The position numbers and the translations under genes are program-made. Source: a bacterium (GTDB lineage Bacteria; Armatimonadota; Zipacnadia; Zipacnadales; Zipacnadaceae). Taken from it: DNA of 64,000 bases. The stretch spans positions 1-64,000 of the forward strand of contig JAUWYY010000009.1 of the NCBI GenBank assembly GCA_030615605.1, in the 5' to 3' direction. The notes under the pieces are model-generated. The model ran no database searches. It worked only from the letters and a program-made list of their open reading frames with translations, and was not told the DNA's origin. Positions 1-64,000 of the stretch are shown piece by piece. Positions within the stretch are counted from its first letter, which is position 1; each line of letters begins with the position of its first letter.

Positions 1-393
1 CGGCACATTTACCTGCCGGGCCAGCAGAATATGCTCGCGCGTCTGGGGCATCGGCCCGTCGGTAGCCGCCACCACCAGCACCGTCCCGTCCATCTGGGCG
101 GCGCCGGTGATCATATTCTTGATATAGTCGGCGTGGCCCGGGCAGTCAATGTGGGCATAGTGGCGCTTGGTCGTCTCGTACTCGGCGTGGTAGATGGCGA
201 TAGTCAGGCCCCGCTCTTGCTCTTCGGGGGCCGCGTCAATCTGGTTGTAATCCAGCGCGTCGGCGCTGCCTTCGTCGGACACCGCCAGACACTTGGTGAT
301 CGCCGAAGTCAGCGTGGTCTTGCCGTGATCTACGTGCCCAATCGTCCCGATATTTAGATGCGGCTTGGTCCTCTCAAACTTCTCCTTGGCCAT
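1..393 (-). CDS. tuf: Elongation factor Tu, N-terminal part (runs off the window)
   Basis: The GTPase delivers aminoacyl-tRNA to the ribosome. Reading the minus strand from the ATG at 393 gives 131 residues that match the EF-Tu G domain: P-loop GHVDHGKT at residues 19-26 and the G3 motif DCPGH at 83-87. A GGAGG ribosome binding site sits just upstream. The gene is cut by the window edge, so the rest of the G domain and domains 2-3 are outside. It lies directly downstream of two tRNA genes on the same strand, as tuf does in many bacteria, and is probably co-transcribed with them from the promoter at 733-761. The switch region reads [10 protein letters not shown] instead of the more usual INIAHVEYET. 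Identification is secure. Confidence 0.97.
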
Positions 394-478
394 GGCCAGG
401 ATACCTCCTAGGTGTTCGCAGTTGCCAGCCGGTCTTTCAATAGTATATGCGCTCGATATGTGCCCAGCGCCAATAGGC

Positions 479-554
479 TGGAGCCCACGATCGGAGTCGA
501 ACCGATGACCTTGTCCTTACCAAGGACACGCTCTGCCTACTGAGCTACGTGGGC
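479..554 (-). tRNA. tRNA-Thr (GGT anticodon)
   Basis: The minus strand folds into a full cloverleaf of 76 nt with encoded CCA. The acceptor stem is GCCCACG/CGTGGGC, the anticodon stem is TGTCC/GGACA around loop TTGGTAA, and the T arm is CCGAT/ATCGG with loop TTCGACT. The anticodon is GGT. It sits between tRNA-Tyr and tuf, the place thrT holds next to tufB in E. coli. Confidence 0.97.
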
Positions 555-566
555 CACGTCGGTTTA

Positions 567-652
567 TGGTGGAGGGGGGAGGATTTGAACCTCCGAAGGC
601 AATCGCCGGCAGATTTACAGTCTGCTCCCTTTGGCCGCTCGGGCACCCCTCC
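567..652 (-). tRNA. tRNA-Tyr (GTA anticodon)
   Basis: The minus strand gives an 86-nt class II tRNA with acceptor stem GGAGGGG/CCCCTCC, anticodon stem GCAGA/TCTGC around loop CTGTAAA, a long variable arm and encoded CCA. It ends only 12 nt before the following tRNA-Thr, so there is no room between them for the tRNA-Gly found there in E. coli. Confidence 0.97.
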
Positions 653-688
653 GCGCGCAACGTCCATTTATCATTTATTATATCACAG

Positions 689-716
689 GGGACGCCCTGG
701 CACATCCGGGCGTCCC
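689..716 (-). other. Inverted repeat in the tRNA-Tyr leader
   Basis: The arms GGGACGCCC and GGGCGTCCC are a perfect 9-bp inverted repeat with a 10-nt loop. They lie between the promoter at 733-761 and tRNA-Tyr. No T-tract follows in the direction of transcription (the next bases read TGTGATATAATAA), so a simple intrinsic terminator is unlikely. It may be a processing or attenuation structure in the tRNA-tuf transcript. Confidence 0.5.
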
Positions 717-732
717 TGAGTACAGCATACAT

Positions 733-761
733 ATTATAACTATTTAGGACACCGGCGTCAA
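733..761 (-). promoter_or_regulatory. Sigma70-type promoter for tRNA-Tyr, tRNA-Thr and tuf
   Basis: On the minus strand, -35 TTGACG (761-756) and -10 TATAAT (738-733) are separated by exactly 17 nt. The promoter lies immediately downstream of tRNA-Thr(TGT). It would restart transcription toward tRNA-Tyr, tRNA-Thr(GGT) and tuf. Confidence 0.75.
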
Positions 762-765
762 ATGG

Positions 766-840
766 TGGAGCCGACGGTCCGATTCGAACGGACGACCTGG
801 TCATTACAAGTGACCTGCTCTACCCCTGAGCTACGTCGGC
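766..840 (-). tRNA. tRNA-Thr (TGT anticodon)
   Basis: The minus strand forms a 75-nt cloverleaf with acceptor stem GCCGACG/CGTCGGC, anticodon stem GGTCA/TGACC around loop CTTGTAA, and encoded CCA followed by a second CCA. It heads the tRNA-tuf group, as thrU does in E. coli. Confidence 0.97.
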
Positions 841-855
841 TCGGTGCTCACTAAC

Positions 856-884
856 ACTGTACGACGTCACGGCGCTGAAGTCAA
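856..884 (-). promoter_or_regulatory. Promoter of tRNA-Thr(TGT)
   Basis: On the minus strand, -35 TTGACT (884-879) and -10 TACAGT (861-856) have 17-nt spacing. The -10 lies about 15 nt before the 5' end of tRNA-Thr(TGT), as expected for a tRNA promoter. Confidence 0.7.
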
Positions 885-948
885 GCCGCTTGGCTGTTGC
901 TGGGGCCGCTGGACCATGTAAGCTGGCCACCGGTCCCACTGCGGCTGG

Positions 949-977
949 TTGACACCAGCCTTCGCCCAGACTACAAT
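949..977 (+). promoter_or_regulatory. Promoter upstream of the SDR gene
   Basis: TTGACA (949-954) and TACAAT (972-977) are separated by 17 nt on the plus strand. The promoter faces the short ORF at 1019 and the SDR gene at 1164. The rest of the 841-1163 gap shows no other clear feature. Confidence 0.7.
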
Positions 978-1018
978 CTTTTGCGACTGGGTACTCACCA
1001 GGGAGAGAGAATTAATAG

Positions 1019-1114
1019 ATGCTGAGTTTACGCCAGCGCCTGGTTTCAGTCAGTGTTGCACTGGCCGCCAGCCGCGTGAGCATACTGGCTTGGTCAAGCT
1101 GGTATGAAGACTAA
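1019..1114 (+). CDS. Possible 31-residue leader peptide or gene remnant
   Basis: An ATG at 1019, preceded by GGGAGAGAG with good spacing, opens a 31-codon frame ending at TAA 1114. The peptide begins MLSLRQRLVSVSVALAAS, which resembles the start of a signal peptide. It is the first start codon after the promoter at 949-977 and ends 50 nt before the SDR gene. It may be a leader peptide or the surviving 5' end of a lost secreted-protein gene. Only the signals around it support it; no homology was recognised. Confidence 0.3.
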   Translation: MLSLRQRLVSVSVALAASRVSILAWSSWYED

Positions 1115-1163
1115 TAGGGCGGCAATACCCTCACCGTAGTTCTGTCCAGGGAGGCAACAGAAA

Positions 1164-1985
1164 GTGTCACGGCTTAACTTGACGGGAAAAGTGGCAATTA
1201 TCACAGGAGGAGCCGCCGGCATCGGCAAGAGTATCGCTGTGGCCTTCGCTGAAGAAGGCGTGAGTCTCAGCATCGCTGACATTGATGCCCAGGCCGCCCG
1301 CAGCACCGTTCAGCAGCTTGAGCAGGTCAATCCCGCCGCTACATATATCCCTATTGAGACTGATGTGACCGATGCGGTGAGCGTGGCGGCGCTGGTTGCG
1401 GGCACGCTGGCGCAGTTCGGCAAGATTGATATACTGGTTAATAATGCCGGAATTATTGTAGCCAAACTGCTGGTGGATCCCGCCGGCAAAGAAGAGCTGG
1501 ATGAGGCGACCTTTGATAAGATCACGGGGGTAAACCAGAAGGGTATCTTCCTGTGTTCCCAGGCGGTGGCTCGGGAGATGATAAGCAGGGGAGAGGGCGG
1601 CGTGATCGTGAATATGGCCTCGGAGGCGGGGCTGGAAGGCTCCGAGGGGCAGAGCGCCTACGCGGGCACCAAGGGTGCAGTGTACGCCTATACCCGCTCG
1701 TGGGCCAAGGAACTGGGCAAGTATGGCATCCGCGTAGTGGGCTGTGCCCCGGCTATTCTCGAAGCTACCCCGCTACGTAACGCCGAGTACGAGCGAGCGC
1801 TCGCCTACACTCGCGGAATAACAGTCGAAGAACTGCACCGGTCCTACGAGCAGGTTGCAGTTCCGCTGGGGAGAGTCGGACGTCTAGACGAGGTCGCCGA
1901 TCTCGTCTGCTTTCTGGCCTCAGATATGGCCAGTTACATTACTGGTACTGTGGTAAATATCTCCGGCGGCAAATCCCGAGGCTAG
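1164..1985 (+). CDS. Short-chain dehydrogenase/reductase, sorbitol-6-phosphate dehydrogenase-like
   Basis: A cytoplasmic NAD(P)-dependent oxidoreductase of the classical SDR family, 273 residues. The cofactor motif TGGAAGIG is at residues 14-21, NNAG at 93-96, and the catalytic Ser153, Tyr166 and Lys170 (YAGTK) are intact. The stretch after the active site (EYERALAYTRGITVEEL) and the end NISGGKSRG resemble sorbitol-6-phosphate 2-dehydrogenases, but SDR substrate calls from sequence are weak and no sugar-uptake genes are nearby. The start is GTG at 1164, preceded by AGGGAGG. The gene appears to be alone behind the promoter at 949-977. Confidence 0.85.
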   Translation: MSRLNLTGKVAIITGGAAGIGKSIAVAFAEEGVSLSIADIDAQAARSTVQQLEQVNPAATYIPIETDVTDAVSVAALVAGTLAQFGKIDILVNNAGIIVAKLLVDPAGKEELDEATFDKITGVNQKGIFLCSQAVAREMISRGEGGVIVNMASEAGLEGSEGQSAYAGTKGAVYAYTRSWAKELGKYGIRVVGCAPAILEATPLRNAEYERALAYTRGITVEELHRSYEQVAVPLGRVGRLDEVADLVCFLASDMASYITGTVVNISGGKSRG

Positions 1986-2027
1986 AGTAGCAAGGCGGAA
2001 GGTCAATCTCGGGCGACCAGTCGGCTA

Positions 2028-2900
2028 ATGAGGGAAAGCGAGGGACTCACTATTAACAAAACGCTTGCTTGGGTGGCCGCATTGTTCGCTGTTGTGTCAG
2101 TTTGTGCTAGTTCCGGGCCGAGGTTGGCGGCGGACTCGACTCAGGTGCCGGACGGAGGGTTGATGGAAGCGGTGGGCCAGGCTTTTGCTGGAGCGCTCAA
2201 TGAAGCGCTGTCTAAGCCATATACAGGCTGGTACACTGTTGGTGGAGAGATTCGAATCCCCGCATTCCCTACTATTGACACCAAGGCATTGGGGGCAATG
2301 TCGGCGGGCGACTTCGCTCTGCGTTACATGGAGTTCTGGGCAGAGGGGCGTGCTCCTCAGTTGTATGCCCTGTTGCCCCGGGCGACAAGAGATAGCATTA
2401 GCTACTCCTCCTTCTTCGGAAGCATGTTCCATTGTTGGCCGAACAATACCGGGCCGCTGGTAAAGCCCGACAGATTCGAGGTCACACGGGTGGAACCAGT
2501 TGCTGACGATGTGGTTTGGGTGTGGTATCGTGCAACTTTCGAACTGCTTTGGCCTCGACTATTGGCCCCAGAAAGTGAGGAACTCGCCGAATACCATGAA
2601 GGCCTGCCCTGGCCGATGCCATTTGGGCCTTGGCTTCCTTCAGTCATCCCTGTCTCTGCCGACCAGTCAGAACCGCTCGATATTCAAATGGGCCAAGTAA
2701 TGTTGCGGCTCGGCGCACCAGTTGTTCTGACCAAGGAAGAGGGGGTTTGGCGAGTTGACGGATTGGTCTCTGCTGTTGGGAGGCAGCAGGGCGAGGCGGT
2801 GGATGCGAAATTTGAGCTCAAGTACACGGGAGAGCGCGACGAGGTTGATGGTGCCAAGGCCATTAGCTTGCCCCCCAAGGTGAAGCCGAGTTCCGATTAA
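2028..2900 (+). CDS. Secreted hypothetical protein, NTF2-like flavour
   Basis: A 290-residue protein with an N-terminal hydrophobic stretch (LAWVAALFAVVSVCAS) that looks like a signal peptide. The central part (DFALRYMEFWAEGRAPQLYALL, given here as a 22-residue region around positions 93-114) is reminiscent of NTF2-like folds, where a helix precedes a curved sheet; this is only a resemblance. The ATG at 2028 has no convincing ribosome binding site. A GAGGGA lies six bases before an ATT codon ten codons later, so the true start is uncertain. It is followed by 175 nt without a gene. No function is assigned. Confidence 0.65.
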   Translation: MRESEGLTINKTLAWVAALFAVVSVCASSGPRLAADSTQVPDGGLMEAVGQAFAGALNEALSKPYTGWYTVGGEIRIPAFPTIDTKALGAMSAGDFALRYMEFWAEGRAPQLYALLPRATRDSISYSSFFGSMFHCWPNNTGPLVKPDRFEVTRVEPVADDVVWVWYRATFELLWPRLLAPESEELAEYHEGLPWPMPFGPWLPSVIPVSADQSEPLDIQMGQVMLRLGAPVVLTKEEGVWRVDGLVSAVGRQQGEAVDAKFELKYTGERDEVDGAKAISLPPKVKPSSD

Positions 2901-3060
2901 GAGCCTCCCACTGAGCGACGGCGCGTGCACAATATACTCCAACCGTTGGTCGAGGGGGGCGCGCGGTTTGCGGGTAGTATGGCTGTACCTTTGGCGCAGG
3001 CCGGGGGCTGACATAGAAGGTAGTACAGTCTTCTTGGGTAGAGCTCAGGGAGAGATGTAG

Positions 3061-3150
3061 TTGCGACTCATCATAATGGCTCTTATCGCTGCATCATTGC
3101 CATTGGTCATCGGTTGCGGGCGAGAAAAGGAGGTGGGGAGTTACATGTGA
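3061..3150 (+). CDS. Very small lipoprotein (29 residues), coupled to the GNAT gene
   Basis: From TTG at 3061, with AGGGAGAGA in front, the frame reads a positively charged start, a hydrophobic run and a lipobox VIGC, then only 11 residues (CGREKEVGSYM) before the stop at 3150. ATG 3076 is an alternative start. The stop overlaps the GTG start of the next gene (gTGA), and the next gene's ribosome binding site AGGAGGTGG lies inside this ORF. That indicates translational coupling. In size it resembles entericidin or lysis-type lipopeptides, but this is only an analogy. Confidence 0.5.
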   Translation: MRLIIMALIAASLPLVIGCGREKEVGSYM

Positions 3151-3860
3151 CGCAGAATGGCAATGCGACGAACCTTCCCCAGCGTACAGCATTACTGACT
3201 CGCGGTGGGCGTGATGCCAGAGTGATCAAGTACCGTCAGGCGTCTGCAGAGGATCTACCCGCAATTGCGAGGCTCTTCGTTGTGTCGTTCGCTGACAGCT
3301 TGCACCACGCGAGCGTGGGTGCGAAGGCAGCAAAAGCAATCGCCGACGCCTTCGGCCTGGCCCTATCTGCTGAGCCCGAAGGTCTGATTGTCGCTGAAGT
3401 GGGGAGTGAGGTAGTCGGCTACGCCCTTGCCACTGGCGATGCAAAAAGAATGCGGCGGAAGGGTTTCTGGCAGGGCCGATGGCTGAGGATGCTGTGGCGG
3501 TTACTGACCGGTCGGTATGGCGTCGGCTGGCGCACGCTACGGGCTGTTTCCGCGGACAAGATGGCGTTTTTGCGTGGAGCGCGTCTGCACGGTGCCCATC
3601 AAGCGCGTCCCTTGTCGCTGGCTGTACATCCTGCTTACCGGGGCCAGGGCATCGGGCGACAGTTGTTTGCCGCCAGTCTGGAGTATCTACGAACCTGTGG
3701 AGCCCAGACAATTCGGCTCGAAGTCCGCCCCGACAACGTGCCAGCACGTAGTCTCTACGAGTCTTTCGGCTTTTGTGTGCGCGGCAGCTACGAGGACAGC
3801 CAGGGCGAGTGGTTGGTAATGACGTGCAAGACCGAGAGCCCCGAGCCGGAGGTGGCATAG
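3147..3860 (+). CDS. GNAT family N-acetyltransferase
   Basis: This enzyme transfers an acetyl group from acetyl-CoA to an unknown amine; 237 residues. The acetyl-CoA motif A is visible as VHPAYRGQGIGRQLF, followed by the typical LEVRPDNVPARSLYESFGF segment. The start was chosen at GTG 3147 because AGGAGGTGG lies at correct distance; the longer frame from 3114 has no such signal. It overlaps the small lipoprotein upstream by 4 nt and is followed after 1 nt by the next membrane-anchored protein, so these genes probably form an operon (3061-4815). An internal basic segment (GFWQGRWLRMLWRLLTG) is unusual for the family and may contact a membrane. Confidence 0.85.
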   Translation: MTQNGNATNLPQRTALLTRGGRDARVIKYRQASAEDLPAIARLFVVSFADSLHHASVGAKAAKAIADAFGLALSAEPEGLIVAEVGSEVVGYALATGDAKRMRRKGFWQGRWLRMLWRLLTGRYGVGWRTLRAVSADKMAFLRGARLHGAHQARPLSLAVHPAYRGQGIGRQLFAASLEYLRTCGAQTIRLEVRPDNVPARSLYESFGFCVRGSYEDSQGEWLVMTCKTESPEPEVA

Positions 3861-3861
3861 A

Positions 3862-4317
3862 ATGCGGAAGAGGCGGATTCTTTTCGGTGGTGCAATGATA
3901 GTGGCGATCATTGCGGTTGCTATCTTAGGGTGGCTTGCTGTGTGGGGTCCAGAGGTGCGTTTTGACCCAGAGCTTTGGCAGAGGCCGTACTCCTGGCCGT
4001 CATGGATAGAGATACCGATAGGCGGCGACAACCTTCGAGCTCGAATGGTTAGAGACGTGTTGAGTGGCCGTCTGCGCCTTGGAATGTCCAGGGAGGCAGT
4101 CAACGAAATACTTGGACGCGACGATGCTGGAGGCAACGGAATTGCCATATATCGCCTGATGCCAATACCGACCGTAGCTCAGAAAGTAGTCGCATTTGTG
4201 CGCTGGCGCACAACGGACCCGCATCTTGTATTGGAATTCAACGGGAGGCACCGAAGCTCCGCGGGGAACTACCCCGACGAACACCTGGTACGCATCCAAG
4301 TGGGTCATGATTGGTAA
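3862..4317 (+). CDS. Membrane-anchored hypothetical protein with a BamE/SmpA-like motif
   Basis: 151 residues with one N-terminal membrane segment (residues 8-28). The segment LRLGMSREAVNEILGRDD resembles the GMT-x-EEV-x-x-x-LG signature of BamE/SmpA-like small domains that sit in the periplasm. This is a motif-level resemblance only. It starts 1 nt after the GNAT stop and ends 3 nt before the next gene, so it is part of the same tight operon. Confidence 0.6.
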   Translation: MRKRRILFGGAMIVAIIAVAILGWLAVWGPEVRFDPELWQRPYSWPSWIEIPIGGDNLRARMVRDVLSGRLRLGMSREAVNEILGRDDAGGNGIAIYRLMPIPTVAQKVVAFVRWRTTDPHLVLEFNGRHRSSAGNYPDEHLVRIQVGHDW

Positions 4318-4320
4318 CAG

Positions 4321-4815
4321 ATGAACACGCTTCGAGACACTGACGAGGGCAGGGCCCGGCCGGCCGTCTGGCCGGTGTATGTGGCGGGAGTAGTAATTGG
4401 ACTCGTGAGCTTGTTCTTATGCTGTATGTTGGTTACTTGGGCATGTGGGAACCCTGACCCTTATATTGGATCTAGCGGAGCAGATGTCCTTTTCCTGTTC
4501 GCAGTCCAATGGCCTTTGACACTTTACATGCTTTTCGGAATCGTCACGTGCTGGGGAGTAGTCCGATTGCGCCCTTGGGGATGGTGGTCTGGAGTCGTAT
4601 GGATTATCATGCTTGCGATAGGAGGGTGGTGGTACCTTTGGGGCATTTATTTCCTGCTCCTGATTCTGTATGGTGGCAAGTGGGGAGCACTTGCCCAAGA
4701 GATGGGGTCCGCGATAGCAGGCCTCAGCATCCCTGTGCTGCTTGTGCTAATCACATGGTGTTTGGCAACACGCCGACAGCTGTTCTTCCCCCAGAAGCCA
4801 GAGGCCGAGGAATAG
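4321..4815 (+). CDS. Hypothetical four-helix membrane protein
   Basis: 164 residues with about four hydrophobic segments (roughly 18-42, 54-75, 80-113 including many Trp, and 128-147). Many tryptophans and glycines lie in the third segment. No catalytic motif or family was recognised. The gene follows the preceding one by 3 nt and is the last member of the 3061-4815 operon. Confidence 0.6.
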   Translation: MNTLRDTDEGRARPAVWPVYVAGVVIGLVSLFLCCMLVTWACGNPDPYIGSSGADVLFLFAVQWPLTLYMLFGIVTCWGVVRLRPWGWWSGVVWIIMLAIGGWWYLWGIYFLLLILYGGKWGALAQEMGSAIAGLSIPVLLVLITWCLATRRQLFFPQKPEAEE

Positions 4816-4949
4816 CCGGCAACCGCACAGGCGGCCCGCAGACGCGACGAAATGACCAGCCCCGACACCTTAGCGTGGGGTAAATCGAGGCTTTTGAGCG
4901 GAAACAAGCGGAAGTCGTTTGCCGGTTATGGCCGCGAGCCACCGTCCTC

Positions 4950-4978
4950 TTGACCCTCCCCGCCAGCCACGCTACACT
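4950..4978 (+). promoter_or_regulatory. Predicted promoter before the truncated BioD-like gene
   Basis: TTGACC (4950-4955) and TACACT (4973-4978) are spaced by 17 nt on the plus strand, about 110 nt before the ATG at 5086. Nothing else was recognised in the 4816-5085 gap. Confidence 0.55.
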
Positions 4979-5085
4979 TGGTCTATGTATGGCGTCCCGC
5001 GCATTAGAGGTTTAGCCAGGCAGGGAGTGGATGGCAGTGCAACGGGCGCCTTTGATGGGCGTAGCTAATAGGCAGGTGAAATTAC

Positions 5086-5334
5086 ATGGCAGCGAACATC
5101 TTCATAGCCGGAACCGGCCAGCACAGCGGTAAGACGCTGATGTCGCTGGGATTGGTGGCCGCCCTGACCCGGCGCGGCTATCGCGTGCACTATATGAAAC
5201 CAGTCGGGCAGCGAGCCGTCAAGGTCGGCTCCGAAATAGTGGACGAAGATGTGGCCCTGGTCAATGAGGTCTTTGATTTGCCCACGCCGCCGAAGGCCGG
5301 CAAGCGCCGGGCCATAGTAGGCGGCACCGACTGA
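5086..5334 (+). pseudogene. Truncated BioD/phosphotransacetylase-type P-loop protein
   Basis: The first about 60 residues carry a P-loop GTGQHSGKT (residues 9-17) and the following MKPVGQR segment, typical of the dethiobiotin-synthetase-like ATPase domain found alone in BioD and at the N terminus of some phosphotransacetylase/DRTGG proteins. The family usually exceeds 200 residues for this domain alone. Here the frame breaks off after VFDLPTPP into an unrelated short tail and stops at residue 82. The loss of the rest of the fold suggests a decayed or deleted gene that kept its promoter (4950-4978). Confidence 0.6.
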
Positions 5335-5377
5335 ACGGCCGCAAAGCGTGCTTGAAGCACAAGAGGAGGGCAAGTCA

Positions 5378-6349
5378 GTGAAAAGCCAGGGAGACGGATG
5401 GAGTCTGTCCCTGCTGGCTGGGGCAGCAGGCATTGGAGTATGTGTCGGTCTTCTTCTGGTCGGCTACTGCGTTCTGCCGCAATTCGCCTATCTCTTGGCT
5501 ATACCGCTTGCCATAAGCAGCGGTGGTGTGGTCATCGGGCTGATCGACAGACGGAGACCATACGTGACGGTCTTAGCAGCCACTGCCCTAGCTGCTATCA
5601 CACATTTGGTATACCCTCTCGGGGTTTCCGACCTGACAGAGCCGACAGAGCTGCTGGCGTCAGCGGTTGCGGCGCTTCTCTTCGCCGTGCTCATCGCCCT
5701 ATTGGCAGCGGCTGGCGTAACGGCAGTGGTGGAAGCCCGGAAAGCCCATCGGCGTCTGGCTTGGGTCCGGTGGAGTATCTTTGCTGTGCTTCTCGCAGGG
5801 GTGTTTATCCTCCCCTGGGCACGACTGCAGCACCGTGGCCGGACGTTCATGATGAGCCGCGAGAGTGAAGTGCGGGCTTTCCTTGAGGACAGAATCATAG
5901 CTTTGCCGCAGACAGAGCTTTCGTGGCGTCCGGGACCATCTCGAGACGTGGTACGGGGTGCTTTCGGAGCAGAATTCGCTACCACTTGGGAGGTAGCGAC
6001 TCAGACCGCGGGCCCTGGACGATGCGCTCTGAGGTTTGAGGTGCGCTCACTGAAGCGGGACAGGCCCGTGGCGGACGCATTCAATAGGGCCAGGCTCTTC
6101 TTCAAGCCGAATTCGCCTACTAGTGTGCAAAACAGCGAACAGGCGCTTTCGCTGCTTCGAGAGCTAGGCCTGAAACTGCAGCCGGATAGCCTGACACCAA
6201 CAGCCGGGGGAGGATGGCAGGGCCGCAATCCGATGTGGGAACTGTATTCAGTGCGCACCCCCAACGGCGAATGGGTGGCATCCATTGAAGTCTCGATAGG
6301 TCGGTCCGGACAGGTGGCCTGCGATGTCCTGCGCTACTGGGATAGCTAG
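5378..6349 (+). CDS. Hypothetical polytopic membrane protein with a soluble C-terminal domain
   Basis: 323 residues from GTG 5378, chosen because AAGAGGAGGG precedes it. About five hydrophobic segments fill the first 155 residues. The C-terminal half, after LPWARLQHRGRTFMM, is soluble and probably extracytoplasmic; it contains no motif I recognise. It is separated from the truncated gene upstream by about 40 nt. Possible roles (sensor or envelope factor) cannot be told apart from the sequence. Confidence 0.6.
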   Translation: MKSQGDGWSLSLLAGAAGIGVCVGLLLVGYCVLPQFAYLLAIPLAISSGGVVIGLIDRRRPYVTVLAATALAAITHLVYPLGVSDLTEPTELLASAVAALLFAVLIALLAAAGVTAVVEARKAHRRLAWVRWSIFAVLLAGVFILPWARLQHRGRTFMMSRESEVRAFLEDRIIALPQTELSWRPGPSRDVVRGAFGAEFATTWEVATQTAGPGRCALRFEVRSLKRDRPVADAFNRARLFFKPNSPTSVQNSEQALSLLRELGLKLQPDSLTPTAGGGWQGRNPMWELYSVRTPNGEWVASIEVSIGRSGQVACDVLRYWDS

Positions 6350-6542
6350 TGACCCCAAGGTGTTATCACATATTCTGGTGACGGTCTACCCAGAGGCTTA
6401 ATGGGCGACACTCGAGAGCAGCTGGAAGGCACACCAGGCCCAAGCCCCAGAAGCCTTCGAGCTTGCCGCCCTGGATCCCGGCCCGTAGTTGCGCATGGTC
6501 GTCCTGCCCTGGAAGGTGGGCTCAACCTGCATCGTGGATGAG

Positions 6543-7379
6543 CTATTCGACGGTGGACGGAAGTGGGAGCTTGACAGAGAATTTGAACTTCGCGCCCAAC
6601 GGCAGCGTGTAATCTGGTTGTACTCCCGTGAACGTAGCCATCGCCTCACACTGGGCCTCACTCACCACCAGCGTACCGGGTTGGCATACCTGACGCAGCC
6701 GCGAGACGGTGATATTGAAGTCGGTGGCCTTCATTGTCCCGGATGGGTCAAAGGGATTGGGGACCTGCACCTCCGGCACTGTGACCTTACCCGATGATTC
6801 AATCACAATCTGCTCCTCCGAACAGTCAATCAGGCGGCATTGCATATCCACCGTAGCCTGACCGACTTCCGGGAAAGTCACTACCTGCCGCCAGTGCCAC
6901 TGACTGCCCGGCGCGACCGGCTCGGCCGGCAGCGGAGGCAGAACGGCAAATATGGCCAGGGCGGTGAGGGCGTCCGCGCTGGCGTTCGCTAGCCTTTCTT
7001 TGACCTGGTAGCCGACTACCCGCCCCTGGTCGTCAACGGTCACCTGGATCACCTCTGACTCGGTCACAGCGAGTTGCTGGCCCATTGCCTGCCATTGCAT
7101 TTTACTGACGGTTACCGTCATCACAGTGGCGGAGCTACCGGGGGGTGGCTCACTGAACTTCACCAGCACCTTGGCGCTGGCTGTGCCGGTCATATAGGTG
7201 GATTCACCTTCCAGGGTTACGTCTAATAACTCCACCTTTAGATTCTGAGAGATGCTGGAATTGACCAGGGGTGCGTAGAGCAGCTCTATGCCATCAGGTG
7301 CGGAGGTGGCATTGTCGGCAAGTACTACGGTCGGAAGCAGTAGCATACAGATCAAGATGAGTGGGCGGGACATGCGCAT
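6543..7379 (-). CDS. Secreted hypothetical protein, DUF6263-like
   Basis: 278 residues on the minus strand, starting at ATG 7379 behind AAGGAGACGG. The longer frame to 7460 lacks a ribosome binding site. A clear signal peptide (PLILICMLLLPTVVLA) is followed by a beta-rich domain. The segment PVAPGSQWHWRQVVTFPEVG, then a part on cysteines and sensitivity-type strands, recalls DUF6263-like periplasmic proteins, where a conserved G-x-x-W follows a proline-rich loop. It is a single gene. The downstream gap 6350-6542 shows nothing I can name. Confidence 0.6.
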   Translation of the reverse strand: MRMSRPLILICMLLLPTVVLADNATSAPDGIELLYAPLVNSSISQNLKVELLDVTLEGESTYMTGTASAKVLVKFSEPPPGSSATVMTVTVSKMQWQAMGQQLAVTESEVIQVTVDDQGRVVGYQVKERLANASADALTALAIFAVLPPLPAEPVAPGSQWHWRQVVTFPEVGQATVDMQCRLIDCSEEQIVIESSGKVTVPEVQVPNPFDPSGTMKATDFNITVSRLRQVCQPGTLVVSEAQCEAMATFTGVQPDYTLPLGAKFKFSVKLPLPSTVE

Positions 7380-7573
7380 GTTGGCCGTCTCCTTGGGCTT
7401 GTTGTCGCAGGGCCTGGACGAATGTGAGTTGGCTGGCTGTTTACACAACTGACAACTCATAGCGCAATAAAGTTCGGTTTCGCTGCCGGCGTCGTGCCGA
7501 TCAAGTCTGTTTGAGAAGTGGCCTTTCAGGATGTTCCCGTATGCCGTTGCATTCTCCTGCTCGTCTAGCTGGG

Positions 7574-7602
7574 TTGACGCGGGGCAGCCTTTCTGTTATC
7601 CT
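7574..7602 (+). promoter_or_regulatory. Promoter of the rpsB-tsf-pyrH-frr-uppS block
   Basis: TTGACG (7574-7579) and TATCCT (7597-7602) are separated by 17 nt. They lie about 240 nt before rpsB, leaving a long untranslated leader (about 7609-7851). Such a leader could carry autoregulation by S2, as known in other bacteria, but I could not match a specific leader structure. The remainder of the 7380-7851 gap holds nothing else I can name. Confidence 0.65.
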
Positions 7603-7851
7603 GTGTGCAGTATAGCAAATGCTGGGTCGACGGTAAAGGCTGCTGCCTGTCCGGGCTTGCTCGTAGCGGGGAGAAATAGGGCAACCAGCAGGCAGTGCCG
7701 GTGCCTATGTGCATCTTACCAGACCGTCGTCACCGGCTAAACTTGAACGATAACTGTGCTCGGCAGCCCTCAGATAGAGAGCATACGGGCCGGTGCGGTT
7801 CGCTCAGTCTATTCCCCGCTCCCGCGAGCCGTTTGAATGGAGGCAATGGCT

Positions 7852-8697
7852 GTGGCCTTAGTGACGATGAAAGACCTGTTGGAATCCGGGGTCCACTTCG
7901 GGCACCCCACCCGGCACTGGCATCCCAAGATGCGTGGTTATATCTACCACGCACGCAACGACATCTACATTATTGATCTCCACCAGACTCTGGGTGCCCT
8001 GGAAGAGTCTTATGAGTTGCTGCGGGGGATAGCACAAGCAGGCGGCAAGGTCCTGTTTGTCGGCACCAAGCGCCAGGGCCAGGACACCATCCAGGAGCAG
8101 GCTGAGCGCTGTGGGATGCCCTATGTGGATAAGCGCTGGCTGGGCGGGATGTTGACTAACTTCCAGACCATCCGCCAACGGGTCAGTCACATGGAGAAGC
8201 TTATTGCTGCCGAGGAGGCCGGCGAGTGGCGTCGCCTCTCCAAGAAAGAGGCGTTGTGGCTGGGACGAGAAAAGGACAAGCTGCTGAACAGCCTCGGCGG
8301 TATTCGGGCCATGTCGGGCCTGCCGGATGTGGTCTTTATTATTGACGTGAATCGCGAGCAGTTGGCAGTGCGTGAGGCCAACAAGCTGGGAATTCCCATT
8401 GTGGCACTGGTAGATACCAACTGCGACCCGGAGCCGATTGATTACGTAATCCCGGGCAATGACGACGCTATCCGCGCCATCCGGCTGGTTACCACTAAGA
8501 TGGCCGATGCAGTGGTCGAGGGCCGCGGGGCCTACGAGGCCCAAATTGCTGAACAGGAAGCAATGGCAGCCGGGGTGGTTGAGGATATAGAGGTTATCCC
8601 CTACCAGCCCGAGGAGCTATTTGTTGACGAACAGGATCTGCTGGAGGAGCAGTTTACTGTTCCCAATGATGACGAGGAAGAGATCGAAGAACAATAG
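7852..8697 (+). CDS. rpsB: 30S ribosomal protein S2
   Basis: A structural protein of the small ribosomal subunit. The text [24 protein letters not shown] at the N terminus and the [26 protein letters not shown] region, with the conserved DTNCDP turn, identify S2 without doubt. The frame is open from 7837. GTG 7852 was preferred because GGAGG (7839-7843) is then 8 nt away; ATG 7846 would leave only 2 nt. The tail after residue 250 is strongly acidic (DEEEIEEQ). It opens the classic rpsB-tsf-pyrH-frr order. Confidence 0.97.
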
Positions 8698-8751
8698 TCG
8701 CCGCTTTACATCACACTTCCAACAGTTAGCAGTTAGCAGGAGGATCGATTG

Positions 8752-9354
8752 ATGGCAGTTTCTACCGATGATATCAAGCGGTTACGCCACGAGACCGGGG
8801 CCGGCGTAATGGATTGCAAAGAGGCCCTCGTCGAGGCGGAGGGGGATTTGCAGGAAGCGATAGCAGTATTACGCAAAAAAGGCATAGAGGTTGCTGCCAA
8901 ACGTGAAGCGAAGGCGGCGGCCGAAGGGATTGTGCAAGCCTACGTCCATGCCGGCGAGAGGATTGGAGTGCTGGTGGAGGTCAACTGTGAGACTGATTTC
9001 GTCGCCCGCACTGATGAGTTTCGCGACTTTGTCAAGAATGTCGCTATGCAGATTGCGGCAATGCAACCTCGATGGGTCTCGCCCGATGACGTCCCTGAAG
9101 AGGCGCTAGCCCGCGAGCGCCAGATCCTAACTGAGCAGGCCGAGACTGAAGGTAAGCCTGACCATATCGTCGAACAGATGGTCGAAGGGCGGCTGGGGAA
9201 GTTCTATGCCCAGAACTGCCTGCTGCATCAGCCTTATATCCGTGATGATAGTATGACCATCGGGGACTTGTTGAACGATCTGCTGGCTGCGACTGGCGAG
9301 AGAATCATCATTCGTCGTTTCGTGCGATACCAGGTAGGAGAGGAATTGGATTGA
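8752..9354 (+). CDS. tsf: Elongation factor Ts, short form
   Basis: The nucleotide exchange factor for EF-Tu. The N-terminal UBA-like domain has the typical [15 protein letters not shown], followed by the TDFVART motif that contacts EF-Tu. At 200 residues it is the short type, which lacks the second dimerisation subdomain of the E. coli protein (283 residues). It begins at ATG 8752, with AGGAGG about 7 nt upstream. Its last bases overlap the TTG start of pyrH (tTGA), so the two are translationally coupled. Confidence 0.96.
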
Positions 9355-10127
9355 GCCCTGCCGCCAACCACCGTTTGCAGGTCCACCGTGCTCTGGTGAA
9401 GCTGAGCGGCCAGTCGTTCAGTGGCACTGCTACCTACGGGATAGACCGGAGGGCAGTTACAAGTATCGCTGAGGAAATTGCTAGCTGCGTCGCCGACGGC
9501 CGCGAGATCGCTATAGTAGTCGGGGCCGGCAATATCTGGCGAGGTCGGGAGGCGGCGGCTGAAGGTATGGATCGGGCCACTGCGGACTACGCCGGCATGG
9601 TCGCCACCGTCGTCAACTCCCTGGCGCTTCAGGATGCGCTGGAACGCCTCGGCATTGAGACCCGGGTGCAGAGTGCCATTGAAATGCGCCAGGTCGCTGA
9701 GCCCTTTATCCGGCGGCGCGCCATTCGCCACCTGGAAAAAGGGCGGGTTGTCATCTTTGCTGCCGGCACTGGCAATCCCTTCTTTACCACCGACACCGCA
9801 GCAGTTCTGCGCGGCGCGGAGATCGGCGCGCAAGTCATAGTCAAGGCCACCGATGTCGCCGGTATCTATGACAAAGATCCTCAGGAGTGTAGCGACGCTC
9901 GACGATTTGCCGCCATAACCTACCTGGACGTTCTCAGTCAGGGTCTTAAGGTGATGGATGCGACGGCGATCTCACTGAGTATGGACAATGACTTGCCCAT
10001 TGTGGTCTGTGATCTGACCACTCCGGGCAATATTAAGCGGGCGCTGGCTGGCGAGGCCGTGGGCACTTATGTCGGCGAGTGTGAGACGGTGTTTGCCGAC
10101 GAGCAAGCTGGAGTCCGAGACGCTTAA
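9351..10127 (+). CDS. pyrH: UMP kinase
   Basis: It phosphorylates UMP to UDP for RNA, sugar-nucleotide and pyrimidine supply. The amino-acid-kinase fold is visible in [27 protein letters not shown] and [14 protein letters not shown]. It is 258 residues, slightly longer than the usual about 240. TTG 9351 is used because AGGAGAGG lies just upstream and it overlaps the tsf stop by 4 nt; no better start lies inside. The gene belongs to the rpsB operon. Confidence 0.95.
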
Positions 10128-10158
10128 ACTGACATCTTTGCGGTAAGGAGGAGATTCT

Positions 10159-10713
10159 ATGGACCGCCTCATCTCCGCGCACAAACAAGAAATGCAGCAG
10201 AGCCTCGAGGATTTTCACGAGCAACTGAGGACCGTACGCACCGGCCGGGCCTCTCCGGCAATTCTCACGCCAGTTAAGGTTGACTACTACGGCGCGAAGC
10301 TGCCCATCAACCAGTTGGCTACCGTATCAGTACCCGAACCCCGGCTTATTACCATCACTCCCTGGGACAAATCCAGCCTTGAGGCCATCGAGAAGGCGAT
10401 TCTCACCTCCGAACTGGGGCTTAGCCCCAGCAGTGACGGTAATATTATCCGCCTGGCGTTACCGGCGCTCACCGAAGAGCGGCGCGAAGAACTGGTCAAG
10501 CTCGTCCAGAAGATGGCCGAAGAGAATCGGGTGCAGATGCGCAATATCCGTCGGGATGCCAATGACGGTATTGACAAGATGGAGGAAGGTGAGGGGCTTT
10601 CCGAAGACGAGGTCAGGCGCGGAAAAGCCGAAGTCCAGGAGATGACCGACGAGTTCATCGAGAAGATCGATCAGGCGGTCGAAGAAAAGGTCGCCGAGGT
10701 CAGGGAGATCTGA
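10159..10713 (+). CDS. frr: Ribosome recycling factor
   Basis: It splits the post-termination ribosome together with EF-G. It has the usual length of 184 residues and the family text FHEQLRTVRTGRASPAIL, VPEPRLITITPWDK, and LPALTEERREELVKLV. The start ATG 10159 follows AAGGAGGAG. Its stop TGA shares its last base with the ATG of the next small gene. Confidence 0.97.
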   Translation: MDRLISAHKQEMQQSLEDFHEQLRTVRTGRASPAILTPVKVDYYGAKLPINQLATVSVPEPRLITITPWDKSSLEAIEKAILTSELGLSPSSDGNIIRLALPALTEERREELVKLVQKMAEENRVQMRNIRRDANDGIDKMEEGEGLSEDEVRRGKAEVQEMTDEFIEKIDQAVEEKVAEVREI

Positions 10714-10958
10714 TGAGAGCGCCGCCGGATACCGTCGGGCGCGAGCTGACGAGTGCTCGGCGCTTACTGGGCGATGCAGATTGGCAGGTAGAGGTGGAGC
10801 AAAGCGGGCCACCGCCACCTCATCAGGCGCCGACCGGCCCGCTGCGGGTCATTCAACAGCGCCGTGTCGAGCAGGATGCTGTAACGCTCATAGTTGCTCG
10901 CCAGATCAGTCTGGGCTGTTGCGAAGGCGACCGAACAGGCTTTGGCAACAGCTCCTGA
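10713..10958 (+). CDS. Small PASTA-like protein between frr and uppS
   Basis: An 81-residue ORF that starts on the last base of the frr stop (TGATG), so it is probably translated by coupling. The pattern VGRELTSARRLLGDADWQVEV, then PPP, GPLRVIQQRRVEQDAVTLIVA fits the fold logic of a PASTA domain: helix, two strands with a PP turn, and a final strand. PASTA domains normally sit in extracellular parts of kinases or PBPs; here there is no signal peptide and the domain stands alone. The family call is by pattern and uncertain, but the coding nature is likely. Confidence 0.55.
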   Translation: MRAPPDTVGRELTSARRLLGDADWQVEVEQSGPPPPHQAPTGPLRVIQQRRVEQDAVTLIVARQISLGCCEGDRTGFGNSS

Positions 10959-10991
10959 ACAGTCAACTACTTGCAGGAGGGTGTGTAACTG

Positions 10992-11756
10992 TTGTCGGAA
11001 TTGGTCACTGAACTGATAAACAAGCTCCCGGCGGACTGCGAGGTCCCCGCGCACATTGCTATAATAATGGACGGCAATGGCCGCTGGGCCGAGCAGCATG
11101 GCCTCAGCCGAATGGACGGTCACCTGGAGGGTCGTAATGCTGCATGGCGGGTGATCGGGCTCTGCACCAAACTGGGCGTAGAAGTTCTCTCGTTATATAC
11201 CTTCAGTGCTCAGAACTGGCAGCGGCCCACCCCTGAAGTTGAGGGGTTGATGGAACTAATTGAAATGGCGCTGCGTGAAGAGCTGCAGGCGGCGGTTGCC
11301 GGTGATATCCGCTTTATTGCTTCCGGGCGTCGCCAGGATCTGCCGAGGTCGCTGCGTCAAGTCCTCGAGGAGGTAGAAGAGGACACTGCTGGCAACCAGG
11401 GACTCGTGCTGAATCTGCTGATCAACTACGGCGGGCGCGCCGAGATTCTTGATGCCACCCGCGCCCTCGTCCAGCAAATAGAAGCAGGCGATATCTCACC
11501 AGTGGATATTGATGAGCAGCTTTTCGCCGATCATTTATATGCGCCGGAACTGCCCGACCCTGACCTCATAATTCGTCCCGGCGGGGAGATGCGCCTCAGC
11601 AACTTCTTGCTGTGGCAGATCGCTTATGCCGAGTTGGTAGTGATGCCGGTATTGTGGCCGGATTTTAATGCCACCCATCTTATTGAAGCTATCAAAGAAT
11701 ACAATGGCCGGCAGCGACGCTTTGGCGGCGTTCCTGGTGGTAACGATAACGTTTGA
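10992..11756 (+). CDS. uppS: Undecaprenyl diphosphate synthase (isoprenyl transferase)
   Basis: It makes the C55 lipid carrier for peptidoglycan and O-antigen by adding isopentenyl units to farnesyl diphosphate. The catalytic motif IIMDGNGRWA, then HLEGRNAAW, and the C-terminal LPDPDLIIRPGGEMRLSNFLLWQ are complete; 254 residues. TTG 10992 was chosen, with AGGAGG 11 nt upstream. In many bacteria cdsA, dxr and rseP follow; here a secreted protein and thiL follow instead. Confidence 0.95.
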   Translation: MSELVTELINKLPADCEVPAHIAIIMDGNGRWAEQHGLSRMDGHLEGRNAAWRVIGLCTKLGVEVLSLYTFSAQNWQRPTPEVEGLMELIEMALREELQAAVAGDIRFIASGRRQDLPRSLRQVLEEVEEDTAGNQGLVLNLLINYGGRAEILDATRALVQQIEAGDISPVDIDEQLFADHLYAPELPDPDLIIRPGGEMRLSNFLLWQIAYAELVVMPVLWPDFNATHLIEAIKEYNGRQRRFGGVPGGNDNV

Positions 11757-11787
11757 CCATTCCATTTCAAAAGGAGGGCAGATCTTT

Positions 11788-12471
11788 ATGCGTACTGCGA
11801 CAGTTGTTGGATTGCTTGTGTTGCTCGTCTTGGCAGTTAGCGCGGCGGGGGCGGAGCAACCTGAGGAGTGTGTTCTCTACGGCAGCTACGAGGACATACC
11901 CTTGGTAGGCTGGTGGCCGGCGGATGCTAGCGGGATGATCGGAGTAGGTGGGGTCGAGTTCTTCGTGATACCGGGCAACGGTGGCGGGCTCACTCTACCG
12001 GTTCGTGCGGAGATTGTTGATTCTCGCATCACCGAGATTCTCTCTGAGGGCATCAGCGGCCCGGTCCGCGTCGGTGACGTCCGCGGCCAGCCCACTATCT
12101 ATGTCGGGCTATATCGGTTGATTACGGTTTATGACATAGATGCAGTAAATGCTGGAGCCATCTCAGCTCAGGTCTTAGCTGAGAAGTGGGCCCAATCGGT
12201 GGCCGCAGCCCTGCCCCAGGTCCTGCCCAGTCCCTATGCTGCTGCTCAGCCAGTGAGCAGGGTGTCGCGGTTGCACTTCCAGCCCAGCGGTGGTGGCTTC
12301 AGCGTTCACCCCGTGCGCAGGATGTCGACGCGGTTGCACTTCCAGCCCAGCGGTGGTGGCTTCAGTCTTCACCCCGTGCGCAGGATGTCGACGCGGTTGC
12401 CCTTCCAGCCCAGCGGTGGTGGCTTCAGTCTTCACCCCGTGCGCAGGGTGTCGCGCGGCGTGGAGAAATAG
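11788..12471 (+). CDS. Secreted protein with a three-fold 21-residue C-terminal repeat
   Basis: 227 residues from ATG 11788 (AAGGAGGG upstream), with a signal peptide ending near AGA. The middle segment (VLAEKWAQSVAAALPQVLPSPY) resembles a segment in the larger secreted protein at 28189 (LAQQWAENLRRVFASPYL), suggesting a shared domain. The C terminus is three near-identical 21-residue units containing LHFQPSGGGFSVHPVRR. The units are encoded by exact 63-bp DNA repeats, so they arose by recent duplication. No function is recognised. Confidence 0.7.
   Translation: MRTATVVGLLVLLVLAVSAAGAEQPEECVLYGSYEDIPLVGWWPADASGMIGVGGVEFFVIPGNGGGLTLPVRAEIVDSRITEILSEGISGPVRVGDVRGQPTIYVGLYRLITVYDIDAVNAGAISAQVLAEKWAQSVAAALPQVLPSPYAAAQPVSRVSRLHFQPSGGGFSVHPVRRMSTRLHFQPSGGGFSLHPVRRMSTRLPFQPSGGGFSLHPVRRVSRGVEK
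12268..12456 (+). repeat. Three tandem 63-bp repeats in frame
   Basis: Units at 12268-12330, 12331-12393 and 12394-12456 differ by only a few bases (for example AGCGTT/AGTCTT and CACTTC/CCCTTC). As 63 is a multiple of three, gain or loss of a unit keeps the frame. It is the kind of repeat that changes copy number by slippage. Confidence 0.9.
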
Positions 12472-12489
12472 CACATTCCGAGGATTCCG

Positions 12490-13494
12490 GTGCGGCTGGA
12501 TGAACTGGGTGAATTTGGTCTGATAGCCCGGATCGCTGAGACTGTCGGCGCTGGTCGCGAGTCAGTGATCGTCGGCATCGGCGACGATGCGGCGGTGCTG
12601 AAAACTCCCAGTGCTGGCTACCTGCTGGTCACCACTGATGCCTGCCTGGAAGGCCAGCATTTCCGCCGTCAGTGGCTGACTGCCAACCAGATTGGGCGGC
12701 GAGCCGCAGGCGCGGCACTCAGCGACATAGCGGCGATGGGTGGCGAGGCCATCGCCGTTTTTGTCTCGGCGGGCTTGCCCCCGACAGAAGAGGTCGCCTT
12801 CGCTGAGCAGCTTATCTGTGGGGTGCACGAGGCCGCCGCCGAGCACGGCGCTGCTTTGGCCGGCGGCGACACCTTTGCCAGCCCCGACCGAATATACCTG
12901 GACATAGTGGTAGTAGGCCAGGCGCAGCAGCCCTGGCTGCGCAGTACCGCCCAACCCGATGATGTCCTGCTGGTAACCGGCACGTTGGGCGAGGTTTCTG
13001 CTGCTCTTCATCTGCTGGAAAGCGGCCAACCGCAGGACGTGGATGGCCTGCCGTCGGCGTTGCGCCAGCGATTTGCCCGCCCCACTCCGCAGTTCGCGGT
13101 CGCCGGGTGCCTCCAGCAACTGTCCCAGCCGCCCTGCGCCATTGATATAAGCGACGGGCTGGTTCAGGACGCCGCGCACATCGCCGAGGCCAGCGCGGTT
13201 GCGCTGACTATTCAGGCGGCGCACATTCCAGTTGCGGAGGCCTGCCGTGAGGTGGCTACGGAGGCTGGCGCCGATCCTTTGCAGTGGGCGTTGATCGGCG
13301 GGGAGGAGTATGAGTTGCTTTTGGCCGTCCCCCGTGCTTCAGTAGAACAGGCCTGCACCCTGGTCGAAGCCGAAGGCGTTGAATTGACCGAAATTGGCTG
13401 CGTCACCGCCGGTGAGGGTATCACAGTGGTGGACGCCGACGGGAAGGAAATCGAGTTGGATCAGAGCGGCTGGGATCACTTCGGTCCCTCATGA
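12490..13494 (+). CDS. thiL: Thiamine-monophosphate kinase
   Basis: It phosphorylates thiamine monophosphate to thiamine diphosphate. The PurM-like fold is evident from GIGDDAAVL, ALSDIAAMGG, LAGGDTF and AIDISDGLVQDAAHIAEAS, and from WALIGGEEYELLL near the end; 334 residues is typical. The GTG start has only a weak ribosome binding site (GAGGATT). It lies 18 nt after the repeat-tailed protein and ends just before the first copy of the palindromic host element. No other thiamine genes are in the window. Confidence 0.93.
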   Translation: MRLDELGEFGLIARIAETVGAGRESVIVGIGDDAAVLKTPSAGYLLVTTDACLEGQHFRRQWLTANQIGRRAAGAALSDIAAMGGEAIAVFVSAGLPPTEEVAFAEQLICGVHEAAAEHGAALAGGDTFASPDRIYLDIVVVGQAQQPWLRSTAQPDDVLLVTGTLGEVSAALHLLESGQPQDVDGLPSALRQRFARPTPQFAVAGCLQQLSQPPCAIDISDGLVQDAAHIAEASAVALTIQAAHIPVAEACREVATEAGADPLQWALIGGEEYELLLAVPRASVEQACTLVEAEGVELTEIGCVTAGEGITVVDADGKEIELDQSGWDHFGPS

Positions 13495-13530
13495 ACGCGG
13501 ATTATTGATACTGCTGTACTACTATATTAA

Positions 13531-13633
13531 AAGTTTTTGCCGGCTTGTCCGCCGTAGCTGCACTTGTGCAGCGTAGGCGGGAAAGGTGCGGGAAACCGGC
13601 TTTTTTCAAAAAGCGGGTTTTCCGCAAAATCCG
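13531..13633 (+). repeat. Palindromic host element, copy 1 (left site filled)
   Basis: It starts AAGTTTTTGCCGG and ends at CCGCAAAATCCG. The right part forms a hairpin with stem GCGGAAAACC/GGTTTTCCGC and inner stem GCTTTTT/AAAAAGC. A 38-bp insert with a TCCGCCGTAGC...GCGTAGGCGG module fills the left internal site (13548-13580). It lies between thiL and lipA; the lipA ATG begins 3 nt after the right edge. Confidence 0.9.
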
Positions 13634-13636
13634 TTT

Positions 13637-14545
13637 ATGACTGATCATCTTATGTCGTCAACAAGCGAGCCGATGGTAGAAGATGCCGGACCTCTGCCGC
13701 CGTGGCTGCGAGTTAAGATAAAGAAGGCTGCGCTTACCGAACAGACCGGCCGGCGGCTGGGCTGTCATGGCGTGGCTACTGTCTGCGAGCGGGCTCATTG
13801 TCCCAACATCGGCGAGTGCTACAGTCGTGGTACCGCCACTTTTCTGATAATGGGCACGGTCTGCACGCGTAACTGCCGCTTTTGTGCGATTGACAGCGGC
13901 CGGCCCGAGCCGCTGGACCCCGACGAGCCCCAGCGCGTCGCCGAGGCCGTCGCTGACCTGGGTCTGGATTTCGTCGTGGTCACCTCGGTGACCCGTGATG
14001 ACCTCCCTGACGGCGGCGCCGGTCACTTTGCAGCGACCATCCGCGCAATTCGCGGCCGTCTGCCGGAAGCTGGTATCGAGGTGCTAACCCCCGACTTCAG
14101 CGGCGACACATCTGCACTCAGGCAGGTGCTGGAGGCAAAGCCGACTGTCTTCAATCACAACGTTGAGACCGTGCCTCGCCTCCAGCCTGAAATCCGCCCG
14201 CAGGCTGACTATGATCGCTCGTTGGGTATGCTGGCTGCCGCTCACCAGATCGCTCCCCCCATTCCGACCAAGTCGGGGCTTATCGTTGGGATGGGGGAGA
14301 CCGCCGACGAGACTCGCCAGACGATGACGGACCTGGCTGGTGCCGGCGTCAGCATATTGACCATCGGCCAGTATCTGCAGCCCACCCGCCGCCACCGCCC
14401 GGTCAGCCGCTACGTTCCTCCCGATGAGTTCGCCCTCTACGAGCAATGGGGTCGCCAGACGGGCTTGGCCTACGTGCTATCCGGCCCCTTCGTGCGCAGC
14501 AGTTACCATGCGGCGGAGGCCGCGCAGGCAGTTTTGGCGAAATAG
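13637..14545 (+). CDS. lipA: Lipoyl synthase
   Basis: A radical SAM enzyme that inserts two sulfurs into octanoyl groups to make lipoate. Both cluster motifs are present: CERAHCPNIGEC for the auxiliary 4Fe-4S cluster and CTRNCRFC for the radical SAM cluster. The C-terminal RSSYHA motif supplies the serine ligand. From ATG 13637 it has 302 residues. Later ATGs (13652, 13673) are also possible, and no start has a strong ribosome binding site. The upstream frame runs into the palindromic host element, so the element's right edge (TTTATGA) seems to have become the start region. Confidence 0.95.
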   Translation: MTDHLMSSTSEPMVEDAGPLPPWLRVKIKKAALTEQTGRRLGCHGVATVCERAHCPNIGECYSRGTATFLIMGTVCTRNCRFCAIDSGRPEPLDPDEPQRVAEAVADLGLDFVVVTSVTRDDLPDGGAGHFAATIRAIRGRLPEAGIEVLTPDFSGDTSALRQVLEAKPTVFNHNVETVPRLQPEIRPQADYDRSLGMLAAAHQIAPPIPTKSGLIVGMGETADETRQTMTDLAGAGVSILTIGQYLQPTRRHRPVSRYVPPDEFALYEQWGRQTGLAYVLSGPFVRSSYHAAEAAQAVLAK

Positions 14546-14628
14546 CTGCCAGAAGGATTATGCGGCTGGGTTCAGGCTGCAATAGCCCGACGGCACCCTC
14601 TTAGTAGCCTGTTGTTGAAAAGTAGCGA

Positions 14629-17600
14629 GTGATTGGTGTGTTGCGACGCACAAAGAAGGCCCTCCTAATACTGTTGGTGCTCGTTGTGCTCGGGGGCATT
14701 GGTGCGGTCTACCTGGCCGGCCAAAGCCGCTGGGCGCGTGGCCAGTTGCGTGCCGTAATTGCTGAGCAACTGGCCCAACGCAGCGGGCGCGAGGTCCAGG
14801 TCGGCGCCATTGAGGGCAATCTGCTGAGCGGGGTGGTGATAAACGATCTGGCTATCGCCGCCGGGGAGCGGTTGGCGGATGGCGTGGTGCTGGCTGCTGA
14901 ACGGATTCGGATAGACTACGACTTATTCGCAATAATCCGCGGCCGGCCGCCGCTGGCCTGCATCCCGCGCGTGGAGATAGACAGGGCCTACGCTGATGTA
15001 GCCCGCGACGAGCAGGGCATCATCAACCTCACCCAAATCTTCCCGCCGCCCGAGCCGCCCCGCGTTATCCCTCCCGAAGAGCGTTTCCGTGGCCAGGTGG
15101 TCATCACCAGCAGTGTGCTTGATTTATGCGATGAAGCCGCTCCCACTCGTGACGGCCGGCCTCTGGCGCTCCGACTTACTGGCGTCAGCGGCGAGGTGCT
15201 CATCAGCCAGCACGGGCCCCTGTACGTTCACCTGGAGGCCGCCTCTACTAATCAGCGGTTCGCTGCCGCTGAGTTAGACGTTCGTGCCGACACCGAGACG
15301 AACACCTTCGCCGTGGACGGAAAGCTGCGGGGCGTTGATGCGCCGTGGTGGTATGATCAGTTCGTCCGCTCTCCCGGCTTTAATCTGATCGAGGGGACCA
15401 TTGACGGTCGCTTCACTGTCTGGTGGGGAATAGATCCTGAGTCAAGCGCGGGCCTTGACTACTTCGCCTCCGCCACGGTGAAGGACGCCACCGCACGGGT
15501 AGCCGCTCTGCGTGGGCCAGTGCGATTCGACGCCCAGGCAAGTGTCACTCCCGCGGGTGCGAGTATTCAAAGTCTGTCCGGCAGATGGGCCGGAGCTAGC
15601 GTGCAGGCAGCCGGCGGCCTCTTTGATTGGTCGAACCTGACAGTTGATCTGTCGGCACGAGTGACCAATCTGGCTCCCGAATCTGTGTTGGCGTTGCTGC
15701 CGCCCGACTCCCTCCCGGCAGTGAAGCTGCTGGGGGACGCTGGTCGGCTCAATGCCGATTTGCAGGTGATCGGTGCGCTATCGGACCCCTCGGTTGAGCT
15801 AGCGGTGCGTAGTCGGGGGATGACCAAGCTCGTTGTCCAGGACGATTTCCGCGTGGTGGTTAGTGGCCTGCAGGTGCAGGCGTCTATTCCCAGCGTAGCA
15901 AGCCCGGCCGTAGCCGCGCAGATCACTGCCGAGACGCTCAGTCCCGCTCCGTGGACAACCTCGGATGAATCCGCTGACGGTTCTACGCAGCACACGGTTC
16001 ATATCAGTGACCTGCAGAATGTCGAGCTGAACCTGGCTTACGCTGGTCAGACGCCGGTTCTGGAAACCACTCTGCAAGTCGGACGCGCCACTGTTGACGA
16101 TCTGCGGGTCGATAATATTGGCGGCCGCATACAGATGGCGGGCAACACGGTGCGGCTATCGGGCCTGCAGGCGGACATAGCAGGAGGGAAGGTCATCGGC
16201 CAGGCACTGGCGGGCTGGGATGAGGATCACCACCCGCAGGTTTGCTTCGATCTGGCTGGCCGCGATCTACAACTGGCCGGCCTCCAGCAAGTGCGGGGAG
16301 TGGACCTGGGTGATCTAAGCGGCCAGGTCAATCTCCTGTTGGCTGGCGAGGTTAAAGGCGGTAAGTCCCACATAGTCGGTCGGACGCGGGCAGGCGACCT
16401 TTGCTTCCGCGGTATTACCGTTGAGGAAGTCACGGGTCTGTGGGAGTTGCGTGAAGACGACCTGCAATTGCGGCTGGTTAGCCTCCGCGACCCCAAGGGG
16501 CAGGCCTGCTTGCACGGCCAGGTTAGTGGCAGCGGTGCGCTGAATCTGGACATAGAGGGCGCTGAGTTGGATCTGGCCGCTTGGGGCCGGCAACTCAATC
16601 GCCCCGATTTAGCCGGTGTAGCCTTTGTACGCGCGAATGTGGCAGGAACCCTGGAAGATCTGGTCGGTGGTGCTGAACTGGTGGCCTTCGGTGTCGGCAA
16701 CCAGCAGCTCTCTACTGACGCCCTGTTTGCTCGCGCCACCATCGAGCAGTCGGCAGTGGCGCTGGACGAGTTGCTGGTGTCCCGTGGTCCGACGATGCTG
16801 GCAGGTAGCGGGCGGCTGGCGGGACTGAGCCGTGCGGCTGAGCAGATGCCGGTGACGGCTCAGCTTCGTCTGGTCGGCCTGCAACTGGAGGAGATCAGCG
16901 ATGAAGTGGGCCTTGCTCAGCCCATCAGCGGCGTAGCCGAGGCCAGTGCCACACTGTCGGGGACGATCACCGACCCGCGACTGGCCGCGGAGCTTGTCGT
17001 GCCCTCCGGCTACTACGGGCCCTATCCGGTTACTGAGGCAAAAGTGAGGTTTGTGGTTGATCGCCGCCGCGCCGAGATTACTGAGGGGAATATCCACGTC
17101 TCGCAAGCGGCCATCACCATGCAAGGTTATCTGGAAGACTGGTTCCAAGTGCTGACCGGTGAGCCGGTTGTGCCGGAGTTTGCTGTGCAGATGTCGGTGC
17201 AGAACATTGATCTACAGGCTATTGTCTCGCCCCAGGAGATCGAGGTAGCCATCGCGGGTCGCGTGGACCTGCCTGAGATCGAGATACGCAGCAGCCCGCA
17301 GGGGCCGGTGGGACAGGCCCATCTGCTGGTTCCACATCTGGTGATAGGCGGACAGCAGATCAGTGCCATTGATACAATGATTCGCGTCGGACAGGGCCAG
17401 ATATCCCTGTCGGATACTACCTTACAGGTAGCTGGCGCCCAGGTCCGGGCGGGCGGTGACTACCAGTGGGAACAGCAGCAGGGCAGGGCGTATGTAGAGT
17501 TATCGGGGGGACACATCGGCCAGCTATTGCGCCTGGCGGCACCGGTTAGTAAGCTGGTGGGCGGCGTGTCAGGCGGCAGCGAGATTGCCAAACGGCTGCG

Positions 17601-19818
17601 CGGCCTGGCTCTGCGGGCCCGGGGAGATATTGACCTGGCCATGGCGCTGGAAGGTTCTCCTGAGCAGATGACTGCCTACCTGCAGACGGAGCTGGCTGAG
17701 CTTAGCTTCGACCGCAAAGCCCTGCCCGATGTCATGGGCGAGTGTACTGTTGAGGTGTCCGAGAGCCAGTTGGTCGCAGTGCGCGACATCTTAGTTGATG
17801 TCACTCAAGGCGAGGGTCTGCTGACAATCGAGGGCGAAATTGATCCCGACGGCGAGTTGTCACTATTTGCGGACGGCACTAACTTCAATATCGCGCTGTG
17901 GCGGCAATGGCTTCACGAAGAGATTTCGCTGGGCGGGACGATTGGCGTCCTTACTGTGGCCGCTAGCGGTCCGACGCGCCGGCCCTCCTTCCGTGGTAGC
18001 GTGTTTGTTGACAGTCCCACCTTTGAGGGCATCAAGTTTGACCAGGCCAACATTCCGGTGCTCAGCCTGGATGAGACCGGCCTGGATATTGATGTGCTGC
18101 TGCTCAAACGCGGAGACCAGGAAATGGTCCTGCGTGGCACGCTGCCCGTGCAGTGGAAGCCGCTGGGCCTGGACCCCGACGGGCAGATTCAGCTATCTGC
18201 TAAGCTGGAGAATACTGACCTGGGCCTCTTCCCGGCACTGTTAGATGAGTTTGTGCGGGCGCGGGCCGAAGAGGAACCTGACCAGACGCTGTGGAGCCAG
18301 TTGCGGACGCGCGGCCGGGTGGACAGCGAAATCAGCATCAGTGGGCGAGTAGATGACCCTACTATTGAAGGGTATGTGCATATTAGTGACGGAAAAATCG
18401 CCCCGCCGGGTTGGCACCAGGGCTGGGAGGGCATCAACGTCAGGGCCGCCGTCCAGCGCCGCGGCGAGCATAATGTTATCAGTATCGACTCGGCGGCAGC
18501 TCGACTCGACGACACTAACTTCAAGCTGGACGGCAGCGTGACTCTGGCGCAGTTTGGTCCCTTCTGGCGCAATCAGTTTGACCTGGCCCTGGAGGTCAGC
18601 TCTCTGCAGCAGACGCTGTTGGGCGAGAGCATTATCCGCAAGCTGGCCGGACGGATCACTATGAAAACTCAGCCCGACCGCTCGCAGCTTGTCACGATCG
18701 AGAATCTCGCCGGCAATCTCGGGGAAGGGGCGGTGATGCTCGCGGGCCATACCCGAATAGACAAGTTCGATTACGCGCAGCTAGCCAACAATGAGGTAGA
18801 TATTGAGATTGAATTGGTGGGTGCCACTGTCAACTATCCTCCAATATTCGACGGCTTGGTAGACGGCAGCATAACTGTGAAAAGCCCCGCCGAGGGCCAA
18901 CCAGCCGTTGTGATGGGGCGGATTGTCCCCTCCCAGGCGCGGGTGGCGCCGCCGGCTGGCGGTGGGGGCGGTGGACCGACCTACGGTTGGGGGCCGCAGC
19001 GGCCTGCCCCCCAATTTGATATTGAAGTTGTACTGGGCGAGAACGTCGTGCTCAAGACGCCGGGCCTCACTGCCCCGCTACAAGCCGATACCACGATAGC
19101 CCACCTCACTGGCACCCCCCAGCGCCCGCTTGTTACCGGCCTGATTGAGTTTGAGCCGGGTCGGGCCAGCGTTCCCACCGGACTGGTGCGCATCGCTGAG
19201 CTGGGCGTCGAATATCGCTATGGGCCTAAGCCGGGCGAGTACCGTGAACCGATGGAACTGGGACTATCGGGCCGAATCTGGGGAGAAGCTCGCCAGTCTA
19301 TTCCCTCGGCAGTGGTTGACGGTCGTCAGATAGATCAGTTGACCATATTCATTGAGATCGGCGGGACCTTGCCCAACGATATCAAGCTAACTCTAAGCTC
19401 TCGACCGCAACTCAGTGAGGACCAGCTTTATCAGATTATTGGCACTGAGCCGCTGGGGCTGGTCGCCGGCGGGGGCGGAGGCAGCCTTACTGATATGTTC
19501 TCCCAACAGTTCACCGGACTGTTGGCTGCCGGCTTTCGGACGGCAATCTTCCGCCCCATTGAAGAGCAGATCAAGCAGGCTCTGGGGCTTGACCAGTTCA
19601 CCGTAATGTTTGGATTTGATCAACCAATTGATGTACGCATTGGCAAATATGTGATGGAGGACCTGCTGGTAAACTATCGCCACACCGTCGTCTCAGACAC
19701 CGAAGACGAGTGGGATTTGAGCCTCGCCTACGAACTACCCCGCAAGTTCCGGGTCAGCTTCAGCACTGATGAGAAAAGCGATGCCCAATTCCGTATCGGT
19801 TACACCCGCGGCTTCTGA
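14629..19818 (+). CDS. tamB: TamB-like inner membrane translocation/lipid-transport protein
   Basis: A very long envelope protein of 1729 residues with an N-terminal membrane anchor (LLILLVLVVLGGIGAVYLAG) and an AsmA-like start, then a long beta-rich repetitive body, and a C-terminal TamB (DUF490) domain ending in IGYTRGF. TamB-type proteins span the periplasm and are thought to carry lipids or help barrel assembly. A glycine stretch (GGGGGGG near residue 1450) marks the linker before the conserved domain. The GTG at 14629 is weakly supported; GTG 14638 is an alternative. BamA follows two genes downstream, consistent with an outer-membrane block. Confidence 0.9.
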   Translation: MIGVLRRTKKALLILLVLVVLGGIGAVYLAGQSRWARGQLRAVIAEQLAQRSGREVQVGAIEGNLLSGVVINDLAIAAGERLADGVVLAAERIRIDYDLFAIIRGRPPLACIPRVEIDRAYADVARDEQGIINLTQIFPPPEPPRVIPPEERFRGQVVITSSVLDLCDEAAPTRDGRPLALRLTGVSGEVLISQHGPLYVHLEAASTNQRFAAAELDVRADTETNTFAVDGKLRGVDAPWWYDQFVRSPGFNLIEGTIDGRFTVWWGIDPESSAGLDYFASATVKDATARVAALRGPVRFDAQASVTPAGASIQSLSGRWAGASVQAAGGLFDWSNLTVDLSARVTNLAPESVLALLPPDSLPAVKLLGDAGRLNADLQVIGALSDPSVELAVRSRGMTKLVVQDDFRVVVSGLQVQASIPSVASPAVAAQITAETLSPAPWTTSDESADGSTQHTVHISDLQNVELNLAYAGQTPVLETTLQVGRATVDDLRVDNIGGRIQMAGNTVRLSGLQADIAGGKVIGQALAGWDEDHHPQVCFDLAGRDLQLAGLQQVRGVDLGDLSGQVNLLLAGEVKGGKSHIVGRTRAGDLCFRGITVEEVTGLWELREDDLQLRLVSLRDPKGQACLHGQVSGSGALNLDIEGAELDLAAWGRQLNRPDLAGVAFVRANVAGTLEDLVGGAELVAFGVGNQQLSTDALFARATIEQSAVALDELLVSRGPTMLAGSGRLAGLSRAAEQMPVTAQLRLVGLQLEEISDEVGLAQPISGVAEASATLSGTITDPRLAAELVVPSGYYGPYPVTEAKVRFVVDRRRAEITEGNIHVSQAAITMQGYLEDWFQVLTGEPVVPEFAVQMSVQNIDLQAIVSPQEIEVAIAGRVDLPEIEIRSSPQGPVGQAHLLVPHLVIGGQQISAIDTMIRVGQGQISLSDTTLQVAGAQVRAGGDYQWEQQQGRAYVELSGGHIGQLLRLAAPVSKLVGGVSGGSEIAKRLRGLALRARGDIDLAMALEGSPEQMTAYLQTELAELSFDRKALPDVMGECTVEVSESQLVAVRDILVDVTQGEGLLTIEGEIDPDGELSLFADGTNFNIALWRQWLHEEISLGGTIGVLTVAASGPTRRPSFRGSVFVDSPTFEGIKFDQANIPVLSLDETGLDIDVLLLKRGDQEMVLRGTLPVQWKPLGLDPDGQIQLSAKLENTDLGLFPALLDEFVRARAEEEPDQTLWSQLRTRGRVDSEISISGRVDDPTIEGYVHISDGKIAPPGWHQGWEGINVRAAVQRRGEHNVISIDSAAARLDDTNFKLDGSVTLAQFGPFWRNQFDLALEVSSLQQTLLGESIIRKLAGRITMKTQPDRSQLVTIENLAGNLGEGAVMLAGHTRIDKFDYAQLANNEVDIEIELVGATVNYPPIFDGLVDGSITVKSPAEGQPAVVMGRIVPSQARVAPPAGGGGGGPTYGWGPQRPAPQFDIEVVLGENVVLKTPGLTAPLQADTTIAHLTGTPQRPLVTGLIEFEPGRASVPTGLVRIAELGVEYRYGPKPGEYREPMELGLSGRIWGEARQSIPSAVVDGRQIDQLTIFIEIGGTLPNDIKLTLSSRPQLSEDQLYQIIGTEPLGLVAGGGGGSLTDMFSQQFTGLLAAGFRTAIFRPIEEQIKQALGLDQFTVMFGFDQPIDVRIGKYVMEDLLVNYRHTVVSDTEDEWDLSLAYELPRKFRVSFSTDEKSDAQFRIGYTRGF

Positions 19819-20061
19819 GCTTGCCCCTATCCGGATTTTCCCCTGCCGCCGGGCCCGTGTGCAGGACGCAAGCCCGCATACTTGAAGCTATGCGCGAAAC
19901 GCCCAGCCCACGTGGCGGCAGGAGCGAAAGGAAATCAGGGAATCTTGTACTCCGATTTTGTGCCGTCGGCCCTCCAGACCTCAACTTTTGAGAAAGATCT
20001 TCGTTCAATTGCCATATGGAACATATATTCTACCAACTCCCATTCACGTACAATTAATCTG

Positions 20062-20090
20062 TTGATGATTCTGTCAGCATGTGATAGAAT
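20062..20090 (+). promoter_or_regulatory. Promoter of the HEPN gene
   Basis: TTGATG (20062-20067) and TAGAAT (20085-20090) are spaced by 17 nt. They lie 130 nt before the HEPN-domain gene in an AT-richer patch. The rest of the 19819-20221 gap shows no gene or clear terminator for tamB. Confidence 0.6.
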
Positions 20091-20221
20091 TGCAGGATGA
20101 AAGGTCCTGAGGAATGAGTAGTGCATTGGCCTGAGCCATCCGCCGCGGGTCCCACAACCGAATGCCTGGGGGCCTAAGAGATTTGTCCAGCTAACATCCG
20201 CTACGCGATAAGGAGTGTGGC

Positions 20222-21274
20222 TTGGTGCCTACCGTGTCGGCTCGAATCAAACTTAGATTCCACATGCGGATTCCCCCCGATGTGCCACTGCAATTTGAGT
20301 CACCTGAGCAGGGAGTAAGCTGCACCGTGAGTGTGGAGTGCGTGGAACCTCAAGAACAAGATTACATGGAGCACGGGTGTGATTTCCGGGTTGCGGGCAC
20401 TAAGCGCTTCAGGAACGTGCTATTATACGGCAGGCAGCCCGGAGTCTTCACTCCCCTGTGCCTACCTTCTGAACTCTTATTCGAGTTCTCACGTGTACCT
20501 GAAGAATGGGTAGAAGGGCTTCCGAGGTCCGCGGATACGACAATACAGGTAGGTCCGCGCACCGTACCCCAAATAATGCACAAAATCCACTCATTGGCTA
20601 ACAAGGTGATCAGGTCGTATCGATGGGTATCTGGCGACGTCGAGAACGGTGCGTTGGTAAGGGCATTAACCATGGCCGAACTGTTAAGCTGTCTATCGAT
20701 AAGAGTGGACGACGGCCACGAATTGTACCCTCAATACATTGTCAATTACGATAGCCGTGGGCTGCCCGGAAACGAAGTGGACGCAATGTTCCAGGTGATA
20801 GCGAATACAGCTTTCCCTCAGGTGTGGCAGACGTTTATCCAAGCTGCAGAAACTGTGTGCGCCAGACTGGATAGCAGCGAACTCGGGCTCGCCTTGGTGC
20901 TCGCCGACACAGCCCTTGAGGTCTTCATTGATAAAGAGTTGGAGCAACGACTACCAGGGCGATATGAAGTGGACGAGCGCGGTACATGGTTCGACGGACA
21001 AAGGGTGTATAGAACCTATGAGAAGTACAAGGGCCCTCTTCGGGAGGCGGCTGAAGGCGTTTCAATCGTTGAGGAAGATCATAACCTCTACCAAGACTTA
21101 GTTCACCTGCACAGAGCTCGCAATAACTACGCACATGCGGGCGAACTGCGGTACACCAAGACTAATAATGTAACAATGGACGTAGATTTCCCGGAGGCCA
21201 CTAGGTTGGTACGATGCGCTCGCAAAGCCATTGAAATGGCGTCGGACCTACTGGATCGGAGCTCGCCCTCGTAG
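20222..21274 (+). CDS. HEPN-domain protein, ApeA-like
   Basis: 350 residues. The C-terminal third (about 215-345) looks like a HEPN four-helix domain: ALVLADTALEVFIDKEL, then HRARNNYAHAGEL, which contains the R-x4-H ribonuclease motif (Arg300 to His305). The N-terminal 200 residues are beta-rich and unrecognised. ApeA-type and related HEPN proteins act as RNA-cleaving defence or stress effectors; here this role is inferred from the motif. TTG 20222 or GTG 20225 is the start; AGGAG lies 6-9 nt before. It has its own promoter, codes alone between tamB and the sigma factor, and has more even base use than its neighbours, suggesting acquisition. Confidence 0.65.
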   Translation: MVPTVSARIKLRFHMRIPPDVPLQFESPEQGVSCTVSVECVEPQEQDYMEHGCDFRVAGTKRFRNVLLYGRQPGVFTPLCLPSELLFEFSRVPEEWVEGLPRSADTTIQVGPRTVPQIMHKIHSLANKVIRSYRWVSGDVENGALVRALTMAELLSCLSIRVDDGHELYPQYIVNYDSRGLPGNEVDAMFQVIANTAFPQVWQTFIQAAETVCARLDSSELGLALVLADTALEVFIDKELEQRLPGRYEVDERGTWFDGQRVYRTYEKYKGPLREAAEGVSIVEEDHNLYQDLVHLHRARNNYAHAGELRYTKTNNVTMDVDFPEATRLVRCARKAIEMASDLLDRSSPS

Positions 21275-21461
21275 CGGTTGTCCTCCTGTCTCGACGACCA
21301 GCAGGCACCGGACGTGGGGAGGCCATGACAACGGAGCCAGCGGGCCCATTCGCACCAGCCAAACTCTCATACTTGTGGAACTGGTTGCGCCGTTGATTGT
21401 CTAACTATTCGATAAACGCCCAGTTCGACAGCATCTTGATGGCAAGCGGACGGGCATCTGT

Positions 21462-21469
21462 GGTATAAT
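21462..21469 (+). promoter_or_regulatory. Extended -10 promoter of the ECF sigma gene
   Basis: TGGTATAAT (TG at 21461-21462 and TATAAT at 21464-21469) forms an extended -10 box 44 nt before the GTG start of the sigma factor. No good -35 is visible at 17 nt, as often seen with extended -10 promoters. Confidence 0.5.
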
Positions 21470-21512
21470 CGCTTCAACATTCATAATAGCTTGGAGCCTA
21501 CAGAGCCTGTCC

Positions 21513-22073
21513 GTGAACCACCAGCGCAGCTCGGCAGAATTTCATAGAGTTATTCAGGACAATTACCAGCGTGTCTACAGCGTGATATATCGGATGCTGG
21601 AGGAACCCGAGGAGGCCGAGGACCTCACCCAGGATACCTTTGTCAACGCGTACCGCGCCTGGGATGACTTTCGCGGAGAAAGTCAGGTCTATACTTGGTT
21701 GTACCGTATTGCTGTCAACCTGACCAGGAATCGGCTGGAGGTTATTGGGCGACGCCGGCAGAATCATAAGTTCTCGCTGGACCAACCCATAGAAGATGAT
21801 CAGGGAGAGGGGCACGCCCGGCACATTAAAGACTGGTCGCGAGCACCTGAACGCCTGGTGGAGAGCAATGAGTTGGGCGAGCTGATCGCCCGCTATGTCA
21901 CCGAGCTGCGCGATGACTACAAAGAAGTAGTTATTTTGCGCGACTATGAGGGGCTTTCATACGGGGAGATCACCCAGGTGCTTGGTTGCAGCTTAGCAGC
22001 CGTCAAGTCTCGGCTGTTTCGAGCGCGCAGTGTCCTACGCGAGCAGTTGCAGACCTACATTGAGCCGGAATAA
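21513..22073 (+). CDS. RNA polymerase ECF sigma factor, RpoE-like
   Basis: 186 residues with sigma region 2 (DNYQRVYSVIYRMLEEPEEAEDLTQDTFVNAYRAW region, positions 14-48) and region 4 (YVTELRDDYKEVVILRDYEGLSYGEITQVLG) ending in the helix-turn-helix AAVKSRLFRARSVLREQL. It directs RNA polymerase to a small regulon. No anti-sigma gene follows; instead bamA and skp lie directly downstream. In proteobacteria RpoE controls exactly these genes, so an envelope-stress role is likely but inferred. The GTG start has a weak ribosome binding site. Confidence 0.9.
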   Translation: MNHQRSSAEFHRVIQDNYQRVYSVIYRMLEEPEEAEDLTQDTFVNAYRAWDDFRGESQVYTWLYRIAVNLTRNRLEVIGRRRQNHKFSLDQPIEDDQGEGHARHIKDWSRAPERLVESNELGELIARYVTELRDDYKEVVILRDYEGLSYGEITQVLGCSLAAVKSRLFRARSVLREQLQTYIEPE

Positions 22074-22196
22074 GACGACTGAACTGTTCAGCAGGAAGGG
22101 AACAGCCCCCCGGCAGCGAAATGATCCTGTGGCAGGCTCGAGCCTGTTAGTCACTGGGTAGCAGATGGTTGATATTATAATAGGGAGAGAGAAACT

Positions 22197-24032
22197 ATGT
22201 GGCTGGTTAGGTCCCGCCGAACTGTTGTTCTGTCCATACTAGCGCTGGCTGCCGTATCTGCGGTCTTGCTGGGGCCGGTCAGCGCCCAGCAGCAACCGCT
22301 GATCGCCGAGATCGCCGCCGAGGGCAATCAATATATCTCGGCGGACGTCATCCTGGACGAAGTCAAAGACATCCTGAAGATCGGCGAGCCTTACACCGAG
22401 CAGAAAGCTGAGGCGGCCCGTAAGGCCGTTGCCGACCTGGGGTACTTTGATACCGTCGCCGTCTCTTATGAGCAGGTTGGCGAAGATGTCAAAGTGACCA
22501 TCAGCGTTGTCGAGCGCCAGCGCATCGAGCAGATCATCTTTGCCGGCAATACTGTGTTCACTGATGCTCAGCTCAAAGAGACGATCTTCAGCAAGGTCGG
22601 CCACATAATTGCCTCGCAGGCGATCCGGCGGGACGTGCAGCGGATCGAGGATTACTACGACCGGGAGGGGTACATTGCTCAGGTCGCCGACGTCAGGGTA
22701 GATGAATTCGGTGGTCTCACTTTCATAATCAACGAAGCCTATATTGAACACATCGCCATTGAAGGACTGGAGAAGACCGAAGAGTGGGTAGTGCGGCGTC
22801 AGATAAGAACTCAGGCCGGGGAGCTGTTCCAGCAGGAAGAGATCACTGAGGACATTAAGCGTATCTTCAATAAGCTGGGCATATTCCAGGACGTAAAGTT
22901 CGATCTACGCCCGGGCCAAGAAGAACCAGCGAAGGCCGTTATCCCCGTCATCCAGATCGAGGAGAAGCCGACGGGCATGGTTTCGCTGGCTGGCGCCTAC
23001 AGCGAGCTGGACGACTTTGTGGCAATGGTCTCGGTGGCCGAGAACAACCTGCGCGGTCGCGCTGAGCGGGTCTCGATTGACTTGGAGTTGGGTGGTCGCA
23101 CCAGCTTTGACTTCAAGTTCTATGAACCTTATCTGGATTCACACGATACTGCTCTGGATCTGAGTCTCTTCGACACCGAACGGCAGCGTCGTTTCGTTGG
23201 GGGCGCGGCAGTAAGCCTGGCTGAAGATGAATTCGAAGAACGCCGCACCGGGGCCACGGTCACCCTGAGTCGGCCGATGACCGACACCGAGCGAGTTAGC
23301 ATTGGCCTGCGCAGCGAGCAGGTATCCAGCTCCTTCTTGCAGGGCACTCGCAACCTGGGTGATTCGATCGGCATTCTGGCTATACCCGGTCCCGGGCCGC
23401 CTCCGCCCGGTGACACCAACGACCCGCTCGTGGTGGCCGCTCCGCTGCACCCGGGTGGCCGCGTCAATAGCTTCACCCTCGGCTGGCAGCGCGACAACCG
23501 CGATATTATTGCCAACCCCACCAGCGGCAGTTACCAGAGTCTGAGCGTGGAGATGGCCGGTGGTATGCTGGGCGGGGAAAGTACCTACCAGCGGTACCGC
23601 TTCGACCGGAGACGTTACTTCGGCGTGCGCGGTGACAAAGACGTACTAGCCCTGCGCCTGCTCTTGGGCACCAGCACCGGCAATATCCCCTTGTTCGACT
23701 CCTTCACTGTAGGCGGTGCTCGGTCGCTGCGCGGCTATCAGCAGGACCGTTACCGTGGAGAGAGTATCGCGCTGCTCAATGCCGAGTACCGCTATGGCTT
23801 GAGTAAGAGTCTGACCGTGGTCGGCTTTGTGGATGCCGGCGATGCGTTTGGCGGGGTGTTCCGCACTGAGGTGCCTGGCTTTGACATTGGCGCCGATGAT
23901 GAGGACCTTAGTATCCACGTGGGTGTGGGCTTTGGCATCCGGGCGGACACTCCCCTGGGGCCGCTGCGCCTGGACTTTGGCTTTGGCGAAGAGGGCAGCC
24001 AGACGCACTTTGGCTTTGGGCATACTTTCTGA
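22197..24032 (+). CDS. bamA: Outer membrane assembly factor BamA
   Basis: The Omp85 protein that folds beta-barrels into the outer membrane; 611 residues, shorter than the 810 of E. coli, with room for about three to four POTRA domains. A signal peptide ends near VSAQQ. POTRA repeats are visible as VILDEVKDILKIGEPYTEQKAEAARKAV, and ITEDIKRIFNKLGIFQDVKFDL. The barrel has the GGARSLRGYQQDRYRG signature and the family end GFGHTF with a C-terminal Phe. ATG 22197 has GGGAGAGAG upstream. It is followed by skp, the usual partner. Confidence 0.95.
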   Translation: MWLVRSRRTVVLSILALAAVSAVLLGPVSAQQQPLIAEIAAEGNQYISADVILDEVKDILKIGEPYTEQKAEAARKAVADLGYFDTVAVSYEQVGEDVKVTISVVERQRIEQIIFAGNTVFTDAQLKETIFSKVGHIIASQAIRRDVQRIEDYYDREGYIAQVADVRVDEFGGLTFIINEAYIEHIAIEGLEKTEEWVVRRQIRTQAGELFQQEEITEDIKRIFNKLGIFQDVKFDLRPGQEEPAKAVIPVIQIEEKPTGMVSLAGAYSELDDFVAMVSVAENNLRGRAERVSIDLELGGRTSFDFKFYEPYLDSHDTALDLSLFDTERQRRFVGGAAVSLAEDEFEERRTGATVTLSRPMTDTERVSIGLRSEQVSSSFLQGTRNLGDSIGILAIPGPGPPPPGDTNDPLVVAAPLHPGGRVNSFTLGWQRDNRDIIANPTSGSYQSLSVEMAGGMLGGESTYQRYRFDRRRYFGVRGDKDVLALRLLLGTSTGNIPLFDSFTVGGARSLRGYQQDRYRGESIALLNAEYRYGLSKSLTVVGFVDAGDAFGGVFRTEVPGFDIGADDEDLSIHVGVGFGIRADTPLGPLRLDFGFGEEGSQTHFGFGHTF

Positions 24033-24173
24033 ATGCCGCCAGTAGTCACTGATTTATGCTTTCGCGCTCTCGCACTCCCAACGGTACTCTGTTGGTTGGG
24101 AGAGGGGTCAACCGTCTCTTAGTTGTAGATCATGGATCTTTGTGCGAGATGGACCGTAAGGAGGCCACAACCA

Positions 24174-24923
24174 ATGACACTGCCTCAGCGCACTGTCACT
24201 TTAGCAATTGCGCTCAGTATGCTGCTGACGACCGGATTGGTGGCGACCTGGGGGGAGGAGGCAGAGCCTCAGCAGCCCCGGGTAGCGTTCGTTGATATAT
24301 TGACAATCAGCAGCGAATACCAAGCCTTGCAGAAAAAAGACGCCGAACTGAAGGCATGGCTGGGCGGTCGGGGGGATTATCTCCAGTCGCTGCAAGTCTT
24401 TATCTTCCTTGCTGAGGACAACTTCAACGAGGCCCTCGAAATTGTCAATATGCCCAAGCCAATTCCTGCCGAGAAGGTTCAGCGTTTGGACGAGCTGGAG
24501 GCTCTCTCGCTGCAGAAGGAGCAGCGCTTCCTCGACCTGCAGTCAAAGTCGCCGCGCACCACCGAAGAAGCTGACCAATTCAGTGCCCTGCGGGAAGGCC
24601 TGGTCGCTCGCCAGCAGCAACTGGCTCAGTTGGAAGCCACAATCAACCAGGATTATCAGGAACGGGTTACGACGGCGCGCGAAGAGCTTATGCGCAACGT
24701 GGAGGAAGCTATTGCCGAATATGCCCAGGAAAGGGGCTACGATATAGTCCTGGATCAGGCCTTTGTCCTGTATGGCGGTGAGGACATAACCTGGGCAATT
24801 ATTGACAGGCTCAACCCTCCTACTGAAGCTGCGCCCCCTGCTGAAGAGGAACCCAGGCCGCCTGCTGAAGAAGAAACACCCCCGGCTGGCGATGAGCCGC
24901 GGCCGCCAGAAGAAGGCGAATAA
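24174..24923 (+). CDS. skp: OmpH/Skp-type periplasmic chaperone
   Basis: It holds unfolded outer-membrane proteins on the way to BamA. 249 residues: signal peptide, VAFVDILTISSEYQALQKKDAELKAWL start typical for OmpH, a coiled-coil centre (residues 100-190) and the closing strand EYAQERGYDIVLDQAFVLYGGEDIT. A Pro/Glu-rich tail after residue 215 is unusual. ATG 24174 has AAGGAGG at good distance; the open frame begins earlier at 24132. It lies between bamA and the lpxD region, as in many diderms. Confidence 0.9.
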   Translation: MTLPQRTVTLAIALSMLLTTGLVATWGEEAEPQQPRVAFVDILTISSEYQALQKKDAELKAWLGGRGDYLQSLQVFIFLAEDNFNEALEIVNMPKPIPAEKVQRLDELEALSLQKEQRFLDLQSKSPRTTEEADQFSALREGLVARQQQLAQLEATINQDYQERVTTAREELMRNVEEAIAEYAQERGYDIVLDQAFVLYGGEDITWAIIDRLNPPTEAAPPAEEEPRPPAEEETPPAGDEPRPPEEGE

Positions 24924-24939
24924 GGGTTTCCTGCGGCAG

Positions 24940-26142
24940 ATGTGGGGTAGGCAGCCGATTGAAAGAGGAGAGCGAGTCACCGTTAGCTGTCGGCTTGGTA
25001 AGGAATCTACTCGGCTCGTAGTGCCGCCAGTATTGATCATACTGGCGCTCTGTTTAATAGTGCCTGGGTGTGCCCGCAAAAAAGCTGAAACCAAGATACC
25101 CCTTACACTGTCTAAGCCCCAAACAGGGCATGTATACATACCTGCACTCATGCCAGTCCACCCCCTATATGTCCAGCTCAGTGCTCTGCAGGAATATATT
25201 GACGCACTGCGGGGAGGCGGCTGGCCGGTGGTAGCTGAAGAGATCGCCCGGCTGTATGACAGCCCGGTTCTGCTGCCTCCGCCAGCAAGTGGTGAGATGG
25301 GCGGGCTGGATCAATATCGCGACAACTGGCTGGCCGGCGAGCAGTGGGACATCTTTGGCAAGTTGCAGGGGCTGCCCGGTGATCTTCAGGCACAGTTGAG
25401 TTGGGAAGAGGGTCGCATCGGCCGGGAGGTGTTGCGCCAGCTTCAGGAGGCCGCGGCGCAGGAAAGTCAATGGTTGGCCTATCTGCAGATTGAAGCGATG
25501 ATCCGCCGCCAGCCCGAGGTAACCGACCAAGAGTTGGACTTATCCCGGCCACCGGCCGAAGCCAGCGAAAGAGCTGAGCAGTTGCGTGCCGAGATCATCG
25601 AGCAGGCCATTGGGGAGGAGCTGGAGGCTAGCCGGGCTCGACTGGAGGAACTGCGCCAGGCCCTGGAAAGCAACAGGCGCCAGTCGCTCGAGGAAATTCG
25701 CGACAAGCTCCAGGCCAGGGCCGAGCAGCGGCAGAGCTATAGCACGGCTGCCAACCGCAAGTTGCAGCAGCAACTAACCGAGCGAATCGAACAGTTTTCC
25801 GGCACTATTGAGCCACTTGACAAGCCGATGGCAGGTCCATCGCCCAGCGGGGATAGTCTGCGGCAGGCTGGGCAGCAGCGGCAGCATGCTGCCGAGGAGT
25901 ATGACCGAGCAGTCTCTGTACAGGTCCAGCGACTGGTAGCACGCCAGACCGCGTTGACTGCTGCTATTGAGCAGGCTACGCAGCGGGCAGCCCAGCGCAT
26001 AGCCTGGGAGGAGAACTTGGATCTGCAGTTGTTGCCTGGAGATGACCAGGCAGGGGATGACCTTACGGCTTTGATCGCCGAAAAACTCGCAGCAATATGG
26101 GCATCACCGCAACCCGCAGCACAGGAGGTGAACAGCCGGTGA
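24940..26142 (+). CDS. Coiled-coil lipoprotein between skp and lpxD
   Basis: About 400 residues from ATG 24940; the start is uncertain because AGAGGAGAG lies further downstream without a normal start codon behind it. A hydrophobic stretch ends in the lipobox VPGC, so it is likely lipid-anchored. The centre is an Arg/Gln/Glu-rich coiled coil (ERAEQLRAEIIEQAIGEELE and following). It resembles a second, membrane-attached Skp-like chaperone, but there is no firm match. Its stop overlaps the lpxD start (gTGA), so both genes are probably in one operon with bamA-skp. Confidence 0.65.
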   Translation: MWGRQPIERGERVTVSCRLGKESTRLVVPPVLIILALCLIVPGCARKKAETKIPLTLSKPQTGHVYIPALMPVHPLYVQLSALQEYIDALRGGGWPVVAEEIARLYDSPVLLPPPASGEMGGLDQYRDNWLAGEQWDIFGKLQGLPGDLQAQLSWEEGRIGREVLRQLQEAAAQESQWLAYLQIEAMIRRQPEVTDQELDLSRPPAEASERAEQLRAEIIEQAIGEELEASRARLEELRQALESNRRQSLEEIRDKLQARAEQRQSYSTAANRKLQQQLTERIEQFSGTIEPLDKPMAGPSPSGDSLRQAGQQRQHAAEEYDRAVSVQVQRLVARQTALTAAIEQATQRAAQRIAWEENLDLQLLPGDDQAGDDLTALIAEKLAAIWASPQPAAQEVNSR

Positions 26143-27176
26143 CACAAACAGGATATCGCTTGGGGCATCTGGCAATGCTTGTTGAGGGCATGCTTGATGG
26201 TGACGAATCGGTCACCATCACGGGTGTCGCCAGCCTGGAAGAGGCTGAAGACGGACATATCTCTTATCTGTCTGACTCTGAAATGTCGGCGCAGGCTGAG
26301 AATTGTGGCGCTTCGGCGGTAATTGTTCCGGCTGGTGTAAAGCTAGAAAAGAAGCCGATTATCGTAACCGAAGAGCCTCGGCTCGCCTTCAGCAAAGTGC
26401 TGGAGCTGTTTGCGCCTCAGCGCCGCCTGCCCGAAGGTATTCATCCTCTGGCTCATATTGGGGAGAATGCAACCGTTGGCAAGAACGTAGGTATAGGCGC
26501 CGGGGCATATATTGCTGACAACGTTATCATAGGCAATAATGTAGTAATTCATCCCCTGGCCTATGTCGGGTATGAAGTTACCATCGGCGACGACTGCGAG
26601 CTATTCCCGCATACATATCTGGGCGATCGGGTGATTGTGGGAGACCGAGTTCTGGTGCATGCTGGGGCTGTGCTGGGCAGCGACGGCTTCGGTTACCACT
26701 CCGACGAGCAAGGCCACCACAAGATTCCGCAGATCGGTACGGTGATTGTGGGAGACGATGTTGAGGTCGGCGCCAACAGCACCGTGGACCGCGCCACGAT
26801 TTCCGCCACCCGCATAGGCAGCGGCACCAAGATTGATGACGGTGTCCACGTCGCCCACAACGTAGTGATCGGCAAGAACTGTCTGCTCTGTGGCCAGGTC
26901 GGCATCGCCGGCAGCGCCACGATTGGCAACAACGTGATGATGGGCGGCCAGGTCGGCGTCAACGATCACATTGCGATATGCGACGATGTGGTCATCGGCG
27001 GTGGAGCGGAGGTCTACGGCGATATTGACGAGCCGGGGGTCTATTCGGGCACGCCAGCTCGGCCCCATCGGGAGAATCTGCGGAATCTGGCCCTACAACA
27101 CCGCATCCCCAGGCTGCTGGAGCGCATCGAAGAGCTGGCAGCCAAAGTCGCCGAGTTGGAAGGTCGCGCTGACTAG
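26139..27176 (+). CDS. lpxD: UDP-3-O-acylglucosamine N-acyltransferase
   Basis: It adds the N-linked acyl chain during lipid A synthesis. 345 residues: the LpxD N-terminal domain (ITGVASLEEAEDGHISYLSD), then the left-handed beta-helix of hexapeptide repeats with LGSDGFGYHSD and the catalytic His in HVAHNVVIGKNC, then a C-terminal helix (LLERIEELAAKVAELE). GTG 26139 is chosen because AGGAGG lies 10 nt upstream. It overlaps the preceding stop by 4 nt. It shows that the organism makes lipid A; the other lpx genes are outside the window. Confidence 0.94.
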   Translation: MTQTGYRLGHLAMLVEGMLDGDESVTITGVASLEEAEDGHISYLSDSEMSAQAENCGASAVIVPAGVKLEKKPIIVTEEPRLAFSKVLELFAPQRRLPEGIHPLAHIGENATVGKNVGIGAGAYIADNVIIGNNVVIHPLAYVGYEVTIGDDCELFPHTYLGDRVIVGDRVLVHAGAVLGSDGFGYHSDEQGHHKIPQIGTVIVGDDVEVGANSTVDRATISATRIGSGTKIDDGVHVAHNVVIGKNCLLCGQVGIAGSATIGNNVMMGGQVGVNDHIAICDDVVIGGGAEVYGDIDEPGVYSGTPARPHRENLRNLALQHRIPRLLERIEELAAKVAELEGRAD

Positions 27177-27270
27177 TGCCAATAGCTGCTGCCAGTGACC
27201 CACCCGATGTGGATTAATCCGGCTCTATGAGGGATAACAGTATCTTATCTGTCGTATTATTGTACTGTTA

Positions 27271-27335
27271 AAGTTTTTGCCGGAAAGGCGCGGAAAACCG
27301 GCTTTTTTCAAAAAGCGGGTTTTCCGCAAAATCCG
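27271..27335 (+). repeat. Palindromic host element, copy 2 (both sites empty)
   Basis: The 65-bp form, AAGTTTTTGCCGG directly joined to AAAGGCGCGG and then the hairpin GCGGAAAACC...GGTTTTCCGC and CAAAATCCG. Neither internal site is filled. It lies between lpxD and the kinase gene that starts 25 nt beyond the right edge. Confidence 0.9.
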
Positions 27336-27359
27336 TATATGAATCTTGTAGGCTAAGCA

Positions 27360-28175
27360 ATGAATATATCTGTTATCGGCGATGTAATGCTGGATGTCGA
27401 ACTACCAGGCCGCTTCCGCGAGAATTATGAGGGGGCGGCCCTCTGTATTACTGGCCCCCAGTGGCGCTACTATCCGGGCGGCGCCGCTAACGTTGCCGCG
27501 CTGCTGCGGGGGATGGGCCACCAGGTGACTCTGTTCGGCCTGATGGGCCCGGACTGGGCCGCCGCCCAGTTGCAGCATCTGCTGGGCCGCATCACCCACT
27601 TCTGCAAGCCCCTGTTGCCTACCACAATCGTCAAGCTCCGCGCTCATAGCCAGCAGCAGTTAATTGCCCGGATTGACTGCGAAGATATAACTGCGGTAAC
27701 TTATCCCCTGGAAGCAGCTCTGGAAGAAGCACAAACCAACGGTGTGCCTGATGCAGTCATCTTCAGCGATTACAGCAAGGGCATCTTCGGACAGCACACC
27801 GCCGAGGCGGTGCAGCGCATAATTGGCTGGGATTGCCCGACCGTTGTTGATCCCCGGCCTTGCAGCTATCTGCAAATCTGGGAAGGGGCGACCGCGGCTA
27901 CCCCTAACCGGCGCGAATCCCAGCAGATGGAGATTGCTACCCGGTATCTGGTGGTCACCGACGGCGAGAACGGCGCAGTGGTTCACGACAGGGCAGAGAC
28001 TCGCCAGATACCGACCGAGCCGGTGGCCGATCCTCAGATCATTGGCGCCGGCGATGCCCTTACTGCCGGTCTGGCAGTGGGATTAGCCGAAGGCAACAGC
28101 ATATTCGTGGCAACTGAATCAGCGGTCAGGTACGCCAGCCGGTATGTAGCCGAACCCCGGGGCGCTCTATACTGA
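27360..28175 (+). CDS. PfkB family kinase, HldE/RfaE domain I-like
   Basis: 271 residues with GDVMLD at the N terminus, the PGGAANVAALLRGMGHQVTLFG motif and the catalytic GAGDALTAGLAVGLA near the C terminus. This pattern is that of the D-glycero-beta-D-manno-heptose-7-phosphate kinase domain (HldE domain I). It is shorter than the usual about 310 residues, mainly in the centre. Beside lpxD a role in LPS inner-core sugars is likely. The nucleotidyltransferase half of HldE is missing. The start ATG 27360 has a weak AGG signal. Confidence 0.78.
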   Translation: MNISVIGDVMLDVELPGRFRENYEGAALCITGPQWRYYPGGAANVAALLRGMGHQVTLFGLMGPDWAAAQLQHLLGRITHFCKPLLPTTIVKLRAHSQQQLIARIDCEDITAVTYPLEAALEEAQTNGVPDAVIFSDYSKGIFGQHTAEAVQRIIGWDCPTVVDPRPCSYLQIWEGATAATPNRRESQQMEIATRYLVVTDGENGAVVHDRAETRQIPTEPVADPQIIGAGDALTAGLAVGLAEGNSIFVATESAVRYASRYVAEPRGALY

Positions 28176-28188
28176 CATACCCACTAAG

Positions 28189-29979
28189 ATGACTCGCACC
28201 AGAATTGCATTCACTGTTATAGTCCTGCTCGTCGGTTTCGCTGTGGCCTCGCCCGCTCCGGCTAACCTGCTCTATTTTACCAGTAGTATATCGCAGCAGG
28301 ATTCAACGGTCATCGGTGAAGTGCGGGCCGGTCCTTTGGTAGTAATCCGTCTGCGCGGCACTCAACTGTCGGACATTGAAACTCGCACCCAACTGGTGGC
28401 CGAGCGGCTTACGCAGCAGGGCCTACGCGGTATCCCAGCGCAATACATCCGCACTGCCCGGCTCGACTCCTCGTATGTCATAATGGCGGGCGATGTTCTG
28501 CTGGTTACCGTGGACAAGATCACTGCTGAGCCGGCCGACAGCCGTCCGCAGGAGTTGGCCCAGCAGTGGGCCGAGAACCTGCGCCGCGTGTTTGCTTCTC
28601 CGTATTTGTGTGTTGACCTGGCTCCCGACACTGTTGTGCCGTTGGGCGAGTCGCGCCGTATCCGCTACGGTGGCACTTATGCTGGCCAACTGTCGGCAAG
28701 CAGCGAGGACCCGACGGTAATTTCGGTCGCCGTCGACCCCAACAAGCAGGTGCTGACCATCAATGGGCTGGCCCGAGGCAGTACCCGGATTAAGATAGAG
28801 GCTGAAGCGATTTCGGGCAGCTTTTCGGTGAGATGTATGCCCTGGGCCGGGACGATCACGCACCCAATAGCCGCTCAGCTCACCACTCCGCAGGCGCCAG
28901 ATGAGATTATGCGGACAGCGGCCCTCAATGCCCTGCTAAGCAATATCAATGCGGAGCCGACAGCATCGATTCAGGTAGGGAAACTGCAGCGGAGTTTTGC
29001 TGGTTGGCAGTCGGCGGTGCAGATAACTGGTCCAGGCTACCTATCCCGCCGCGAGACAGTCAACATCGGTGTAGATTTGATTTCACGGCCAACTGCTTCG
29101 CCCCAGTCCGTGCTGGTCAGTAATGAACCTGAACGTGTCACTGGGCCGGGCACGCTGCTACGCGAATCGCTGGCCGGCGGCGAGAGTTGCCGCCTGCTGT
29201 GGCACCATGTCAATACCGCCTCAGTTCCCCTGACCTTTGCAGTCAGAGTTGTTAATGCCGGCGACGAGCCAGCGAGGGTCTTTATCGTGGGCGACCAGGC
29301 TGGCCCCAGCACTGACGAGATTCACAGCGGCCACGTGGCTATGTATGATTTCTGGCGCATGCGGCTGGGCTCAGTTGGCTATGTCGCTACTGTTCCTGGT
29401 GCCTCGGCCTGGCGGGCCTACCAGTGTACCACGCCGCCTTCGCGTATTGTCAGCGGCATCTGCCAGATGACCAATATTGGACCTGAAGCGGTCATGATTG
29501 AGGTTGTCGCTCAGCCGGGGGCCAGCGATATGCCGCTGGTAGCGGTTGATACCAACGCCGAACATCTGTCCAGACTGTCCGAATTTCGTTATGATGGTCG
29601 GCAAACCGCTGAGCTTTTCCACCAAATCGGGGGGGCGTGGAGCTTCCTGCGCATCGGCAAGCCCAGCAGTGACCCCGACATCGCCCAGCTTCCCGGTCAC
29701 TACGGAGTGTTGTATGACATTACTGTACGGGTGGACAACGCCCGGCAGCAGCCAGCGATATTTGAGTTGGCTGTTGCAGCTTCCGCCGGCGCCGGGCGAG
29801 GCGTCTATCTGATAGATGGCCAGTTGGTGGATACCGGCACGATGCGCCCCTCGCAGGAGAGACGGCTGTGGCGAGGTCCGGTGGCCGCTGGCGCCAGCCG
29901 CTCGCTTCCCGTTCAGACAATACCTCAGGCTGGTTCCAACTACCCCGTTATGCTGGTCGTGCGCAGCTTCACCGACTAA
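28189..29979 (+). CDS. Large secreted protein with an Ig-like domain
   Basis: 596 residues with a signal peptide (VIVLLVGFAVASPAPA). Residues about 145-215 (LGESRRIRYGGTYAGQLSASSEDPTVISV ... GLARGSTRIKI) look like a BIG2-type Ig fold. The preceding region (ELAQQWAENLRRVFASPYL) resembles a segment of the protein at 11788. The C-terminal half is beta-rich and unrecognised. It starts 13 nt after the kinase, so the two are probably co-transcribed. The function is unknown; adhesion or surface-layer roles are possible. Confidence 0.65.
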   Translation: MTRTRIAFTVIVLLVGFAVASPAPANLLYFTSSISQQDSTVIGEVRAGPLVVIRLRGTQLSDIETRTQLVAERLTQQGLRGIPAQYIRTARLDSSYVIMAGDVLLVTVDKITAEPADSRPQELAQQWAENLRRVFASPYLCVDLAPDTVVPLGESRRIRYGGTYAGQLSASSEDPTVISVAVDPNKQVLTINGLARGSTRIKIEAEAISGSFSVRCMPWAGTITHPIAAQLTTPQAPDEIMRTAALNALLSNINAEPTASIQVGKLQRSFAGWQSAVQITGPGYLSRRETVNIGVDLISRPTASPQSVLVSNEPERVTGPGTLLRESLAGGESCRLLWHHVNTASVPLTFAVRVVNAGDEPARVFIVGDQAGPSTDEIHSGHVAMYDFWRMRLGSVGYVATVPGASAWRAYQCTTPPSRIVSGICQMTNIGPEAVMIEVVAQPGASDMPLVAVDTNAEHLSRLSEFRYDGRQTAELFHQIGGAWSFLRIGKPSSDPDIAQLPGHYGVLYDITVRVDNARQQPAIFELAVAASAGAGRGVYLIDGQLVDTGTMRPSQERRLWRGPVAAGASRSLPVQTIPQAGSNYPVMLVVRSFTD

Positions 29980-29998
29980 GTCCAGTCCTGTCGGGTGC

Positions 29999-30958
29999 TC
30001 AGCGGGACCCACTCAACTGTCGCCTAACAGTTGTGGTGTAACCTCTGCTATCAGTGGCGGTAGCCCTCACTGTGAAGTAGTCGAAGCTGATCGGTATAGT
30101 GCTCAGCTCCGCGCTGAACCGACCGTTGGACTTCTGCTGTACCGCCTGACCGTTTACTGTAAGAGTTGCGTGGCGTTCACACCGTCCGGTGACCGTAACA
30201 CTGCTTCCTGCCCAGCGCTGGCCGGCTGCTGGGCTAGTGATCTCCAGGTAGGGGCCGAGCCGCTGCATCTGCTGTTGCCAGCTCTGCTGCTGTTGTGCCG
30301 AGAGACTGGTGACTTGTGGGCCAGCCTGGCTGCCGCGTAGCCGCGCTGTCTCGTTGGCGGCTACCTTCACCTCGTCGCTGTCGCCGGCCACCGTAACCTG
30401 GCCCTCGTAGACCGATATTTCGGTGGAGCCGTTGGCAGCAACCTCCACGGAAAACATTGTTCCCCGCACTCCTGCTGTCGCGGTGGGCGTGTCTATCAGG
30501 AACTTATCTTGCTGGGAGAGCACCCGCAGCACCCTGATCCAGATCTTGCCTATGTCCAGCCGGAAGGCCCTCTCCTTAGAACCCTTGTACACCTGACATT
30601 TTTGCACGGTCAGTTCAGTACTCGGCTCCATTCGGATGCGGGTGCCATCAATCCAGTTCAATGTGCACTGGCCCTCCGCGCCGGTGCTTAGCTGCTCGCC
30701 TGCCTGTACCAGTCGCCGCTCGCCCAGAGGCTGGACATCCTCTTCTCCCTTGCGGATGACACTGATCGTCCCCGACACGTCACTAATTCGGGCTACCCGC
30801 TGCAGAACGAAAAGCGACTGGCCCAGCAGTAGCACCAAGCCGACCAGGAAGGCAAAACCGATGATGATGGCGAAACTTGCCTTGCGCATTGACTCCAGCC
30901 TCCAGCGATCACTGCCTTGAGTGCATAATGGGCAGGCTTGCTTACGTTTGGTCTTCAA
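29999..30958 (-). CDS. FecR-domain membrane protein
   Basis: 319 residues on the minus strand. A short cytoplasmic part with CPLC, one membrane segment (residues 29-50), then a FecR domain (ARISDVSGTISVIRKG ... LIDTPTATAGVRGTMFSVEV ... EISVYEGQVTV). The C-terminal region from about 240 (LEITSPAAGQRWAGSSVTVTGRC) is a small Ig-like domain. FecR domains read extracytoplasmic signals. It is divergent from a CHASE2 adenylate cyclase; FecR and CHASE2 proteins often occur side by side. The true start may be MRKAS (residue 24). Confidence 0.8.
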   Translation of the reverse strand: MKTKRKQACPLCTQGSDRWRLESMRKASFAIIIGFAFLVGLVLLLGQSLFVLQRVARISDVSGTISVIRKGEEDVQPLGERRLVQAGEQLSTGAEGQCTLNWIDGTRIRMEPSTELTVQKCQVYKGSKERAFRLDIGKIWIRVLRVLSQQDKFLIDTPTATAGVRGTMFSVEVAANGSTEISVYEGQVTVAGDSDEVKVAANETARLRGSQAGPQVTSLSAQQQQSWQQQMQRLGPYLEITSPAAGQRWAGSSVTVTGRCERHATLTVNGQAVQQKSNGRFSAELSTIPISFDYFTVRATATDSRGYTTTVRRQLSGSR

Positions 30959-31133
30959 CTAAAATTTACCCCCGGCGGGGGGTTATTAAACGACAGCCGG
31001 CATCATTCACGAAGGTAGAAGGGATGGGCCTTCAGAAGATGTGAAGATGGCCGTAGAAAGCTATTCAAGGTAGTTCACAGTCTGTCATGAAGAATAACCG
31101 GGTGTAACTATTAACTGGGTTACTCTACTTTTG

Positions 31134-31236
31134 AAGTTTTTGCCGGCCTGTCCGCCGTAGCTGCACTTGTGCAGCGTAGGCGGGAAAGGTGCGGAAAACC
31201 GGCTTTTTTCAAAAAGCGGGTTTTCCGCAAAATCCG
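31134..31236 (+). repeat. Palindromic host element, copy 3 (left site filled)
   Basis: Same as copy 1: AAGTTTTTGCCGG, insert with TCCGCCGTAGCTGC...GCAGCGTAGGCGG (31151-31183), the GCGGAAAACC hairpin, and CAAAATCCG. It lies between the divergent FecR and CHASE2 genes, ending 35 nt before the latter. The rest of the 30959-31271 gap holds a GC-rich inverted repeat near 30970-30986 (CCCCCGGCGGGGGG) in the FecR leader. Confidence 0.9.
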
Positions 31237-31271
31237 TTGATGACTAGTCTAGGACGGAGGAGACCGCGATA

Positions 31272-33245
31272 GTGGGCAGGGGTTCACCAGGCTCTCGTTC
31301 AACATACAAGACTGTGGGCAGGTTTGTGCTTATTGCTGCCGCCTGCACGCTGGTGATGTTAGTGGCTGCCTTCTGGCCGCAGGTCACCATCCTGGATAGG
31401 ATGGAGCTGCGTACCGTGGATTGGCGCTTCCATCTGCGCGGCCCTCTGCAGCCGCACCCGGATATCGTTCTGGTCACCGTTGATGAAGCCAGCCTCGACA
31501 AGCTCGGCAAGTGGCCGTGGCCGCGCCAACTGTTTGCCCGGCTGACTCGTCAACTGATGGCCGCCGGGGCCCGCGCTATCGTATATGATGTGTTTTTCGT
31601 CGAGCCTGAGCCGGAGCCGGCCGGCGATGCAACCTTCGCGCAGGCTCTGGCCAGCGCGGGCAATGTCTATCTGGCGGGTTTTGCTGCCGGTCCTGAGCGA
31701 GAAGGCGATTATGGCTCCGACCTGAGTGTTCGAGAAATGGCAGCAGCAAGCCAGGCCGAAACGCTCCGGCACTGGGCGTGGAATGAGGCTACTGTCAATA
31801 GGGGAGAGGGACTGCTTCGTTGGGCTGGCATCTACCAGCTTCCTGACTTGACCTATCCATTTGTCCGGCTAGCCCGACCCGCCGAGGGGCTGGGCTATAC
31901 CTGCCTGGTGCAGGGCGCCGACGGTATCTTCCGCTACACGCCACCGCTGGGCTACTTCAGGCAGCAGCTATATCCCTCCTTACCGCTGGCGGTGGCAGCA
32001 GGCTTGCTGGACGCGCGCCCTGATCAGATCAGTGTCAACTTTGGCCACAACCTCCGAATTGACGACCAGCATACCGTGCCCCTCGATCGCTGGGGGCGGA
32101 TGGTGATAAACTTTGTCGGCAAGCACAAAACTTACCCTCACCTGCCGGCCTGGCAGGTACTCGACGAAAGCGCAGACGCAGCTCAATTGGAGTTGAAGGA
32201 CAATATCGCAATAGTTGCCATCACTGCTGAGGGCCTCCACGATGTGCGAGCCAGTCCCTTCGGTGGTCTGCTGGCAGGCGGCGAGATCCAGGCGACCATT
32301 CTCGACAACATACTAACCCAGCGGTTCCTCGTCCCGGCCCCGCCCGAGAAGATGCTGCTGATACTCCCGTTCATTGGCCTGGCCATCGCTTTGATTCTCG
32401 CGCTGCTGCCCACCCGGCAGGCCTTGCTGCTTGCGCTGGGGGTTGTGGCGGCGTATGATTGGTTCAGCATCTGGGTTTTCGCTGATCGTGGCCTCATTGT
32501 GCCGATGTTCACACCGATGCTGACCGGTTTGGTCACGATGCTGGTTTTGGTTAGTTATCGGCTCCTGCTTGAGGAAAGACAGCGCTCCCAGGCGCGCGAG
32601 ACCCTCAGCCACTTCGTGCCCACCCAGATCGTCTCCCAGCTTGTGGAAGACGAAGCGGCACAGATATTGCAGGGCCAAAGGCGCATAGTCAGTTGCCTGT
32701 TCTGTGATCTACGCGGCTTTACGTCGGCCAGCGAGCAGCTTTCTCCCGAAGCTACCGTGAATCTGCTCAATCGCTACTTCACCTTGATGCACGAGGTCAT
32801 CTGGGAGTTTGACGGCACGCTTGACAAGCTGATGGGCGATGGGCTGATGGCCTTCTTCAATGCGCCACTGGAGCAGCCTGATCACGCCCGCCGTGCCGTC
32901 CAGGCGGCTATTGAGATGCAGCGCCGCATTGAGTTTAATCGCGCCGAGTGGGAGTTCTCTGGCTGGGGTGAGCTGGCCGCCGGCATCGGCATCTCCACCG
33001 GCCCGGCCGTGGTCGGGTACATCACCGCCCGCGACCGGATGCAGTACACCGCCATCGGTGCCCAGGTGAACCTGGCGGCCCGCCTCGAAGAGCTTACCCG
33101 CGAGTTTGATGCCAAAATCCTGGTCAGCGAAGATACCTGGCAGTTGATCAAAGATACCGTAACCACGAATGATAAAGGTAGCGTGCAAGTACGAGGCTTT
33201 GCGGAGGAGGTGAACGTCTACAGCGTACCAGTACCTTTAGCGTAG
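31272..33245 (+). CDS. CHASE2-domain adenylate/guanylate cyclase
   Basis: 657 residues: an N-terminal membrane helix, an extracytoplasmic CHASE2 domain (VDWRFHLRG ... IVLVTVDEASLDKLGKWPWPR ... VYDVFFVEPEP), two to three membrane helices (about 355-430), and a class III cyclase domain. The metal-binding aspartates are in FCDLRGFT and KLMGDGLMAFF, and AIGAQVNLAARLEELT closes the domain. It makes a cyclic nucleotide in response to an outside signal. GTG 31272 follows CGGAGGAG. The gene is divergent from the FecR gene. Confidence 0.92.
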   Translation: MGRGSPGSRSTYKTVGRFVLIAAACTLVMLVAAFWPQVTILDRMELRTVDWRFHLRGPLQPHPDIVLVTVDEASLDKLGKWPWPRQLFARLTRQLMAAGARAIVYDVFFVEPEPEPAGDATFAQALASAGNVYLAGFAAGPEREGDYGSDLSVREMAAASQAETLRHWAWNEATVNRGEGLLRWAGIYQLPDLTYPFVRLARPAEGLGYTCLVQGADGIFRYTPPLGYFRQQLYPSLPLAVAAGLLDARPDQISVNFGHNLRIDDQHTVPLDRWGRMVINFVGKHKTYPHLPAWQVLDESADAAQLELKDNIAIVAITAEGLHDVRASPFGGLLAGGEIQATILDNILTQRFLVPAPPEKMLLILPFIGLAIALILALLPTRQALLLALGVVAAYDWFSIWVFADRGLIVPMFTPMLTGLVTMLVLVSYRLLLEERQRSQARETLSHFVPTQIVSQLVEDEAAQILQGQRRIVSCLFCDLRGFTSASEQLSPEATVNLLNRYFTLMHEVIWEFDGTLDKLMGDGLMAFFNAPLEQPDHARRAVQAAIEMQRRIEFNRAEWEFSGWGELAAGIGISTGPAVVGYITARDRMQYTAIGAQVNLAARLEELTREFDAKILVSEDTWQLIKDTVTTNDKGSVQVRGFAEEVNVYSVPVPLA

Positions 33246-33257
33246 CTTACTTTCCTC

Positions 33258-33286
33258 TTGATTTTGTGAATAAAGTGTGTTATAAT
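33258..33286 (+). promoter_or_regulatory. Promoter of the sugar transferase gene
   Basis: TTGATT (33258-33263) and TATAAT (33281-33286) have 17-nt spacing, 53 nt before the ATG at 33339. The region is distinctly AT-rich. Confidence 0.75.
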
Positions 33287-33338
33287 TATTGCAAAGTAGT
33301 GACTAAGCCGAGAGTGAATAGACTGGTAAACTCGTCCT

Positions 33339-33944
33339 ATGCTGCTGTATGAGTTCATCAAACGAACTATTGACCTGCTGGGGGCATTGGCGGGGCTGTT
33401 GCTATCTGCCCCGATAATGCTGGTGGTGGCTGTGGCCATCAAGTTAGAAAGCCGGGGGCCGATACTATTTCGTCACCCTCGTTTGGGCAAGGACGGCCGT
33501 GCCTTTGTAATGCTGAAATTCCGCTCGATGTATCAGGACGCTCCTGCTCTGCGGCAGCAACTGTTTGCAGAAAACGAAGTCCCCGGCCCCGTCTTTAAGA
33601 TCCACTCTGATCCGCGTATGACCCGGGTTGGTCGCATTATCCGCAAATATAGCCTCGACGAGCTTCCCCAGTTGTGGAATGTGTTGCGCGGGGAGATGAG
33701 CCTGGTCGGGCCCCGTCCGCCTATTCCTGATGAAGTTGTCCGCTACCACCCCTGGCAGCGCGAACGCCTGGCCGTCAAGCCGGGTCTGACCTGTACCTGG
33801 CAGGTCAGCGGCCGCTCTGATATTCCTTTTGACGAGTGGATGCAGATGGATATTGAATATGTCCGCACCCGCAGCCTGCCGATGGATCTGAAGCTGCTAC
33901 TGCTGACCGTCCCCGCTGTCATCTCCGCCCGCGGCGCGTACTAG
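33339..33944 (+). CDS. Undecaprenyl-phosphate sugar phosphotransferase
   Basis: It starts exopolysaccharide or O-antigen synthesis by placing a sugar-1-phosphate on undecaprenyl phosphate. 201 residues is the minimal catalytic form (WcaJ/PssA type without the extra helices). It has one membrane hairpin (LLGALAGLLLSAPIMLVVAVAIKLES), then the family motifs KFRSM, RKYSLDELPQLWNVLRGEMSLVGPRP and PGLTCTWQVSGRS. It has its own promoter and stands alone. Confidence 0.93.
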   Translation: MLLYEFIKRTIDLLGALAGLLLSAPIMLVVAVAIKLESRGPILFRHPRLGKDGRAFVMLKFRSMYQDAPALRQQLFAENEVPGPVFKIHSDPRMTRVGRIIRKYSLDELPQLWNVLRGEMSLVGPRPPIPDEVVRYHPWQRERLAVKPGLTCTWQVSGRSDIPFDEWMQMDIEYVRTRSLPMDLKLLLLTVPAVISARGAY

Positions 33945-33946
33945 GC

Positions 33947-33980
33947 AAGGCCGGCACGACTACTGCCGCACCGGCCTTGG
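33947..33980 (+). terminator. Inverted repeat after the sugar transferase, possible terminator
   Basis: CAAGGCCGG (33947-33955) pairs perfectly with CCGGCCTTG (33972-33980), 2 nt after the stop codon. There is no U-tract after it, so termination would not be by the classic intrinsic mechanism. Confidence 0.4.
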
Positions 33981-34066
33981 CTCCAGCTTTACTCTGGCTT
34001 GTCTAAGGCTGACCAGACAGGCCTATCGCGGGCCGTGCCTCGTTTCCAGGGTGCTCAACGCTCAGC

Positions 34067-34774
34067 TCACTCCTTCCGCCAGTTCCCCTCAATGCCCACG
34101 ATGGTGAAGGTCTGCTCTGAGTACGGGCCCTTGACCTGCACGGTCCAAGCGCCATCAGGGCCCCGCGTTACAGATTGAACCGAAACACGGAAGTCCTCCG
34201 CCCGGTCATGCAAGCCCAGGAAGGGGCCCGGGTCTAGCAGGCCCAGCACTGGTATGACAACCATGTGTGCGGCATTGCCCGTGGTGAAGACTTGAATCAG
34301 GGCCTCCGTCGCAGTCCGAGACGTCGGCGGGATTGCCACCACGCCGACGGCACCAGGCATCAGACGCGCGGCCAAGTAACTGGCCTGCTTGGAGTCACGC
34401 ACCAGCTGGAACTCGTCCAGAGCCAGGCCTGACCACACGGCCCATGTGTACGGGATGGACGGGTCAGTGGAGCGCACCTCGTAGCGCGTGATCTCCCCAG
34501 ACCACGTGCCTTCCGGCTCCGGAGTGGCGCACTGGACCTCCAGGCGAAAGAGCGCCTTCTCCAAGACTATGGGAACCTCCCGGGATTCCCCTTCAGGCGT
34601 AGTAATGCTCAGGGTCCCGCGCTCCAGCAGGACTACCGGCCGACCCAGCGGATCAAGTCTCACGACCGTTGGCCCTGCTAGTGGTGCTGGTGCGGCCTCA
34701 CCCGCTGTCAGCGACACCGCCACCCCCAACAAGGCAACAGCCGTCCAGCAAGCTATGGCTATGGTCCGTATCAT
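34067..34774 (-). CDS. Secreted partner protein of the tandem array, copy 3 (divergent)
   Basis: 235 residues with a signal peptide (IAIACWTAVALLGVAVSLTAG) and AGGAGG before ATG 34774. It is homologous to the products at 35281 and 36597: VPIVLEKALFRL, WSGEITRYEVRSTDPSIPYTWAVW align with VPVVMEKQIFQL and WSGRVWCYEFRSGDPDVPHSYSFW. It is shorter and lacks the otherwise identical C terminus ending FDGEQWHAE. It is the last member of a three-fold tandem array of transglutaminase-like/partner pairs. No function is known. Confidence 0.65.
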   Translation of the reverse strand: MIRTIAIACWTAVALLGVAVSLTAGEAAPAPLAGPTVVRLDPLGRPVVLLERGTLSITTPEGESREVPIVLEKALFRLEVQCATPEPEGTWSGEITRYEVRSTDPSIPYTWAVWSGLALDEFQLVRDSKQASYLAARLMPGAVGVVAIPPTSRTATEALIQVFTTGNAAHMVVIPVLGLLDPGPFLGLHDRAEDFRVSVQSVTRGPDGAWTVQVKGPYSEQTFTIVGIEGNWRKE

Positions 34775-34804
34775 CGTTCTCTCACCTCCTAGATTTGGGG
34801 TGTC

Positions 34805-35296
34805 TCACCAGTCCTCATCCGAGAATCGCACGTCAACAGCGGGGGGACTTGACCGTCTTCGCCATTGGAACTGGTACGGATCGGGGCTTCGGTTCGGGTC
34901 GTAGATCAACGCTTCCCAGGCATCCGCGTTTGGAGTGTAGTCGGAGGCGCCCGTGGTTGTTACCCCGTACGATGGATCGTAGTAGGTTCCATCCCCGGTT
35001 CGGTGGACGATATAGTGCAAAGCAAAAAGCTTCTCGTATGGTGGGTTCGTGTTCTGGCCGGGTTCGCCGTTAACCGTAACATCCAGGTCGTCGGTCCGTG
35101 AGTTCACGCCGTACTTCCAGGGGTCGTAGCCAGAATAGCTGGGCATTGCGTCATCGAAGGTGATGTTCTTCACGCCAAACTGGGAATAGTTTGTCGGCGG
35201 CAGCACGCGCGTCCTCTTCACGTTCGCTACATTGTTCGCTACCAGGCATTCCTTGAACAACTCCGCCCAGGCACAGACACCTACTCTGCATGCCAC
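34805..35296 (-). CDS. Truncated transglutaminase-like protein, copy 3
   Basis: From GTG 35296 it reads 163 residues, starting just before the catalytic cysteine (GVCAWAELFKECLVANN). His and Asp of the transglutaminase triad are seen in LFALHYIVH and TYYDPSYG. The N-terminal half present in the copy at 37476 is missing. The start overlaps the 3' end of the partner gene (35281) by 16 nt, an arrangement identical to that of copy 2, so the overlap is the tandem-duplication joint. Enzyme activity without the missing part is doubtful. Confidence 0.55.
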   Translation of the reverse strand: MACRVGVCAWAELFKECLVANNVANVKRTRVLPPTNYSQFGVKNITFDDAMPSYSGYDPWKYGVNSRTDDLDVTVNGEPGQNTNPPYEKLFALHYIVHRTGDGTYYDPSYGVTTTGASDYTPNADAWEALIYDPNRSPDPYQFQWRRRSSPPAVDVRFSDEDW

Positions 35297-36132
35297 TGTT
35301 CGCCATCGAATACCAAGGTGTATACTTTGTCTGATTTGATGCCGGATACACTGACGACCAAGTTCCTGTTCTCTTTCGAGATTGCTTCGATCGTTATGTG
35401 CGCAGGGCCTGTAGGGTATGCAAAAGGCCATATATGGAATAGAGGTACGACCGGCACAAGCCTAAGGCGGCCTGCCCCATAGCCCACGAACCCTCCTCTC
35501 AGCGCTATTTCGGAAAGCCCCTCGGGCTGTGGTGGGTCCTTTATCTCGATCCATACAAATTCTCTTAGGGCTACCATTTTGTCGTTGGGTGCGGAAACAT
35601 CCATGAGGCCTACGAAGCGGTTTCGGGACACAGCCAGAAACTTGGCCCCTTGTTCACTGCTGAACAGTTCCAATTCCCGCTCTGCCCAGAAGTAGTAGCG
35701 ACCTGGAGGCGGAGGGGCTTGCCGCAGTTCTGCAATATCATGGGTCCAAAAAGTGTAACTGTAGGGTATCTGGGGGTCCGTGGACTGCAACTGGTAACAC
35801 ACAAGTTGGCGTGACCATTTTGTTACAGTTTCTGCTTCGTTGAGTTGCGCCTCGGCGTCGTAGGTCGTTTTCCGCATTATGACAGCCACCTGCTTGCTGG
35901 GTTCGCCGGGTTCTCTCCAGAATACCCAGCTTCGGTCCAGTGCGAGCACTTTGGTTGTTCCCTCATTGAGTCCAAGTATCTCCACTTGTTCCTGCCAGAC
36001 CGGATCACCGAGTACTTCTGAGTTGGGGGCATCTGTCGGGACCGGTTGTTCAGCTCCTTGAGCCAAGAGGCTCGCGCAGATGAGCGTCAACACCATAAGT
36101 AACCTGCCACCATTGTAAATGTACCGTCCCAT
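35281..36132 (-). CDS. Secreted partner protein of the tandem array, copy 2
   Basis: 283 residues with a signal peptide (LLMVLTLICASLLAQGA) and AAAGGAGGCAG before ATG 36132. It is homologous to 36597-37451 over its length. The last about 25 residues (VVSVSGIKSDKVYTLVFDGE and the end QWHAE) are identical between the two. The middle part has diverged more. It is followed with 16-nt overlap by transglutaminase-like copy 3. No known domain recognised; it is probably periplasmic or exported together with its neighbour. Confidence 0.65.
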   Translation of the reverse strand: MGRYIYNGGRLLMVLTLICASLLAQGAEQPVPTDAPNSEVLGDPVWQEQVEILGLNEGTTKVLALDRSWVFWREPGEPSKQVAVIMRKTTYDAEAQLNEAETVTKWSRQLVCYQLQSTDPQIPYSYTFWTHDIAELRQAPPPPGRYYFWAERELELFSSEQGAKFLAVSRNRFVGLMDVSAPNDKMVALREFVWIEIKDPPQPEGLSEIALRGGFVGYGAGRLRLVPVVPLFHIWPFAYPTGPAHITIEAISKENRNLVVSVSGIKSDKVYTLVFDGEQWHAE

Positions 36133-36153
36133 CTCTCTGCCTCCTTTTACTCG

Positions 36154-36612
36154 TTAAGGAGTAAACACCAACGGATCGTCACTCACTGGCTGCGCTGGCC
36201 GCCAATGCGCTATAGGTATCCCGCTGTGGTCGAACTCCCTGAACCAGCCTTCGACGTATGTCGCTGTGTACGTGTCCGGGTCGTCCGTCGTGACGCCGTA
36301 AGAAGGATCATAGTATGTGCTTCCAACCTTAACGACGCGGTGATAGTTGAACAGCTTTCCCTGCGGAGTTGCCATATTCTGACCGGGTATCCCAGCGACG
36401 GATGTGTCAAGGTCGCTGGTGTCATATATCCAGGGATCATACTGAGGGTAATCCCAAGTGGGAGGATCAACAAAGTCGAAATTCTTGACGCCGAATCCCT
36501 CGTCCGGAGCTTGTGCGTTCGCCATAGCTATGGCGCTGCCGGAGATGTTGTTCGCCAGCAAGCATTCCTTGAACAACTCCGCCCAGGCAGAGACACCTAC
36601 TCTGCATGCCAC
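36154..36612 (-). CDS. Truncated transglutaminase-like protein, copy 2, catalytic Cys changed to Ser
   Basis: 152 residues from GTG 36612. It aligns with copy 3 and with the C-terminal half of copy 1, but the catalytic position reads GVSAWAELF (codon TCT) instead of GVCAWAELF (TGT in copy 3). The His and Asp positions remain (LFNYHRVV, TYYDPSYG). A true transglutaminase or cysteine protease would be inactive with this change. It overlaps the partner gene (36597) by 16 nt at the duplication joint. Confidence 0.5.
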   Translation of the reverse strand: MACRVGVSAWAELFKECLLANNISGSAIAMANAQAPDEGFGVKNFDFVDPPTWDYPQYDPWIYDTSDLDTSVAGIPGQNMATPQGKLFNYHRVVKVGSTYYDPSYGVTTDDPDTYTATYVEGWFREFDHSGIPIAHWRPAQPVSDDPLVFTP

Positions 36613-37451
36613 TGCTCGCCATCGAATACTAAGGTATAGACCTTGTCTGATTTGATACCCGATACACTAACAACTAAGTTCCCGGCTTCGTCCCTTGATA
36701 TGTCTTCGATTGTGATATGATGGGGACCTACGGCATATGCAAACGGCTCGTCTCCGAAGAGATCTACCACAGGGACGGGCCTCCACTGTTCTGCACCTCT
36801 GCCGAAGGTGCCTCCGCTCATGGCGACCCCCGAAATCGACCAGGACAGCACGGGTGCCTTTTGCACACTCATAAGGTATTCCTTTAAGGCTACTACCTTG
36901 TCGTTAGTTTTAGACACATCCATCAATAGTACGCCCCCGTAGTCCCGGGATACCCCTATAAACTTATCGCCATTTTCCAAGCTAAAGAACTGCAGCTCAT
37001 CCGGGGGCCAGCAAATAGCCCCCTCTCTTTGGGGCGCGTCCGGCATCCAGAACGAATAGCTATGCGGCACATCAGGATCGCCGGAACGAAACTCGTAGCA
37101 CCAAACCCGGCCGGACCACTCATTGGTGCTCTCACGATCCTCGATTATGCCCCTGAGTTGGAAAATCTGTTTTTCCATGACAACAGGAACCCGCTTGGTT
37201 TGCCCGTCTGGCTGGGTGGTCAAAAAGTGATCCGGCCTCAAGGTAAGTGATTTGGTAGCTACCTTGTTCAGTTGCACTATCTGCACTCGATAGTCTACCA
37301 GGGGCTGAGTGGCCGCCGGCCGTGGTTGCTGCTCGGCGACCGTCGTGTCCGTGGCGGCGCTCTCCTCGCCCGCCAAGCCCACCGATAGCATCCAAGCGCC
37401 CACCCCGAACGTACAAGCGATCAAACCTATGACTATAGTCTTGGTCCTCAT
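36597..37451 (-). CDS. Secreted partner protein of the tandem array, copy 1
   Basis: 284 residues: signal peptide (IGLIACTFGVGAWMLSVGLAG), a low-complexity spacer with AEQQPRPAA, then the shared domain with KRVPVVMEKQIFQLRG, CYEFRSGDPDVPHSYSFW and the C-terminal FDGEQWHAE. ATG 37451 follows GGAGG. It lies 24 nt after transglutaminase-like copy 1, so the original unit was transglutaminase plus partner in one operon. No database family is recognised. Confidence 0.65.
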   Translation of the reverse strand: MRTKTIVIGLIACTFGVGAWMLSVGLAGEESAATDTTVAEQQPRPAATQPLVDYRVQIVQLNKVATKSLTLRPDHFLTTQPDGQTKRVPVVMEKQIFQLRGIIEDRESTNEWSGRVWCYEFRSGDPDVPHSYSFWMPDAPQREGAICWPPDELQFFSLENGDKFIGVSRDYGGVLLMDVSKTNDKVVALKEYLMSVQKAPVLSWSISGVAMSGGTFGRGAEQWRPVPVVDLFGDEPFAYAVGPHHITIEDISRDEAGNLVVSVSGIKSDKVYTLVFDGEQWHAE

Positions 37452-37475
37452 CGTACTCTAACCTCCACTTTGTTA

Positions 37476-38201
37476 TCAATGCGAAAAATCTAACGCGGGG
37501 TCGCCTACCTCAACTTCACTCCAAACGGGAATATCATAACCAGGTGGGTAACGATATTGCACATCGTTCCATGCATCGACTGATGCATCTGTGTACGCCT
37601 TCTTTGCAGTGCTGTTGTCTGCGATGGTCTTGCCATATGCAGGGTCGTAATACGTACCTCCCACGTAGACCATGCGGTGGTAGTTGAAGAGCTTCGCAGC
37701 CGGAGTATCCATGTTTTGTCCGGCGAGCCCCGTTACACCGGTATCGAGGTCGCCGGTAACATAGCAGAATCTGCCCCAAATCCCCGGATCATAGGTCGGT
37801 GTGCCAAAGCCAATGTTTTTCACTCCCAACCCCCACCACGTCCCTGGTTCATCCGCCGTAGCTATGGCGCTGCCCGAGATGTTGTTCGCAAGGAAGCACT
37901 CGTTGAGGAAATCCGCCCAGGCGTTGCATGTACCATCTTGCTCATCCAAGAGCTCGGCGGTGGTCGTATTGCCGTGCCCGGTGGAATCCTGGTAGTAATG
38001 CAAGTCTCGCAAATAGAGTTTGCTCGTCTCATCCCACGCGTGAACGTTGGCAGGGCCACTAAAGTTAGCCCAGGTGTCGGTTATACAGGCGCTTTCAGTG
38101 GTAGCGAGGCTACCCTTGGTGGCTAAGTACAGCACAGTACGGTAGTCAGTCGCGCCGGCCGGATCGTCGAGGGTGATGAATACTTCGTTCTCACTTGTCA
38201 T
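37476..38201 (-). CDS. Transglutaminase-like protein, copy 1 (longest copy, 5' end damaged)
   Basis: 241 residues from ATG 38201. The N-terminal part (ENEVFITLDDPAG ... YRTVLYLATKGS) is followed by the transglutaminase-like core with catalytic Cys in DGTCNAWADFL, His in LFNYHRMVYVG, and Asp in TYYDPAYG. The same frame stays coding-like upstream to a TGA at 38270-38268 (EIEWYISRDGGCTWLDTT), and would continue if one base of the C5 run at 38259-38263 were removed. So the gene has lost its natural start, including any signal peptide. Proteins of this type usually sit outside the cell; here the export signal is gone. Confidence 0.6.
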   Translation of the reverse strand: MTSENEVFITLDDPAGATDYRTVLYLATKGSLATTESACITDTWANFSGPANVHAWDETSKLYLRDLHYYQDSTGHGNTTTAELLDEQDGTCNAWADFLNECFLANNISGSAIATADEPGTWWGLGVKNIGFGTPTYDPGIWGRFCYVTGDLDTGVTGLAGQNMDTPAAKLFNYHRMVYVGGTYYDPAYGKTIADNSTAKKAYTDASVDAWNDVQYRYPPGYDIPVWSEVEVGDPALDFSH

Positions 38202-38293
38202 TGTGGTGTCAAGCCACGTGCACCCGCCATCACGGGAAATATACCACTCGATCTCCAGCCCCCAGTATCAGCCCATACCGCTTGACGTGGTTG

Positions 38294-38626
38294 TCAAATG
38301 CATTCGAACATTCCACATTGGTTATAGTTACTTCGCTCCCATTCACTGTCGCAGTGGTTGCGCATCTCCCCCAGAACGAACATAGCCGCCCGCACTGACT
38401 CACGTCTTGCCTGGTGGTTTTCCTCACTGTCAACAATACTTATGAGCTGAGAAATCAAGTCTGTTCGAGCCGCAAGTAACTCCTGCTTCGCCTCCTCTCT
38501 TGTTGACGCGTTGTTGGAAAGCAGTCTGTTGATAGCCGGCTCTTTCGGCTGTGGCTGCGCCAAACCGATGCAGAGCAGAACAGCCACACAAAGCAGCACT
38601 AGCACTAACTCCCTACCTGAGAACAT
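38294..38626 (-). pseudogene. HEAT-type gene, copy C, truncated by fusion
   Basis: It starts like the two complete copies (MFSGRELVLVLLCVAVLLCIG, PKEPAINRLLSNNASTREEAKQELLAARTDLISQL) and matches them up to LGEMR, residue about 88. After that the frame enters foreign sequence and stops. In another frame, the sequence beyond the joint (near 38350-38365) reads VNGSEVTITNVECSNAF and continues toward the transglutaminase gene. The copy is a recombination remnant, not a functional gene. Confidence 0.65.
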
Positions 38627-38664
38627 GTCGAATCTTCCTTGCTACAGAGTAATCAGCCTTCTGC

Positions 38665-39300
38665 TCAGCCCTGGTCAACGTTGGTCTGTCGCTGTCTGAT
38701 ACTCAGGAGCCTGCCCCGACTGCTGTGGAGGCGCTCTCGCTTCTTAGTGTCCTGTTCTTTGGCGATGGCGTCCGCCAACATGGCCGAAGCCGCATCGCGT
38801 TCTCTGAGTTCAATCAAGACGCGAATGCAAGCCGCCTGCTCCCTGACATTATAAGTCGTTGCCAGCTTGCCGATGATCGCCTTGAGGCACGGCTCGCCAA
38901 TCTTTACCAGCGCTTCGACAGCGGGCACCTGGCTCAGCGGCCCTGAACCCAACCGATGCGGCGTCGCTGTAAGGACCGTCGGCTCGTCAGCGAAGGCTAT
39001 ATATTTGACTAGCACCGACACCGCCTCGGTGGCCCGCATCTCCCCCAATATGAACATAGTCGCCCGCACTGACTCACGTCTTGTCTGGTGGTTTTCCTCA
39101 CTGTCAACAATACTTATGAGCTGAGAAATCAAGTCTGTTCGAGCCGCAAGTAATTCCTGCTGCGCCTCCTCTCTTGTTGACGCATCCTTGGAAAGAAGTC
39201 TCTTGACAGCCGGCTCCTTTGGCTGTGGCTGCGCCGAACCTATGCACAGCAGAACCGCCACCCAAAGCGTCAGTAGCACTATCTCCCTACCTGAGAACAT
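38665..39300 (-). CDS. Secreted HEAT-repeat-like protein, copy B
   Basis: 211 residues with a signal peptide (IVLLTLWVAVLLCIGSAQ). Helical repeats with the HEAT-type rhythm are visible: REEAQQELLAARTDLISQLISIV, RRESVRATMFILGEMRATEAVSVLVKYI, PAVEALVKIGEPCLKAIIGKL, REQAACIRVLIELRERDAASAML. Such repeats bind other proteins. AAGGA precedes ATG 39300. It is a close tandem duplicate of copy A, including the intergenic DNA upstream (GAAGATTCGAC before the ATG in B and C). Confidence 0.75.
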   Translation of the reverse strand: MFSGREIVLLTLWVAVLLCIGSAQPQPKEPAVKRLLSKDASTREEAQQELLAARTDLISQLISIVDSEENHQTRRESVRATMFILGEMRATEAVSVLVKYIAFADEPTVLTATPHRLGSGPLSQVPAVEALVKIGEPCLKAIIGKLATTYNVREQAACIRVLIELRERDAASAMLADAIAKEQDTKKRERLHSSRGRLLSIRQRQTNVDQG

Positions 39301-39338
39301 GTCGAATCTTCCTTGCTATAGAGTAATCAGCCTTCTGC

Positions 39339-40010
39339 TCAGCTCTGGTCAACGTTGGTCTGTCGCTGTCCGATACTCAGGAGCATGTCCAGACTGTTGT
39401 GGAGGCGCTCTCGTTTCTTGAGGTCCGTCTCCTGGGCGATGGCGTCCCCCAACATAGCCGAAGCCGCGTCACGTTCTCTGAGTTCAATCAAGACGCGAAT
39501 GCAAGCCGCCTGCTCCCTGACATCATAAGTCGTTGCCAGCTTGCCGATGATCGCCTTGAGGCACGGCTCCCCAATCTTTACCAGTGCTTCGATGGCCGGC
39601 CGCTCGTCCAGGGGCCCCGAACCCAATAGGTGAGTCCTCCTTGCGATGGTGACGCGCACCGATGCGGGTTCCTCACCAGATGGCAAAACGTACGGGAACG
39701 CTACACATGTCACCAGTACGTCCACCGCCTCGAGGGCCCGCATTTCCCCCAAGATGAACATAGCCGCCCGCACTGACTCACGTCTTGTTTGCTGGTTTTG
39801 CTCATTGTCAACAATACTTATGAGCTGAGAAATCAAGTCTGTTCGAGCCGCAAACAGTTCCTGTTTGGCCTGTTCTCGAGTTGTCTCGTCATCGGAAAGT
39901 AGTCTCCTGACAGCCGCCTCATTTGGCTGTGACTGCGCCGAACCGATGCACAGCAGAACCGCCCCGCCAAGCAGGACTGCCACCAGTACCAAGGTCTTCC
40001 AGTCACACAC
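39339..40010 (-). CDS. Secreted HEAT-repeat-like protein, copy A
   Basis: 223 residues from GTG 40010 (AGAGGGTG at 6 nt), with a signal peptide (LVLVAVLLGGAVLLCIGSAQ). It has the same helical repeats as copy B and a 15-residue longer loop (PYVLPSGEEPASVRVTIARR). The three copies A, B and C lie head to tail on the minus strand before the transglutaminase array. Probably periplasmic; no partner known. Confidence 0.75.
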   Translation of the reverse strand: MCDWKTLVLVAVLLGGAVLLCIGSAQSQPNEAAVRRLLSDDETTREQAKQELFAARTDLISQLISIVDNEQNQQTRRESVRAAMFILGEMRALEAVDVLVTCVAFPYVLPSGEEPASVRVTIARRTHLLGSGPLDERPAIEALVKIGEPCLKAIIGKLATTYDVREQAACIRVLIELRERDAASAMLGDAIAQETDLKKRERLHNSLDMLLSIGQRQTNVDQS

Positions 40011-40125
40011 TATCAACACCCTCTTTCTAGTAGCCCGGAAGGCTACTGTAGGTCCCATGTGGTTTCCGTCATCCCCTGGGCCTACTAGACAAGGCCGACC
40101 GGCTCGCGCCGCACCTGCCCGAGCG

Positions 40126-42168
40126 CTATGCGACGTTCAGAGTTCGGATGTACTCGTTGAGATCCGTGGTAAGCTGGCTGTGTTTCTCCTGGAGCGTGTC
40201 GCGCTCTGCGCGCACCCGGTCGAACTCGTCTTCCTGCTGGGTCAGCTTGGCGACGTATTTATTGTACAGGTCCGCGTCTCGATTAAGCTGACCCATATTC
40301 CTGCGGATGCGGTCCTGCTCCTCGCCGATCTCTTTCAGCCGCGCCTGGCGCACCGCGATCTGCTGAGCCACTTCAGCTATTGCCACTCGCCGGCGCACGA
40401 TCTCCTGCAGAGCTGCCTTCAGCTCGTCACTTATCACCGTCGACTTCAGATAGAAATTGATCTTGTCCGCATCCGCATCCAGCAGAGCCACAGTCTGCGT
40501 CACTGGCTGCTGCATCTCCACCACCAGCTCCTCAGCGGCCCGCGGCTCCAGCGCCACCGTGAATCGGTACCGGTCAGCAGTCTCCTCGGCAGGCTCTTCC
40601 GGCGCCACCAACTCCCAGTCAGTCAACTTCGCGGTATGCACGATAACCTGGCGCAACTCATCGGTGCGGCTCTTCAGGGCATAGGTTATGGTCTTACCCA
40701 GCCGCTTGGTGGCGATCAGCACCCCGTTGTCAACAGACAGAGTCACTTGCTTCTCGGTGCTGGCCCGCTCCACGGCTACCTCCACACCCAGGTCTACAGC
40801 GTAGGCGATGAAGCGCTCCTCCCCGGGTGGCAAACTCTCCAGGAGTGCATCGCCGGCGTAGGCCCCTCCGTCGAAGACGGTGATTGCCCCTCCGGCCAGG
40901 TGCAGACCAGTCGTGTTGACCAGCCGCAGCCCGTTCATGGGGTGCTTCTCGTGCACCGATTCACTGAATAGCGATACCTTCTCACCTTCCAGTTCCTGGT
41001 TGATGATAGGAATCATCGCCGACTGCTGCCGACCGATGGTCACCGGTTCTGCAATAGCGTACTGGAACAGCTCGCCGACCTCTGCCCCCGCAGCAGCGGC
41101 AATCACCCCTCGTGCATCCAGCTCGATCCGGCCCAAGAGGGTCCCAGAAATCGCGCGCTCCTCAGACTTCTGGGCAAGTGGACCGGCCGGCCCTTGCGGT
41201 CCCGCCATTCCTGGTGGTGGCGCCCCCATACCAATGCCTCCACCATACCCGCCATACCCGCCCCCATAGCCGCCGCGCATCGCTCCCTCGTAGGTCGGCG
41301 GCAGGATGGCGCCGGGAACCGACACCGGTACCTCCGGCCGGTAGGCATATACCGGCTCGTACAGATTCTGCCGGAAGCTGACCGGCTGGCCCGAAACCAG
41401 CGCCATGGTCACGTTCTCCCAATCCCGGTCGGTGGTGTTCTCCACAATCGCCCAGCCCTGCAGGAACAGTGTGCCATCTTCTCTCACCACCAGCCGATAG
41501 CTCGTCTTCCACACCGGGTTGGGCAGCAGGTAGCCCACGCTGACCTCCCGCCGCCCCTCGCCCTTGAAGCTCAAGTGCACATCGCGCTTGGACGTGTTCC
41601 AGCTAGCGGCGATGGCGGCCAGCGCGGCCCTCAAGTCTTCGTTCAGCTTCTCGTCCGCTAGCGTCAAGCACTCGATGTCCGGCACCGCCACACTCACAAT
41701 CCCCTCGTCGGTGAGCACGTTGACCACTTCCAGTGTCAGTACGTCGTCGTCCACCTTCTGCTCCCGCTCTTCGACACCGAGGATGATCCCGGCCAGGGTC
41801 CCAGCTTCCCTCCGTATGACGATGTTGCTTCCCACCAGGTCGCCCAGCAGTCCGGCCATCGAGGGTTCAACAGCGATCGGCACTGAGAACGACTCCAAAA
41901 TATGCCACAGCGCGTCCTCGGGTGCGTAGGTTACCGGCGCGATATTCCCGCCATCTCGGTCTTGAAGTACCAGCGACTTCAGAATATCATTGACCTCCTC
42001 GGTCCGGAACGACAGCGTCATAGACGCATTGCCTGCCACCGTCCCATTGTGCTGGAAGTAACCGACACCGTTGGAGAACAGCATCACGTCGGTGACGGGC
42101 AACTGGGCAGCGCCCGCGCTGACCGCCAGTGCCAGAGTCACGGCTACCACAACAGTTCGCAGTCTCAT
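40126..42168 (-). CDS. DUF4139-domain secreted protein
   Basis: 680 residues from ATG 42168; AAGGGG lies 8 nt upstream, so this start is preferred to the GTG at 42177. Signal peptide (VVVAVTLALAVSAGAAQ), then the N-terminal domain typical of DUF4139 proteins (LPVTDVMLFSNGVGYFQHNG ... LRTEEVNDILKSLVLQD), the middle VGYLLPNPVWKTSYRL, a Gly/Tyr/Pro-rich insert (GGYGGGYGGYGGG, then PPPGMAGPQGPAGP), and a C-terminal coiled coil. It is probably located in the envelope. The function of the family is unknown. The Gly-rich insert is unusual. Confidence 0.85.
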   Translation of the reverse strand: MRLRTVVVAVTLALAVSAGAAQLPVTDVMLFSNGVGYFQHNGTVAGNASMTLSFRTEEVNDILKSLVLQDRDGGNIAPVTYAPEDALWHILESFSVPIAVEPSMAGLLGDLVGSNIVIRREAGTLAGIILGVEEREQKVDDDVLTLEVVNVLTDEGIVSVAVPDIECLTLADEKLNEDLRAALAAIAASWNTSKRDVHLSFKGEGRREVSVGYLLPNPVWKTSYRLVVREDGTLFLQGWAIVENTTDRDWENVTMALVSGQPVSFRQNLYEPVYAYRPEVPVSVPGAILPPTYEGAMRGGYGGGYGGYGGGIGMGAPPPGMAGPQGPAGPLAQKSEERAISGTLLGRIELDARGVIAAAAGAEVGELFQYAIAEPVTIGRQQSAMIPIINQELEGEKVSLFSESVHEKHPMNGLRLVNTTGLHLAGGAITVFDGGAYAGDALLESLPPGEERFIAYAVDLGVEVAVERASTEKQVTLSVDNGVLIATKRLGKTITYALKSRTDELRQVIVHTAKLTDWELVAPEEPAEETADRYRFTVALEPRAAEELVVEMQQPVTQTVALLDADADKINFYLKSTVISDELKAALQEIVRRRVAIAEVAQQIAVRQARLKEIGEEQDRIRRNMGQLNRDADLYNKYVAKLTQQEDEFDRVRAERDTLQEKHSQLTTDLNEYIRTLNVA

Positions 42169-42282
42169 TGTCTTCACCCCTTAAGTATTGGTTTCACCGT
42201 CGGAAAAGTCGCTCGGCCACAGTATTCGACGACGGTATCAACGGAAAAGTTCCGGCACCGCTTATTCTGCCATCGCTGCTTG

Positions 42283-42816
42283 CTACGGCGTCACTTCCTC
42301 CATGCGCAGTATCCACCACATGCCGTAACACCCCGAGTCCCTCACCCACTCGTAGAAGACAGTCCAGTTCCCCTCTTCGGGATAATATCCTGTCTTGGTG
42401 ACGGTAACCTCTATCGTCCAGAACTCGTACTCCTGTACAGAGATTGTCTGGAAGTCTGCCCAGAAACCGTTGAACTCCCAGGTGCGCTCTTCGTTGGGGT
42501 CGCCGCTGACACAACCGACTGTCTGCTCCTCGGGCGACGTGCTGGTGTTCCACTGGTAGATTTCTGGATTAGCACCCAGGCCCTCGTAGACAGTGACCGT
42601 GACCAGAGCCTCCAGGGGATTTCCGTCGGCGTCGGTGACCGCCATCGCCAGCGTCAAGTCGACATCTACCGGCGGACCTGGGGGAGGCTCGGAGGTAACG
42701 TAAGAGCCACAACCAGAGCACCACATCAACAGCCCCAACAGTAAATACAGTCCCACCCGTGGATATCGGAGGTCGCCGACTCCCGGCCGGCCTGGCCTCT
42801 GCGCCTCGCTGCCCAT
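42283..42816 (-). CDS. Hypothetical lipoprotein with a carboxypeptidase-like/Ig domain
   Basis: 177 residues with a lipobox (LLMWCSGC) after a hydrophobic stretch; GAGGAGG precedes ATG 42816. The mature part starts with a proline-rich linker, then a single beta-rich domain (VDVDLTLAMAVTDADGNPLEALVTVTVYE) that looks like a surface Ig or CarboxypepD_reg-like fold. The C-terminal part is rich in Trp. The gene stands between the DUF4139 protein and the PHP phosphatase. Confidence 0.6.
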   Translation of the reverse strand: MGSEAQRPGRPGVGDLRYPRVGLYLLLGLLMWCSGCGSYVTSEPPPGPPVDVDLTLAMAVTDADGNPLEALVTVTVYEGLGANPEIYQWNTSTSPEEQTVGCVSGDPNEERTWEFNGFWADFQTISVQEYEFWTIEVTVTKTGYYPEEGNWTVFYEWVRDSGCYGMWWILRMEEVTP

Positions 42817-42878
42817 GCCCTCATCCTCCTCGTGGATTCAATCCACCACTACCCCGCTCTTCCTTCTACCTTACCACT

Positions 42879-43613
42879 TCACCATCCGGGCGCCGTCTCC
42901 TGCTGGTGGGCACCTATAATCTCGCCCGGCACCAGCTCCGTCATCTCCCGGAAAGCATCCTCGCCTGTGGCCTGCACCACAGCGCGGCGGACCTTGCCAA
43001 GCACTGGGGGATGGGAAGTGGCGTTGTGTGCGTCGCTGGCTACTATGTGGACTAGCTCCCTGCGGATCAGATCAGCAGCAATCCTGCGGATGACCCTGCC
43101 GTACTGTCCGTGCAGGCTGGGCGCATTAACTTGAATCAGGCAACCACGCTCTATGAGCCGCTCGCACAACTCCGGCTGGTGCTGCGCAAGCTCCGCGCGC
43201 TCGGGGTGGGCCAGTATCGGGGTTATGCCGGCAATCTGCAGCTCAAAGCAGAGCTGCTCGAGGTAGTTGGGAATACCGATGAAGGGCGGCTCTAGCAGCA
43301 GATAGTCACCCCCATCAGCAACTGTCATGACCTCACTGCGGCTTACCATCTCCGCCAATTGCGGATGGGCCCGCACCTCCGCTCCGGGTAGTACCGTCAG
43401 CGGGAGGTTGTGATCAGCCAACGCTGCCTGTAGCTGCTGGGTAGCTGTGCGAATCTGGTCCGGTCTCGGGCCGGCGTCTACAAAACAATGAGGGGTGGCC
43501 ACGATCGTCTCAATGCCGTCGTCCAGGGCTACTCGGGCCATTGCCAGGGAGGTGGCCAGATCGGGTGAGCCGTCGTCCAGACCAGGCAGGATGTGGCAGT
43601 GCAGGTCAATCAT
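42879..43613 (-). CDS. PHP-family protein-tyrosine phosphatase, CpsB/YwqE type
   Basis: It removes phosphate from tyrosine kinases that control capsule and exopolysaccharide export. 244 residues with the metal-binding motifs DLHCHILPGLDDG, ATPHCF, GAEVRAHP, LAHPERAEL and SDAHN, matching CpsB/YwqE. The cognate kinase (CpsD/YwqD) is not in the window. The start ATG 43613 has no strong ribosome binding site. A strong terminator of the upstream gene lies just before (43633-43669). Confidence 0.9.
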   Translation of the reverse strand: MIDLHCHILPGLDDGSPDLATSLAMARVALDDGIETIVATPHCFVDAGPRPDQIRTATQQLQAALADHNLPLTVLPGAEVRAHPQLAEMVSRSEVMTVADGGDYLLLEPPFIGIPNYLEQLCFELQIAGITPILAHPERAELAQHQPELCERLIERGCLIQVNAPSLHGQYGRVIRRIAADLIRRELVHIVASDAHNATSHPPVLGKVRRAVVQATGEDAFREMTELVPGEIIGAHQQETAPGW

Positions 43614-43632
43614 CAGTGCGCCGCTCTCAAAG

Positions 43633-43669
43633 AAAAAAGCGCCCTGGGGCCTACTTTTTGCCAGGGCGC
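43633..43669 (-). terminator. Intrinsic terminator after the stalk-domain gene
   Basis: On the minus strand the stem GCGCCCTGG/CCAGGGCGC closes an 11-nt loop and is followed by TTTTTTCTTT. It terminates the gene at 43698-44186. Confidence 0.9.
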
Positions 43670-43697
43670 TCGTGTTATCCTGGGGCGTTATCCGTGC

Positions 43698-44186
43698 TTA
43701 CTCAGTGCTGAAGCTCACGTAGGCCCGCTGCTCGACGCGGTTCCATTCCACCGCAATGCCGAACAAGTTGCAGTAAAAGCGCAGCGGTACATACATGGCG
43801 GCTCCGCGCTTGATCGGAGCCCGTTGCACGTCGGTCTTCACTCCGTTGAGCATAACGTAGTGCTCGCCGGGCAGCACTCGCACCAACACTTCATTGCGTT
43901 CAAGTTCGGTCAGATTTTTAGGTGGACCGGTGAGAAGTTTCCCGCCAATATGGCGCATCAGGTCCAGCAGAGTAACGTACACCCGCTCATCCTTCAGGAA
44001 AGGCTTGTATTCAAAGTCGCCCTCCCGGCCATTGAACCAGACCATCTCCCGCTGGATCGTCTTGCGCTCGATGAGCTGAAAATCGGGTGCTGAGCTCTGC
44101 GCCCACACCAATGCTACCGTACTGAGCAGAAGGCTGGCAACTACTGCGATGGCTGCTATCTTTCCGATTTGCCCTGTGGTCTGCAT
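43698..44186 (-). CDS. Copper amine oxidase N-terminal (stalk) domain protein
   Basis: 162 residues from ATG 44186 (GGGAGGC upstream). Signal peptide (AAIAVVASLLLSTVALVWAQ), then one copper-amine-oxidase-N-like domain: VYVTLLDLMRHIGGKLL, YVMLNGVKTDVQRAPIKRGAAMYVPLRFYCNLFGIAVEWN. This stalk domain is common in surface proteins of Armatimonadota and Firmicutes and usually repeats or carries other domains; here it is alone. A second, related protein is at 63544. Confidence 0.85.
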   Translation of the reverse strand: MQTTGQIGKIAAIAVVASLLLSTVALVWAQSSAPDFQLIERKTIQREMVWFNGREGDFEYKPFLKDERVYVTLLDLMRHIGGKLLTGPPKNLTELERNEVLVRVLPGEHYVMLNGVKTDVQRAPIKRGAAMYVPLRFYCNLFGIAVEWNRVEQRAYVSFSTE

Positions 44187-44427
44187 CAAAATGCCTCCCG
44201 GATAGCGTAAGGATACCCTACAACCACCAGTAGTATAGCACAATCACTGGCCTGGTGTCAAAAGATATTACCTGCCGTTGTGAATCTCCGGCGAATTCCT
44301 GCCTACCCTCCGGCTCGCTGTGCTATGCTGTGGTGATAGGGACACGACGTAGTCAACAAGAAGGATAGAGAGAACTCGGCAGAGAATCACCTCTCAGTGC
44401 AACATCATACACGCTCAAAGGTAGACT

Positions 44428-45027
44428 ATGGATTACGAAGCTCATATGTACTATTCGGACCAGCTTGAATCACTACTTGTAGAAATAGTCGATTTCTTTG
44501 AGGGAACACCAAAAGTACCCCTCAACGTTATTGAGGGATTTCCCGGAGTGGGCGTCTATGGGCTTTATCACTCTGGTGACGTTAAGATGTATGACGGACA
44601 CCCAGCATCCCGACCCATGTATGTTGGTAAGGCGGTGCCTCGCGGATGGCGTCAAGCCCGGGAGCCCGACACCGATGATCCACAGCTCTTTATTCGACTA
44701 CAGGAGCACTCAAGGAGCATTGAGCAAGCCCAGAATCTTCAGGTGCAGGATTTCAGTTGCCGCTTTGTGATTATGGTGGACGCGGCCGCTGACCTCATTG
44801 CTTCCGTCGAAAATGCACTCATTCGCCGCTACCTCACCCTCTGGAACACTGTCATTGATGGCTTCGGAAATCATGACCCCGGGAGTGGCCGTTATGATCA
44901 AGCTCCATCTGAGTGGGACATCGTTCATCCGGGACGCCCGTGGGTAGCTAATCTGAGAGATACGCCGCCCGATAGCTCTATAGTCGAACGAAAGGTTCGA
45001 ACGCACATTGCTGCACTCCTAGATTAG
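44428..45027 (+). CDS. Type II restriction endonuclease, Eco29kI family (GIY-YIG)
   Basis: 199 residues. The GIY-YIG core appears as GVYGLYH (42-48) and MYVGKA (64-69), followed by the Arg region (PRGWRQAR), Glu128 in SVENALI and Asn residues in WNTVIDGFGNHDPG. The closing segment SEWDIVHPGRPW is typical of Eco29kI-like endonucleases, which cut CCGCGG in the known case. The specificity here cannot be read from sequence. The gene ends in a 4-nt overlap with a convergent DNA methyltransferase (45024), together a restriction-modification pair. Its base composition is more even than the surrounding genes, which suggests transfer. Confidence 0.85.
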   Translation: MDYEAHMYYSDQLESLLVEIVDFFEGTPKVPLNVIEGFPGVGVYGLYHSGDVKMYDGHPASRPMYVGKAVPRGWRQAREPDTDDPQLFIRLQEHSRSIEQAQNLQVQDFSCRFVIMVDAAADLIASVENALIRRYLTLWNTVIDGFGNHDPGSGRYDQAPSEWDIVHPGRPWVANLRDTPPDSSIVERKVRTHIAALLD

Positions 45028-46382
45028 GATTTACGAAGCGCGACGGCTGTTTCATATAAGCTGACGTCAGCACTCCCGCGTCGCACACTTGAATTCGTAA
45101 TGCTGTCGCCTACTCTTTTCTTCCTCAATATGTGAGAGTCTGAGTGCAGGCCACACTTGTGGCCCATCTCGCTCAGAACCCTGTCTACTTCGACATTGAT
45201 CCCTTGTATAATATGATTGCCCACCACCACCACGGCGGTACTGCCCGGCCTGAGCAGCTTCTCGACAAGTTGAATGAAACGCCACGAATCATTGAAGTAC
45301 CGAGCCGCGTAATTGGCCCATCCAGGTCCTCCGTACTGTCCTTTCTCAGTCCTCTGGCTTCGAATCTCGTCTACGAGCTGAGATACTTCAGGAAGGTCAA
45401 ATTGCAAGTCAATACGAGGTCCATTCCGCACGGTCTGCCAAAAAGTCCCATAACTCTCTTCTTCAAGCTCCCTCAGTTCATCCCGCGATTCGGCAAATCC
45501 CAGCCAATACAGGTGTGGGCGGGTATTACGCACATAGTGATAATTGTTCAAATACGGGGGAGACGTCACAATCAGGTCCACACTAGAGGGCTTGAGTCGA
45601 CCTGTATGTACGCATCCAAAAAAGGATTCATGGTAGAGAGTCCCTTCGCCTAATGCACTCGTCGGAATCCTGCTTGCTTGTTCGATGTCCTTTCTCATCT
45701 GAGACAATTTGTGCGCTATTATCCCTTTGACATCTGCCTCCTCCACTAGAGGCCTGTCCGCGCCAGGCCGAGTACAGAGACTAGGCTCATATGTGTAATT
45801 AGAGTACGAAACCAAAGTGGACCCGAAAGCTATGCGCATCAAGTCGCGGCGCAAACCTGAATCAAGTTCGTCTATGAAGTCCATCACCAACAGGACTTGC
45901 GGTAGTATGCTTGGTGAGAAGAAGTCTATCCGAGACCGAAAGCCCTTTGGTGGCGCTGATGCAGGCTCCCGTCCTTGCTGTTGTGCCTCATGCATCCACG
46001 ACTCAAATTGGCTGAGCAAGTCGTCAACATACTTCGGATTTCCACGGAGAGCCTCCAGCTTGGTACGAGCAGTAAGTGCAGCAAATGGGTTTATCTCGAA
46101 GCCTATTGCATCATAGCCCGCGACTATCGCCTCGACCAGCGCAGTTCCCACTCCGGCGAAAGGATCTAGTACAAGCCCTTCTTCTCTCTTCATGTAGTCC
46201 TTAATGCAATCGCGGACTAGATCTGCTGAGAACCCCGCTATCCAATTGACCCAGCGATGGAAGGGTTCTTCACGGTTTTCGGAAAACGCTGGGCCTGAGG
46301 AGTCCCCCGTATATTGCAGAAGAGGTAACTGCTGCTGACCGAATGGCTCTGCAGCCATTGATCTAAGAGTCCTCTGAGTCAT
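45024..46382 (-). CDS. DNA methyltransferase (amino-type, TSPPY) of the restriction system
   Basis: 452 residues from ATG 46382, preferred because GGAGG lies just upstream. The SAM-binding motif DPFAGVGTA (73-81) precedes the catalytic TSPPY (273-277). This is an exocyclic amino methyltransferase (N4-cytosine or N6-adenine type); the S in SPPY favours N4-cytosine. It would protect the host from the convergent GIY-YIG endonuclease. The Eco29kI system uses a C5-cytosine methyltransferase, so this pairing is different. It probably has its own promoter upstream of 46382. Confidence 0.85.
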   Translation of the reverse strand: MTQRTLRSMAAEPFGQQQLPLLQYTGDSSGPAFSENREEPFHRWVNWIAGFSADLVRDCIKDYMKREEGLVLDPFAGVGTALVEAIVAGYDAIGFEINPFAALTARTKLEALRGNPKYVDDLLSQFESWMHEAQQQGREPASAPPKGFRSRIDFFSPSILPQVLLVMDFIDELDSGLRRDLMRIAFGSTLVSYSNYTYEPSLCTRPGADRPLVEEADVKGIIAHKLSQMRKDIEQASRIPTSALGEGTLYHESFFGCVHTGRLKPSSVDLIVTSPPYLNNYHYVRNTRPHLYWLGFAESRDELRELEEESYGTFWQTVRNGPRIDLQFDLPEVSQLVDEIRSQRTEKGQYGGPGWANYAARYFNDSWRFIQLVEKLLRPGSTAVVVVGNHIIQGINVEVDRVLSEMGHKCGLHSDSHILRKKRVGDSITNSSVRRGSADVSLYETAVALRKS

Positions 46383-46515
46383 GCACGACCCCTCCATCCT
46401 GGAGAATATGTGGAAGTGCCGGCAACATATGTTCCACTCCATACTATACCACAAGTCACCAGCTCTGTCAAATCTTTTTGAGGAGCTTTCTTGTGCATGG
46501 CATTATTCTGCCCTT

Positions 46516-47772
46516 CTACGTTCCCATTTTCCAACTGGACAGATACTCTTGTTGCTCGGGCGTCAGCGTGTCTATGGATATGCCCATCGTTTCCAGTTTG
46601 AGGGCGGCAATTCGCTCGTCAATGTGCTGGGGGACTGTATGAACAGCCACCGGCAGCGGCTGATCTAAGCCCGCCACGTATGCGGCGCACAGCGCCTGAT
46701 TGGCAAAGCTCATATCCATCACCGAGGCCGGGTGCCCTTCGGCCGCAGCCAGGTTGGCCAGCCGCCCCTGCCCAATTACGCACAACTCCCGTCCGTCTTG
46801 AAGGTGATATGCCTCCAGATTAGGTCGAATGGTGCGGACCGTTGTACTCATATCGTGCAGATCGGTCAGGTCAATCTCCACATCGAAGTGACCGGAGTTC
46901 GCCAGCACCGCGCCGTCCTTCATCACCTCAAAGTGCTCGCGGCGAACCACGGACTTGTCGCCAGTAACGGTGACGAATATGTCGCCGATTGCCGCCGCTT
47001 CGCTGATGGGCATGACCTGGTGGCCGTCCATCGCCGCGCGCAGCGCCCGCAGCGGCTCCACCTCACAGATGATTACCTTTGCCCCCATCCCGTCTGCTCG
47101 CATCGCCACGCCCCGACCGCAATCCCCGTAGCCGCAGACTACCACGTTCTTACCGGCTATTAGGATATTGGTAGCGCGCAAGATACCATCAATCGTGCTC
47201 TGGCCGGTGCCGTAGTAGTTATCAAACAGGTGCTTGGTGTTGGCATCATTGACGGCAATGAGCGGGTAGCGCAAGGCTCCATCAGCGGCCATCGCCCGCA
47301 GCCGGATTACCCCCGTAGTAGTCTCCTCCATACCCGCCTTGATGCCTTCGATCTGTTCCTGACGCTCCGAGTGCAGCGTCGAGATCAGATCCGCCCCGTC
47401 ATCAATGGTAATGGTCGGGTTGATATCCAGGATTCGATTGATGTGCTCGTAGTAGGTCTCGCGATCCTCGCCGTGCCGGGCGTAGACCGCTACCTTGTAG
47501 TCAGCAACCATACTGGCCGCCACCTCGTCCTGGGTGCTGAGCGGATTGCTAGCGCACAGGGCGACCTCCGCGCCACCCGCTTGCAGCGTCCGCATCAGGT
47601 TGGCCGTCTCGGAGGTGACATGCAGGCAGCAGCCGATCCGCTCCCCTCGCAGCGACTGCTCGGCGGCAAAGCGCTCGCGAATCAGCCTCAGCACCGGCAT
47701 CTGCCGATCCGCCCACTCAATGCGCTTCGCCCCCGCTTCTTTCAAATCAATGTCAGTTATGTCATAATCCAT
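46516..47772 (-). CDS. ahcY: Adenosylhomocysteinase
   Basis: It splits S-adenosylhomocysteine into adenosine and homocysteine and so keeps methylation running. 418 residues, with substrate motifs [23 protein letters not shown] and [18 protein letters not shown], and the NAD motif [14 protein letters not shown]. It lacks the internal insertion and the C-terminal Lys/Tyr tail of the eukaryotic/proteobacterial type and matches the shorter archaeal/Thermotoga type. GGGAGGT precedes ATG 47772. Confidence 0.96.
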
Positions 47773-47856
47773 AGATAGTGGTACCTCCCATCAAGCTACC
47801 GGCGACCCGGACAGTTACTGCAAGTCCCTTGCCACAATATCGCCACTGTCATGTCT

Positions 47857-48753
47857 CTATTGCAGATAAGACTTCACATACTCCGCCACTGCCTTCTGCC
47901 ATGGGCGCAGCGGAGCGTGGCCCAGCGCTGCCCACCGCCGGTTTTCCAGCACCGAGAACGCCGGCCGCCGGGTGGGGCTGTCCCAGTCGGCGCCGGAAAT
48001 CTCAGTGATTGGTACACCGCTCAAGCCGGCGACGTCCAGTGCCGCTCGCGCCAGCTCCGCCCGCGAGCAGTAGCCGCTGTTGGTTAGATGAATAATGCCG
48101 CTGATTGGCTCCGCCACCAGTTCCCACAGTGCCCCGGCCATGTCCCGAGTGTAGGTCGGCGAGCCAATCTCGTCAACTACCCCCCCCACCTCGCCCCCGT
48201 GGCGAGCGTGGTCAATGATGGCCGCGACAAAATTGCGTCCTCCTGGCCCGAACATCCACTGCGTCCGCACGATCAGACAGTCGGCGGCAATCTGCTGCGC
48301 TGCTCGTTCACCCGCCAGCTTCGAGCGTCCGTAGGCGTTTATGGGATTGGGCGCATCCTCTTCGCTGTACGGGCTGCCCCTGGTCCCGTCGAAGACGTAG
48401 TCAGTGCTGATATAGATCAGCTTGGCGCCGCGCTCGGCACAAAAGACGGCCACCTTTTCGGTCGCCAGCGCATTATGTCGCTGCGCCAGTTCCGGCTCGC
48501 TGGTGGCACCGTCCACATCGGTATACCCGGCACAGTGAATTACTACATCAGGCTGGTCTCGTCCGCCGTAGCTGCGTTCGTGCAGCGAAGGAGGATATGG
48601 CCCCAGGGCACCGTCAATACCCTCGTCGGTACTCAGATCACCGTCAGCAATATCCACGCCAACCGTGCGTACTGCCGCCGGCGCCAGCTTCATCAGCGCC
48701 GACCCCAGCATCCCTGCTGCGCCGGTGATGACCGCTGTCTGTTGACCGCTCAT
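47857..48753 (-). CDS. rfbD: dTDP-4-dehydrorhamnose reductase with an in-frame palindromic insert
   Basis: It makes dTDP-L-rhamnose for surface polysaccharides. 298 residues from ATG 48753. The NAD(P) motif GAAGMLGSAL, STDYVFDGTRGSPYSEEDAPNP, and the YGRSK active site are intact. Between GALGP and PDVVIHCAGYTDVDGA the protein carries an extra stretch YPPSLHERSYGGRDQ, encoded by a copy of the dispersed TCCGCCGTAGC palindromic module (48562-48595). Its start overlaps the stop of the preceding gene (48750). Other rfb genes are not nearby. Confidence 0.9.
   Translation of the reverse strand: MSGQQTAVITGAAGMLGSALMKLAPAAVRTVGVDIADGDLSTDEGIDGALGPYPPSLHERSYGGRDQPDVVIHCAGYTDVDGATSEPELAQRHNALATEKVAVFCAERGAKLIYISTDYVFDGTRGSPYSEEDAPNPINAYGRSKLAGERAAQQIAADCLIVRTQWMFGPGGRNFVAAIIDHARHGGEVGGVVDEIGSPTYTRDMAGALWELVAEPISGIIHLTNSGYCSRAELARAALDVAGLSGVPITEISGADWDSPTRRPAFSVLENRRWAALGHAPLRPWQKAVAEYVKSYLQ
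48562..48595 (-). repeat. Palindromic module inside rfbD
   Basis: The plus strand reads TCCGCCGTAGCTGC, GTTCGT, GCAGCGAAGGAGGA: the same module as in the host-element copies 1, 3 and 6, with arms GCTGC/GCAGC. It is read through by the rfbD frame as about 11 residues (in YPPSLHERSYGGRD). The length difference is a multiple of three or was compensated, so the reading frame is preserved. Confidence 0.85.
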
Positions 48754-49376
48754 TGTGTTGTCCCGGATCTTGCGTCCCACCAACTGCGAAACTGGCCCAC
48801 ATCCCGGATACCATGCTCCAGCACAGCCTCGTAGATCTGGATCGACAGCATGGTGCGGCGATACTCTTGCTGGTAGCACAGAGTTTCCTTAATGGCCAGG
48901 ATGGCCGCGCGGGCTTCCTCGGTCATCAGGGATATCCATCTCTCCTGCCTGTGCGCGGTGCGTTTGGTCTTCTCAGGGGACACCGTGTGCAGGTCGAGCT
49001 TCCAGACGCTCTTGTCCTGCGGCTCTATGGAGTCCGTTCTAGTTGGGTCGGTAACCAGGAGACCCCAGTAGAAGCTCTGCAACCCGCCCGCTAGCCAATA
49101 CCTATGGAAATTCGTGCAGTCCAGGCGGACACACCATCCCGCCAGGGCCAGTCGCGTGCCTACCTGCCAGTGTCGCTCCCAGTCGGGCACTTCTTCGGCG
49201 CGGTCAAAGTCGAGGTCGCGCCATGTCATAGTGTGCATTGCATAGCTGCCAACAGGCCCATAGCTGGCCTCATTCAGTATGTCACCGATGCCCGAGTCGG
49301 CGAGCATGGAGTCTGCTTCAGACCGCAGTGCTTCATCCAGTGAGAAAAGCCGTTCGGCCTCAGAGTTCGTGGTCAC
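48750..49376 (-). CDS. Hypothetical protein, nucleotidyltransferase-like
   Basis: 208 residues. The segment YGPVGSYAMHTMTWRDLDF resembles the GS-x-x-L-G-L-x-T-W-R-D-x-D signature of small nucleotidyltransferase-fold proteins; the second half is helical. I cannot name the substrate. Its stop overlaps the ATG of rfbD (ATGA), so the two genes are coupled, and it lies about 50 nt after the Gfo/Idh gene. The assignment to the fold is by motif only. Confidence 0.5.
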   Translation of the reverse strand: MTTNSEAERLFSLDEALRSEADSMLADSGIGDILNEASYGPVGSYAMHTMTWRDLDFDRAEEVPDWERHWQVGTRLALAGWCVRLDCTNFHRYWLAGGLQSFYWGLLVTDPTRTDSIEPQDKSVWKLDLHTVSPEKTKRTAHRQERWISLMTEEARAAILAIKETLCYQQEYRRTMLSIQIYEAVLEHGIRDVGQFRSWWDARSGTTQ

Positions 49377-49423
49377 TTGCTATTCCCCCGTCCATGCGGC
49401 TCGTTTGCTCGCTCTCGATCTTC

Positions 49424-50497
49424 CTATATCTGCACCACGTTTCCCGTCTCCAGGCTCTCGTGGACGGCCGTGGCGATTTTGGTGGCTTGCAGCCCGTCGT
49501 TGCCGTCGGGATAGTCGCCCAGATCCTGGAGCGTGCCGCCCTCCAGCAGCAGGTTGACGTTGGTCACGAAATGCTCAATGCTGGTCATCCCGTAGCCCTC
49601 CCACACCTCGCGGCCCTGGACGTCGCTGCGCACCCGCAGGAAGCTCTCGTTGTGGGTCTGGTTCATCGGTTCATCGCCGGTGCATACCGTCATCGTTCCC
49701 CGATCCTGCGAGTCACATTCCAGCATCCCCTCGGTACCCACCAGCCGGATGCCCTGGTTGACGACGGCCGGGAAGCCGTCGGGCAGGATCCAGGCGGTGT
49801 CGAAAGCCACCGTCGCGCCGTTGTCGAAGACAACCTTCGCTGATATCGAATCCCAGCCGCCCACGCCCAGCTCAGCCAGCTTATCCTGGCGGCCGGTCGC
49901 CCAGACCGCTTGCCCGTCGGCCTGCAGCAGCCAGCGGGCCAGGTCGTAGAAGTGAATGCCCAGAAACCACGCGGGCGAGCTGTTCTTGGCCCACTGGGGG
50001 AACCAGTCGCGCGGCACCTCAATGCGGTCTTCCATATGCGCGTAGCCATATTCAATGTCGCCCAGATCGCCGGCGGCGAGCTTCTGGCGCATACGCCGGT
50101 GGTATTGGTCGTAGCGCTTGTGAAAATCCACCTGCAGCAGCACGCCCGCCTTCTGGCAGGCCTCAATCATCTCCACGCAGCCCTTGGCCGTGACATCCAG
50201 CGGCTTTTCGCACAGCACATTGACCCCCGCCTGCGCCGCGGCCAGTACGATATCCTTGTGCAGATGATCGGGCGTGACCACGGTCACCCCGTCAAGCTGC
50301 TCTTTCTCCAGCATCTCGGCGTAATCGCTATACGGCGTAAAGTCGAACTGCTCTTGGCGCTCTTCCAGCAGGCTCTCGTTTATCTCACCTCCGGCCACCA
50401 ACTGAGCGGTGCCGGTGTAGCCCAACTGCCGGAAACAGCGCAGGTGATTGATACCAAATGTCCCTAACCCAATAATGCCCAGCCGTGGCGTTGCCAT
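49424..50497 (-). CDS. Gfo/Idh/MocA-family oxidoreductase
   Basis: 357 residues from ATG 50497, with GGAGGG in front; the longer open frame is not coding. The N-terminal Rossmann fold has GIIGLGTFGINHLRCFRQLG and the family signature VLCEKPLDVTAKGCVEMI; the C-terminal domain has YAHMEDRIEVPRDWF and HFYDLARWLL with the catalytic Lys/His positions. It acts on a sugar or inositol-like substrate with NAD(P); the exact one is unknown. Downstream genes make dTDP-rhamnose, so a role in sugar metabolism fits. Confidence 0.88.
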   Translation of the reverse strand: MATPRLGIIGLGTFGINHLRCFRQLGYTGTAQLVAGGEINESLLEERQEQFDFTPYSDYAEMLEKEQLDGVTVVTPDHLHKDIVLAAAQAGVNVLCEKPLDVTAKGCVEMIEACQKAGVLLQVDFHKRYDQYHRRMRQKLAAGDLGDIEYGYAHMEDRIEVPRDWFPQWAKNSSPAWFLGIHFYDLARWLLQADGQAVWATGRQDKLAELGVGGWDSISAKVVFDNGATVAFDTAWILPDGFPAVVNQGIRLVGTEGMLECDSQDRGTMTVCTGDEPMNQTHNESFLRVRSDVQGREVWEGYGMTSIEHFVTNVNLLLEGGTLQDLGDYPDGNDGLQATKIATAVHESLETGNVVQI

Positions 50498-50524
50498 TAT
50501 CGTACCCTCCGTGAAGTTTCTCTG

Positions 50525-50581
50525 TCCGCCGTAGCTTCCTTGTCCGCCATAGCCTTGGCGAAGGCGGATGGCGAAGGCGGA
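50525..50581. repeat. Self-nested palindromic module
   Basis: An outer module TCCGCCGTAGCTTCCT ... GGCGAAGGCGGA contains a complete inner module TCCGCCATAGCCTTGGCGAAGGCGGA-type at 50543-50568. The inner copy sits in the loop of the outer, showing insertion of one module into another. It lies upstream of the Gfo/Idh gene in the 50498-50801 gap. Confidence 0.85.
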
Positions 50582-50801
50582 TCCTACCGAGGCAATGGTT
50601 TCCTCGTCAGCTTGATACTTACCTCCCTGGCCATCGTGGTTATTCAAGTTTGCCGCCCCCGCGGCCAATATCACTAACGACAAACGCATCGATGCACAAG
50701 CCATGCTGGCGAGGGAGCCAAATACAGTGAATCCAACAATCGGTTGGCCGGACGACTCTAACGGGTCACACTCCCGGTGTAGCGACGGGCTTGGTGGCGT
50801 C

Positions 50802-51392
50802 ATGACTGGTGCGCCGCCGTCGCGGGTATGGAGCCTGCAACTGCTCAATGCCACGGTGGAGAACAAAGACGGTTACACCGTCGGCCACTGCCGGCGGGTC
50901 CGTCAGTATGCCCGCATTTTGGGCGAGGTGCTGGGACTGGACGACGAGCAGCTCTGCACCTTGCAGATTGCCGCCGACTTTCATGACATCGGCAAGGTCG
51001 GCATCATCAGCCCTATTCTCAACAAGCTCGGCCCGCTGGACGACTTCGAATGGCGGGTTATCTATATGCACCCGCTGCTGGGCCGCGAGCTGTGGGAGGG
51101 GGCTATTCCCCGCTTGACCAACGTTGCCAGGATCATCTACCAGCACCACGAGCGCTGGGACGGGGATGGTTATCCCGACGGGCTGGCGGGTGAAGAAATC
51201 TGCGTGGAAGCCCGGATTATGGCGGTGGTAGACGCCTACGACGCGATGTGCAGCGACCGTCCCTACCGCCCGGCCCTGGCCGAACCAGTAATCTTCGAGG
51301 AGCTGCACACCGGCGCCGGGGGCCAGTTCGACCCGGAGGCGGCCGGTCTCTTCATTGACATCATCCAGGATAGGAAGGTCAAAGCGGCCTAG
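50802..51392 (+). CDS. HD-GYP domain protein, cyclic-di-GMP phosphodiesterase
   Basis: From ATG 50802 it has 196 residues; an ATG at 50703 in the same frame would add 33 residues of low-complexity sequence. The HD-GYP domain is complete with HDIGKVGI, HHERWDGDGYPDGLAGEEI and VVDAYDAM. Such domains hydrolyse cyclic-di-GMP. There is no receiver or sensor domain, so the regulation is by gene expression or by partners. It is followed 61 nt later by a GGDEF protein, so opposing enzymes of c-di-GMP turnover lie side by side. Confidence 0.88.
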   Translation: MTGAPPSRVWSLQLLNATVENKDGYTVGHCRRVRQYARILGEVLGLDDEQLCTLQIAADFHDIGKVGIISPILNKLGPLDDFEWRVIYMHPLLGRELWEGAIPRLTNVARIIYQHHERWDGDGYPDGLAGEEICVEARIMAVVDAYDAMCSDRPYRPALAEPVIFEELHTGAGGQFDPEAAGLFIDIIQDRKVKAA

Positions 51393-51453
51393 GCCACCGG
51401 CACGGTGTGCTTTGACAGCATACGCGCCTGTTCTAACCGCCCGGAGGGAGCAA

Positions 51454-54270
51454 GTGCGAAGAATGCCTGAGTTGATCTCTGTTAAGAATAATGGTAATCG
51501 CCAACGGACTGTTTTTGTCTTTGCATCTTTGGCGATTGCGCTTGTGGCTGCTGTATTGTGTCTCGGTAGTTTCAAAGTGAGGGAATTCGAGCAAACGGTT
51601 ATTTCCGATACCCAGAAGCACCTATTGACGATCGCCAGGACACAAGCCGAGCACATTGAAGAGCTCATCTGTGAAACACAATGTGACCTGGAAGCTTTGG
51701 CCGCCAATCCCATTATCAAGAACAGAATCAGAAACAATGTCAGGGGAAGTGAGATTGCTGAGGGCGACTATCGTCCGTTTCAGCATATGTTCCTTGAAGA
51801 GCGCCATATTGCTGCTGCGCTTTACAGAATCGATTCAACAGGCATAGTACAAGCAAGAGTACCCCCGGCGGAAGGGCGCGAGGGCCGCGATTATTCAAAC
51901 AAGCCCGGGGTGAAGTTCGTCCTGGAGAACCATACGAAACGTGGGGAGCATTCAGAAGAATCCTATGAGCATGTCAGTGAACTGCTCACAACAGCTTCCG
52001 GGGCATATGCCATCGCTGTTTGCGTACCTGTTTTTGAAAAAGAGGAGTTTATCGGTGTACTGCGTGCCTTGATCTATGCAGATCAACTTGGCGATATCAT
52101 CGGCGGTATCGAAGCAGGTGAGAAAGGCTATGGTTGGCTAATAGATGATGATGGGCAAGTATTGTCTCATCCTGATGCCGAGCAAATTGGCGCAGATTTC
52201 ATGACAATCAGGCGGGAAAAGTTGCCCGGCGCTGATTGGTCGGAGCTGGAAGATGTTACTGCAAGAATGCGTGACGGCGAAGAAGGGGTGGCCTTATATC
52301 ATTCCGCATGGTGGGCAGAGCCTAATCCCAGAATGGTGAAGAAAATAGTTGCGTTTGCCCCGATTGAAATCGGCAATGAACAGTGGTCCATCGCTGTGAC
52401 CATGGGTTACGATGAAATTGCCGGACCGATCACCAGGTACGCCAGGAATACCCTCATTCTGGGGGGATTATTGATCCTAATCTTCCTGGCGGGCGGCACA
52501 GCGCTCTATCGAGTTCAGAAGAAAAAGGATGAGCTTGAGATCATCGCTGCATCTGCTACGGAACTGGAAAGTGCCAATCGCAAATTGCAGACCGAAATCA
52601 CCGAACGCAAGCAGGCCGAAGAGGCCCTGCGCGAAAGCGAGGGCAAGTACAGGACACTGGTTGAGAATCTTCCCCAAAAGATATTCTTCAAGGATAGGAA
52701 TCTAGTCTATGTATCCTGTAATGAACAGTACGCTCGGGACTTGGGCCTTGCACCAGATGAAATCGCCGGACACACAGACTATGACTTCTACTCCAGGGAA
52801 TTGGCAGAGAAGTACCGAGCAGACGACGCAAGGATTATGCAGTCCGAGGAGACAGAAGACATGGAGGAGGACTACATCCAGGATGACCAAGAACTAATTG
52901 TCCACACGGTCAAGACGCCCGTCAGAGACGAAGGCGGCAAGGTTGTCGGCATACTGGGCATTTTCTGGGACATCACCGAACGCAAGCGGGCCGATGAGGC
53001 GCAGCAGGAGAGCGAAGAAAGATTCAGAACCATATTTGATAAGGCTAGGGACGGCATGCTCCTCGCCGATCCGGAAACGAAGAGATTCTACACTGGCAAT
53101 GAAATGATATGCCGTATGCTGGGCTATACTCTCGAAGAGCTCAAGAATCTGGGAGTGATGGATATCCATCGCCAGGAAGACCTCCCTTATGCTATGGGGC
53201 AGTTTGAAAAGCTATCTAGCCGAGAGATTGAGGTGGCCAAAGACATTCCGGTGAAGAGAAAGGACGGCACTGTTTTCTACGCAGATATCAGTGCCGGTCG
53301 GGTGACGTTAGGTGATGGAACATATATGTTGGGCATCTTCAGGGACATCACCGAGCGCAAGCAGGCCGAAGAAGCGCTGCAGGAGGCTTATCAGCGCAAC
53401 GAGACCGTTCTGCAGACCTCTATGGACGGCTTTATGATAATGCAGCCGGATGGCAGTATTATCGAGTGCAATGAGGCTTTCTGTGAGGTGGCGGGATATT
53501 CACAGGACGAACTGCTGGATATGAATATCGGTGCCCTGGCCGCACAGATGACCGCTGAAGATCTGGGCGAGACTATGCAGCAGGTGATGGACGCCGGCTC
53601 TCGCCGCTTTGAGACTGCTATGCGGCGCAAGGACGGCACGATAGTTGACTTGGAAGTTGCCACGACCTCCGTCGAACTGTCCGAAGACAGCTTCATTGTT
53701 AGCTTTACCCGCGACATCACCGAAACCAAGCGGCTGTGGGACGAGCTTAACCACCAACTGGTGCGCGACGCGCTCACCGGCGTCTACAACCGCCGCTACT
53801 TCAACGAAACTATCATCCAGGAGATCGGACGCGCCGACCGATACGGCCACCACGTCAGCTTCATAATGGGCGATATTGACGGCCTGAAGGCGATCAATGA
53901 TGGCTACGGGCATCTGGTTGGCGACCAGATTCTGCAGGGCGTGGCCGAGGTCCTCCAGAAGTCGGTCCGCGCGGCTGATGTTATCATCCGCTACGGCGGC
54001 GACGAGTTCCTGGTGGTAATGCCCGAGACCCGCACTGAGCAGGCCCACGCCGCTCTCGTCCGCTTCCAGGATGGCTTCAGCGAGGAGCTGGCCCAACGGG
54101 TCCAGGATGGGGCCCTATCCCCCGATCTGCCGGCGGATCTCGGCTTCAGTATGGGCGTGGCCTGCTACGAGCCGGACACCGATGTCGCCGTCGAGGAGGT
54201 CCTCGCCCAGGCCGACGCGGCCATGTATCAGGTCAAGCAGGCCAAACGCGCCAAGCGCGCCACCGCCTGA
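51454..54270 (+). CDS. Membrane sensor diguanylate cyclase (Cache-PAS3-GGDEF)
   Basis: 938 residues from GTG 51454, with GGAGGG 5 nt upstream. A first membrane helix (VFASLAIALVAAVLCLG), an extracytoplasmic Cache-type sensor of about 270 residues (TRTQAEHIEELICETQCDLEAL-like), a second helix near 340 (LILGGLLILIFLAGG), three PAS domains joined by ITERK(Q/R)A linkers, and a C-terminal GGDEF domain (GGDEF at 848-852). The inhibitory I-site RAAD sits at 838-841. The part up to about 53390 is visibly richer in A and T than the last part, which suggests a fusion of an acquired sensor with a native cyclase. Confidence 0.9.
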   Translation: MRRMPELISVKNNGNRQRTVFVFASLAIALVAAVLCLGSFKVREFEQTVISDTQKHLLTIARTQAEHIEELICETQCDLEALAANPIIKNRIRNNVRGSEIAEGDYRPFQHMFLEERHIAAALYRIDSTGIVQARVPPAEGREGRDYSNKPGVKFVLENHTKRGEHSEESYEHVSELLTTASGAYAIAVCVPVFEKEEFIGVLRALIYADQLGDIIGGIEAGEKGYGWLIDDDGQVLSHPDAEQIGADFMTIRREKLPGADWSELEDVTARMRDGEEGVALYHSAWWAEPNPRMVKKIVAFAPIEIGNEQWSIAVTMGYDEIAGPITRYARNTLILGGLLILIFLAGGTALYRVQKKKDELEIIAASATELESANRKLQTEITERKQAEEALRESEGKYRTLVENLPQKIFFKDRNLVYVSCNEQYARDLGLAPDEIAGHTDYDFYSRELAEKYRADDARIMQSEETEDMEEDYIQDDQELIVHTVKTPVRDEGGKVVGILGIFWDITERKRADEAQQESEERFRTIFDKARDGMLLADPETKRFYTGNEMICRMLGYTLEELKNLGVMDIHRQEDLPYAMGQFEKLSSREIEVAKDIPVKRKDGTVFYADISAGRVTLGDGTYMLGIFRDITERKQAEEALQEAYQRNETVLQTSMDGFMIMQPDGSIIECNEAFCEVAGYSQDELLDMNIGALAAQMTAEDLGETMQQVMDAGSRRFETAMRRKDGTIVDLEVATTSVELSEDSFIVSFTRDITETKRLWDELNHQLVRDALTGVYNRRYFNETIIQEIGRADRYGHHVSFIMGDIDGLKAINDGYGHLVGDQILQGVAEVLQKSVRAADVIIRYGGDEFLVVMPETRTEQAHAALVRFQDGFSEELAQRVQDGALSPDLPADLGFSMGVACYEPDTDVAVEEVLAQADAAMYQVKQAKRAKRATA

Positions 54271-54296
54271 CCCACCCCTCGTTACCCTTCCTCACC

Positions 54297-54350
54297 GGTA
54301 GAAGCGGCATTTCAGCCGCCGTAGCTTTAGCGAAGGCGGATACTGCCGCG
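54297..54350. repeat. Palindromic module nested in another type
   Basis: The module GGTAGAAGCGGCATTTC...CTGCCGCG (compare the intact GTAGGAGCGGCATTCCTGCCGCGA at 63439-63462) is split by a TCCGCC-type module (GCCGCCGTAGCTTTAGCGAAGGCGGA, 54315-54340). The insertion lies in the loop of the outer palindrome. The remaining part of the 54271-54654 gap holds the host element copy 4 and no gene. Confidence 0.8.
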
Positions 54351-54555
54351 TCCCCGCGTATTACCTCCATCCTCTGGGAGGTTACCGGCGCACCGCTGGC
54401 GAACTGTCCTAACAGCAGCCGTCTGTTGTTGGTGTGCCGTTGTGCCGTGGCTGTGCTGCCTCTGTGCTGTCGTCCCGGTTGGAAGAGGCGTTTTAACGCA
54501 GATTATTCAATGCCCGTGAGGGATAGCGGTATACTACGGTACTGGTCAACTTCTA

Positions 54556-54620
54556 AAGTTTTTGCCGGAAAGGTGCGGAAAACCGGCTTTTTTCAAAAAG
54601 CGGGTTTTCCGCAAAATCCG
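54556..54620 (+). repeat. Palindromic host element, copy 4 (both sites empty)
   Basis: 65 bp, nearly identical to copy 2: AAGTTTTTGCCGG-AAAGGTGCGG, then the hairpin GCGGAAAACC/GGTTTTCCGC, and CAAAATCCG. The folE2 ATG lies 35 nt beyond the right edge. Confidence 0.9.
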
Positions 54621-54654
54621 TTTATGAATTTTGCAGCCCAGAGCTGGTGTCAAA

Positions 54655-55437
54655 ATGCGTGATGTTGCTGCTCAAACCGACAATCGTGGCATTCCCATTA
54701 ACCGCGTCGGCGTGCGCGACATTCACCTGCCGGTGATGATCCGCGAAAAAGACGGCGGGATGGCGCGGGTCCTCGGCGAGTTTGACGTCAGCGTCCAGCT
54801 CCCTCACCACGAGCGGGGCACTCATATGAGCCGCTTTGTGGAGGTCCTCTCAGCGTGGAGCCGCCAGCCGGTGGCTACCGACGAGATCCGCCAGATGCTG
54901 GAGGAGATACGCAGCGCGTTTAGGGCGGATGCTGCCCGGTTACAGTTGACCTTCAAGTATTTCCTGGAGAAGGACTCCCCCGCCAGCGGGCTGACCTCGT
55001 CGCTGGACTATGACTGCCTATTCGCCGGCCAGATCAGCGACGAGGATTACCGTTTCACGCTGGGCGCGACTGTGCCCATAATGACGCTGTGCCCCTGCTC
55101 CAAGGAAATCTCTGACTATGGCGCTCACAGCCAGCGCGCCCAGCTTACCGTCCGCCTGCGCAGCAGCGGCGACTTCATCATCTGGCTGGAGGACCTCGTC
55201 CCTCTGCTCGAGGCGCAGGGCAGCTACGAGGTCTTCCCGATGCTCAAGCGTAGCGACGAGAAAGTCGTCACCGAAGCGGCCTATGACAACCCCAAGTTTG
55301 TCGAGGATGTGGTGCGCGACACCGTCCTGGCGCTGCGCGCCCTTGCCAGCATCACCTGGTTTTCGGTAGAATGTAAGAGCTACGAATCAATCCACAATCA
55401 CACCGCTTATGCCTATGCGGAGAGTGGCGGAGAATAG
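54655..55437 (+). CDS. folE2: GTP cyclohydrolase FolE2 (type IB)
   Basis: It opens GTP to dihydroneopterin triphosphate, the first step of folate (and queuosine-type) synthesis, and unlike FolE can use metals other than zinc. 260 residues with GVRDIHLPVMI, HHERGTHMSRFVEVL, and TLCPCSKEISDYGAHSQRAQL holding the metal-binding cysteine. The frame is open from 54631; ATG 54655 starts right before the conserved part (DIHLPV). There is no convincing ribosome binding site. The stop TAG is directly followed by the ATG of the next gene. Confidence 0.95.
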   Translation: MRDVAAQTDNRGIPINRVGVRDIHLPVMIREKDGGMARVLGEFDVSVQLPHHERGTHMSRFVEVLSAWSRQPVATDEIRQMLEEIRSAFRADAARLQLTFKYFLEKDSPASGLTSSLDYDCLFAGQISDEDYRFTLGATVPIMTLCPCSKEISDYGAHSQRAQLTVRLRSSGDFIIWLEDLVPLLEAQGSYEVFPMLKRSDEKVVTEAAYDNPKFVEDVVRDTVLALRALASITWFSVECKSYESIHNHTAYAYAESGGE

Positions 55438-56403
55438 ATGGCCATCGCAATCGCGATAATTCTGGGCCTGGTCGGGGTATTGTTGTTATGGTACGGTCAC
55501 AAAATCTGGAAATCGCTAACCACGGGTGCCCTGCGCGGCGAACCAGGTGAGAAGATTATTGAGCTGCCGACCCCGCGTGGGTCACTGGCCCCTGACGAGA
55601 CAGTTTTCCTGTTCGCTGAGCAGTTCGTGGGCACGGCCAGCGCCGAGGGCTCTACCCAGACCACTGGCACAGCGCCGCTTTCTCAGCAGCCGGTCAGCCT
55701 GCGTGATCAGGCCAACCGGCTCATCTACGCCACTCTGGTTGACCAGTATCAGCAGGAGCGCCTGCAGTTCCGCATAGTCGAGCGGGACGCGACTATGATG
55801 CCGCCCTTTCCTCAAAAGGCCTGGGAGCTGCAGGTCCAGCGTAGCGACGCACTTACGTCCTCCCCGCTGCTGGACTGCCTCAATGTGGCCTTTAATGTCA
55901 TCTACAAGCAGCGCGGGGTCGGCCCGGCTGACGAAGACAGTGAGACTCTGTGGATCTCGCTGGATGAGCTGCTGGAGCAGATATTGAAGGTAGCACGCGC
56001 CGAAATCAGCTTCTGGAAGCGCGAGGGCGTCTACGGCGATCTGTGCAACTACATCGAGGAAGCGCTGATCGCCCGTGGTTATCTGCACGAGCTACCCCGT
56101 AACACCTGGCTGGAGCGGCTGCGCAACCGCGAACTGCGCGTCAATCGCGAGGCTATTGAACAGCGGCAACAGGCTGCCGATGAGCTGCACCAGCGTCTGA
56201 CCGAGTTCCGCCAGGCTTATGGCTCCGAGCAGACCCGGCAACTGGCCGATGACCTGACCCAGTTTGACGAGGAAGCCAACCAGGAGCTGAGCAACTGGGC
56301 CGCCCCCCTCGATGAGCTACCCCTGGACGACGCGCTGCGTATGAGCATCTACGAGGCGCTTTCCTCTCTGCGCCAGCTTGAACCCAGCGGAGACGGTCGC
56401 TGA
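55438..56403 (+). CDS. Hypothetical membrane-anchored protein
   Basis: 321 residues with one N-terminal membrane helix (IAIAIILGLVGVLLLWYG) and a large, mostly helical soluble part. The C-terminal third (REAIEQRQQAADELHQRLTEF) is coiled-coil-like. I recognise no family. It begins on the base after the folE2 stop and ends in a 1-nt overlap with the next gene (TGATGA), so the three form one operon and may work together. Confidence 0.6.
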   Translation: MAIAIAIILGLVGVLLLWYGHKIWKSLTTGALRGEPGEKIIELPTPRGSLAPDETVFLFAEQFVGTASAEGSTQTTGTAPLSQQPVSLRDQANRLIYATLVDQYQQERLQFRIVERDATMMPPFPQKAWELQVQRSDALTSSPLLDCLNVAFNVIYKQRGVGPADEDSETLWISLDELLEQILKVARAEISFWKREGVYGDLCNYIEEALIARGYLHELPRNTWLERLRNRELRVNREAIEQRQQAADELHQRLTEFRQAYGSEQTRQLADDLTQFDEEANQELSNWAAPLDELPLDDALRMSIYEALSSLRQLEPSGDGR

Positions 56404-56681
56404 TGAGCCGCGACGAGCTTATTGAAGGCATCATTATGATCCTCATCATCATCGGCTTCTGGCCGGTGGTCTTTCTGGGCTGGTTCCCTGACCTCTACAA
56501 GTACGTTTATTACGGCATCTCCGGGGTGCTGGTGATTCTCATCTTCATCCGCCGCCTCGCCCGCGTCCGCGCCGGCCTCAAGTACAGCCGCACGATGCGC
56601 GACCTCCGCGAAGAGGCCCAATCCGGCGCCCGCCCGATGCCCTTTATGCCACCCGACGAGTCAGACGAGAAATCACCGTAG
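56403..56681 (+). CDS. Small hypothetical membrane protein
   Basis: 92 residues with two hydrophobic segments (IIMILIIIGFWPVVFLGW and YYGISGVLVILIFI) and a charged C-terminal tail. It overlaps the preceding stop by one base. No function recognised. The gap downstream (56682-56845) carries another TCCGCC module at 56697-56722. Confidence 0.55.
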   Translation: MSRDELIEGIIMILIIIGFWPVVFLGWFPDLYKYVYYGISGVLVILIFIRRLARVRAGLKYSRTMRDLREEAQSGARPMPFMPPDESDEKSP

Positions 56682-56696
56682 GGGCGCTGCTCATTG

Positions 56697-56722
56697 TCCG
56701 CCATAGCCTTGGCGACGGCGGA
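56697..56722. repeat. TCCGCC-type palindromic module, solitary
   Basis: TCCGCCATAGCCTTGGCG, then ACGGCGGA: the short form of the module with the central GCCTTGGC, one base changed in the right arm. It stands alone between two membrane-protein genes. Confidence 0.8.
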
Positions 56723-56845
56723 TGCCGCGCCCTACAGAATGGCCCCCGCGGCATGGGCTTCCGGCCTGTGCGGCGTTGCGATTGACAGCAACCGGCGGTT
56801 AGGCGTAGACTGCGGGGCTAACAGAAGGGAGGTAATGGGTAAAGA

Positions 56846-57334
56846 ATGGTGACCAAAGGGCGCTTTGTCTGGACTGGACGGAAGTGGGAACTATGCACTG
56901 ATCCGCAGAAGCTAGGGGGAGTAACAGACGAAGAGTGCGAGAATACTTCTGGTACATCTGGCCTCTTACCCGAAGAGATCGGTAGGTTGCGTTTTCACTT
57001 CGGAGCATTCTTCCTACCACTCTACTGGGGAATAGCTCACCGGATCTGGGCTGTCCTCTTGCTGCTACTTATCTATCCCTTGGTGTTTGTACTCGACTGG
57101 CTGGAGTCAATCCCCGCTCTGAGTGGGATTTGTCTATGGGGGGTCTTAGTATACGCTGCATTGAGCCTCAGCTTTCGAGTCTTCATAGGTTTCGAGGGAT
57201 ATAAGTGGGGTTGGCGGCGGCGGCGTTTCCAAAGTGTTCAACAGTTTTTGGATACTCAGCACTTCTGGTCTGGCGTAGCCTGGGCCCTAGTCGCACTAGG
57301 CTTCTTCATGAGCATCGCAAGAGCATTACGATAG
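56846..57334 (+). CDS. Hypothetical membrane protein, DUF2628-like
   Basis: 162 residues. A short soluble start (GRFVWTGRKWELCTDPQ), then FHFGAFFLPLYWGIAHRIW, followed by two to three membrane helices and the pair VFIGFEGYKWGWRRRRFQSVQQFL. This is the arrangement seen in DUF2628-type small membrane proteins. The start (ATG 56846 or GTG 56849) is uncertain since AGGGAGG lies rather far. No function known. Confidence 0.65.
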   Translation: MVTKGRFVWTGRKWELCTDPQKLGGVTDEECENTSGTSGLLPEEIGRLRFHFGAFFLPLYWGIAHRIWAVLLLLLIYPLVFVLDWLESIPALSGICLWGVLVYAALSLSFRVFIGFEGYKWGWRRRRFQSVQQFLDTQHFWSGVAWALVALGFFMSIARALR

Positions 57335-57355
57335 GGGTCACAGGAGGAAAGGACA

Positions 57356-57472
57356 ATGGCTTCCGCCGAATGGAAAAACGAACTCTACTTTGCCGACAAT
57401 TTGGAGATTCTGCGGGAGTACGTGGATTTAGATACCGACACTGACTTCTTTGGCTGCAGCAATCTAGGGTAA
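57356..57472 (+). pseudogene. 5' fragment of an adenine-type DNA methylase
   Basis: A 38-residue ORF with a perfect AGGAGG before ATG 57356. It reads ...KNELYFADNLEILREYVD, which is the N-terminal signature of site-specific DNA methylases (usually NKLYFGDNLEILREY followed by DLIYLDPPF). The frame then leaves the family and stops after GCSNLG. The body of the gene is gone; only start signals and the first about 25 residues remain. It is the likely trace of a deleted restriction-modification system. Confidence 0.6.
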
Positions 57473-57495
57473 CGCGGGAGAGGCGAAACCATCGT

Positions 57496-58443
57496 ATGGA
57501 CAACGAAGCACCAGAGCCCAGTCTTGTAGAAAAGCGGGAGCAATGGATAGAAGCTCTTCTTGGCGAAGATCCTAACTCAATCCTCAATCAGATCGAGAGG
57601 ATGACGTGGAATGCTGCATCCTTCCGCGTAATCAACGAAGCGCGGCGTCATGCCCTACGGGACCAGGACGACGAGGTCCGTCTTAACGGGCTGATGCACT
57701 CCCTCTTGAATTACTGCTTTTTCAGAACCCACATGATGGGGATACGGCGGGTCACGGATGCCAGTTATTCACTCGAAGGCCCGAGGGGAGTGTATTCTTT
57801 GGGAGCATTGTTGAAAGACATGAAGGCCCATCATCGTCTCTTGCAGCGGGAAAGTATGTTCGATGCCGAAGGGCTCGAATATGACTACGAGGCCATCAGG
57901 CAGAGGTTCGAGATCTGGCGTTCGGAGCACAGTGCGCATGGCGGAGCGGTGCCCGCCGAGATGGTCTCGGGTATACCTCAAGCACGGCATGCACAGCTCG
58001 ATCGGTTATGCGGCGTCCCCCAGGATGCTCGCAGCCCTGAGGACACCATTGGTACGCAGTGTTTCTGCAATTTGGAGCAGAAGATTGTTGAGGCCTGCAA
58101 TGATGTATGTACACGCGTGAACAAGTTTATCGCGCACTCAGCCACTCCTCATAGCCGAGAATGCGTCAACGCGGATCAAGTTGGAATTACTCTGGAGCAT
58201 CTGCGGCATGCTCATCGCAGCATCTGTCAAGTCACCCACTTTCTTGCCATATTCGTGCTCGGCAATTCGTGTCCAGACTTTCTCGCGGTACCTCAGTACG
58301 ATCAGTTGAAATACATGGAGCAACCACTAATCGAGGCTTCACTCAAGCCGCATCTTCGAGAGTTCTGGCAGGAGTTAAAGCGTGACTATGATTCTTGGAG
58401 CCAGTACACATTTGAGGATTACGAACAGGAGTTGGGCATTTAA
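57496..58443 (+). CDS. Hypothetical protein, AbiU2/HEPN-like
   Basis: 315 residues, all-helical in appearance. The segment VNKFIAHSATPHS (in TRVNKFIAHS) resembles the R-x-NKFxAH motif of AbiU2-type HEPN proteins found in phage-abortive systems; an Arg and a His are six residues apart. It lies 24 nt after the methylase remnant, so it may be what is left of a defence locus. The base composition is lower in G+C than its neighbours. Function remains unproven. Confidence 0.5.
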   Translation: MDNEAPEPSLVEKREQWIEALLGEDPNSILNQIERMTWNAASFRVINEARRHALRDQDDEVRLNGLMHSLLNYCFFRTHMMGIRRVTDASYSLEGPRGVYSLGALLKDMKAHHRLLQRESMFDAEGLEYDYEAIRQRFEIWRSEHSAHGGAVPAEMVSGIPQARHAQLDRLCGVPQDARSPEDTIGTQCFCNLEQKIVEACNDVCTRVNKFIAHSATPHSRECVNADQVGITLEHLRHAHRSICQVTHFLAIFVLGNSCPDFLAVPQYDQLKYMEQPLIEASLKPHLREFWQELKRDYDSWSQYTFEDYEQELGI

Positions 58444-58491
58444 GAAGGCCCCACGCAAGCGCAAAGAGAAGCGCTCCCAGTAGCTAACGGT

Positions 58492-58548
58492 GACAGGCGA
58501 GACGCCTGTCCTACCGTACGGTCGGGGCAAGGGTGCCCCTCCCACAGG
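58492..58548. repeat. Two adjacent palindromic modules
   Basis: GACAGGCGAGACGCCTGTC (58492-58510) is a near-perfect palindrome. It is followed by a 29-bp module at 58520-58548 (GGTCGGGGCAAGGGTGCCCC and beyond), which occurs again, inverted and identical, at 63486-63514. Confidence 0.8.
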
Positions 58549-58596
58549 GGATAGAAGCGGGAGGCGGGACGGGTGTCGGCTGCCTTACCAATTTAA

Positions 58597-58715
58597 AAGT
58601 TTTTGCCGGCCTGCCCGCCGTAGCCTTGGCGAAGGCGGGAAAGGTGCGGCTCGTGGTGAGCCTGGGCGAATCAGCGAACCGGCTTTTTTTCAAAAAGCGG
58701 GTTTCCCATAAGCCG
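58597..58715 (+). repeat. Palindromic host element, copy 5 (both sites filled)
   Basis: The left site holds a short TCCGCC-type module (58614-58639, with GCCTTGGC centre). The right site, between GTGCGG and AACCGGC, holds a different module (CTCGTGGTGAGCCTGGGCGA and on, 58650-58676). The hairpin and right edge are degenerate (GGGTTTCCCATAAGCCG). It follows the AbiU2-like gene. No gene lies in the rest of the 58444-58836 gap. Confidence 0.85.
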
Positions 58716-58778
58716 TTCCTGACTTATCCATACTAAGAGGCCGGATGTCGTGGCGTAGGCGCACTACGGCTTGGGCAA

Positions 58779-58808
58779 GAAAAGGGGCCCCGCAGTGAGC
58801 GGGGCCCC
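58779..58808 (-). terminator. Intrinsic terminator of the barrel-protein gene
   Basis: On the minus strand GGGGCCCCGC and GCGGGGCCCC pair perfectly over 10 bp around TCACT, followed by TTTTCTTG. It lies 28 nt after the stop of 58837-59667. Confidence 0.9.
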
Positions 58809-58836
58809 AGAGGTTTGCGGATAGGGTGCTACCTGC

Positions 58837-59667
58837 CTAGAACGGGATGCTGCCCGAGACCAGCCATTGATCGTCGTGGTCCTGCATAATGCAGGCAGCG
58901 TCCAGACTGAGCTTGCCCTGCCGAAAGCCGACACCCATCGTCCAGTCCTCGTCCAATCGGCCCACGCGCACACACCACTCCGGGGCGACGGCTACCTCAG
59001 CTCCGAAGTTCCAGTGCTTCCACCATTCGTCGCGGATGTCCCAGTAATCGGCGGCCAGCAATATCTTCTCGCCAACCGGGACAGCCACGCCGAGATTGTA
59101 GAAGCGGGGATCATTGTCGTCCTCCAGGATGTTGCTCATGATCAGGCCGACTTTGATCGGTGCTCCCTGGGCTTGGGGTATGGTGTAAAGCACACCGGCG
59201 TTGTACCAGGTGTAGCTTTCGCTATCCCAGTCGTCGCGTGTTGCCGATACTCCCCAGCTCCAGCGCGGGCCACAGACGGCGCCGTAGCCCAGGCCGTAGA
59301 TATTGTCGTGCCAGCCACTGTCACTGGGACGCTCGTAGCCCAAGCCGGCACCCCACTTGCCTCCGTCGCCGACGGCGCCGATCTTCAGACTGAGGTCATC
59401 ATCGTCGCCCCAGCCGTAGGTGGCGGTGCCACCCCAGGTGAGGGGCCCGCTCATGTCCACGCTGTCGAACTCCATGTTCGGCAAGTTGGCCGGGTTGAAG
59501 TCAATGGCCGCTGCATCGTTGGCAGCGGCAATGCCGGTGGCGCCCATTCCCGCCCAGCGGGCCGTGGTATTGAGGTTCATAACCCCCTGCCACCACCACT
59601 GGCAATGTCCTGCCGAGGCTATGCCCAGCAGGAGTACAACACACAACAGCGTCGCGTAGATTCTCAT
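58837..59667 (-). CDS. Outer-membrane beta-barrel protein, PorV/UPF0164-like
   Basis: 276 residues with a signal peptide (LLCVVLLLGIASAGHC). The segment RWAGMGATGIAAANDAAAIDFNPANL matches the N-terminal hallmark (MG-G-A-x-x-A-x-x-D-x-x-A-x-x-x-NPA-x-L) of FadL/PorV-type barrels, and the protein ends in a barrel-type terminal Phe (SGSIPF). Alternating strands with Trp/Tyr continue to the end. It probably forms a small outer-membrane channel. A strong terminator follows. Confidence 0.75.
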   Translation of the reverse strand: MRIYATLLCVVLLLGIASAGHCQWWWQGVMNLNTTARWAGMGATGIAAANDAAAIDFNPANLPNMEFDSVDMSGPLTWGGTATYGWGDDDDLSLKIGAVGDGGKWGAGLGYERPSDSGWHDNIYGLGYGAVCGPRWSWGVSATRDDWDSESYTWYNAGVLYTIPQAQGAPIKVGLIMSNILEDDNDPRFYNLGVAVPVGEKILLAADYWDIRDEWWKHWNFGAEVAVAPEWCVRVGRLDEDWTMGVGFRQGKLSLDAACIMQDHDDQWLVSGSIPF

Positions 59668-59954
59668 TTTCGTAAACTACCCTCCCGTCTTGTAGTGAGA
59701 GACTCAAGTGTCCGTATTTGCTGCGATTACTGGCCCCTGCGGGCCAGCATGGCTGTGTCTATTTCTGCGTATCACCCCCTTCACGGATGGGACGCTTGCA
59801 CTCACCACGGGAGGCGGATCAGAAATGTGTCCAAGCAGGGTTGCCGAAGTTTCCCCCGCGGCACCCTCCGTATCCGTCTCTCCCCACGCTCAGTGCAAGC
59901 ATGTTAGCCTAAAGGTATGCTGCACGCTAAGTCATATTCCATCCACGCCCACCT

Positions 59955-60026
59955 ATTATACTCGGCCTGTCTAATATCTGGCCCTGGAATCCCTATAAGT
60001 AAAGCATAATCTGCCTTGTAAGTCAA
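59955..60026 (-). promoter_or_regulatory. Putative minus-strand promoters before the barrel gene
   Basis: TTGACT (60026-60021) with TTTACT (60003-59998) at 17 nt is one candidate, and TATAAT (59960-59955) preceded by GAG is another without a good -35. Both are 290-330 nt from the gene start at 59667. The gap 59668-60132 holds no other feature I can name. Confidence 0.35.
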
Positions 60027-60132
60027 GTCCTGGGGGGCCGGTGAGACCGTCGCAAGTGTCCCGGATTCATCGTTTGTATCTCCCGTCGAGCCGCTGCCTC
60101 TACAGAATTCTTGGTCGTACGCCGGGAAATCT

Positions 60133-61383
60133 TTAGACTCCCAGGTTCTGATAGATGGACTCAACCTGGGCGACCAGCCGCTGGGGGCCGAAGCGCTCTT
60201 CAAGTGCTTGTGCAATTGCGGAATCTTGATCGGAGGCGGATGTGCCTGAGCTCCACGCTCGTTCCAGGTCGTAGACTGTCGTCGAGACCAGGAAATCGCG
60301 GTAGGTGATGCTGCGTCTTTCTTCAAGCACCAGTTCAGAGTCTTCGAGCTGCGGGGTGATGTGCAACTGCCGGCGCATGGCTTCAGCGAGTTGCACGCTG
60401 TCGGCCGTCTCTAGCAGTTCAGCACCGGGCATCGGGCCAAAGATTTCGCGCAGCGATGGCGTAGGTGCCGCAATCACGCGCCGTCCTCCCGCCAGTGCCT
60501 GCAGTCCGCGCAGTGCAGCCCGGTCGGCGTCACTGAGCAGTACAACAATATTGAGAGCCGTAATAATCTGGCGGACATCGCGGCGCGCTCCCAGAAAGAC
60601 GCAACTGCCGCTGAGGCTCAGCTCGTGAGCCAGCTCTTCAAGCTGTTGGCGATCAGGGCCCTCCCCGATTATGACAAACTCAATGTTGGGCAGCTCCTTG
60701 TTGATGACAGCGGCGGCCTCCAGGAAGCTCTTGATGCCCTGGCCCGGCACCAGACGGCTGAGCAGCCCGATAATTGCGGATTCCCGATGCACGCCAATCT
60801 GGCGACGCTTGATACCCGCTTCCAGAGACCTACTGGGCGAGCGTTCCAGGCTGGGATAGATCACATGTAACCGCGACTGGAGCTGCGGTGCCAGTCTGGT
60901 CGCCTGCTCCTGGTCGTGCTGAGAGGGGACGATTACCCCATCGCAGCGGCTCAGCAGCCAGCGTATGCCCAGCCTCCGTCGCCAACTACGATAGATGGCT
61001 GATAGGTCCTCACGGGGGGCGTGCAGACTGGAAACCAGGGGCACGGCGCTGTCTGCTCCCGGACTTCGGCTGGCCAGGCCCGCCACCGCAGTAGTCTCCA
61101 TATTATGGCAGTGGACCAGAGCTATGTCACGGGCCTGTATGAGCCGGCGCAGTTGACCGGCCGCAACCAGATACGCGCCCAGTGAGAAGGCCTGTGGAAT
61201 CGCCAGATATACCCAGGGTATGTCCTGAAGGGAGAGTCGCTCGCGCATCTGTGGCGTCAGTTCTCCCGCCACCAGCGGCTGATACCGGCGGCGATCGAGC
61301 CCCTCGACCAGAATGCGCACCTGATCGGCGGCATCCACATCGCCCCGTGGGACTAGTTGTAGTATACCAGCCTTGTCAGGCAT
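60133..61383 (-). CDS. Glycosyltransferase family 4 protein
   Basis: 416 residues from ATG 61383; the longer open frame (to 61524) reads through the end of the upstream gene. The GT-B fold is shown by IIGLLSRLVPGQGIKSFLEAAAVINKELPNIEFVIIGEGPDRQQLEELA and VHCHNMETTAVAGL. It transfers a sugar from a nucleotide donor, likely to a lipid-linked or surface glycan. Instead of the usual EGFGxxxxEAMA loop it reads DRAALRGLQALAGGRRVIA, so the donor site is changed. It follows the M48 peptidase by 49 nt. Confidence 0.85.
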   Translation of the reverse strand: MPDKAGILQLVPRGDVDAADQVRILVEGLDRRRYQPLVAGELTPQMRERLSLQDIPWVYLAIPQAFSLGAYLVAAGQLRRLIQARDIALVHCHNMETTAVAGLASRSPGADSAVPLVSSLHAPREDLSAIYRSWRRRLGIRWLLSRCDGVIVPSQHDQEQATRLAPQLQSRLHVIYPSLERSPSRSLEAGIKRRQIGVHRESAIIGLLSRLVPGQGIKSFLEAAAVINKELPNIEFVIIGEGPDRQQLEELAHELSLSGSCVFLGARRDVRQIITALNIVVLLSDADRAALRGLQALAGGRRVIAAPTPSLREIFGPMPGAELLETADSVQLAEAMRRQLHITPQLEDSELVLEERRSITYRDFLVSTTVYDLERAWSSGTSASDQDSAIAQALEERFGPQRLVAQVESIYQNLGV

Positions 61384-61432
61384 AGGTGTTGGTTGTGGGC
61401 ATGGCGGATGCCAATACAGATTCTCTTGGCCC

Positions 61433-62182
61433 TCACGGCGTGTAGTAAGCCCCGCTCCAGTCCATCTCTTCGATGTAGCCTCTGGCGTGGTTGATGCGAT
61501 CCTGGTTGCCGGGGTGAGTGGCAAACATTACCCCAAAGTCGTTAGGCTCGCGCCCCTGGATCTCCTGGAATAGCTTCAGCACAGCAACCGCCGCGGTCGG
61601 ATCGTAGCCGGCATTATGGGCATAGAGCATACCCATACGGTCGGCTTCGAATTCGTTGTCGCGGCCGTAGTCAAGCACCACCAGGCTGCCGACCGCCGAA
61701 GCAATGCGCGCCGCGCTCTTCTTCTTGAATATCAGGGCAATGATCGCCTCGTAGCCAAGCTGTCGCTCAATGCGGCGCACCGCGTGCTGGCGGGCGACGT
61801 GGGCGGTTTCATGCCCTAGAATCCACGCGATCTTGTCGCGGTTTGTGCCTACTGCTTCGATCATACCGCGGAATATGTATATCCGCCCGCCCGGAAAGGC
61901 GGCAGCGTTGGGCTGGTTGCTCGCAATGATGCGGAAATCGTAGGGATAGTCAGGCGGTTCGGCGGCTCGCTCAATGTTCGCACCGACGGAGTTGACTAGA
62001 GCGTTGCGTGCGGGGTCTCGATCCCGGCCCTGCTTGCGTTCAAAATCATCGCCGGCGTCTTGGCCCAGTTGGATCTCCTGATCTTTGCTAATCAGCCGGC
62101 TCTGGCATCCGCATACCACGGCCAATGCAGTCAATGCAGCGATGAGCATCCACCTTCGCCGATATGGCCTGTACCTACTCAC
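61433..62182 (-). CDS. M48-family metallopeptidase lipoprotein
   Basis: A zinc peptidase of the envelope, 249 residues from GTG 62182 (AGGAGG at 7 nt). The lipobox VCGC follows a short hydrophobic stretch, so the protein is lipid-anchored. Zinc-binding HETAH is at 124-128 and the third ligand lies in NEFEADRMG. It resembles BepA/LoiP-type quality-control proteases that work on outer-membrane proteins. It is shorter, without the TPR part of BepA. Confidence 0.92.
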   Translation of the reverse strand: MSRYRPYRRRWMLIAALTALAVVCGCQSRLISKDQEIQLGQDAGDDFERKQGRDRDPARNALVNSVGANIERAAEPPDYPYDFRIIASNQPNAAAFPGGRIYIFRGMIEAVGTNRDKIAWILGHETAHVARQHAVRRIERQLGYEAIIALIFKKKSAARIASAVGSLVVLDYGRDNEFEADRMGMLYAHNAGYDPTAAVAVLKLFQEIQGREPNDFGVMFATHPGNQDRINHARGYIEEMDWSGAYYTP

Positions 62183-62361
62183 GATGAGTACCTCCTGCTG
62201 CCGCTTGCGATGCCGGGGCAGCATCAGCTAGTGCGGATTATTCATAAACCGAAATACAAACATATTCTATTGTCCCAAATCCAGTTCTCGGGGGCGTTTC
62301 AATCCAGGACATTCGCCCTTCTGCGGGGCAGAGAATATATTGTTCTACTGTTCAAGTGTAA

Positions 62362-62489
62362 AAGTTTTTGCCGGCCTGTCCGCCGTAGCTGCACTTGTGC
62401 AGCGTAGGCGGAAAATGTGTAGCCTGTGGTGAGCTTGGTCGAACCAGCAAACCGGCTTTTTTCAAAAAGCGGGTTTCCCGCAAAATCCG
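62362..62489 (+). repeat. Palindromic host element, copy 6 (both sites filled)
   Basis: The left site holds TCCGCCGTAGCTGC...GCAGCGTAGGCGGA (62379-62412) as in copies 1 and 3. The right site holds a second type (CTGTGGTGAGCTTGGTCGAA and on, 62421-62448), related to the insert in copy 5. Upstream at 62226-62242 GGATTATTCATAAACC is an imperfect reverse complement of the right edge AAAATCCGTTTATGAAT of other copies, a possible outer end. No gene lies in the 62183-62506 gap. Confidence 0.85.
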
Positions 62490-62506
62490 CTTATGCCTCT
62501 TGCCAG

Positions 62507-63397
62507 TTATGTCGTATTCGGCTGAGAGGCCCGGGCTTCGGCAGCCTGCAGATAGCTCAAGAAATATGAGATAAATATCATCGCGGCAACCACGATCAGT
62601 CCTGCCCACAGAACCGCGTGGTAGTAGAATCCGCGGCCAATGAACTGCTGGGCCATGTACCAGGCCATCAACACGGTAATCAGCGCCACCGATAGAATGC
62701 TCAGGCAGGCACCCGCTGGCAGCTTTTCCACGGGGGTGCTACCCGCCAGGTTGGTAGGGGGCGAGCCCAGAGTAGGAATCGCGCCGGCCGACGAAGCGGC
62801 GTCGTACCACTGCCCCAGTGTACCGTGGAGGGCCCGCGTGGCTTGTTGGGCGCCGCTGAGTGTGTTGGCCTCCCGCGAGGATAGCGTGAACGCACGTCCC
62901 GGCTGGCCCGGTATATGCCAGTTGATGACTATTCGCTGGGGCGAGCCCGGCTCCGCCCGCAGGTCAATTGAGCTAATATTCTCCCGCCGTAGGCTCCACG
63001 AGAAGCTATCTCCGCGATAGATCAGCGCGCCTGCCGCCAGTTCCAGAAATCCGACATCCTGGTCGGTCTCGCCTTCCCACAGGCGCAGGTCGCTGCCGGG
63101 AGAAAATCCGACAAATGTTGTTGCTGGCGACGAGTGGCCGGCTTGCTCCCACTTCTGGGCCAGGCTGCGGCGCAAGTAGCCATTGCCAAACAGCGCCAGC
63201 CGCTGGTAGCTGACCCACGGGAGCAGCAATCCCACTGCCAGAGCCAGAGCGGTAACCAGGCCGGCGCTGGTGCCGGTGGTGCTGGACAGCAGATAGGTAA
63301 TTGTCACCAAGCCTGCCGCAAACGGCACCGTCCCGGCGACCAATAGCAACAGGCCCGCCGTCATCCACGCTCTGCGCTTGAATTGTGTGGTGAACAT
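62507..63397 (-). CDS. Hypothetical membrane protein
   Basis: 296 residues from ATG 63397 (GCGAGG just upstream; TTG 63409 is possible). Two membrane helices at the start (AGLLLLVAGTVPFAAGLVTITYLL, LVTALALAVGLLLPWVSY), a soluble centre with a PH-like rhythm (ALIYRGDSFSWSLRRENISSIDLR), and two helices near the end (ACLSILSVALITVLMAWYMAQ, VLWAGLIVVAAMIFISYFL). No family recognised with confidence. Confidence 0.6.
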   Translation of the reverse strand: MFTTQFKRRAWMTAGLLLLVAGTVPFAAGLVTITYLLSSTTGTSAGLVTALALAVGLLLPWVSYQRLALFGNGYLRRSLAQKWEQAGHSSPATTFVGFSPGSDLRLWEGETDQDVGFLELAAGALIYRGDSFSWSLRRENISSIDLRAEPGSPQRIVINWHIPGQPGRAFTLSSREANTLSGAQQATRALHGTLGQWYDAASSAGAIPTLGSPPTNLAGSTPVEKLPAGACLSILSVALITVLMAWYMAQQFIGRGFYYHAVLWAGLIVVAAMIFISYFLSYLQAAEARASQPNTT

Positions 63398-63438
63398 TGC
63401 CTCGCTCAAAGTTGTTCGCAGCGCCTTCTCTCATCTCG

Positions 63439-63514
63439 GTAGGAGCGGCATTCCTGCCGCGATTGCCCTTGCCCTGTGCCCTTCACCTGTGGGAGGGGCA
63501 CCCTTGCCCCGACC
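63439..63514. repeat. Two palindromic modules upstream of the membrane-protein gene
   Basis: GTAGGAGCGGCATTCC, TGCCGCGA (63439-63462) is the intact form of the module interrupted at 54297-54350. The 29-bp module at 63486-63514 is the exact reverse complement of 58520-58548. Confidence 0.8.
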
Positions 63515-63543
63515 GCCCTGTCAACAGCCTCGCTCCGCGTCAC

Positions 63544-63930
63544 CTACTGTTGCTGTGCCGCGGACTCAGTAACAATCATTACAGCTTTCCGCTTTCCATC
63601 CCAGGAAACTTTCGCGTCCAGCGCTTCGGCCATCAGCCGCACCGGAATCAGCAACCGCCCGCTGACGATGATTCCCTGCTGTTTGCGAATGATGGCGCAG
63701 ACGTCGGCCTGGCATATGATAGCAAGCTGCTCGGATTCAATCCATTTGACTTCCGCGCCCACAGCTTCCGCTGCCGCCCGCAACGGGGCATACGCCTTTC
63801 CCTCCCGCACCCGCGCGGGAGGCGCAAAGTCCTGCTTCGTGCCGTTGATGTACACATCAACCAGCGTATCGGCCCCCGCGCTGCCCGCTAGGACCAGTAG
63901 GAGCGCCCCCAATACTAGGGTCCGTCTCAT
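63544..63930 (-). CDS. Copper amine oxidase N-terminal (stalk) domain protein, second copy
   Basis: 128 residues from ATG 63930 (AAGGAGAG upstream), with a signal peptide (LVLGALLLVLAGSAGA). One stalk domain: VDVYINGTKQDF, APLRAAAEAVGAEVKW, GIIVSGRLLIPVRLMAEALDAKVSWD. It corresponds to the protein at 43698. Single-domain secreted forms may be inserted as cofactors of surface layers; this is not proven. Confidence 0.85.
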   Translation of the reverse strand: MRRTLVLGALLLVLAGSAGADTLVDVYINGTKQDFAPPARVREGKAYAPLRAAAEAVGAEVKWIESEQLAIICQADVCAIIRKQQGIIVSGRLLIPVRLMAEALDAKVSWDGKRKAVMIVTESAAQQQ

Positions 63931-64000
63931 CTTCTCACTCTCCTTTGGCACACAGGTACTGCCCTTCTATTCTTCGCGGAATGCGCCAGCCCTCCTGCAA

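What the first reader, a model, noticed from the sequence alone, without database searches (positions are those of the whole stretch)
34067..38201. Three-fold tandem array of transglutaminase-like enzyme plus secreted partner
Units of about 1.3 kb repeat: transglutaminase-like gene, then a signal-peptide protein. The joints are identical: the 3' end of the partner (FDGEQWHAE) overlaps the truncated enzyme by 16 nt, with the enzyme cut just before its catalytic cysteine. Partner 3 has a different C terminus. So unequal crossing-over produced the copies, and the partner may have been selected while the enzyme decays. The pair itself, an exported enzyme with an exported companion of unknown family, looks undescribed.
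Basis: partly seen in the sequence, partly recalled or inferred. Interest (0 to 1): 0.75.

Follow-up and report, generated by a model that had tools for sequence, protein, structure and literature searches.

The report
Silent enzyme–partner cassettes in Armatimonadota
A 6-kb inserted stretch in an uncultured sediment bacterium holds three head-less copies of a transglutaminase-like enzyme, each followed by an exported partner protein; relatives suggest these are spare tips of a family of secreted enzymes whose business ends are swapped together with a matching, probably protective, partner.

Summary
Three transglutaminase-like ORFs alternate with three exported partners on the minus strand (34067-38267); TG2 and TG3 start one codon after the catalytic Cys position; their joints are 90% alike over 135 nt. 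Simple unequal crossing-over is not supported: cassette bodies are only about 50% identical, so the copies are old and only the joints were recently exchanged. The enzymes are not shown to be exported: even TG1 has no signal peptide or Shine-Dalgarno site, because its own 5' end is fused out of frame to a HEAT gene; all three partners have both. The array (33945-40118) is an island absent from a close relative. A second locus in the genome matches the array at 90% until about 65 nt before the Cys codon, then carries a different tip and partner. In Ca. Zipacnadum vermilionense, TG tips share a signal-peptide/FlgD_ig stalk with C39, C25/CHAT-like and DUF7689 tips, and tip classes sampled more than once keep their own partner class. 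Best reading: orphan tip-plus-partner cassettes of a polymorphic secreted-effector system, partner = cognate inhibitor/immunity protein. Toxicity and inhibition are inferred, untested. New variant of a known kind.

The parts
33945..40118 (.). inserted island holding the whole array
   Evidence: In close relative G005 the two flanking convergent genes (83-84% aa identity) are adjacent with 32 bp between the aligned ends; here they are 6,174 bp apart. The island ends share an imperfect direct repeat resembling the 3' end of the sugar-transferase gene (local score 52, best of 300 shuffles 36).
39339..40058 (-). HEAT-repeat-like exported protein, copy 1
   Evidence: weak HEAT hits below cut-off
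38665..39300 (-). HEAT-like exported protein, copy 2, with SD
   Evidence: HEAT_2 24.0 bits, below the 27.7 cut-off; SD AAGGA
38294..38626 (-). HEAT copy 3, truncated and joined at about 38360, out of frame, to the TG gene
   Evidence: the same joint with 100% identity (about 38395-38295) is present in locus C40
37476..38267 (-). TG1: transglutaminase-like domain with complete Cys-His-Asp, lacking start, leader and SD; extra G near 38263 relative to C40
36597..37451 (-). partner 1 (284 aa, leader peptide, SD GGAGG)
36154..36612 (-). TG2: C-terminal fragment starting one codon after the Cys position; His and Asp kept
35281..36132 (-). partner 2 (283 aa, leader, SD AAGGAGG)
34805..35296 (-). TG3: C-terminal fragment; His and Asp kept
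34067..34774 (-). partner 3 (235 aa, leader, SD AGGAGG)
37854..37922 (-). shared stretch at the start of cassette 1 (begins GCCTGGGCGGA, phase 0); 87% identical to 36520-36588
36520..36588 (-). shared stretch at the start of cassette 2
35232..35272 (-). shared stretch at the start of cassette 3 (78% identical to that of cassette 1)
37993..39225 (-). segment 90% identical (1,236 columns) to the second locus C40; similarity ends about 65 nt before the catalytic Cys codon

Best explanation
The array is a set of orphan C-terminal cassettes of a polymorphic secreted-effector system of Armatimonadota. Full effectors (seen in the relative Ca. Zipacnadum vermilionense) are Sec-exported proteins with a FlgD-Ig stalk and an exchangeable C-terminal enzyme tip, followed by a gene for an exported, tip-specific partner. 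In this genome the tips lost their carrier: each cassette is [TG tip from just after the catalytic Cys + partner gene]. The partner is most likely the cognate inhibitor or immunity protein, acting outside the cytoplasm, and is expressed on its own; the tip fragments are silent. The 41-69-nt similar stretches at the start of every cassette, all in the same codon phase, would let homologous recombination exchange or delete cassettes and join a silent tip to an upstream part that supplies the Cys. Shown: array, joints, island, conserved-upstream/variable-downstream boundary, shared stalk and class-matched partners in the relative, SD/leader asymmetry. Inferred: partner inhibits tip, tips are silent, recombination re-arms them, use against other bacteria.
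For: Conserved upstream/variable tip: the window and C40 are 90% identical through HEAT and the TG N-part to 37993, with no DNA similarity in tip and partner after that. The relative's stalk occurs with TG, C39, C25/CHAT-like and DUF7689 tips; a full-length one (L089, 815 aa) begins with a signal peptide. Class matching: TG-partner in 8 of 8 TG ORFs; CHAT-like tip with PepSY partner in two genomes (partners 55% identical); DUF7689 tip with the same partner family twice. TG and partner distances correlate (Mantel r 0.56, exact p 0.018). Joints recently exchanged, bodies old. Fragments lack SD and leader; 7 of 8 partners have SD. Cassette starts in one codon phase, 3 nt after the Cys codon. Solitary partner genes exist, e.g. 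L030. Island absent in a relative. Precedents: orphan Rhs tips lacking start and export signals, deployed after recombination (PMC3967940); TG and C39 toxin tips, HEAT immunity, exported lipobox immunity Imm65 (PMC3482391).
Against: No toxicity or inhibition is shown. Stalk plus peptidase tip also fits ordinary secreted exoenzymes; extracellular peptidases are described for this class (PMC10290634). No carrier effector was found in this genome (assembly 92.7% complete), so it may hold only remnants. Partner relatives occur without any TG in G030, G037 and G019, and a Bacteroidetes TG relative has no partner. The Mantel signal leans on two close pairs, and the closest TG pair between genera (w3 and C72b) has very different partners. 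TG N-part differences between the two loci look selected (8 of 11 at third positions, p 0.009), which fits poorly with long silence. DUF7689 and CHAT-like pairings come from few copies.
Confidence: 0.55

Rival explanations
1. Ordinary secreted exoenzymes with dedicated inhibitors or chaperones. The stalk proteins digest or crosslink environmental protein; the exported partner keeps the enzyme inactive until outside. Arrays are duplicated gene families with decaying copies, and no conflict with other bacteria is involved.
For: Tips are mostly peptidases on PKD/FlgD_ig stalks; one partner class carries PepSY, the peptidase-propeptide domain; extracellular peptidases are reported for Zipacnadia.
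Against: Does not by itself explain decapitated tips always followed by an intact partner, solitary partners, recent exchange limited to joints, or the sharp conserved/variable boundary before the Cys.
Confidence: 0.25
2. Decay after tandem duplication: the pair was duplicated by unequal crossing-over, the enzyme is dying and the partner is kept for its own function.
For: TG fragments have no SD; one G insertion in TG1.
Against: Bodies about 50% identical while joints are 80-96%; fragments are open over 140-160 codons despite saturated synonymous divergence and keep His/Asp motifs; the same kind of Cys-less tip followed by a partner occurs in another genus with a different joint (L025 946-1458).
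Confidence: 0.12
3. The TG fragments are expressed as separate subunits, by translational coupling to the overlapping partner stop codon, for example as scaffolds or decoys that bind partners.
For: 16-nt gene overlaps with a GTG in phase; open frames; conserved His/Asp motif.
Against: No SD; loss of the nucleophile; the overlap is explained by the position of the joint.
Confidence: 0.08

Closest known systems
Orphan rhs-CT/immunity modules (Salmonella LT2; Koskiniemi et al. 2014, PMC3967940)
   Same: Tip fragments downstream of a main gene, without initiation or export signals, each linked to its own small gene; recombination with the main gene deploys the orphan
   Different: Here the tip is cut at the catalytic Cys rather than before the whole domain, no main gene was found in this genome, the partner is exported, and no RHS repeats were seen
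Polymorphic toxin systems (Zhang et al. 2012, PMC3482391), Sec/T2SS type
   Same: Signal peptide and shared N-part with exchangeable tips, including transglutaminase and C39 classes; adjacent variable partner; HEAT immunity and one exported lipobox immunity family known
   Different: FlgD and PepSY are not mentioned in the held text of that paper; toxicity unknown here; phylum Armatimonadota
Transglutaminase-like superfamily (PF01841)
   Same: G-x-C..A helix, then His and Asp-Pro in order
   Different: Below Pfam cut-offs; profile comparison aligns only the Cys helix and is not significant
Propeptide-type inhibitors (PepSY, PF03413)
   Same: One partner class in the relative contains PepSY next to C25/CHAT-like tips
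   Different: The TG partner itself has no PepSY or any other known domain

Membership tests
Polymorphic toxin system | Export signal and conserved N-terminal carrier | tested here: met
   Met in the relative (L089 815 aa with leader and FlgD_ig over cut-off); NOT met in this genome, where no stalk match was found and no TG ORF has a leader
Polymorphic toxin system | Different C-terminal enzyme domains on one shared N-part | tested here: met
   Stalk shared (about 40-78% identity in most pairs) between TG, C39, DUF7689 and CHAT-like proteins; boundary in window versus C40
Polymorphic toxin system | Adjacent tip-specific partner gene | tested here: met
   TG 8/8; CHAT-like/PepSY in two genomes; DUF7689 twice
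Polymorphic toxin system | Orphan tip-partner cassettes and solitary partner genes | tested here: met
   TG2, TG3, L025 fragment; L030 solitary partner
Polymorphic toxin system | Tip is toxic and partner neutralises it | not testable with these tools
   needs experiment
Transglutaminase-like superfamily | Cys-His-Asp triad in order | tested here: met
   Present in TG1, C40, L025, L017, L026 and both Bacteroidetes relatives; Cys absent in register in TG2, TG3 and L025 fragment
Transglutaminase-like superfamily | Pfam PF01841 score over cut-off | tested here: not met
   No hit for TG1-3; Bacteroidetes relative 14.6 bits against 23; hhalign P 0.049 over 30 columns
Transglutaminase-like superfamily | Fold | tested here: inconclusive
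   Model mean pLDDT 51.7, no PDB match with E below 0.001

The most novel reading that the evidence does not exclude
A polymorphic effector family in Armatimonadota with FlgD-stalk carriers, peptidase/transglutaminase tips and exported tip-specific inhibitors, in which the recombination stretch lies right behind the catalytic cysteine, so that stored tips are inactive by construction and become enzymes only after joining a carrier that supplies the Cys.
Probability: 0.3. Interest if true: 0.75.

Novelty: new variant of a known kind. Interest (0 to 1): 0.55.

Why it matters
If true, interbacterial-conflict machinery of the polymorphic-toxin kind reaches an uncultured phylum for which one library search found a single paper naming both, with a carrier/partner set that looks undescribed, and with a storage trick (tips stored without their nucleophile) that would explain where the joints fall. 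The partner family and the PepSY/C25 pairing give directly testable inhibitor-enzyme pairs.

Tried and rejected
Pfam and NCBIfam on partners and TG ORFs: nothing significant. PDB by sequence for both profiles: nothing. Partner model good (pLDDT 82.8, mostly strands) but no PDB match with E below 0.001. TG model poor; not used. hhalign of TG against 28 PF01841 frames of relatives (two or three of those frames were evidently mis-trimmed): only the Cys helix aligned, not significant, though ahead of the controls. Viral contigs: no TG relative; the partner alignment was too variable to search. GC of the island 0.560 against 0.576-0.587 in the flanks: uninformative. Unequal crossing-over as the sole cause was rejected.

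Full report
Observation. On the minus strand of the window the order is HEAT1, HEAT2, HEAT3 (truncated), TG1, partner 1, TG2, partner 2, TG3, partner 3. TG1 carries Cys, His and Asp at 37928, 37679 and 37646; TG2 and TG3 begin at the stretch GCCTGGGCGGA, which lies 3 nt behind the Cys codon in TG1 and is in phase 0 in all three.

How the copies arose. Aligned cassette by cassette, the three bodies are about 30-70% identical in DNA (mostly near 50%), while the joints between cassettes 1/2 and 2/3 are 80-96% identical and the similarity falls off within some 50 nt on the TG side. A recent unequal crossing-over would make whole units alike. The data instead fit old, diverged cassettes whose joints were exchanged recently. 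Synonymous sites are saturated in most tip and partner comparisons.

Second locus and island. The same genome has a second locus on contig C40 (L024): HEAT, TG with complete triad, one partner. From 39225 to 37993 the window is 90% identical to it; after that, about 65 nt before the Cys codon, tip and partner have no DNA similarity. The HEAT-TG joint is 100% identical over about 100 nt in both loci. In relative G005 the two genes flanking the window array are neighbours with 32 bp between aligned ends, so 33945-40118 is an insertion. An imperfect repeat of the neighbouring gene's 3' end is found at the far end, and at C40 a 136-bp copy (92%) of the 3' end of a gene that I read as lpxC, from memory of its sequence, lies beyond the TG locus.

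Relatives. It holds four TG ORFs and eight partner-family genes, many on short contigs. Every TG ORF is followed by a partner. One (L025 946-1458) is again a Cys-less tip, this time joined to the beginning of a stalk. The stalk (FlgD_ig over cut-off in several) occurs with C39 (34.4 bits, cut-off 24), DUF7689 (46.8, cut-off 22.6) and CHAT-like tips; one stalk protein of G021 has Peptidase_C25 over cut-off. The CHAT-like call in L087, L029 and L090 is my reading of the sequence, not a Pfam hit. The CHAT-like tips in G009 and G014 are followed by PepSY-domain proteins 55% identical to each other; both DUF7689 tips in G009 are followed by related proteins (31%). Stalk matches occur in 18 of 46 genomes of the class; none in G000.

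Expression signals. All three window partners and the C40 partner have Shine-Dalgarno sites, as do three of four in G009; TG1, TG2, TG3 have none at their candidate starts. Leaders are read by eye; several G009 partners have a lipobox-like Cys (sequences).

Interpretation. These features together are those of orphan tip/partner cassettes of polymorphic toxin systems: shared carrier, variable tip, tip-matched partner, fragments without initiation or export signals (PMC3967940, PMC3482391). I commit to that reading at 0.55. Inhibition by the partner, toxicity, silence of the fragments and re-arming by recombination are inferences. The chief rival is a set of secreted exoenzymes with inhibitors.

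Limits. Everything rests on metagenome-assembled genomes; short-read assembly near repeats may err, and the single-G difference near 38263 may be a sequencing error. TG-partner co-divergence is modest (r 0.56, p 0.018, eight pairs). Selection on the TG N-part rests on 11 differences.

Noticed in passing
window 38294-40058: A second tandem array, three HEAT-like exported proteins (73-85% alike in protein), sits directly upstream in the same island; HEAT is a known immunity fold, so these may be partners of lost effectors.
   Followed up: partly
L024 14348-14483 (G000:C40 109347-109482): A 136-bp copy (92%) of the 3' end of an lpxC-like gene lies on the far side of the C40 locus; similar in kind to the repeat at the window island ends.
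   Followed up: partly
L087 2685-5336; L090 3414-6357: C25/CHAT-like stalk protein followed by a PepSY-domain exported protein in two genomes: a candidate peptidase/inhibitor pair.
   Followed up: partly
L031 49-4299 (G030): Tandem secreted proteins with near-identical leader (MQRQSA/MKRQSA) and different bodies, two of them TG-partner relatives, without a TG gene.
   Followed up: no
L036 7827-10855: Bacteroidetes bacterium SZAS-92 has two tandem TG relatives with complete triad and no partner.
   Followed up: no
L088 562-2266: A stalk-array tip with no Pfam family followed by a small membrane-anchored protein; possible further tip/partner class.
   Followed up: no
L027 3-4050: Two metalloprotease-like ORFs (HExxH-type motifs; the second without stalk) followed by different exported proteins.
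   Followed up: no

Follow-up and report, generated by a model that had tools for sequence, protein, structure and literature searches.

The nearest known relatives of the hairpin module that we describe here are REP elements and their RAYT enzymes, not the RPEs of Rickettsia. REPs of the GTAG and CGTC types have been reported within ORFs of many species, and recB of two Xanthomonas species harbours different REPs at roughly one position (Di Nocera et al. 2013, PMC3733652), while cutting and joining of REPs by a RAYT has been published for E. coli (Quentin et al. 2018, PMC6006769). As protein-coding REPs are thus already described (PMC3733652), the rfbD case below is a variant of a known phenomenon. 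Like our module, Rickettsia RPEs are palindromes of non-coding and coding DNA that sit in frame and seem to preserve the host protein, but the module lives in another host phylum, is shorter than RPE-1 and is tied to GTAG REPs and RAYTs. MITEs of DDE transposons share with it that they are short, non-autonomous and palindromic; it differs from them in that no target-site duplication is seen, either at rfbD (joined flanks against empty sites) or at the intergenic host A element (empty against filled copies). An earlier note on this DNA had likened the rfbD insert to RPEs and held such insertions to be rare elsewhere. The likeness in effect, a palindrome coding in frame, stands; the rarity does not, in view of the published ORF-borne REPs (PMC3733652) and the Armatimonadota and Levybacteria copies reported below.

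The window, the whole stretch of 64,000 nucleotides that was analysed, belongs to genome G000 of Candidatus Zipacnadia (Armatimonadota), a 2.89-Mb assembly that is 93% complete; all assemblies used are metagenome bins. G000, its sister species G005, G001 and G004 form one genus, and g2, g3 and g4 are other genera; the two whose rfbD sites are empty, g2 and g4, are of the same family. The features of rfbD and its insert are these (stems read from the fold of the 39 nt and from pair counts in 20 long copies):

47860 to 48753, minus strand: rfbD (dTDP-4-dehydrorhamnose reductase), 298 aa, intact, stop codon at 47857-47859
48558 to 48596, module orientation plus: inserted palindromic unit, 39 nt or 13 codons, absent from G005, G004 and the other aligned orthologues
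48562 to 48567, plus strand: left arm of the outer stem, TCCGCC, pairing with 48590-48595
48571 to 48586, plus strand: inner stem-loop, GCTGC-GTTCGT-GCAGC
48590 to 48595, plus strand: right arm of the outer stem, GGAGGA

The rfbD product matches TIGR01214 with 263.5 bits (cut-off 224, E=1.9e-78) and PF04321 with E=2.8e-76, and its synteny with ahcY is kept in G005, G001, G004 and G011. Every residue that is invariant over a 40-sequence alignment is present, and G11, G14, G17, S116, T117, D118, Y141 and K145 are conserved, which covers the Rossmann GxxGxxG and catalytic S/T-D-Y-K motifs that define RmlD/RfbD, so that the view that frame and active-site motifs are preserved holds good. Within the protein, the insertion point lies in what we take to be the loop preceding beta-4 of the Rossmann fold, and an alignment with 3sc6 places no residues there.

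Two comparisons on the plus strand tie this insert to the intergenic module: the 33-mer TCCGCCGTAGCTGCGTTCGTGCAGCGAAGGAGG at 48562-48594 has one mismatch to the G000 intergenic module consensus (27 specified positions), and TCCGCCGTAGCTGCGTTCGTGCAGCGAAGGAGGA is 84% identical over 37 nt to the intergenic modules at 13544, 31147 and 62375. Reversed-pattern controls of the long-module search gave 0 matches in 15 genomes of the family, and window shuffles gave 0 expected copies of the intergenic module. Since the module is, moreover, translated on the minus strand within YPPSLHERSYGGRDQ, flanked by ALGP and PDVVIHCAGYTDVDGA, the earlier note was right that the module filling the intergenic hosts also lies in frame inside rfbD. 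Over 85 module copies the consensus opens with YTYG ahead of TCCGCC and closes with (A/G)T behind GGCGG, which sets the rfbD unit at 48558-48596 (CTCG...AT), exactly the 13 codons missing from relatives; on the minus strand the unit reads [Y]PPSLHERSYGGR[D].

That these codons are a true insertion follows from the RfbD proteins of 30 relatives. Upon alignment, ALGP joins xxPDVVIHC directly in G005 (82-83% identity), in G004, in genera g2 and g4 and in the other order-level orthologues aligned, with 13 extra codons in G000 and G001. Once the unit is removed, GGGCCAT/ACCAGCCT in G000 and GGGCCGC/ATAAGCCG in G001 (slashes mark the junction) match GGGCCCTACATCCCT of G004 in length and reading, the rejoined flanks giving GPYQP and GPHKP against GPYIP. 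Such an alignment had been suggested as a check on the insertion, and in it the extra residues prove absent from sister species and others instead of being a shared part of RfbD. The module thus has what marks a protein-coding palindromic repeat, namely intergenic copies together with in-frame copies in genes whose relatives are empty. Translated by eye, it has a stop in one of its six frames and is open in five and, as the unit is also a multiple of three, the rfbD reading frame survived with 13 residues added.

As a hairpin, the rfbD unit is imperfect, its outer stem containing one G.A mismatch. Folded by itself as either RNA strand, the 39-nt unit outperforms its shuffles (z about -2.5); in a 76-nt mRNA context the unit shows no excess folding (z +0.8). 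Across modules, compensatory changes maintain the hairpin: double-change cells number 18 against 7.3 in shuffles for the short form and 8 against 2.3 for the long form, values reached in 0 of 500 shuffles in either case, and 94% and 95% of cells are paired in the two forms.

In G000 the intergenic module resides in REP hosts. Host A, AAAGTTTTTGCCGG/AAAGGTGCGGAAAACCGGC..., is met with vacant as well as filled, the filling being a 38-nt unit that always enters at one point (slash); the vacant copies include those at 27273 and 54558, and G000 has others. A census by pattern search gave the following elements in the window:

13533 to 13642, plus strand: host A filled with a long module (module at 13548-13580)
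27273 to 27344, plus strand: host A, empty, without module, GCCGG/AAAGGTGCGG
31136 to 31245, plus strand: host A filled with a long module
50519 to 50583, plus strand: cluster of short-module copies upstream of a Gfo/Idh/MocA-type gene
54298 to 54352, plus strand: host C, a GTAG-type REP, with a short module in its loop
54558 to 54629, plus strand: host A, empty
56678 to 56742, plus strand: host B, a GTAGGGGCGC... REP, with a short module in its loop
58599 to 58706, plus strand: host A filled with a short module and a TGAGC-type (module 2-like) tract
62364 to 62483, plus strand: host A filled with a long module and a module 2-type tract, GTGGTGAGCTTGGTCGAACCA
63439 to 63464, plus strand: host C, canonical empty GTAG REP, GTAGGAGCGGCATTCCTGCCGCGA, in the format of PMC2817692 Table 1 and PMC3733652 Table 1

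Many long open frames run across the intergenic modules; these look spurious and were excluded from gene counts. On the G000 contig that includes the window (C23), 15 of 15 host A copies point in the same direction and their neighbouring genes do not, and on contig C53 all four host A elements are oriented opposite to those on C23. Orientations were read from the left arm of host A; the module core is palindromic and matches both strands. The uniform direction suggests a link to the direction of replication and is as expected for a strand-specific process.

Host C is a GTAG REP by definition, having a GTAG tag, a GW dinucleotide, a GC-rich stem-loop (fold z -3.1) and a 3-nt tail (GTAG-GA-GCGGCA-TTCC-TGCCGC-GAC/GAT at 63439); its layout, GTAG-GA-GCGGCATTCCTGCCGC-GAC, is the GTAG-1 format of the published elements (PMC3733652; Nunvar et al. 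2010, PMC2817692; PMC6006769). The likeness extends to the published occurrence inside ORFs and, in relatives though not in G000, where no Y1 gene was detected, to RAYT-like genes flanked by such REPs. The module, on the other hand, is a separate hairpin nested in REP loops that can also stand by itself, in genes and in T-box leaders, and its phyla are not those of the published REPs. It does not end in an unpaired GTAG, as a GTAG REP would: TCCGCC lies 5' of the module GTAG and pairs with GGCGGA, and the inner stem has the G of GTAG among its paired bases. With its GTAG enclosed in the hairpin by the outer stem, we class the module as a REP companion and not as a GTAG REP.

Nor is the rfbD site of G000 a one-off, as the same insert is present in G001 and a different palindrome in genus g3. 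In a maximum-likelihood tree of RfbD with inserts removed, G000 pairs with G005 (100/97) and G001 with G004 (93/93), so the insert is present in one member of each pair, discordant with the tree. Between G000 and G001, 40 nt (48557-48596) are identical, the longest such run in rfbD, where fourfold sites are 53% identical; this identity is limited to the insert plus 1 nt, and the adjoining codons on both sides differ silently. For 13 identical codons we obtain a probability of 9e-6, with codons treated as independent. One other run of at least that length, 47 nt of a folE2-like gene, occurs in the 10.1-kb syntenic G000-G001 alignment, which makes the identity unusual, yet not unique. A search of 41 genomes of the order that allowed 3 mismatches found the rfbD version in no other place, and with the same tolerance the long-module pattern has no further match in G001, so that there is no known donor; a more diverged long-module copy does sit in a host A element of G001. 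Most likely, the G000 and G001 copies are recent, as opposed to having come down in both lineages from the common ancestor. The tree discordance, the insert identity and the missing donor leave room for parallel gain, for short-tract transfer and for one gain with two precise losses.

The reading that we prefer, at a probability of roughly 70%, is that a mobile palindromic module inserted into rfbD as a 39-nt unit without target duplication, by a RAYT-type move of a single-stranded hairpin, and that the copies are recent. One alternative is a single insertion in the genus ancestor, which G000 and G001 retained, its DNA being somehow conserved, and which G005 and G004 each lost precisely. The distribution would then need one gain and two losses, no donor was found in either G000 or G001, and precise excision would pose no obstacle, Y1/HUH systems such as IS200/IS605 being capable of it. 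This would, however, require that 40 nt stayed unchanged next to silent sites near saturation and that two independent losses both restored the exact ancestral length free of scars, which makes it unlikely to our minds. A single insertion that afterwards passed from one species to another, as a very short tract that was recombined or taken up by transformation, would account for an identity restricted to the insert plus 1 nt, and local identity between G000 and G004, ranging from about 65 to 90%, suggests that these lineages exchange DNA. Yet on either side of the insert almost every silent site within a few nt is different, which leaves next to no homology for recombination, so we regard this route as doubtful.

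Spread without any enzyme, through replication slippage or template switching at hairpins with retention where harmless, may be envisaged because modules occupy the loops of other hairpins and no transposase was detected in G000. It would hardly explain why the unit ends are reproducible over unrelated hosts, genes and phyla, nor why near-identical modules in 26 of 291 Armatimonadota genomes and in a Levybacteria genome point to movement between genomes; it, too, appears improbable. As for an ordinary RfbD loop whose DNA match is ancient or due to chance, it is in its favour that the g3 species also have 13 extra residues here, but these residues belong to another repeat family (14 copies in G008, 0 in controls). 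We have rejected it as extremely improbable, the insert being missing from sister species and chance matches numbering 0 in controls.

The g3 insert bears on the nature of this site. At the same rfbD column, G011 and G008 carry a different insert, likewise of 39 nt and 13 residues, that contains TGAGCYTGTCGAA, the core of a repeat family with 14 copies in G008, 12 in G011, 37 in G010 and 20 in G001 (reversed control, 0). In G008 the rfbD copy lies at C266:3091 and shares the 22 nt GGCCGTGAGCTTGTCGAACGGC with another G008 copy, while that of G011 has diverged to TGAGCCTGCCGAA. Homology between the g3 and G000 inserts was accordingly rejected, as the former belongs to another repeat family. With one palindrome in frame, the sister species empty and an unrelated palindrome at the same codon, small mobile hairpins appear to add loops to predicted enzymes, and rfbD offers a clean before-and-after case of a hairpin repeat turned into protein sequence, complete with empty sites in sister species. 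One might go further and suppose that the codon before PDVVIHCA attracts hairpin modules, unrelated ones entering repeatedly and leaving precisely in different species, so that REP-type machinery would switch an enzyme loop between versions and the same modules would cross phyla, but this we consider a long shot.

Returning to the RAYT-type insertion that we favour, the module would jump as a 39-nt unit into loop codons just before the beta-strand PDVVIHCA, travelling as single-stranded hairpin DNA that a RAYT-type (HUH, Y1) enzyme may cut and join in trans, and would land without target duplication; the rfbD copy may persist because a putative surface loop tolerates 13 added residues. Candidate enzymes are at hand, with RAYT-like Y1 genes in 31 of 41 genomes searched. 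GTAG REPs lie directly upstream of a RAYT gene in G005, 13 kb from rfbD, and in G011 a RAYT-like gene (L126; C65, 1459-1929) lies between host REPs, of which the downstream REP has a loop with two modules. No Y1 transposase was detected in the 93% complete bin of G000, so the mover may have been lost, left unassembled or reside elsewhere. Insertion of hairpins into genes by RAYT-type enzymes thereby becomes testable.

Within one mismatch, the short module occurs in 26 of 291 Armatimonadota genomes with up to 49 copies (controls 0), and a 0.9-Mb Levybacteria (Patescibacteria) genome, G072, holds ten copies within two mismatches. In G010 the short module supplies nine in-frame codons to a glycoside-hydrolase-like gene whose paralogues and G007 orthologue lack them; G072 has it in frame in fmt, a family-2 glycosyltransferase (GT2) gene, pheT, rho and a MerR-like gene (L159, L162, L163, L168, L169); and panC of another Armatimonadota family (L213) gains about ten residues from it. 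Since panC, fmt, pheT and the glycosyltransferase gene all have it in frame, such insertions are not confined to Rickettsia, and protein-coding palindromes, best known from there and from a few REP-rich genomes, are now linked to an Armatimonadota/Levybacteria module in essential genes. The frame varies by gene (LRQGYGGQ, SAFAKATAD, SAIALAEAD), and peptides such as LRQGYGGQ or SAFAKATAD in metagenome-predicted proteins become readable as traces of the module; in the literature, where most subscription journals fell outside the search, its sequence and peptides gave only primer-like or unrelated matches.

Some minor observations may be added. A cysteine desulfurase gene (L223) and a 2-hydroxyacyl-CoA dehydratase gene (L215) of other Armatimonadota also have the module in frame, and both seem to carry several inserted tracts. 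The exact 26-nt short module is present in three IMG/VR viral contigs (L224-L227), with several copies in one. Within the window, 12266-12454 comprises three 63-nt tandem repeats in a coding-looking region, and 52606-54319 shows 85-90% local identity to G004:C20, against about 65-79% for G004 elsewhere there, possibly through recent exchange. Finally, in T-box leaders (RF00230) of genera g1 and g3 (L088, L089, L094, L099, L100, L105, L107) the short module lies beside the antiterminator GGGTGGTACC, in those of G001 and G004 as the exact 24-nt consensus, and it looks like a REP module recruited as a riboswitch stem.

Follow-up and report, generated by a model that had tools for sequence, protein, structure and literature searches.

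The window, a 64,000-nt stretch of bacterial DNA on contig C23 of a 2.89 Mb assembly (59 contigs, 92.7% complete), contains small palindromic modules that are nested inside one another. This arrangement raises the question of whether one of the modules is a mobile element that enters the others, and what determines its point of entry. The sequence-only reading had placed one TCCGCC-type module in the loop of another at 50525–50581 (nest 1), and had described the same type of module as splitting a different one, intact at 63439, at 54297–54350 (nest 2). Reading of the sequence confirms both nests, and nest 2 is additionally established by empty sites in two genomes, G005 and G004. A third nest had been missed (Table 1). 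The nesting is real, and the observation is stronger than it was first stated to be.

Table 1 Modules, outer palindromes, and repeats in the window
Feature	Position	Strand	Basis or remark
Nest 1, same-family outer module split in apical loop	50525–50581 (outer halves 50525–50538 and about 50570–50581)	+	Outer matches family consensus once 30–31 nt are removed
Nest 1, inner 30-nt module, CTTG+TCCGCCATAGCCTTGGCGAAGGCGGA	50539–50568	+	Exact family consensus
Nest 2, GTAG-type REP (GTAGAAGCGGCAT...TACTGCCGCG) split in loop	54298–54351	+	G005 and G004 orthologs intact, GTAGGAGCGGCATTCCTGCCGCGAC
Nest 2, inserted 30-nt module, TTCA+GCCGCCGTAGCTTTAGCGAAGGCGGA	54311–54340	+	Alignment with empty sites; no target duplication
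Nest 3, GTAG-type REP (GTAGGGGCGCTGCT, TGCCGCGCCC) split in loop	56678–56732	+	G005 and G006 orthologs intact, GTAGGGGCGCTGCTTGCCGCGCCC
Nest 3, inserted 31-nt module, CATTG+TCCGCCATAGCCTTGGCGACGGCGGA	56692–56722	+	Empty-site alignment
Intact GTAG-type REP, GTAGGAGCGGCATTCCTGCCGCGA (nest 2 reference)	63439–63462	+	Folds as perfect 6-bp hairpin, loop TTCC
Second intact REP, GTGGGAGGGGCACCCTTGCCCCGAC	63489–63514	+	Module splits another own-genome copy (L189)
Module CCTG+CCCGCCGTAGCCTTGGCGAAGGCGGG in ~110-nt genus-specific repeat	58610–58639	+	Between GCCGG and AAAGG
Long-arm variant in ~110-nt repeat	13544–13581	+	Identical point (GCCGG^AAAGG)
Long-arm variant in another ~110-nt repeat copy	31147–31184	+	
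Long-arm variant in another ~110-nt repeat copy	62375–62412	+	
~110-nt repeat	13513–13640, 27224–27344, 31116–31245, 54509–54629, 58579–58706, 62344–62473		
Long-arm variant in rmlD-like gene (47857–48879, minus)	48558–48596	+	13 extra in-frame codons (YPPSLHERSYGGR)

Nest 2 is composed of GTAGAAGCGGCAT, TTCAGCCGCCGTAGCTTTAGCGAAGGCGGA, and TACTGCCGCG, in this order. In G005 and G004, which belong to the same genus, the conserved sequence upstream of the nest continues into CACCGGTAGGAGCGGCATTCCTGCCGCGAC. The 30 nt present in the window split the REP at GCGGCAT^T (the caret marks the insertion point), and the REP also differs by two substitutions. Since GCGGCATTTCAGCCGC is palindromic in its own right, 54297 could also be interpreted as two palindromes placed side by side; this was dismissed on account of the two orthologs, which show the REP intact and free of the insert. 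A member of this REP family is also split at the identical point at a non-homologous site of G004 (L226). The site of nest 3 reads GAGAAATCACCGTAGGGGCGCTGCTTGCCGCGCCC in G005 and G006, and the window holds 31 extra nucleotides at GCTGCT^TGCCGC; the own genome has two further instances of the nest 3 arrangement (L184). Target duplication is absent at both aligned empty sites. Nest 1 reads TCCGCCGTAGCTTC, followed by CTTG-TCCGCCATAGCCTTGGCGAAGGCGGA-T and GGCGAAGGCGGA. No orthologous outer module for it was found in G005 and G001, so this nest is recognized solely by the consensus of its restored outer module.

The inserted module has precise boundaries and a length of about 30 nt; it is composed of a YYYR tag and a 26-nt hairpin with the layout TCCGCC-RTA-GC-YTYR-GC-GAA-GGCGGA. 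Its consensus, derived from 256 copies with 175 distinct 30-mers, is YYYR + Y + CCGCC + R T A + GC + YTYR + GC + GAA + GGCGG + R. The 5′ tag is mostly CTTG, followed in frequency by CCTG, TTTA, TTCG, and CTCG. Covariation of the pairs 5-30 (T-A/C-G), 8-27 (G-C, C-G, T-A, A-T), and 16-19 (C-G/T-A) exceeds that of all shuffles, and pair 16-19 closes the loop, leaving two bases (TT or TC). The stem is imperfect: R.A and A.G mismatches are conserved at positions 11.24 and 13.22, where none of the 175 distinct units has a Watson-Crick pair. Single-strand DNA folding predicts a hairpin of −7.1 kcal/mol. At one empty site that is well defined, the unit measures 31 nt instead of 30. Long-arm variants, which have the same feet as the module, are located at 13544, 31147, 48558, and 62375 of the window; the one at 13544 consists of 38 nt (CTTG-TCCGCC-GTA-GCTGCA-CTTG-TGCAGC-GTA-GGCGGG). 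Copies were collected by pattern scans, and variants far from the consensus are therefore under-represented.

Sixteen copies with up to three mismatches are present in the own genome, against none for the reversed pattern, and at least 120 genome stretches match the module in a contig scan, against approximately 0.06 exact matches estimated by chance in 257 Gb. These numbers exclude chance. The carriers span at least ten phyla, as taken from the record titles of their stretches; the flanks of the module are unrelated, and its core is nearly invariant. Carriers among the matches listed include Patescibacteria groups, Verrucomicrobia including Kiritimatiellae and Lentisphaeria, Omnitrophota-type MAGs, Bacteroidetes, Acidobacteria, Planctomycetota, Marinimicrobia, Alphaproteobacteria, Deltaproteobacteria, Acidimicrobiia, and Zipacnadia. 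At least one match was found in 26 of the 61 relatives, with up to 104 copies (two relatives hold 68 and 104), and some of the single matches at two mismatches in distant relatives may be due to chance. Compared with random positions, module copies less often fall in long open frames, and some are genic. As a 30-nt tagged hairpin with many dispersed, mostly intergenic copies, the module has the features of REPs, which measure 20–50 nt and carry a conserved tetranucleotide. Searches of plasmids and phages returned hits that were chance-level or partial, and Rfam at gathering score identified three tRNAs only in the window and no match to the module.

The position of the insertions was analyzed by deleting 30 nt per copy, joining the flanks, and looking for a restored hairpin, with flanks shifted within the same locus as the background. 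Stems of at least 6 centered on the junction were restored at 38 of 254 sites (5.4 expected), and stems of at least 8 at 16 of 254 (0.57 expected). When hairpins of at least 7 bp were accepted irrespective of where the junction fell in them, the junction lay in the loop 21 times and in the arms three times among the 254 sites, with 1.7 and 3.7 expected. Several hits are copies of one composite in G039, and similar contexts were therefore collapsed. In the resulting 180 distinct contexts, with stems of at least 6, loops were hit 17 times and arms four times, against expectations of 3.65 and 6.45 (P about 2e-7). Loop junctions are approximately fivefold above the same-locus expectation, and arm junctions are at background level. 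The comparison with chance that the sequence-only reading had proposed thus supports hairpin loops of other small palindromes as favored targets of the module. The target preference inferred by that reading agrees with the excess in loops, the background level in arms, and two empty sites; it is however only partial, since approximately 85–90% of module copies are outside any detectable outer hairpin. Extruded cruciforms, one of the two target forms suggested by that reading, would fit this preference as well as single-stranded DNA would.

At L226 (GCGGCATTCCTGCCGC) and L189 (GGGGCACCCTTGCCCC), taking out the 30 nt leaves exactly an intact REP, and at L050 in Bradyrhizobium it leaves a REP of the CGTC type. 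Outer REPs of the GTAG type were identified in the own genome at L184, L189, and L190, and less clearly at L185, and elsewhere at L226 in G004 and at L019, L068, L094, and L110 in other lineages. Composite nests are present in several copies in G039, where the module occupies the loop of a GTAG REP and is also found in a GGGGCCGGGC palindrome (L193, L197, L198, L199, and L203; L192 and L194), as if the composite itself had spread.

The enzyme could in principle recognize a short sequence, cutting near CT[TG]^[TA], which REP loops happen to hold, and not a structure. Nested targets have T at −2 and T or A at +1, identical points of the same REP families are hit repeatedly, and TnpA-REP enzymes cut at CT dinucleotides (PMC8266576). 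Non-nested targets however weakly prefer C at −4, G at −1, and A or T at +1. Since the two preferences differ, albeit in small numbers, one motif is unlikely to explain both target sets. The outer loops also vary (CAT^TCC, GCT^TGCC, CTTG^A, and TTT^A), and we regard recognition of sequence as unlikely, although it is the most credible competitor of recognition of the loop.

Scanning for outer modules of the same family, at any offset of the joined flanks, identified two insertion positions and none of the scatter within outer modules that would speak against a preferred point. The commonest, CCGCCRT^AGC, lies 7 nt inside the outer module, in its 5′ internal loop and beside the conserved mismatches; it was used in ten loci (L204, L205, L223, L228, L242, L061, L067, L128, L150, and L013). 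The apical loop was entered in four (L186, L200, L013, and 50543 of the window). Matches at L012, L087, and L218 look spurious. Insertion at the center of the outer palindrome, as originally claimed for both nests, applies at 54297 and roughly at 50525, but does not describe the commonest same-family point.

Survivorship would offer another explanation of the loop excess, if insertion were random in intergenic DNA and copies in loops were retained more often than those in arms. Selection does shape which copies survive, because modules avoid long open frames in comparison with random positions. An excess of approximately fivefold over the same-locus expectation with arms at background, an interrupted REP arm without obvious cost, and the use of two positions only in self-insertions make this explanation improbable.

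Locus L013 resembles a matryoshka, in which repeated left halves of the module are followed by one core and repeated right halves, with several insertions nested in one another. Such tandem runs of halves could in principle reflect slippage, and nests in general might stem from template switching or repeat recombination at replication, with no transposition involved. This is very improbable given the exact inserts of 30–31 nt with orthologous empty sites, and the occurrence of the module with unrelated flanks in many phyla.

On balance, we favor the interpretation that the TCCGCC module, about 30 nt long, is a non-autonomous mobile element akin to REPs, which inserts precisely and without duplication, preferably into hairpin loops. 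The evidence for it includes the empty sites at 54311–54340 (G005 and G004), 56692–56722 (G005 and G006), and 48558 (G005). Counted against it are the lack of a module-flanked Y1 gene among those examined, the 31-nt unit, the un-nested state of most copies, and the weak orientation bias. The orientation of modules relative to GC skew is 138:112 overall (p 0.11) and 22:9 at |skew|>0.1 (p 0.03); the bias is weak, and the G-rich strand is not favored. Insertion on the lagging strand, which the sequence-only reading had considered possible, gains no solid support from this test of the GC skew around the copies.

The module resembles the GTAG and CGTC superfamilies of REPs in consisting of 20–40 nt that form one hairpin with an unpaired 5′ tetranucleotide tag, and in being dispersed, mainly intergenic, with some copies inside genes (Di Nocera et al. 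2013, PMC3733652). It belongs to neither, because its tag differs. The tags CTTG, CCTG, TTTA, TTCG, and CTCG are not GTAG, and GTA lies within the stem and is not terminal; the module also lacks the CGTC (TGTC, CCTC) tag combined with an 8–9 bp stem starting with A-T pairs. Furthermore, GTAG and CGTC families vary between species (PMC3733652), whereas the module core is nearly invariant over at least ten phyla. The term "CTTG" is absent from PMC3733652, and no description of the module family was found in the literature searched by sequence and on palindromic repeats. Rickettsia palindromic elements (RPE) are similarly short palindromes, some of which lie in frame in genes, as does the copy at 48558, but differ from the module in sequence, host range, and tag; RPE-4 and RPE-6 have been assigned to the CGTC superfamily (PMC3733652).

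Hairpin centers have precedents as targets. The insertion sequences ISPsy8 and ISRm22 target REP hairpins at the palindromy axis (Tobes and Pareja 2006, PMC1525189), and some REP families sit inside palindromes, namely A. variabilis GTAG-15, T. roseum GTAG-23, and H. neapolitanus CGTC-1 (PMC3733652). Like ISPsy8 and ISRm22, the module enters REPs at their symmetry axis. Both of these are complete insertion sequences, however, and ISPsy8 has a 3-bp direct repeat, whereas the module is a 30-nt hairpin without target duplication.

The module shares an imperfect stem and conserved mismatches after a tetranucleotide tag with TnpA-REP/RAYT REPtrons of group 2, the E. coli type, whose substrates are single-strand hairpins (PMC8266576). 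We liken it to these substrates because of precise insertion, the absence of duplication, the 5′ tag, and the conserved stem irregularity; the likeness is one of mode of action. It differs from REPtrons in its tag and in having no linked transposase gene among those examined. TnpA-REP enzymes cleave single strands at CT, and the tag contributes to the choice of the site (PMC8266576). Of the traits of IS200/IS605-like single-strand transposition, the lack of a target duplication was observed at the empty sites, and strand specificity is weakly indicated. The module probably moves as single-stranded DNA. Both donor and target would act as folded single strands, which an HUH (Y1) transposase of the TnpA-REP/RAYT or IS200/IS605 kind would cut and join in trans. 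Favored targets are the loops of GTAG and CGTC REPs, the apical loop of the module, and its RT^A internal loop. A trans-acting Y1 enzyme is our best guess for the module, held with moderate confidence.

A PF01797 search of the own genome (92.7% complete) yielded no Y1 transposase, and none of the hits examined from 60 relatives and from 29 further carrier genomes has the module as a flanking repeat. RAYTs in the searched relatives and carrier genomes carry other palindromes. A recurrent neighbor gene, sought near the module at 153 loci, yielded common families only. In an Acidobacteria assembly (L307:1830–1890), a head-to-head module pair is located in the loop of a REP copy (GCAGACCTGAAGGTCTGC); this copy adjoins a RAYT-like gene that is read in two frames and flanked by the REP. 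At L225 and L227, the REP GTGGGAGGGGCACCCTTGCCCCGA precedes RAYT-like genes of the genus and is read in frame as LWEGHPCPD.

The movement of REPs is an unsolved problem, and empty sites with a defined 30-nt insert describe its product cleanly. If true, the loop preference would constitute genomic evidence for a folded target as well as a folded donor in transposition. A near-identical module in unrelated phyla also poses the questions of which enzyme recognizes it and by which route it crosses phyla. More tentatively, and with greater doubt than the mobile-element interpretation, we speculate that the YYYR/CTTG-tagged module may represent a third great REP superfamily, present in most bacterial phyla with an almost constant core and without a resident transposase, and spreading largely as a loop-inserting hyperparasite of palindromes that can repeatedly nest in itself.

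The long-arm variant in the rmlD-like gene indicates that module inserts can give proteins extra in-frame peptides: the G005 ortholog lacks the 13 residues and reads ALGPSEPDVV, whereas the window encodes ALGP-(13 residues)-DQPDVV. The genus-specific repeat of about 110 nt forms a long hairpin (GCGGAAAACCGGCTTTTTTCAAAAAGCGGGTTTTCCGC), with dozens of copies across the own genome and relatives; in some copies, the module sits at one fixed point, GCCGG^AAAGG. The window also contains a tandem 63-nt repeat at 12246–12455, with three copies of 92–100% identity to the reference copy, and three tRNA genes at 482–840 on the minus strand.
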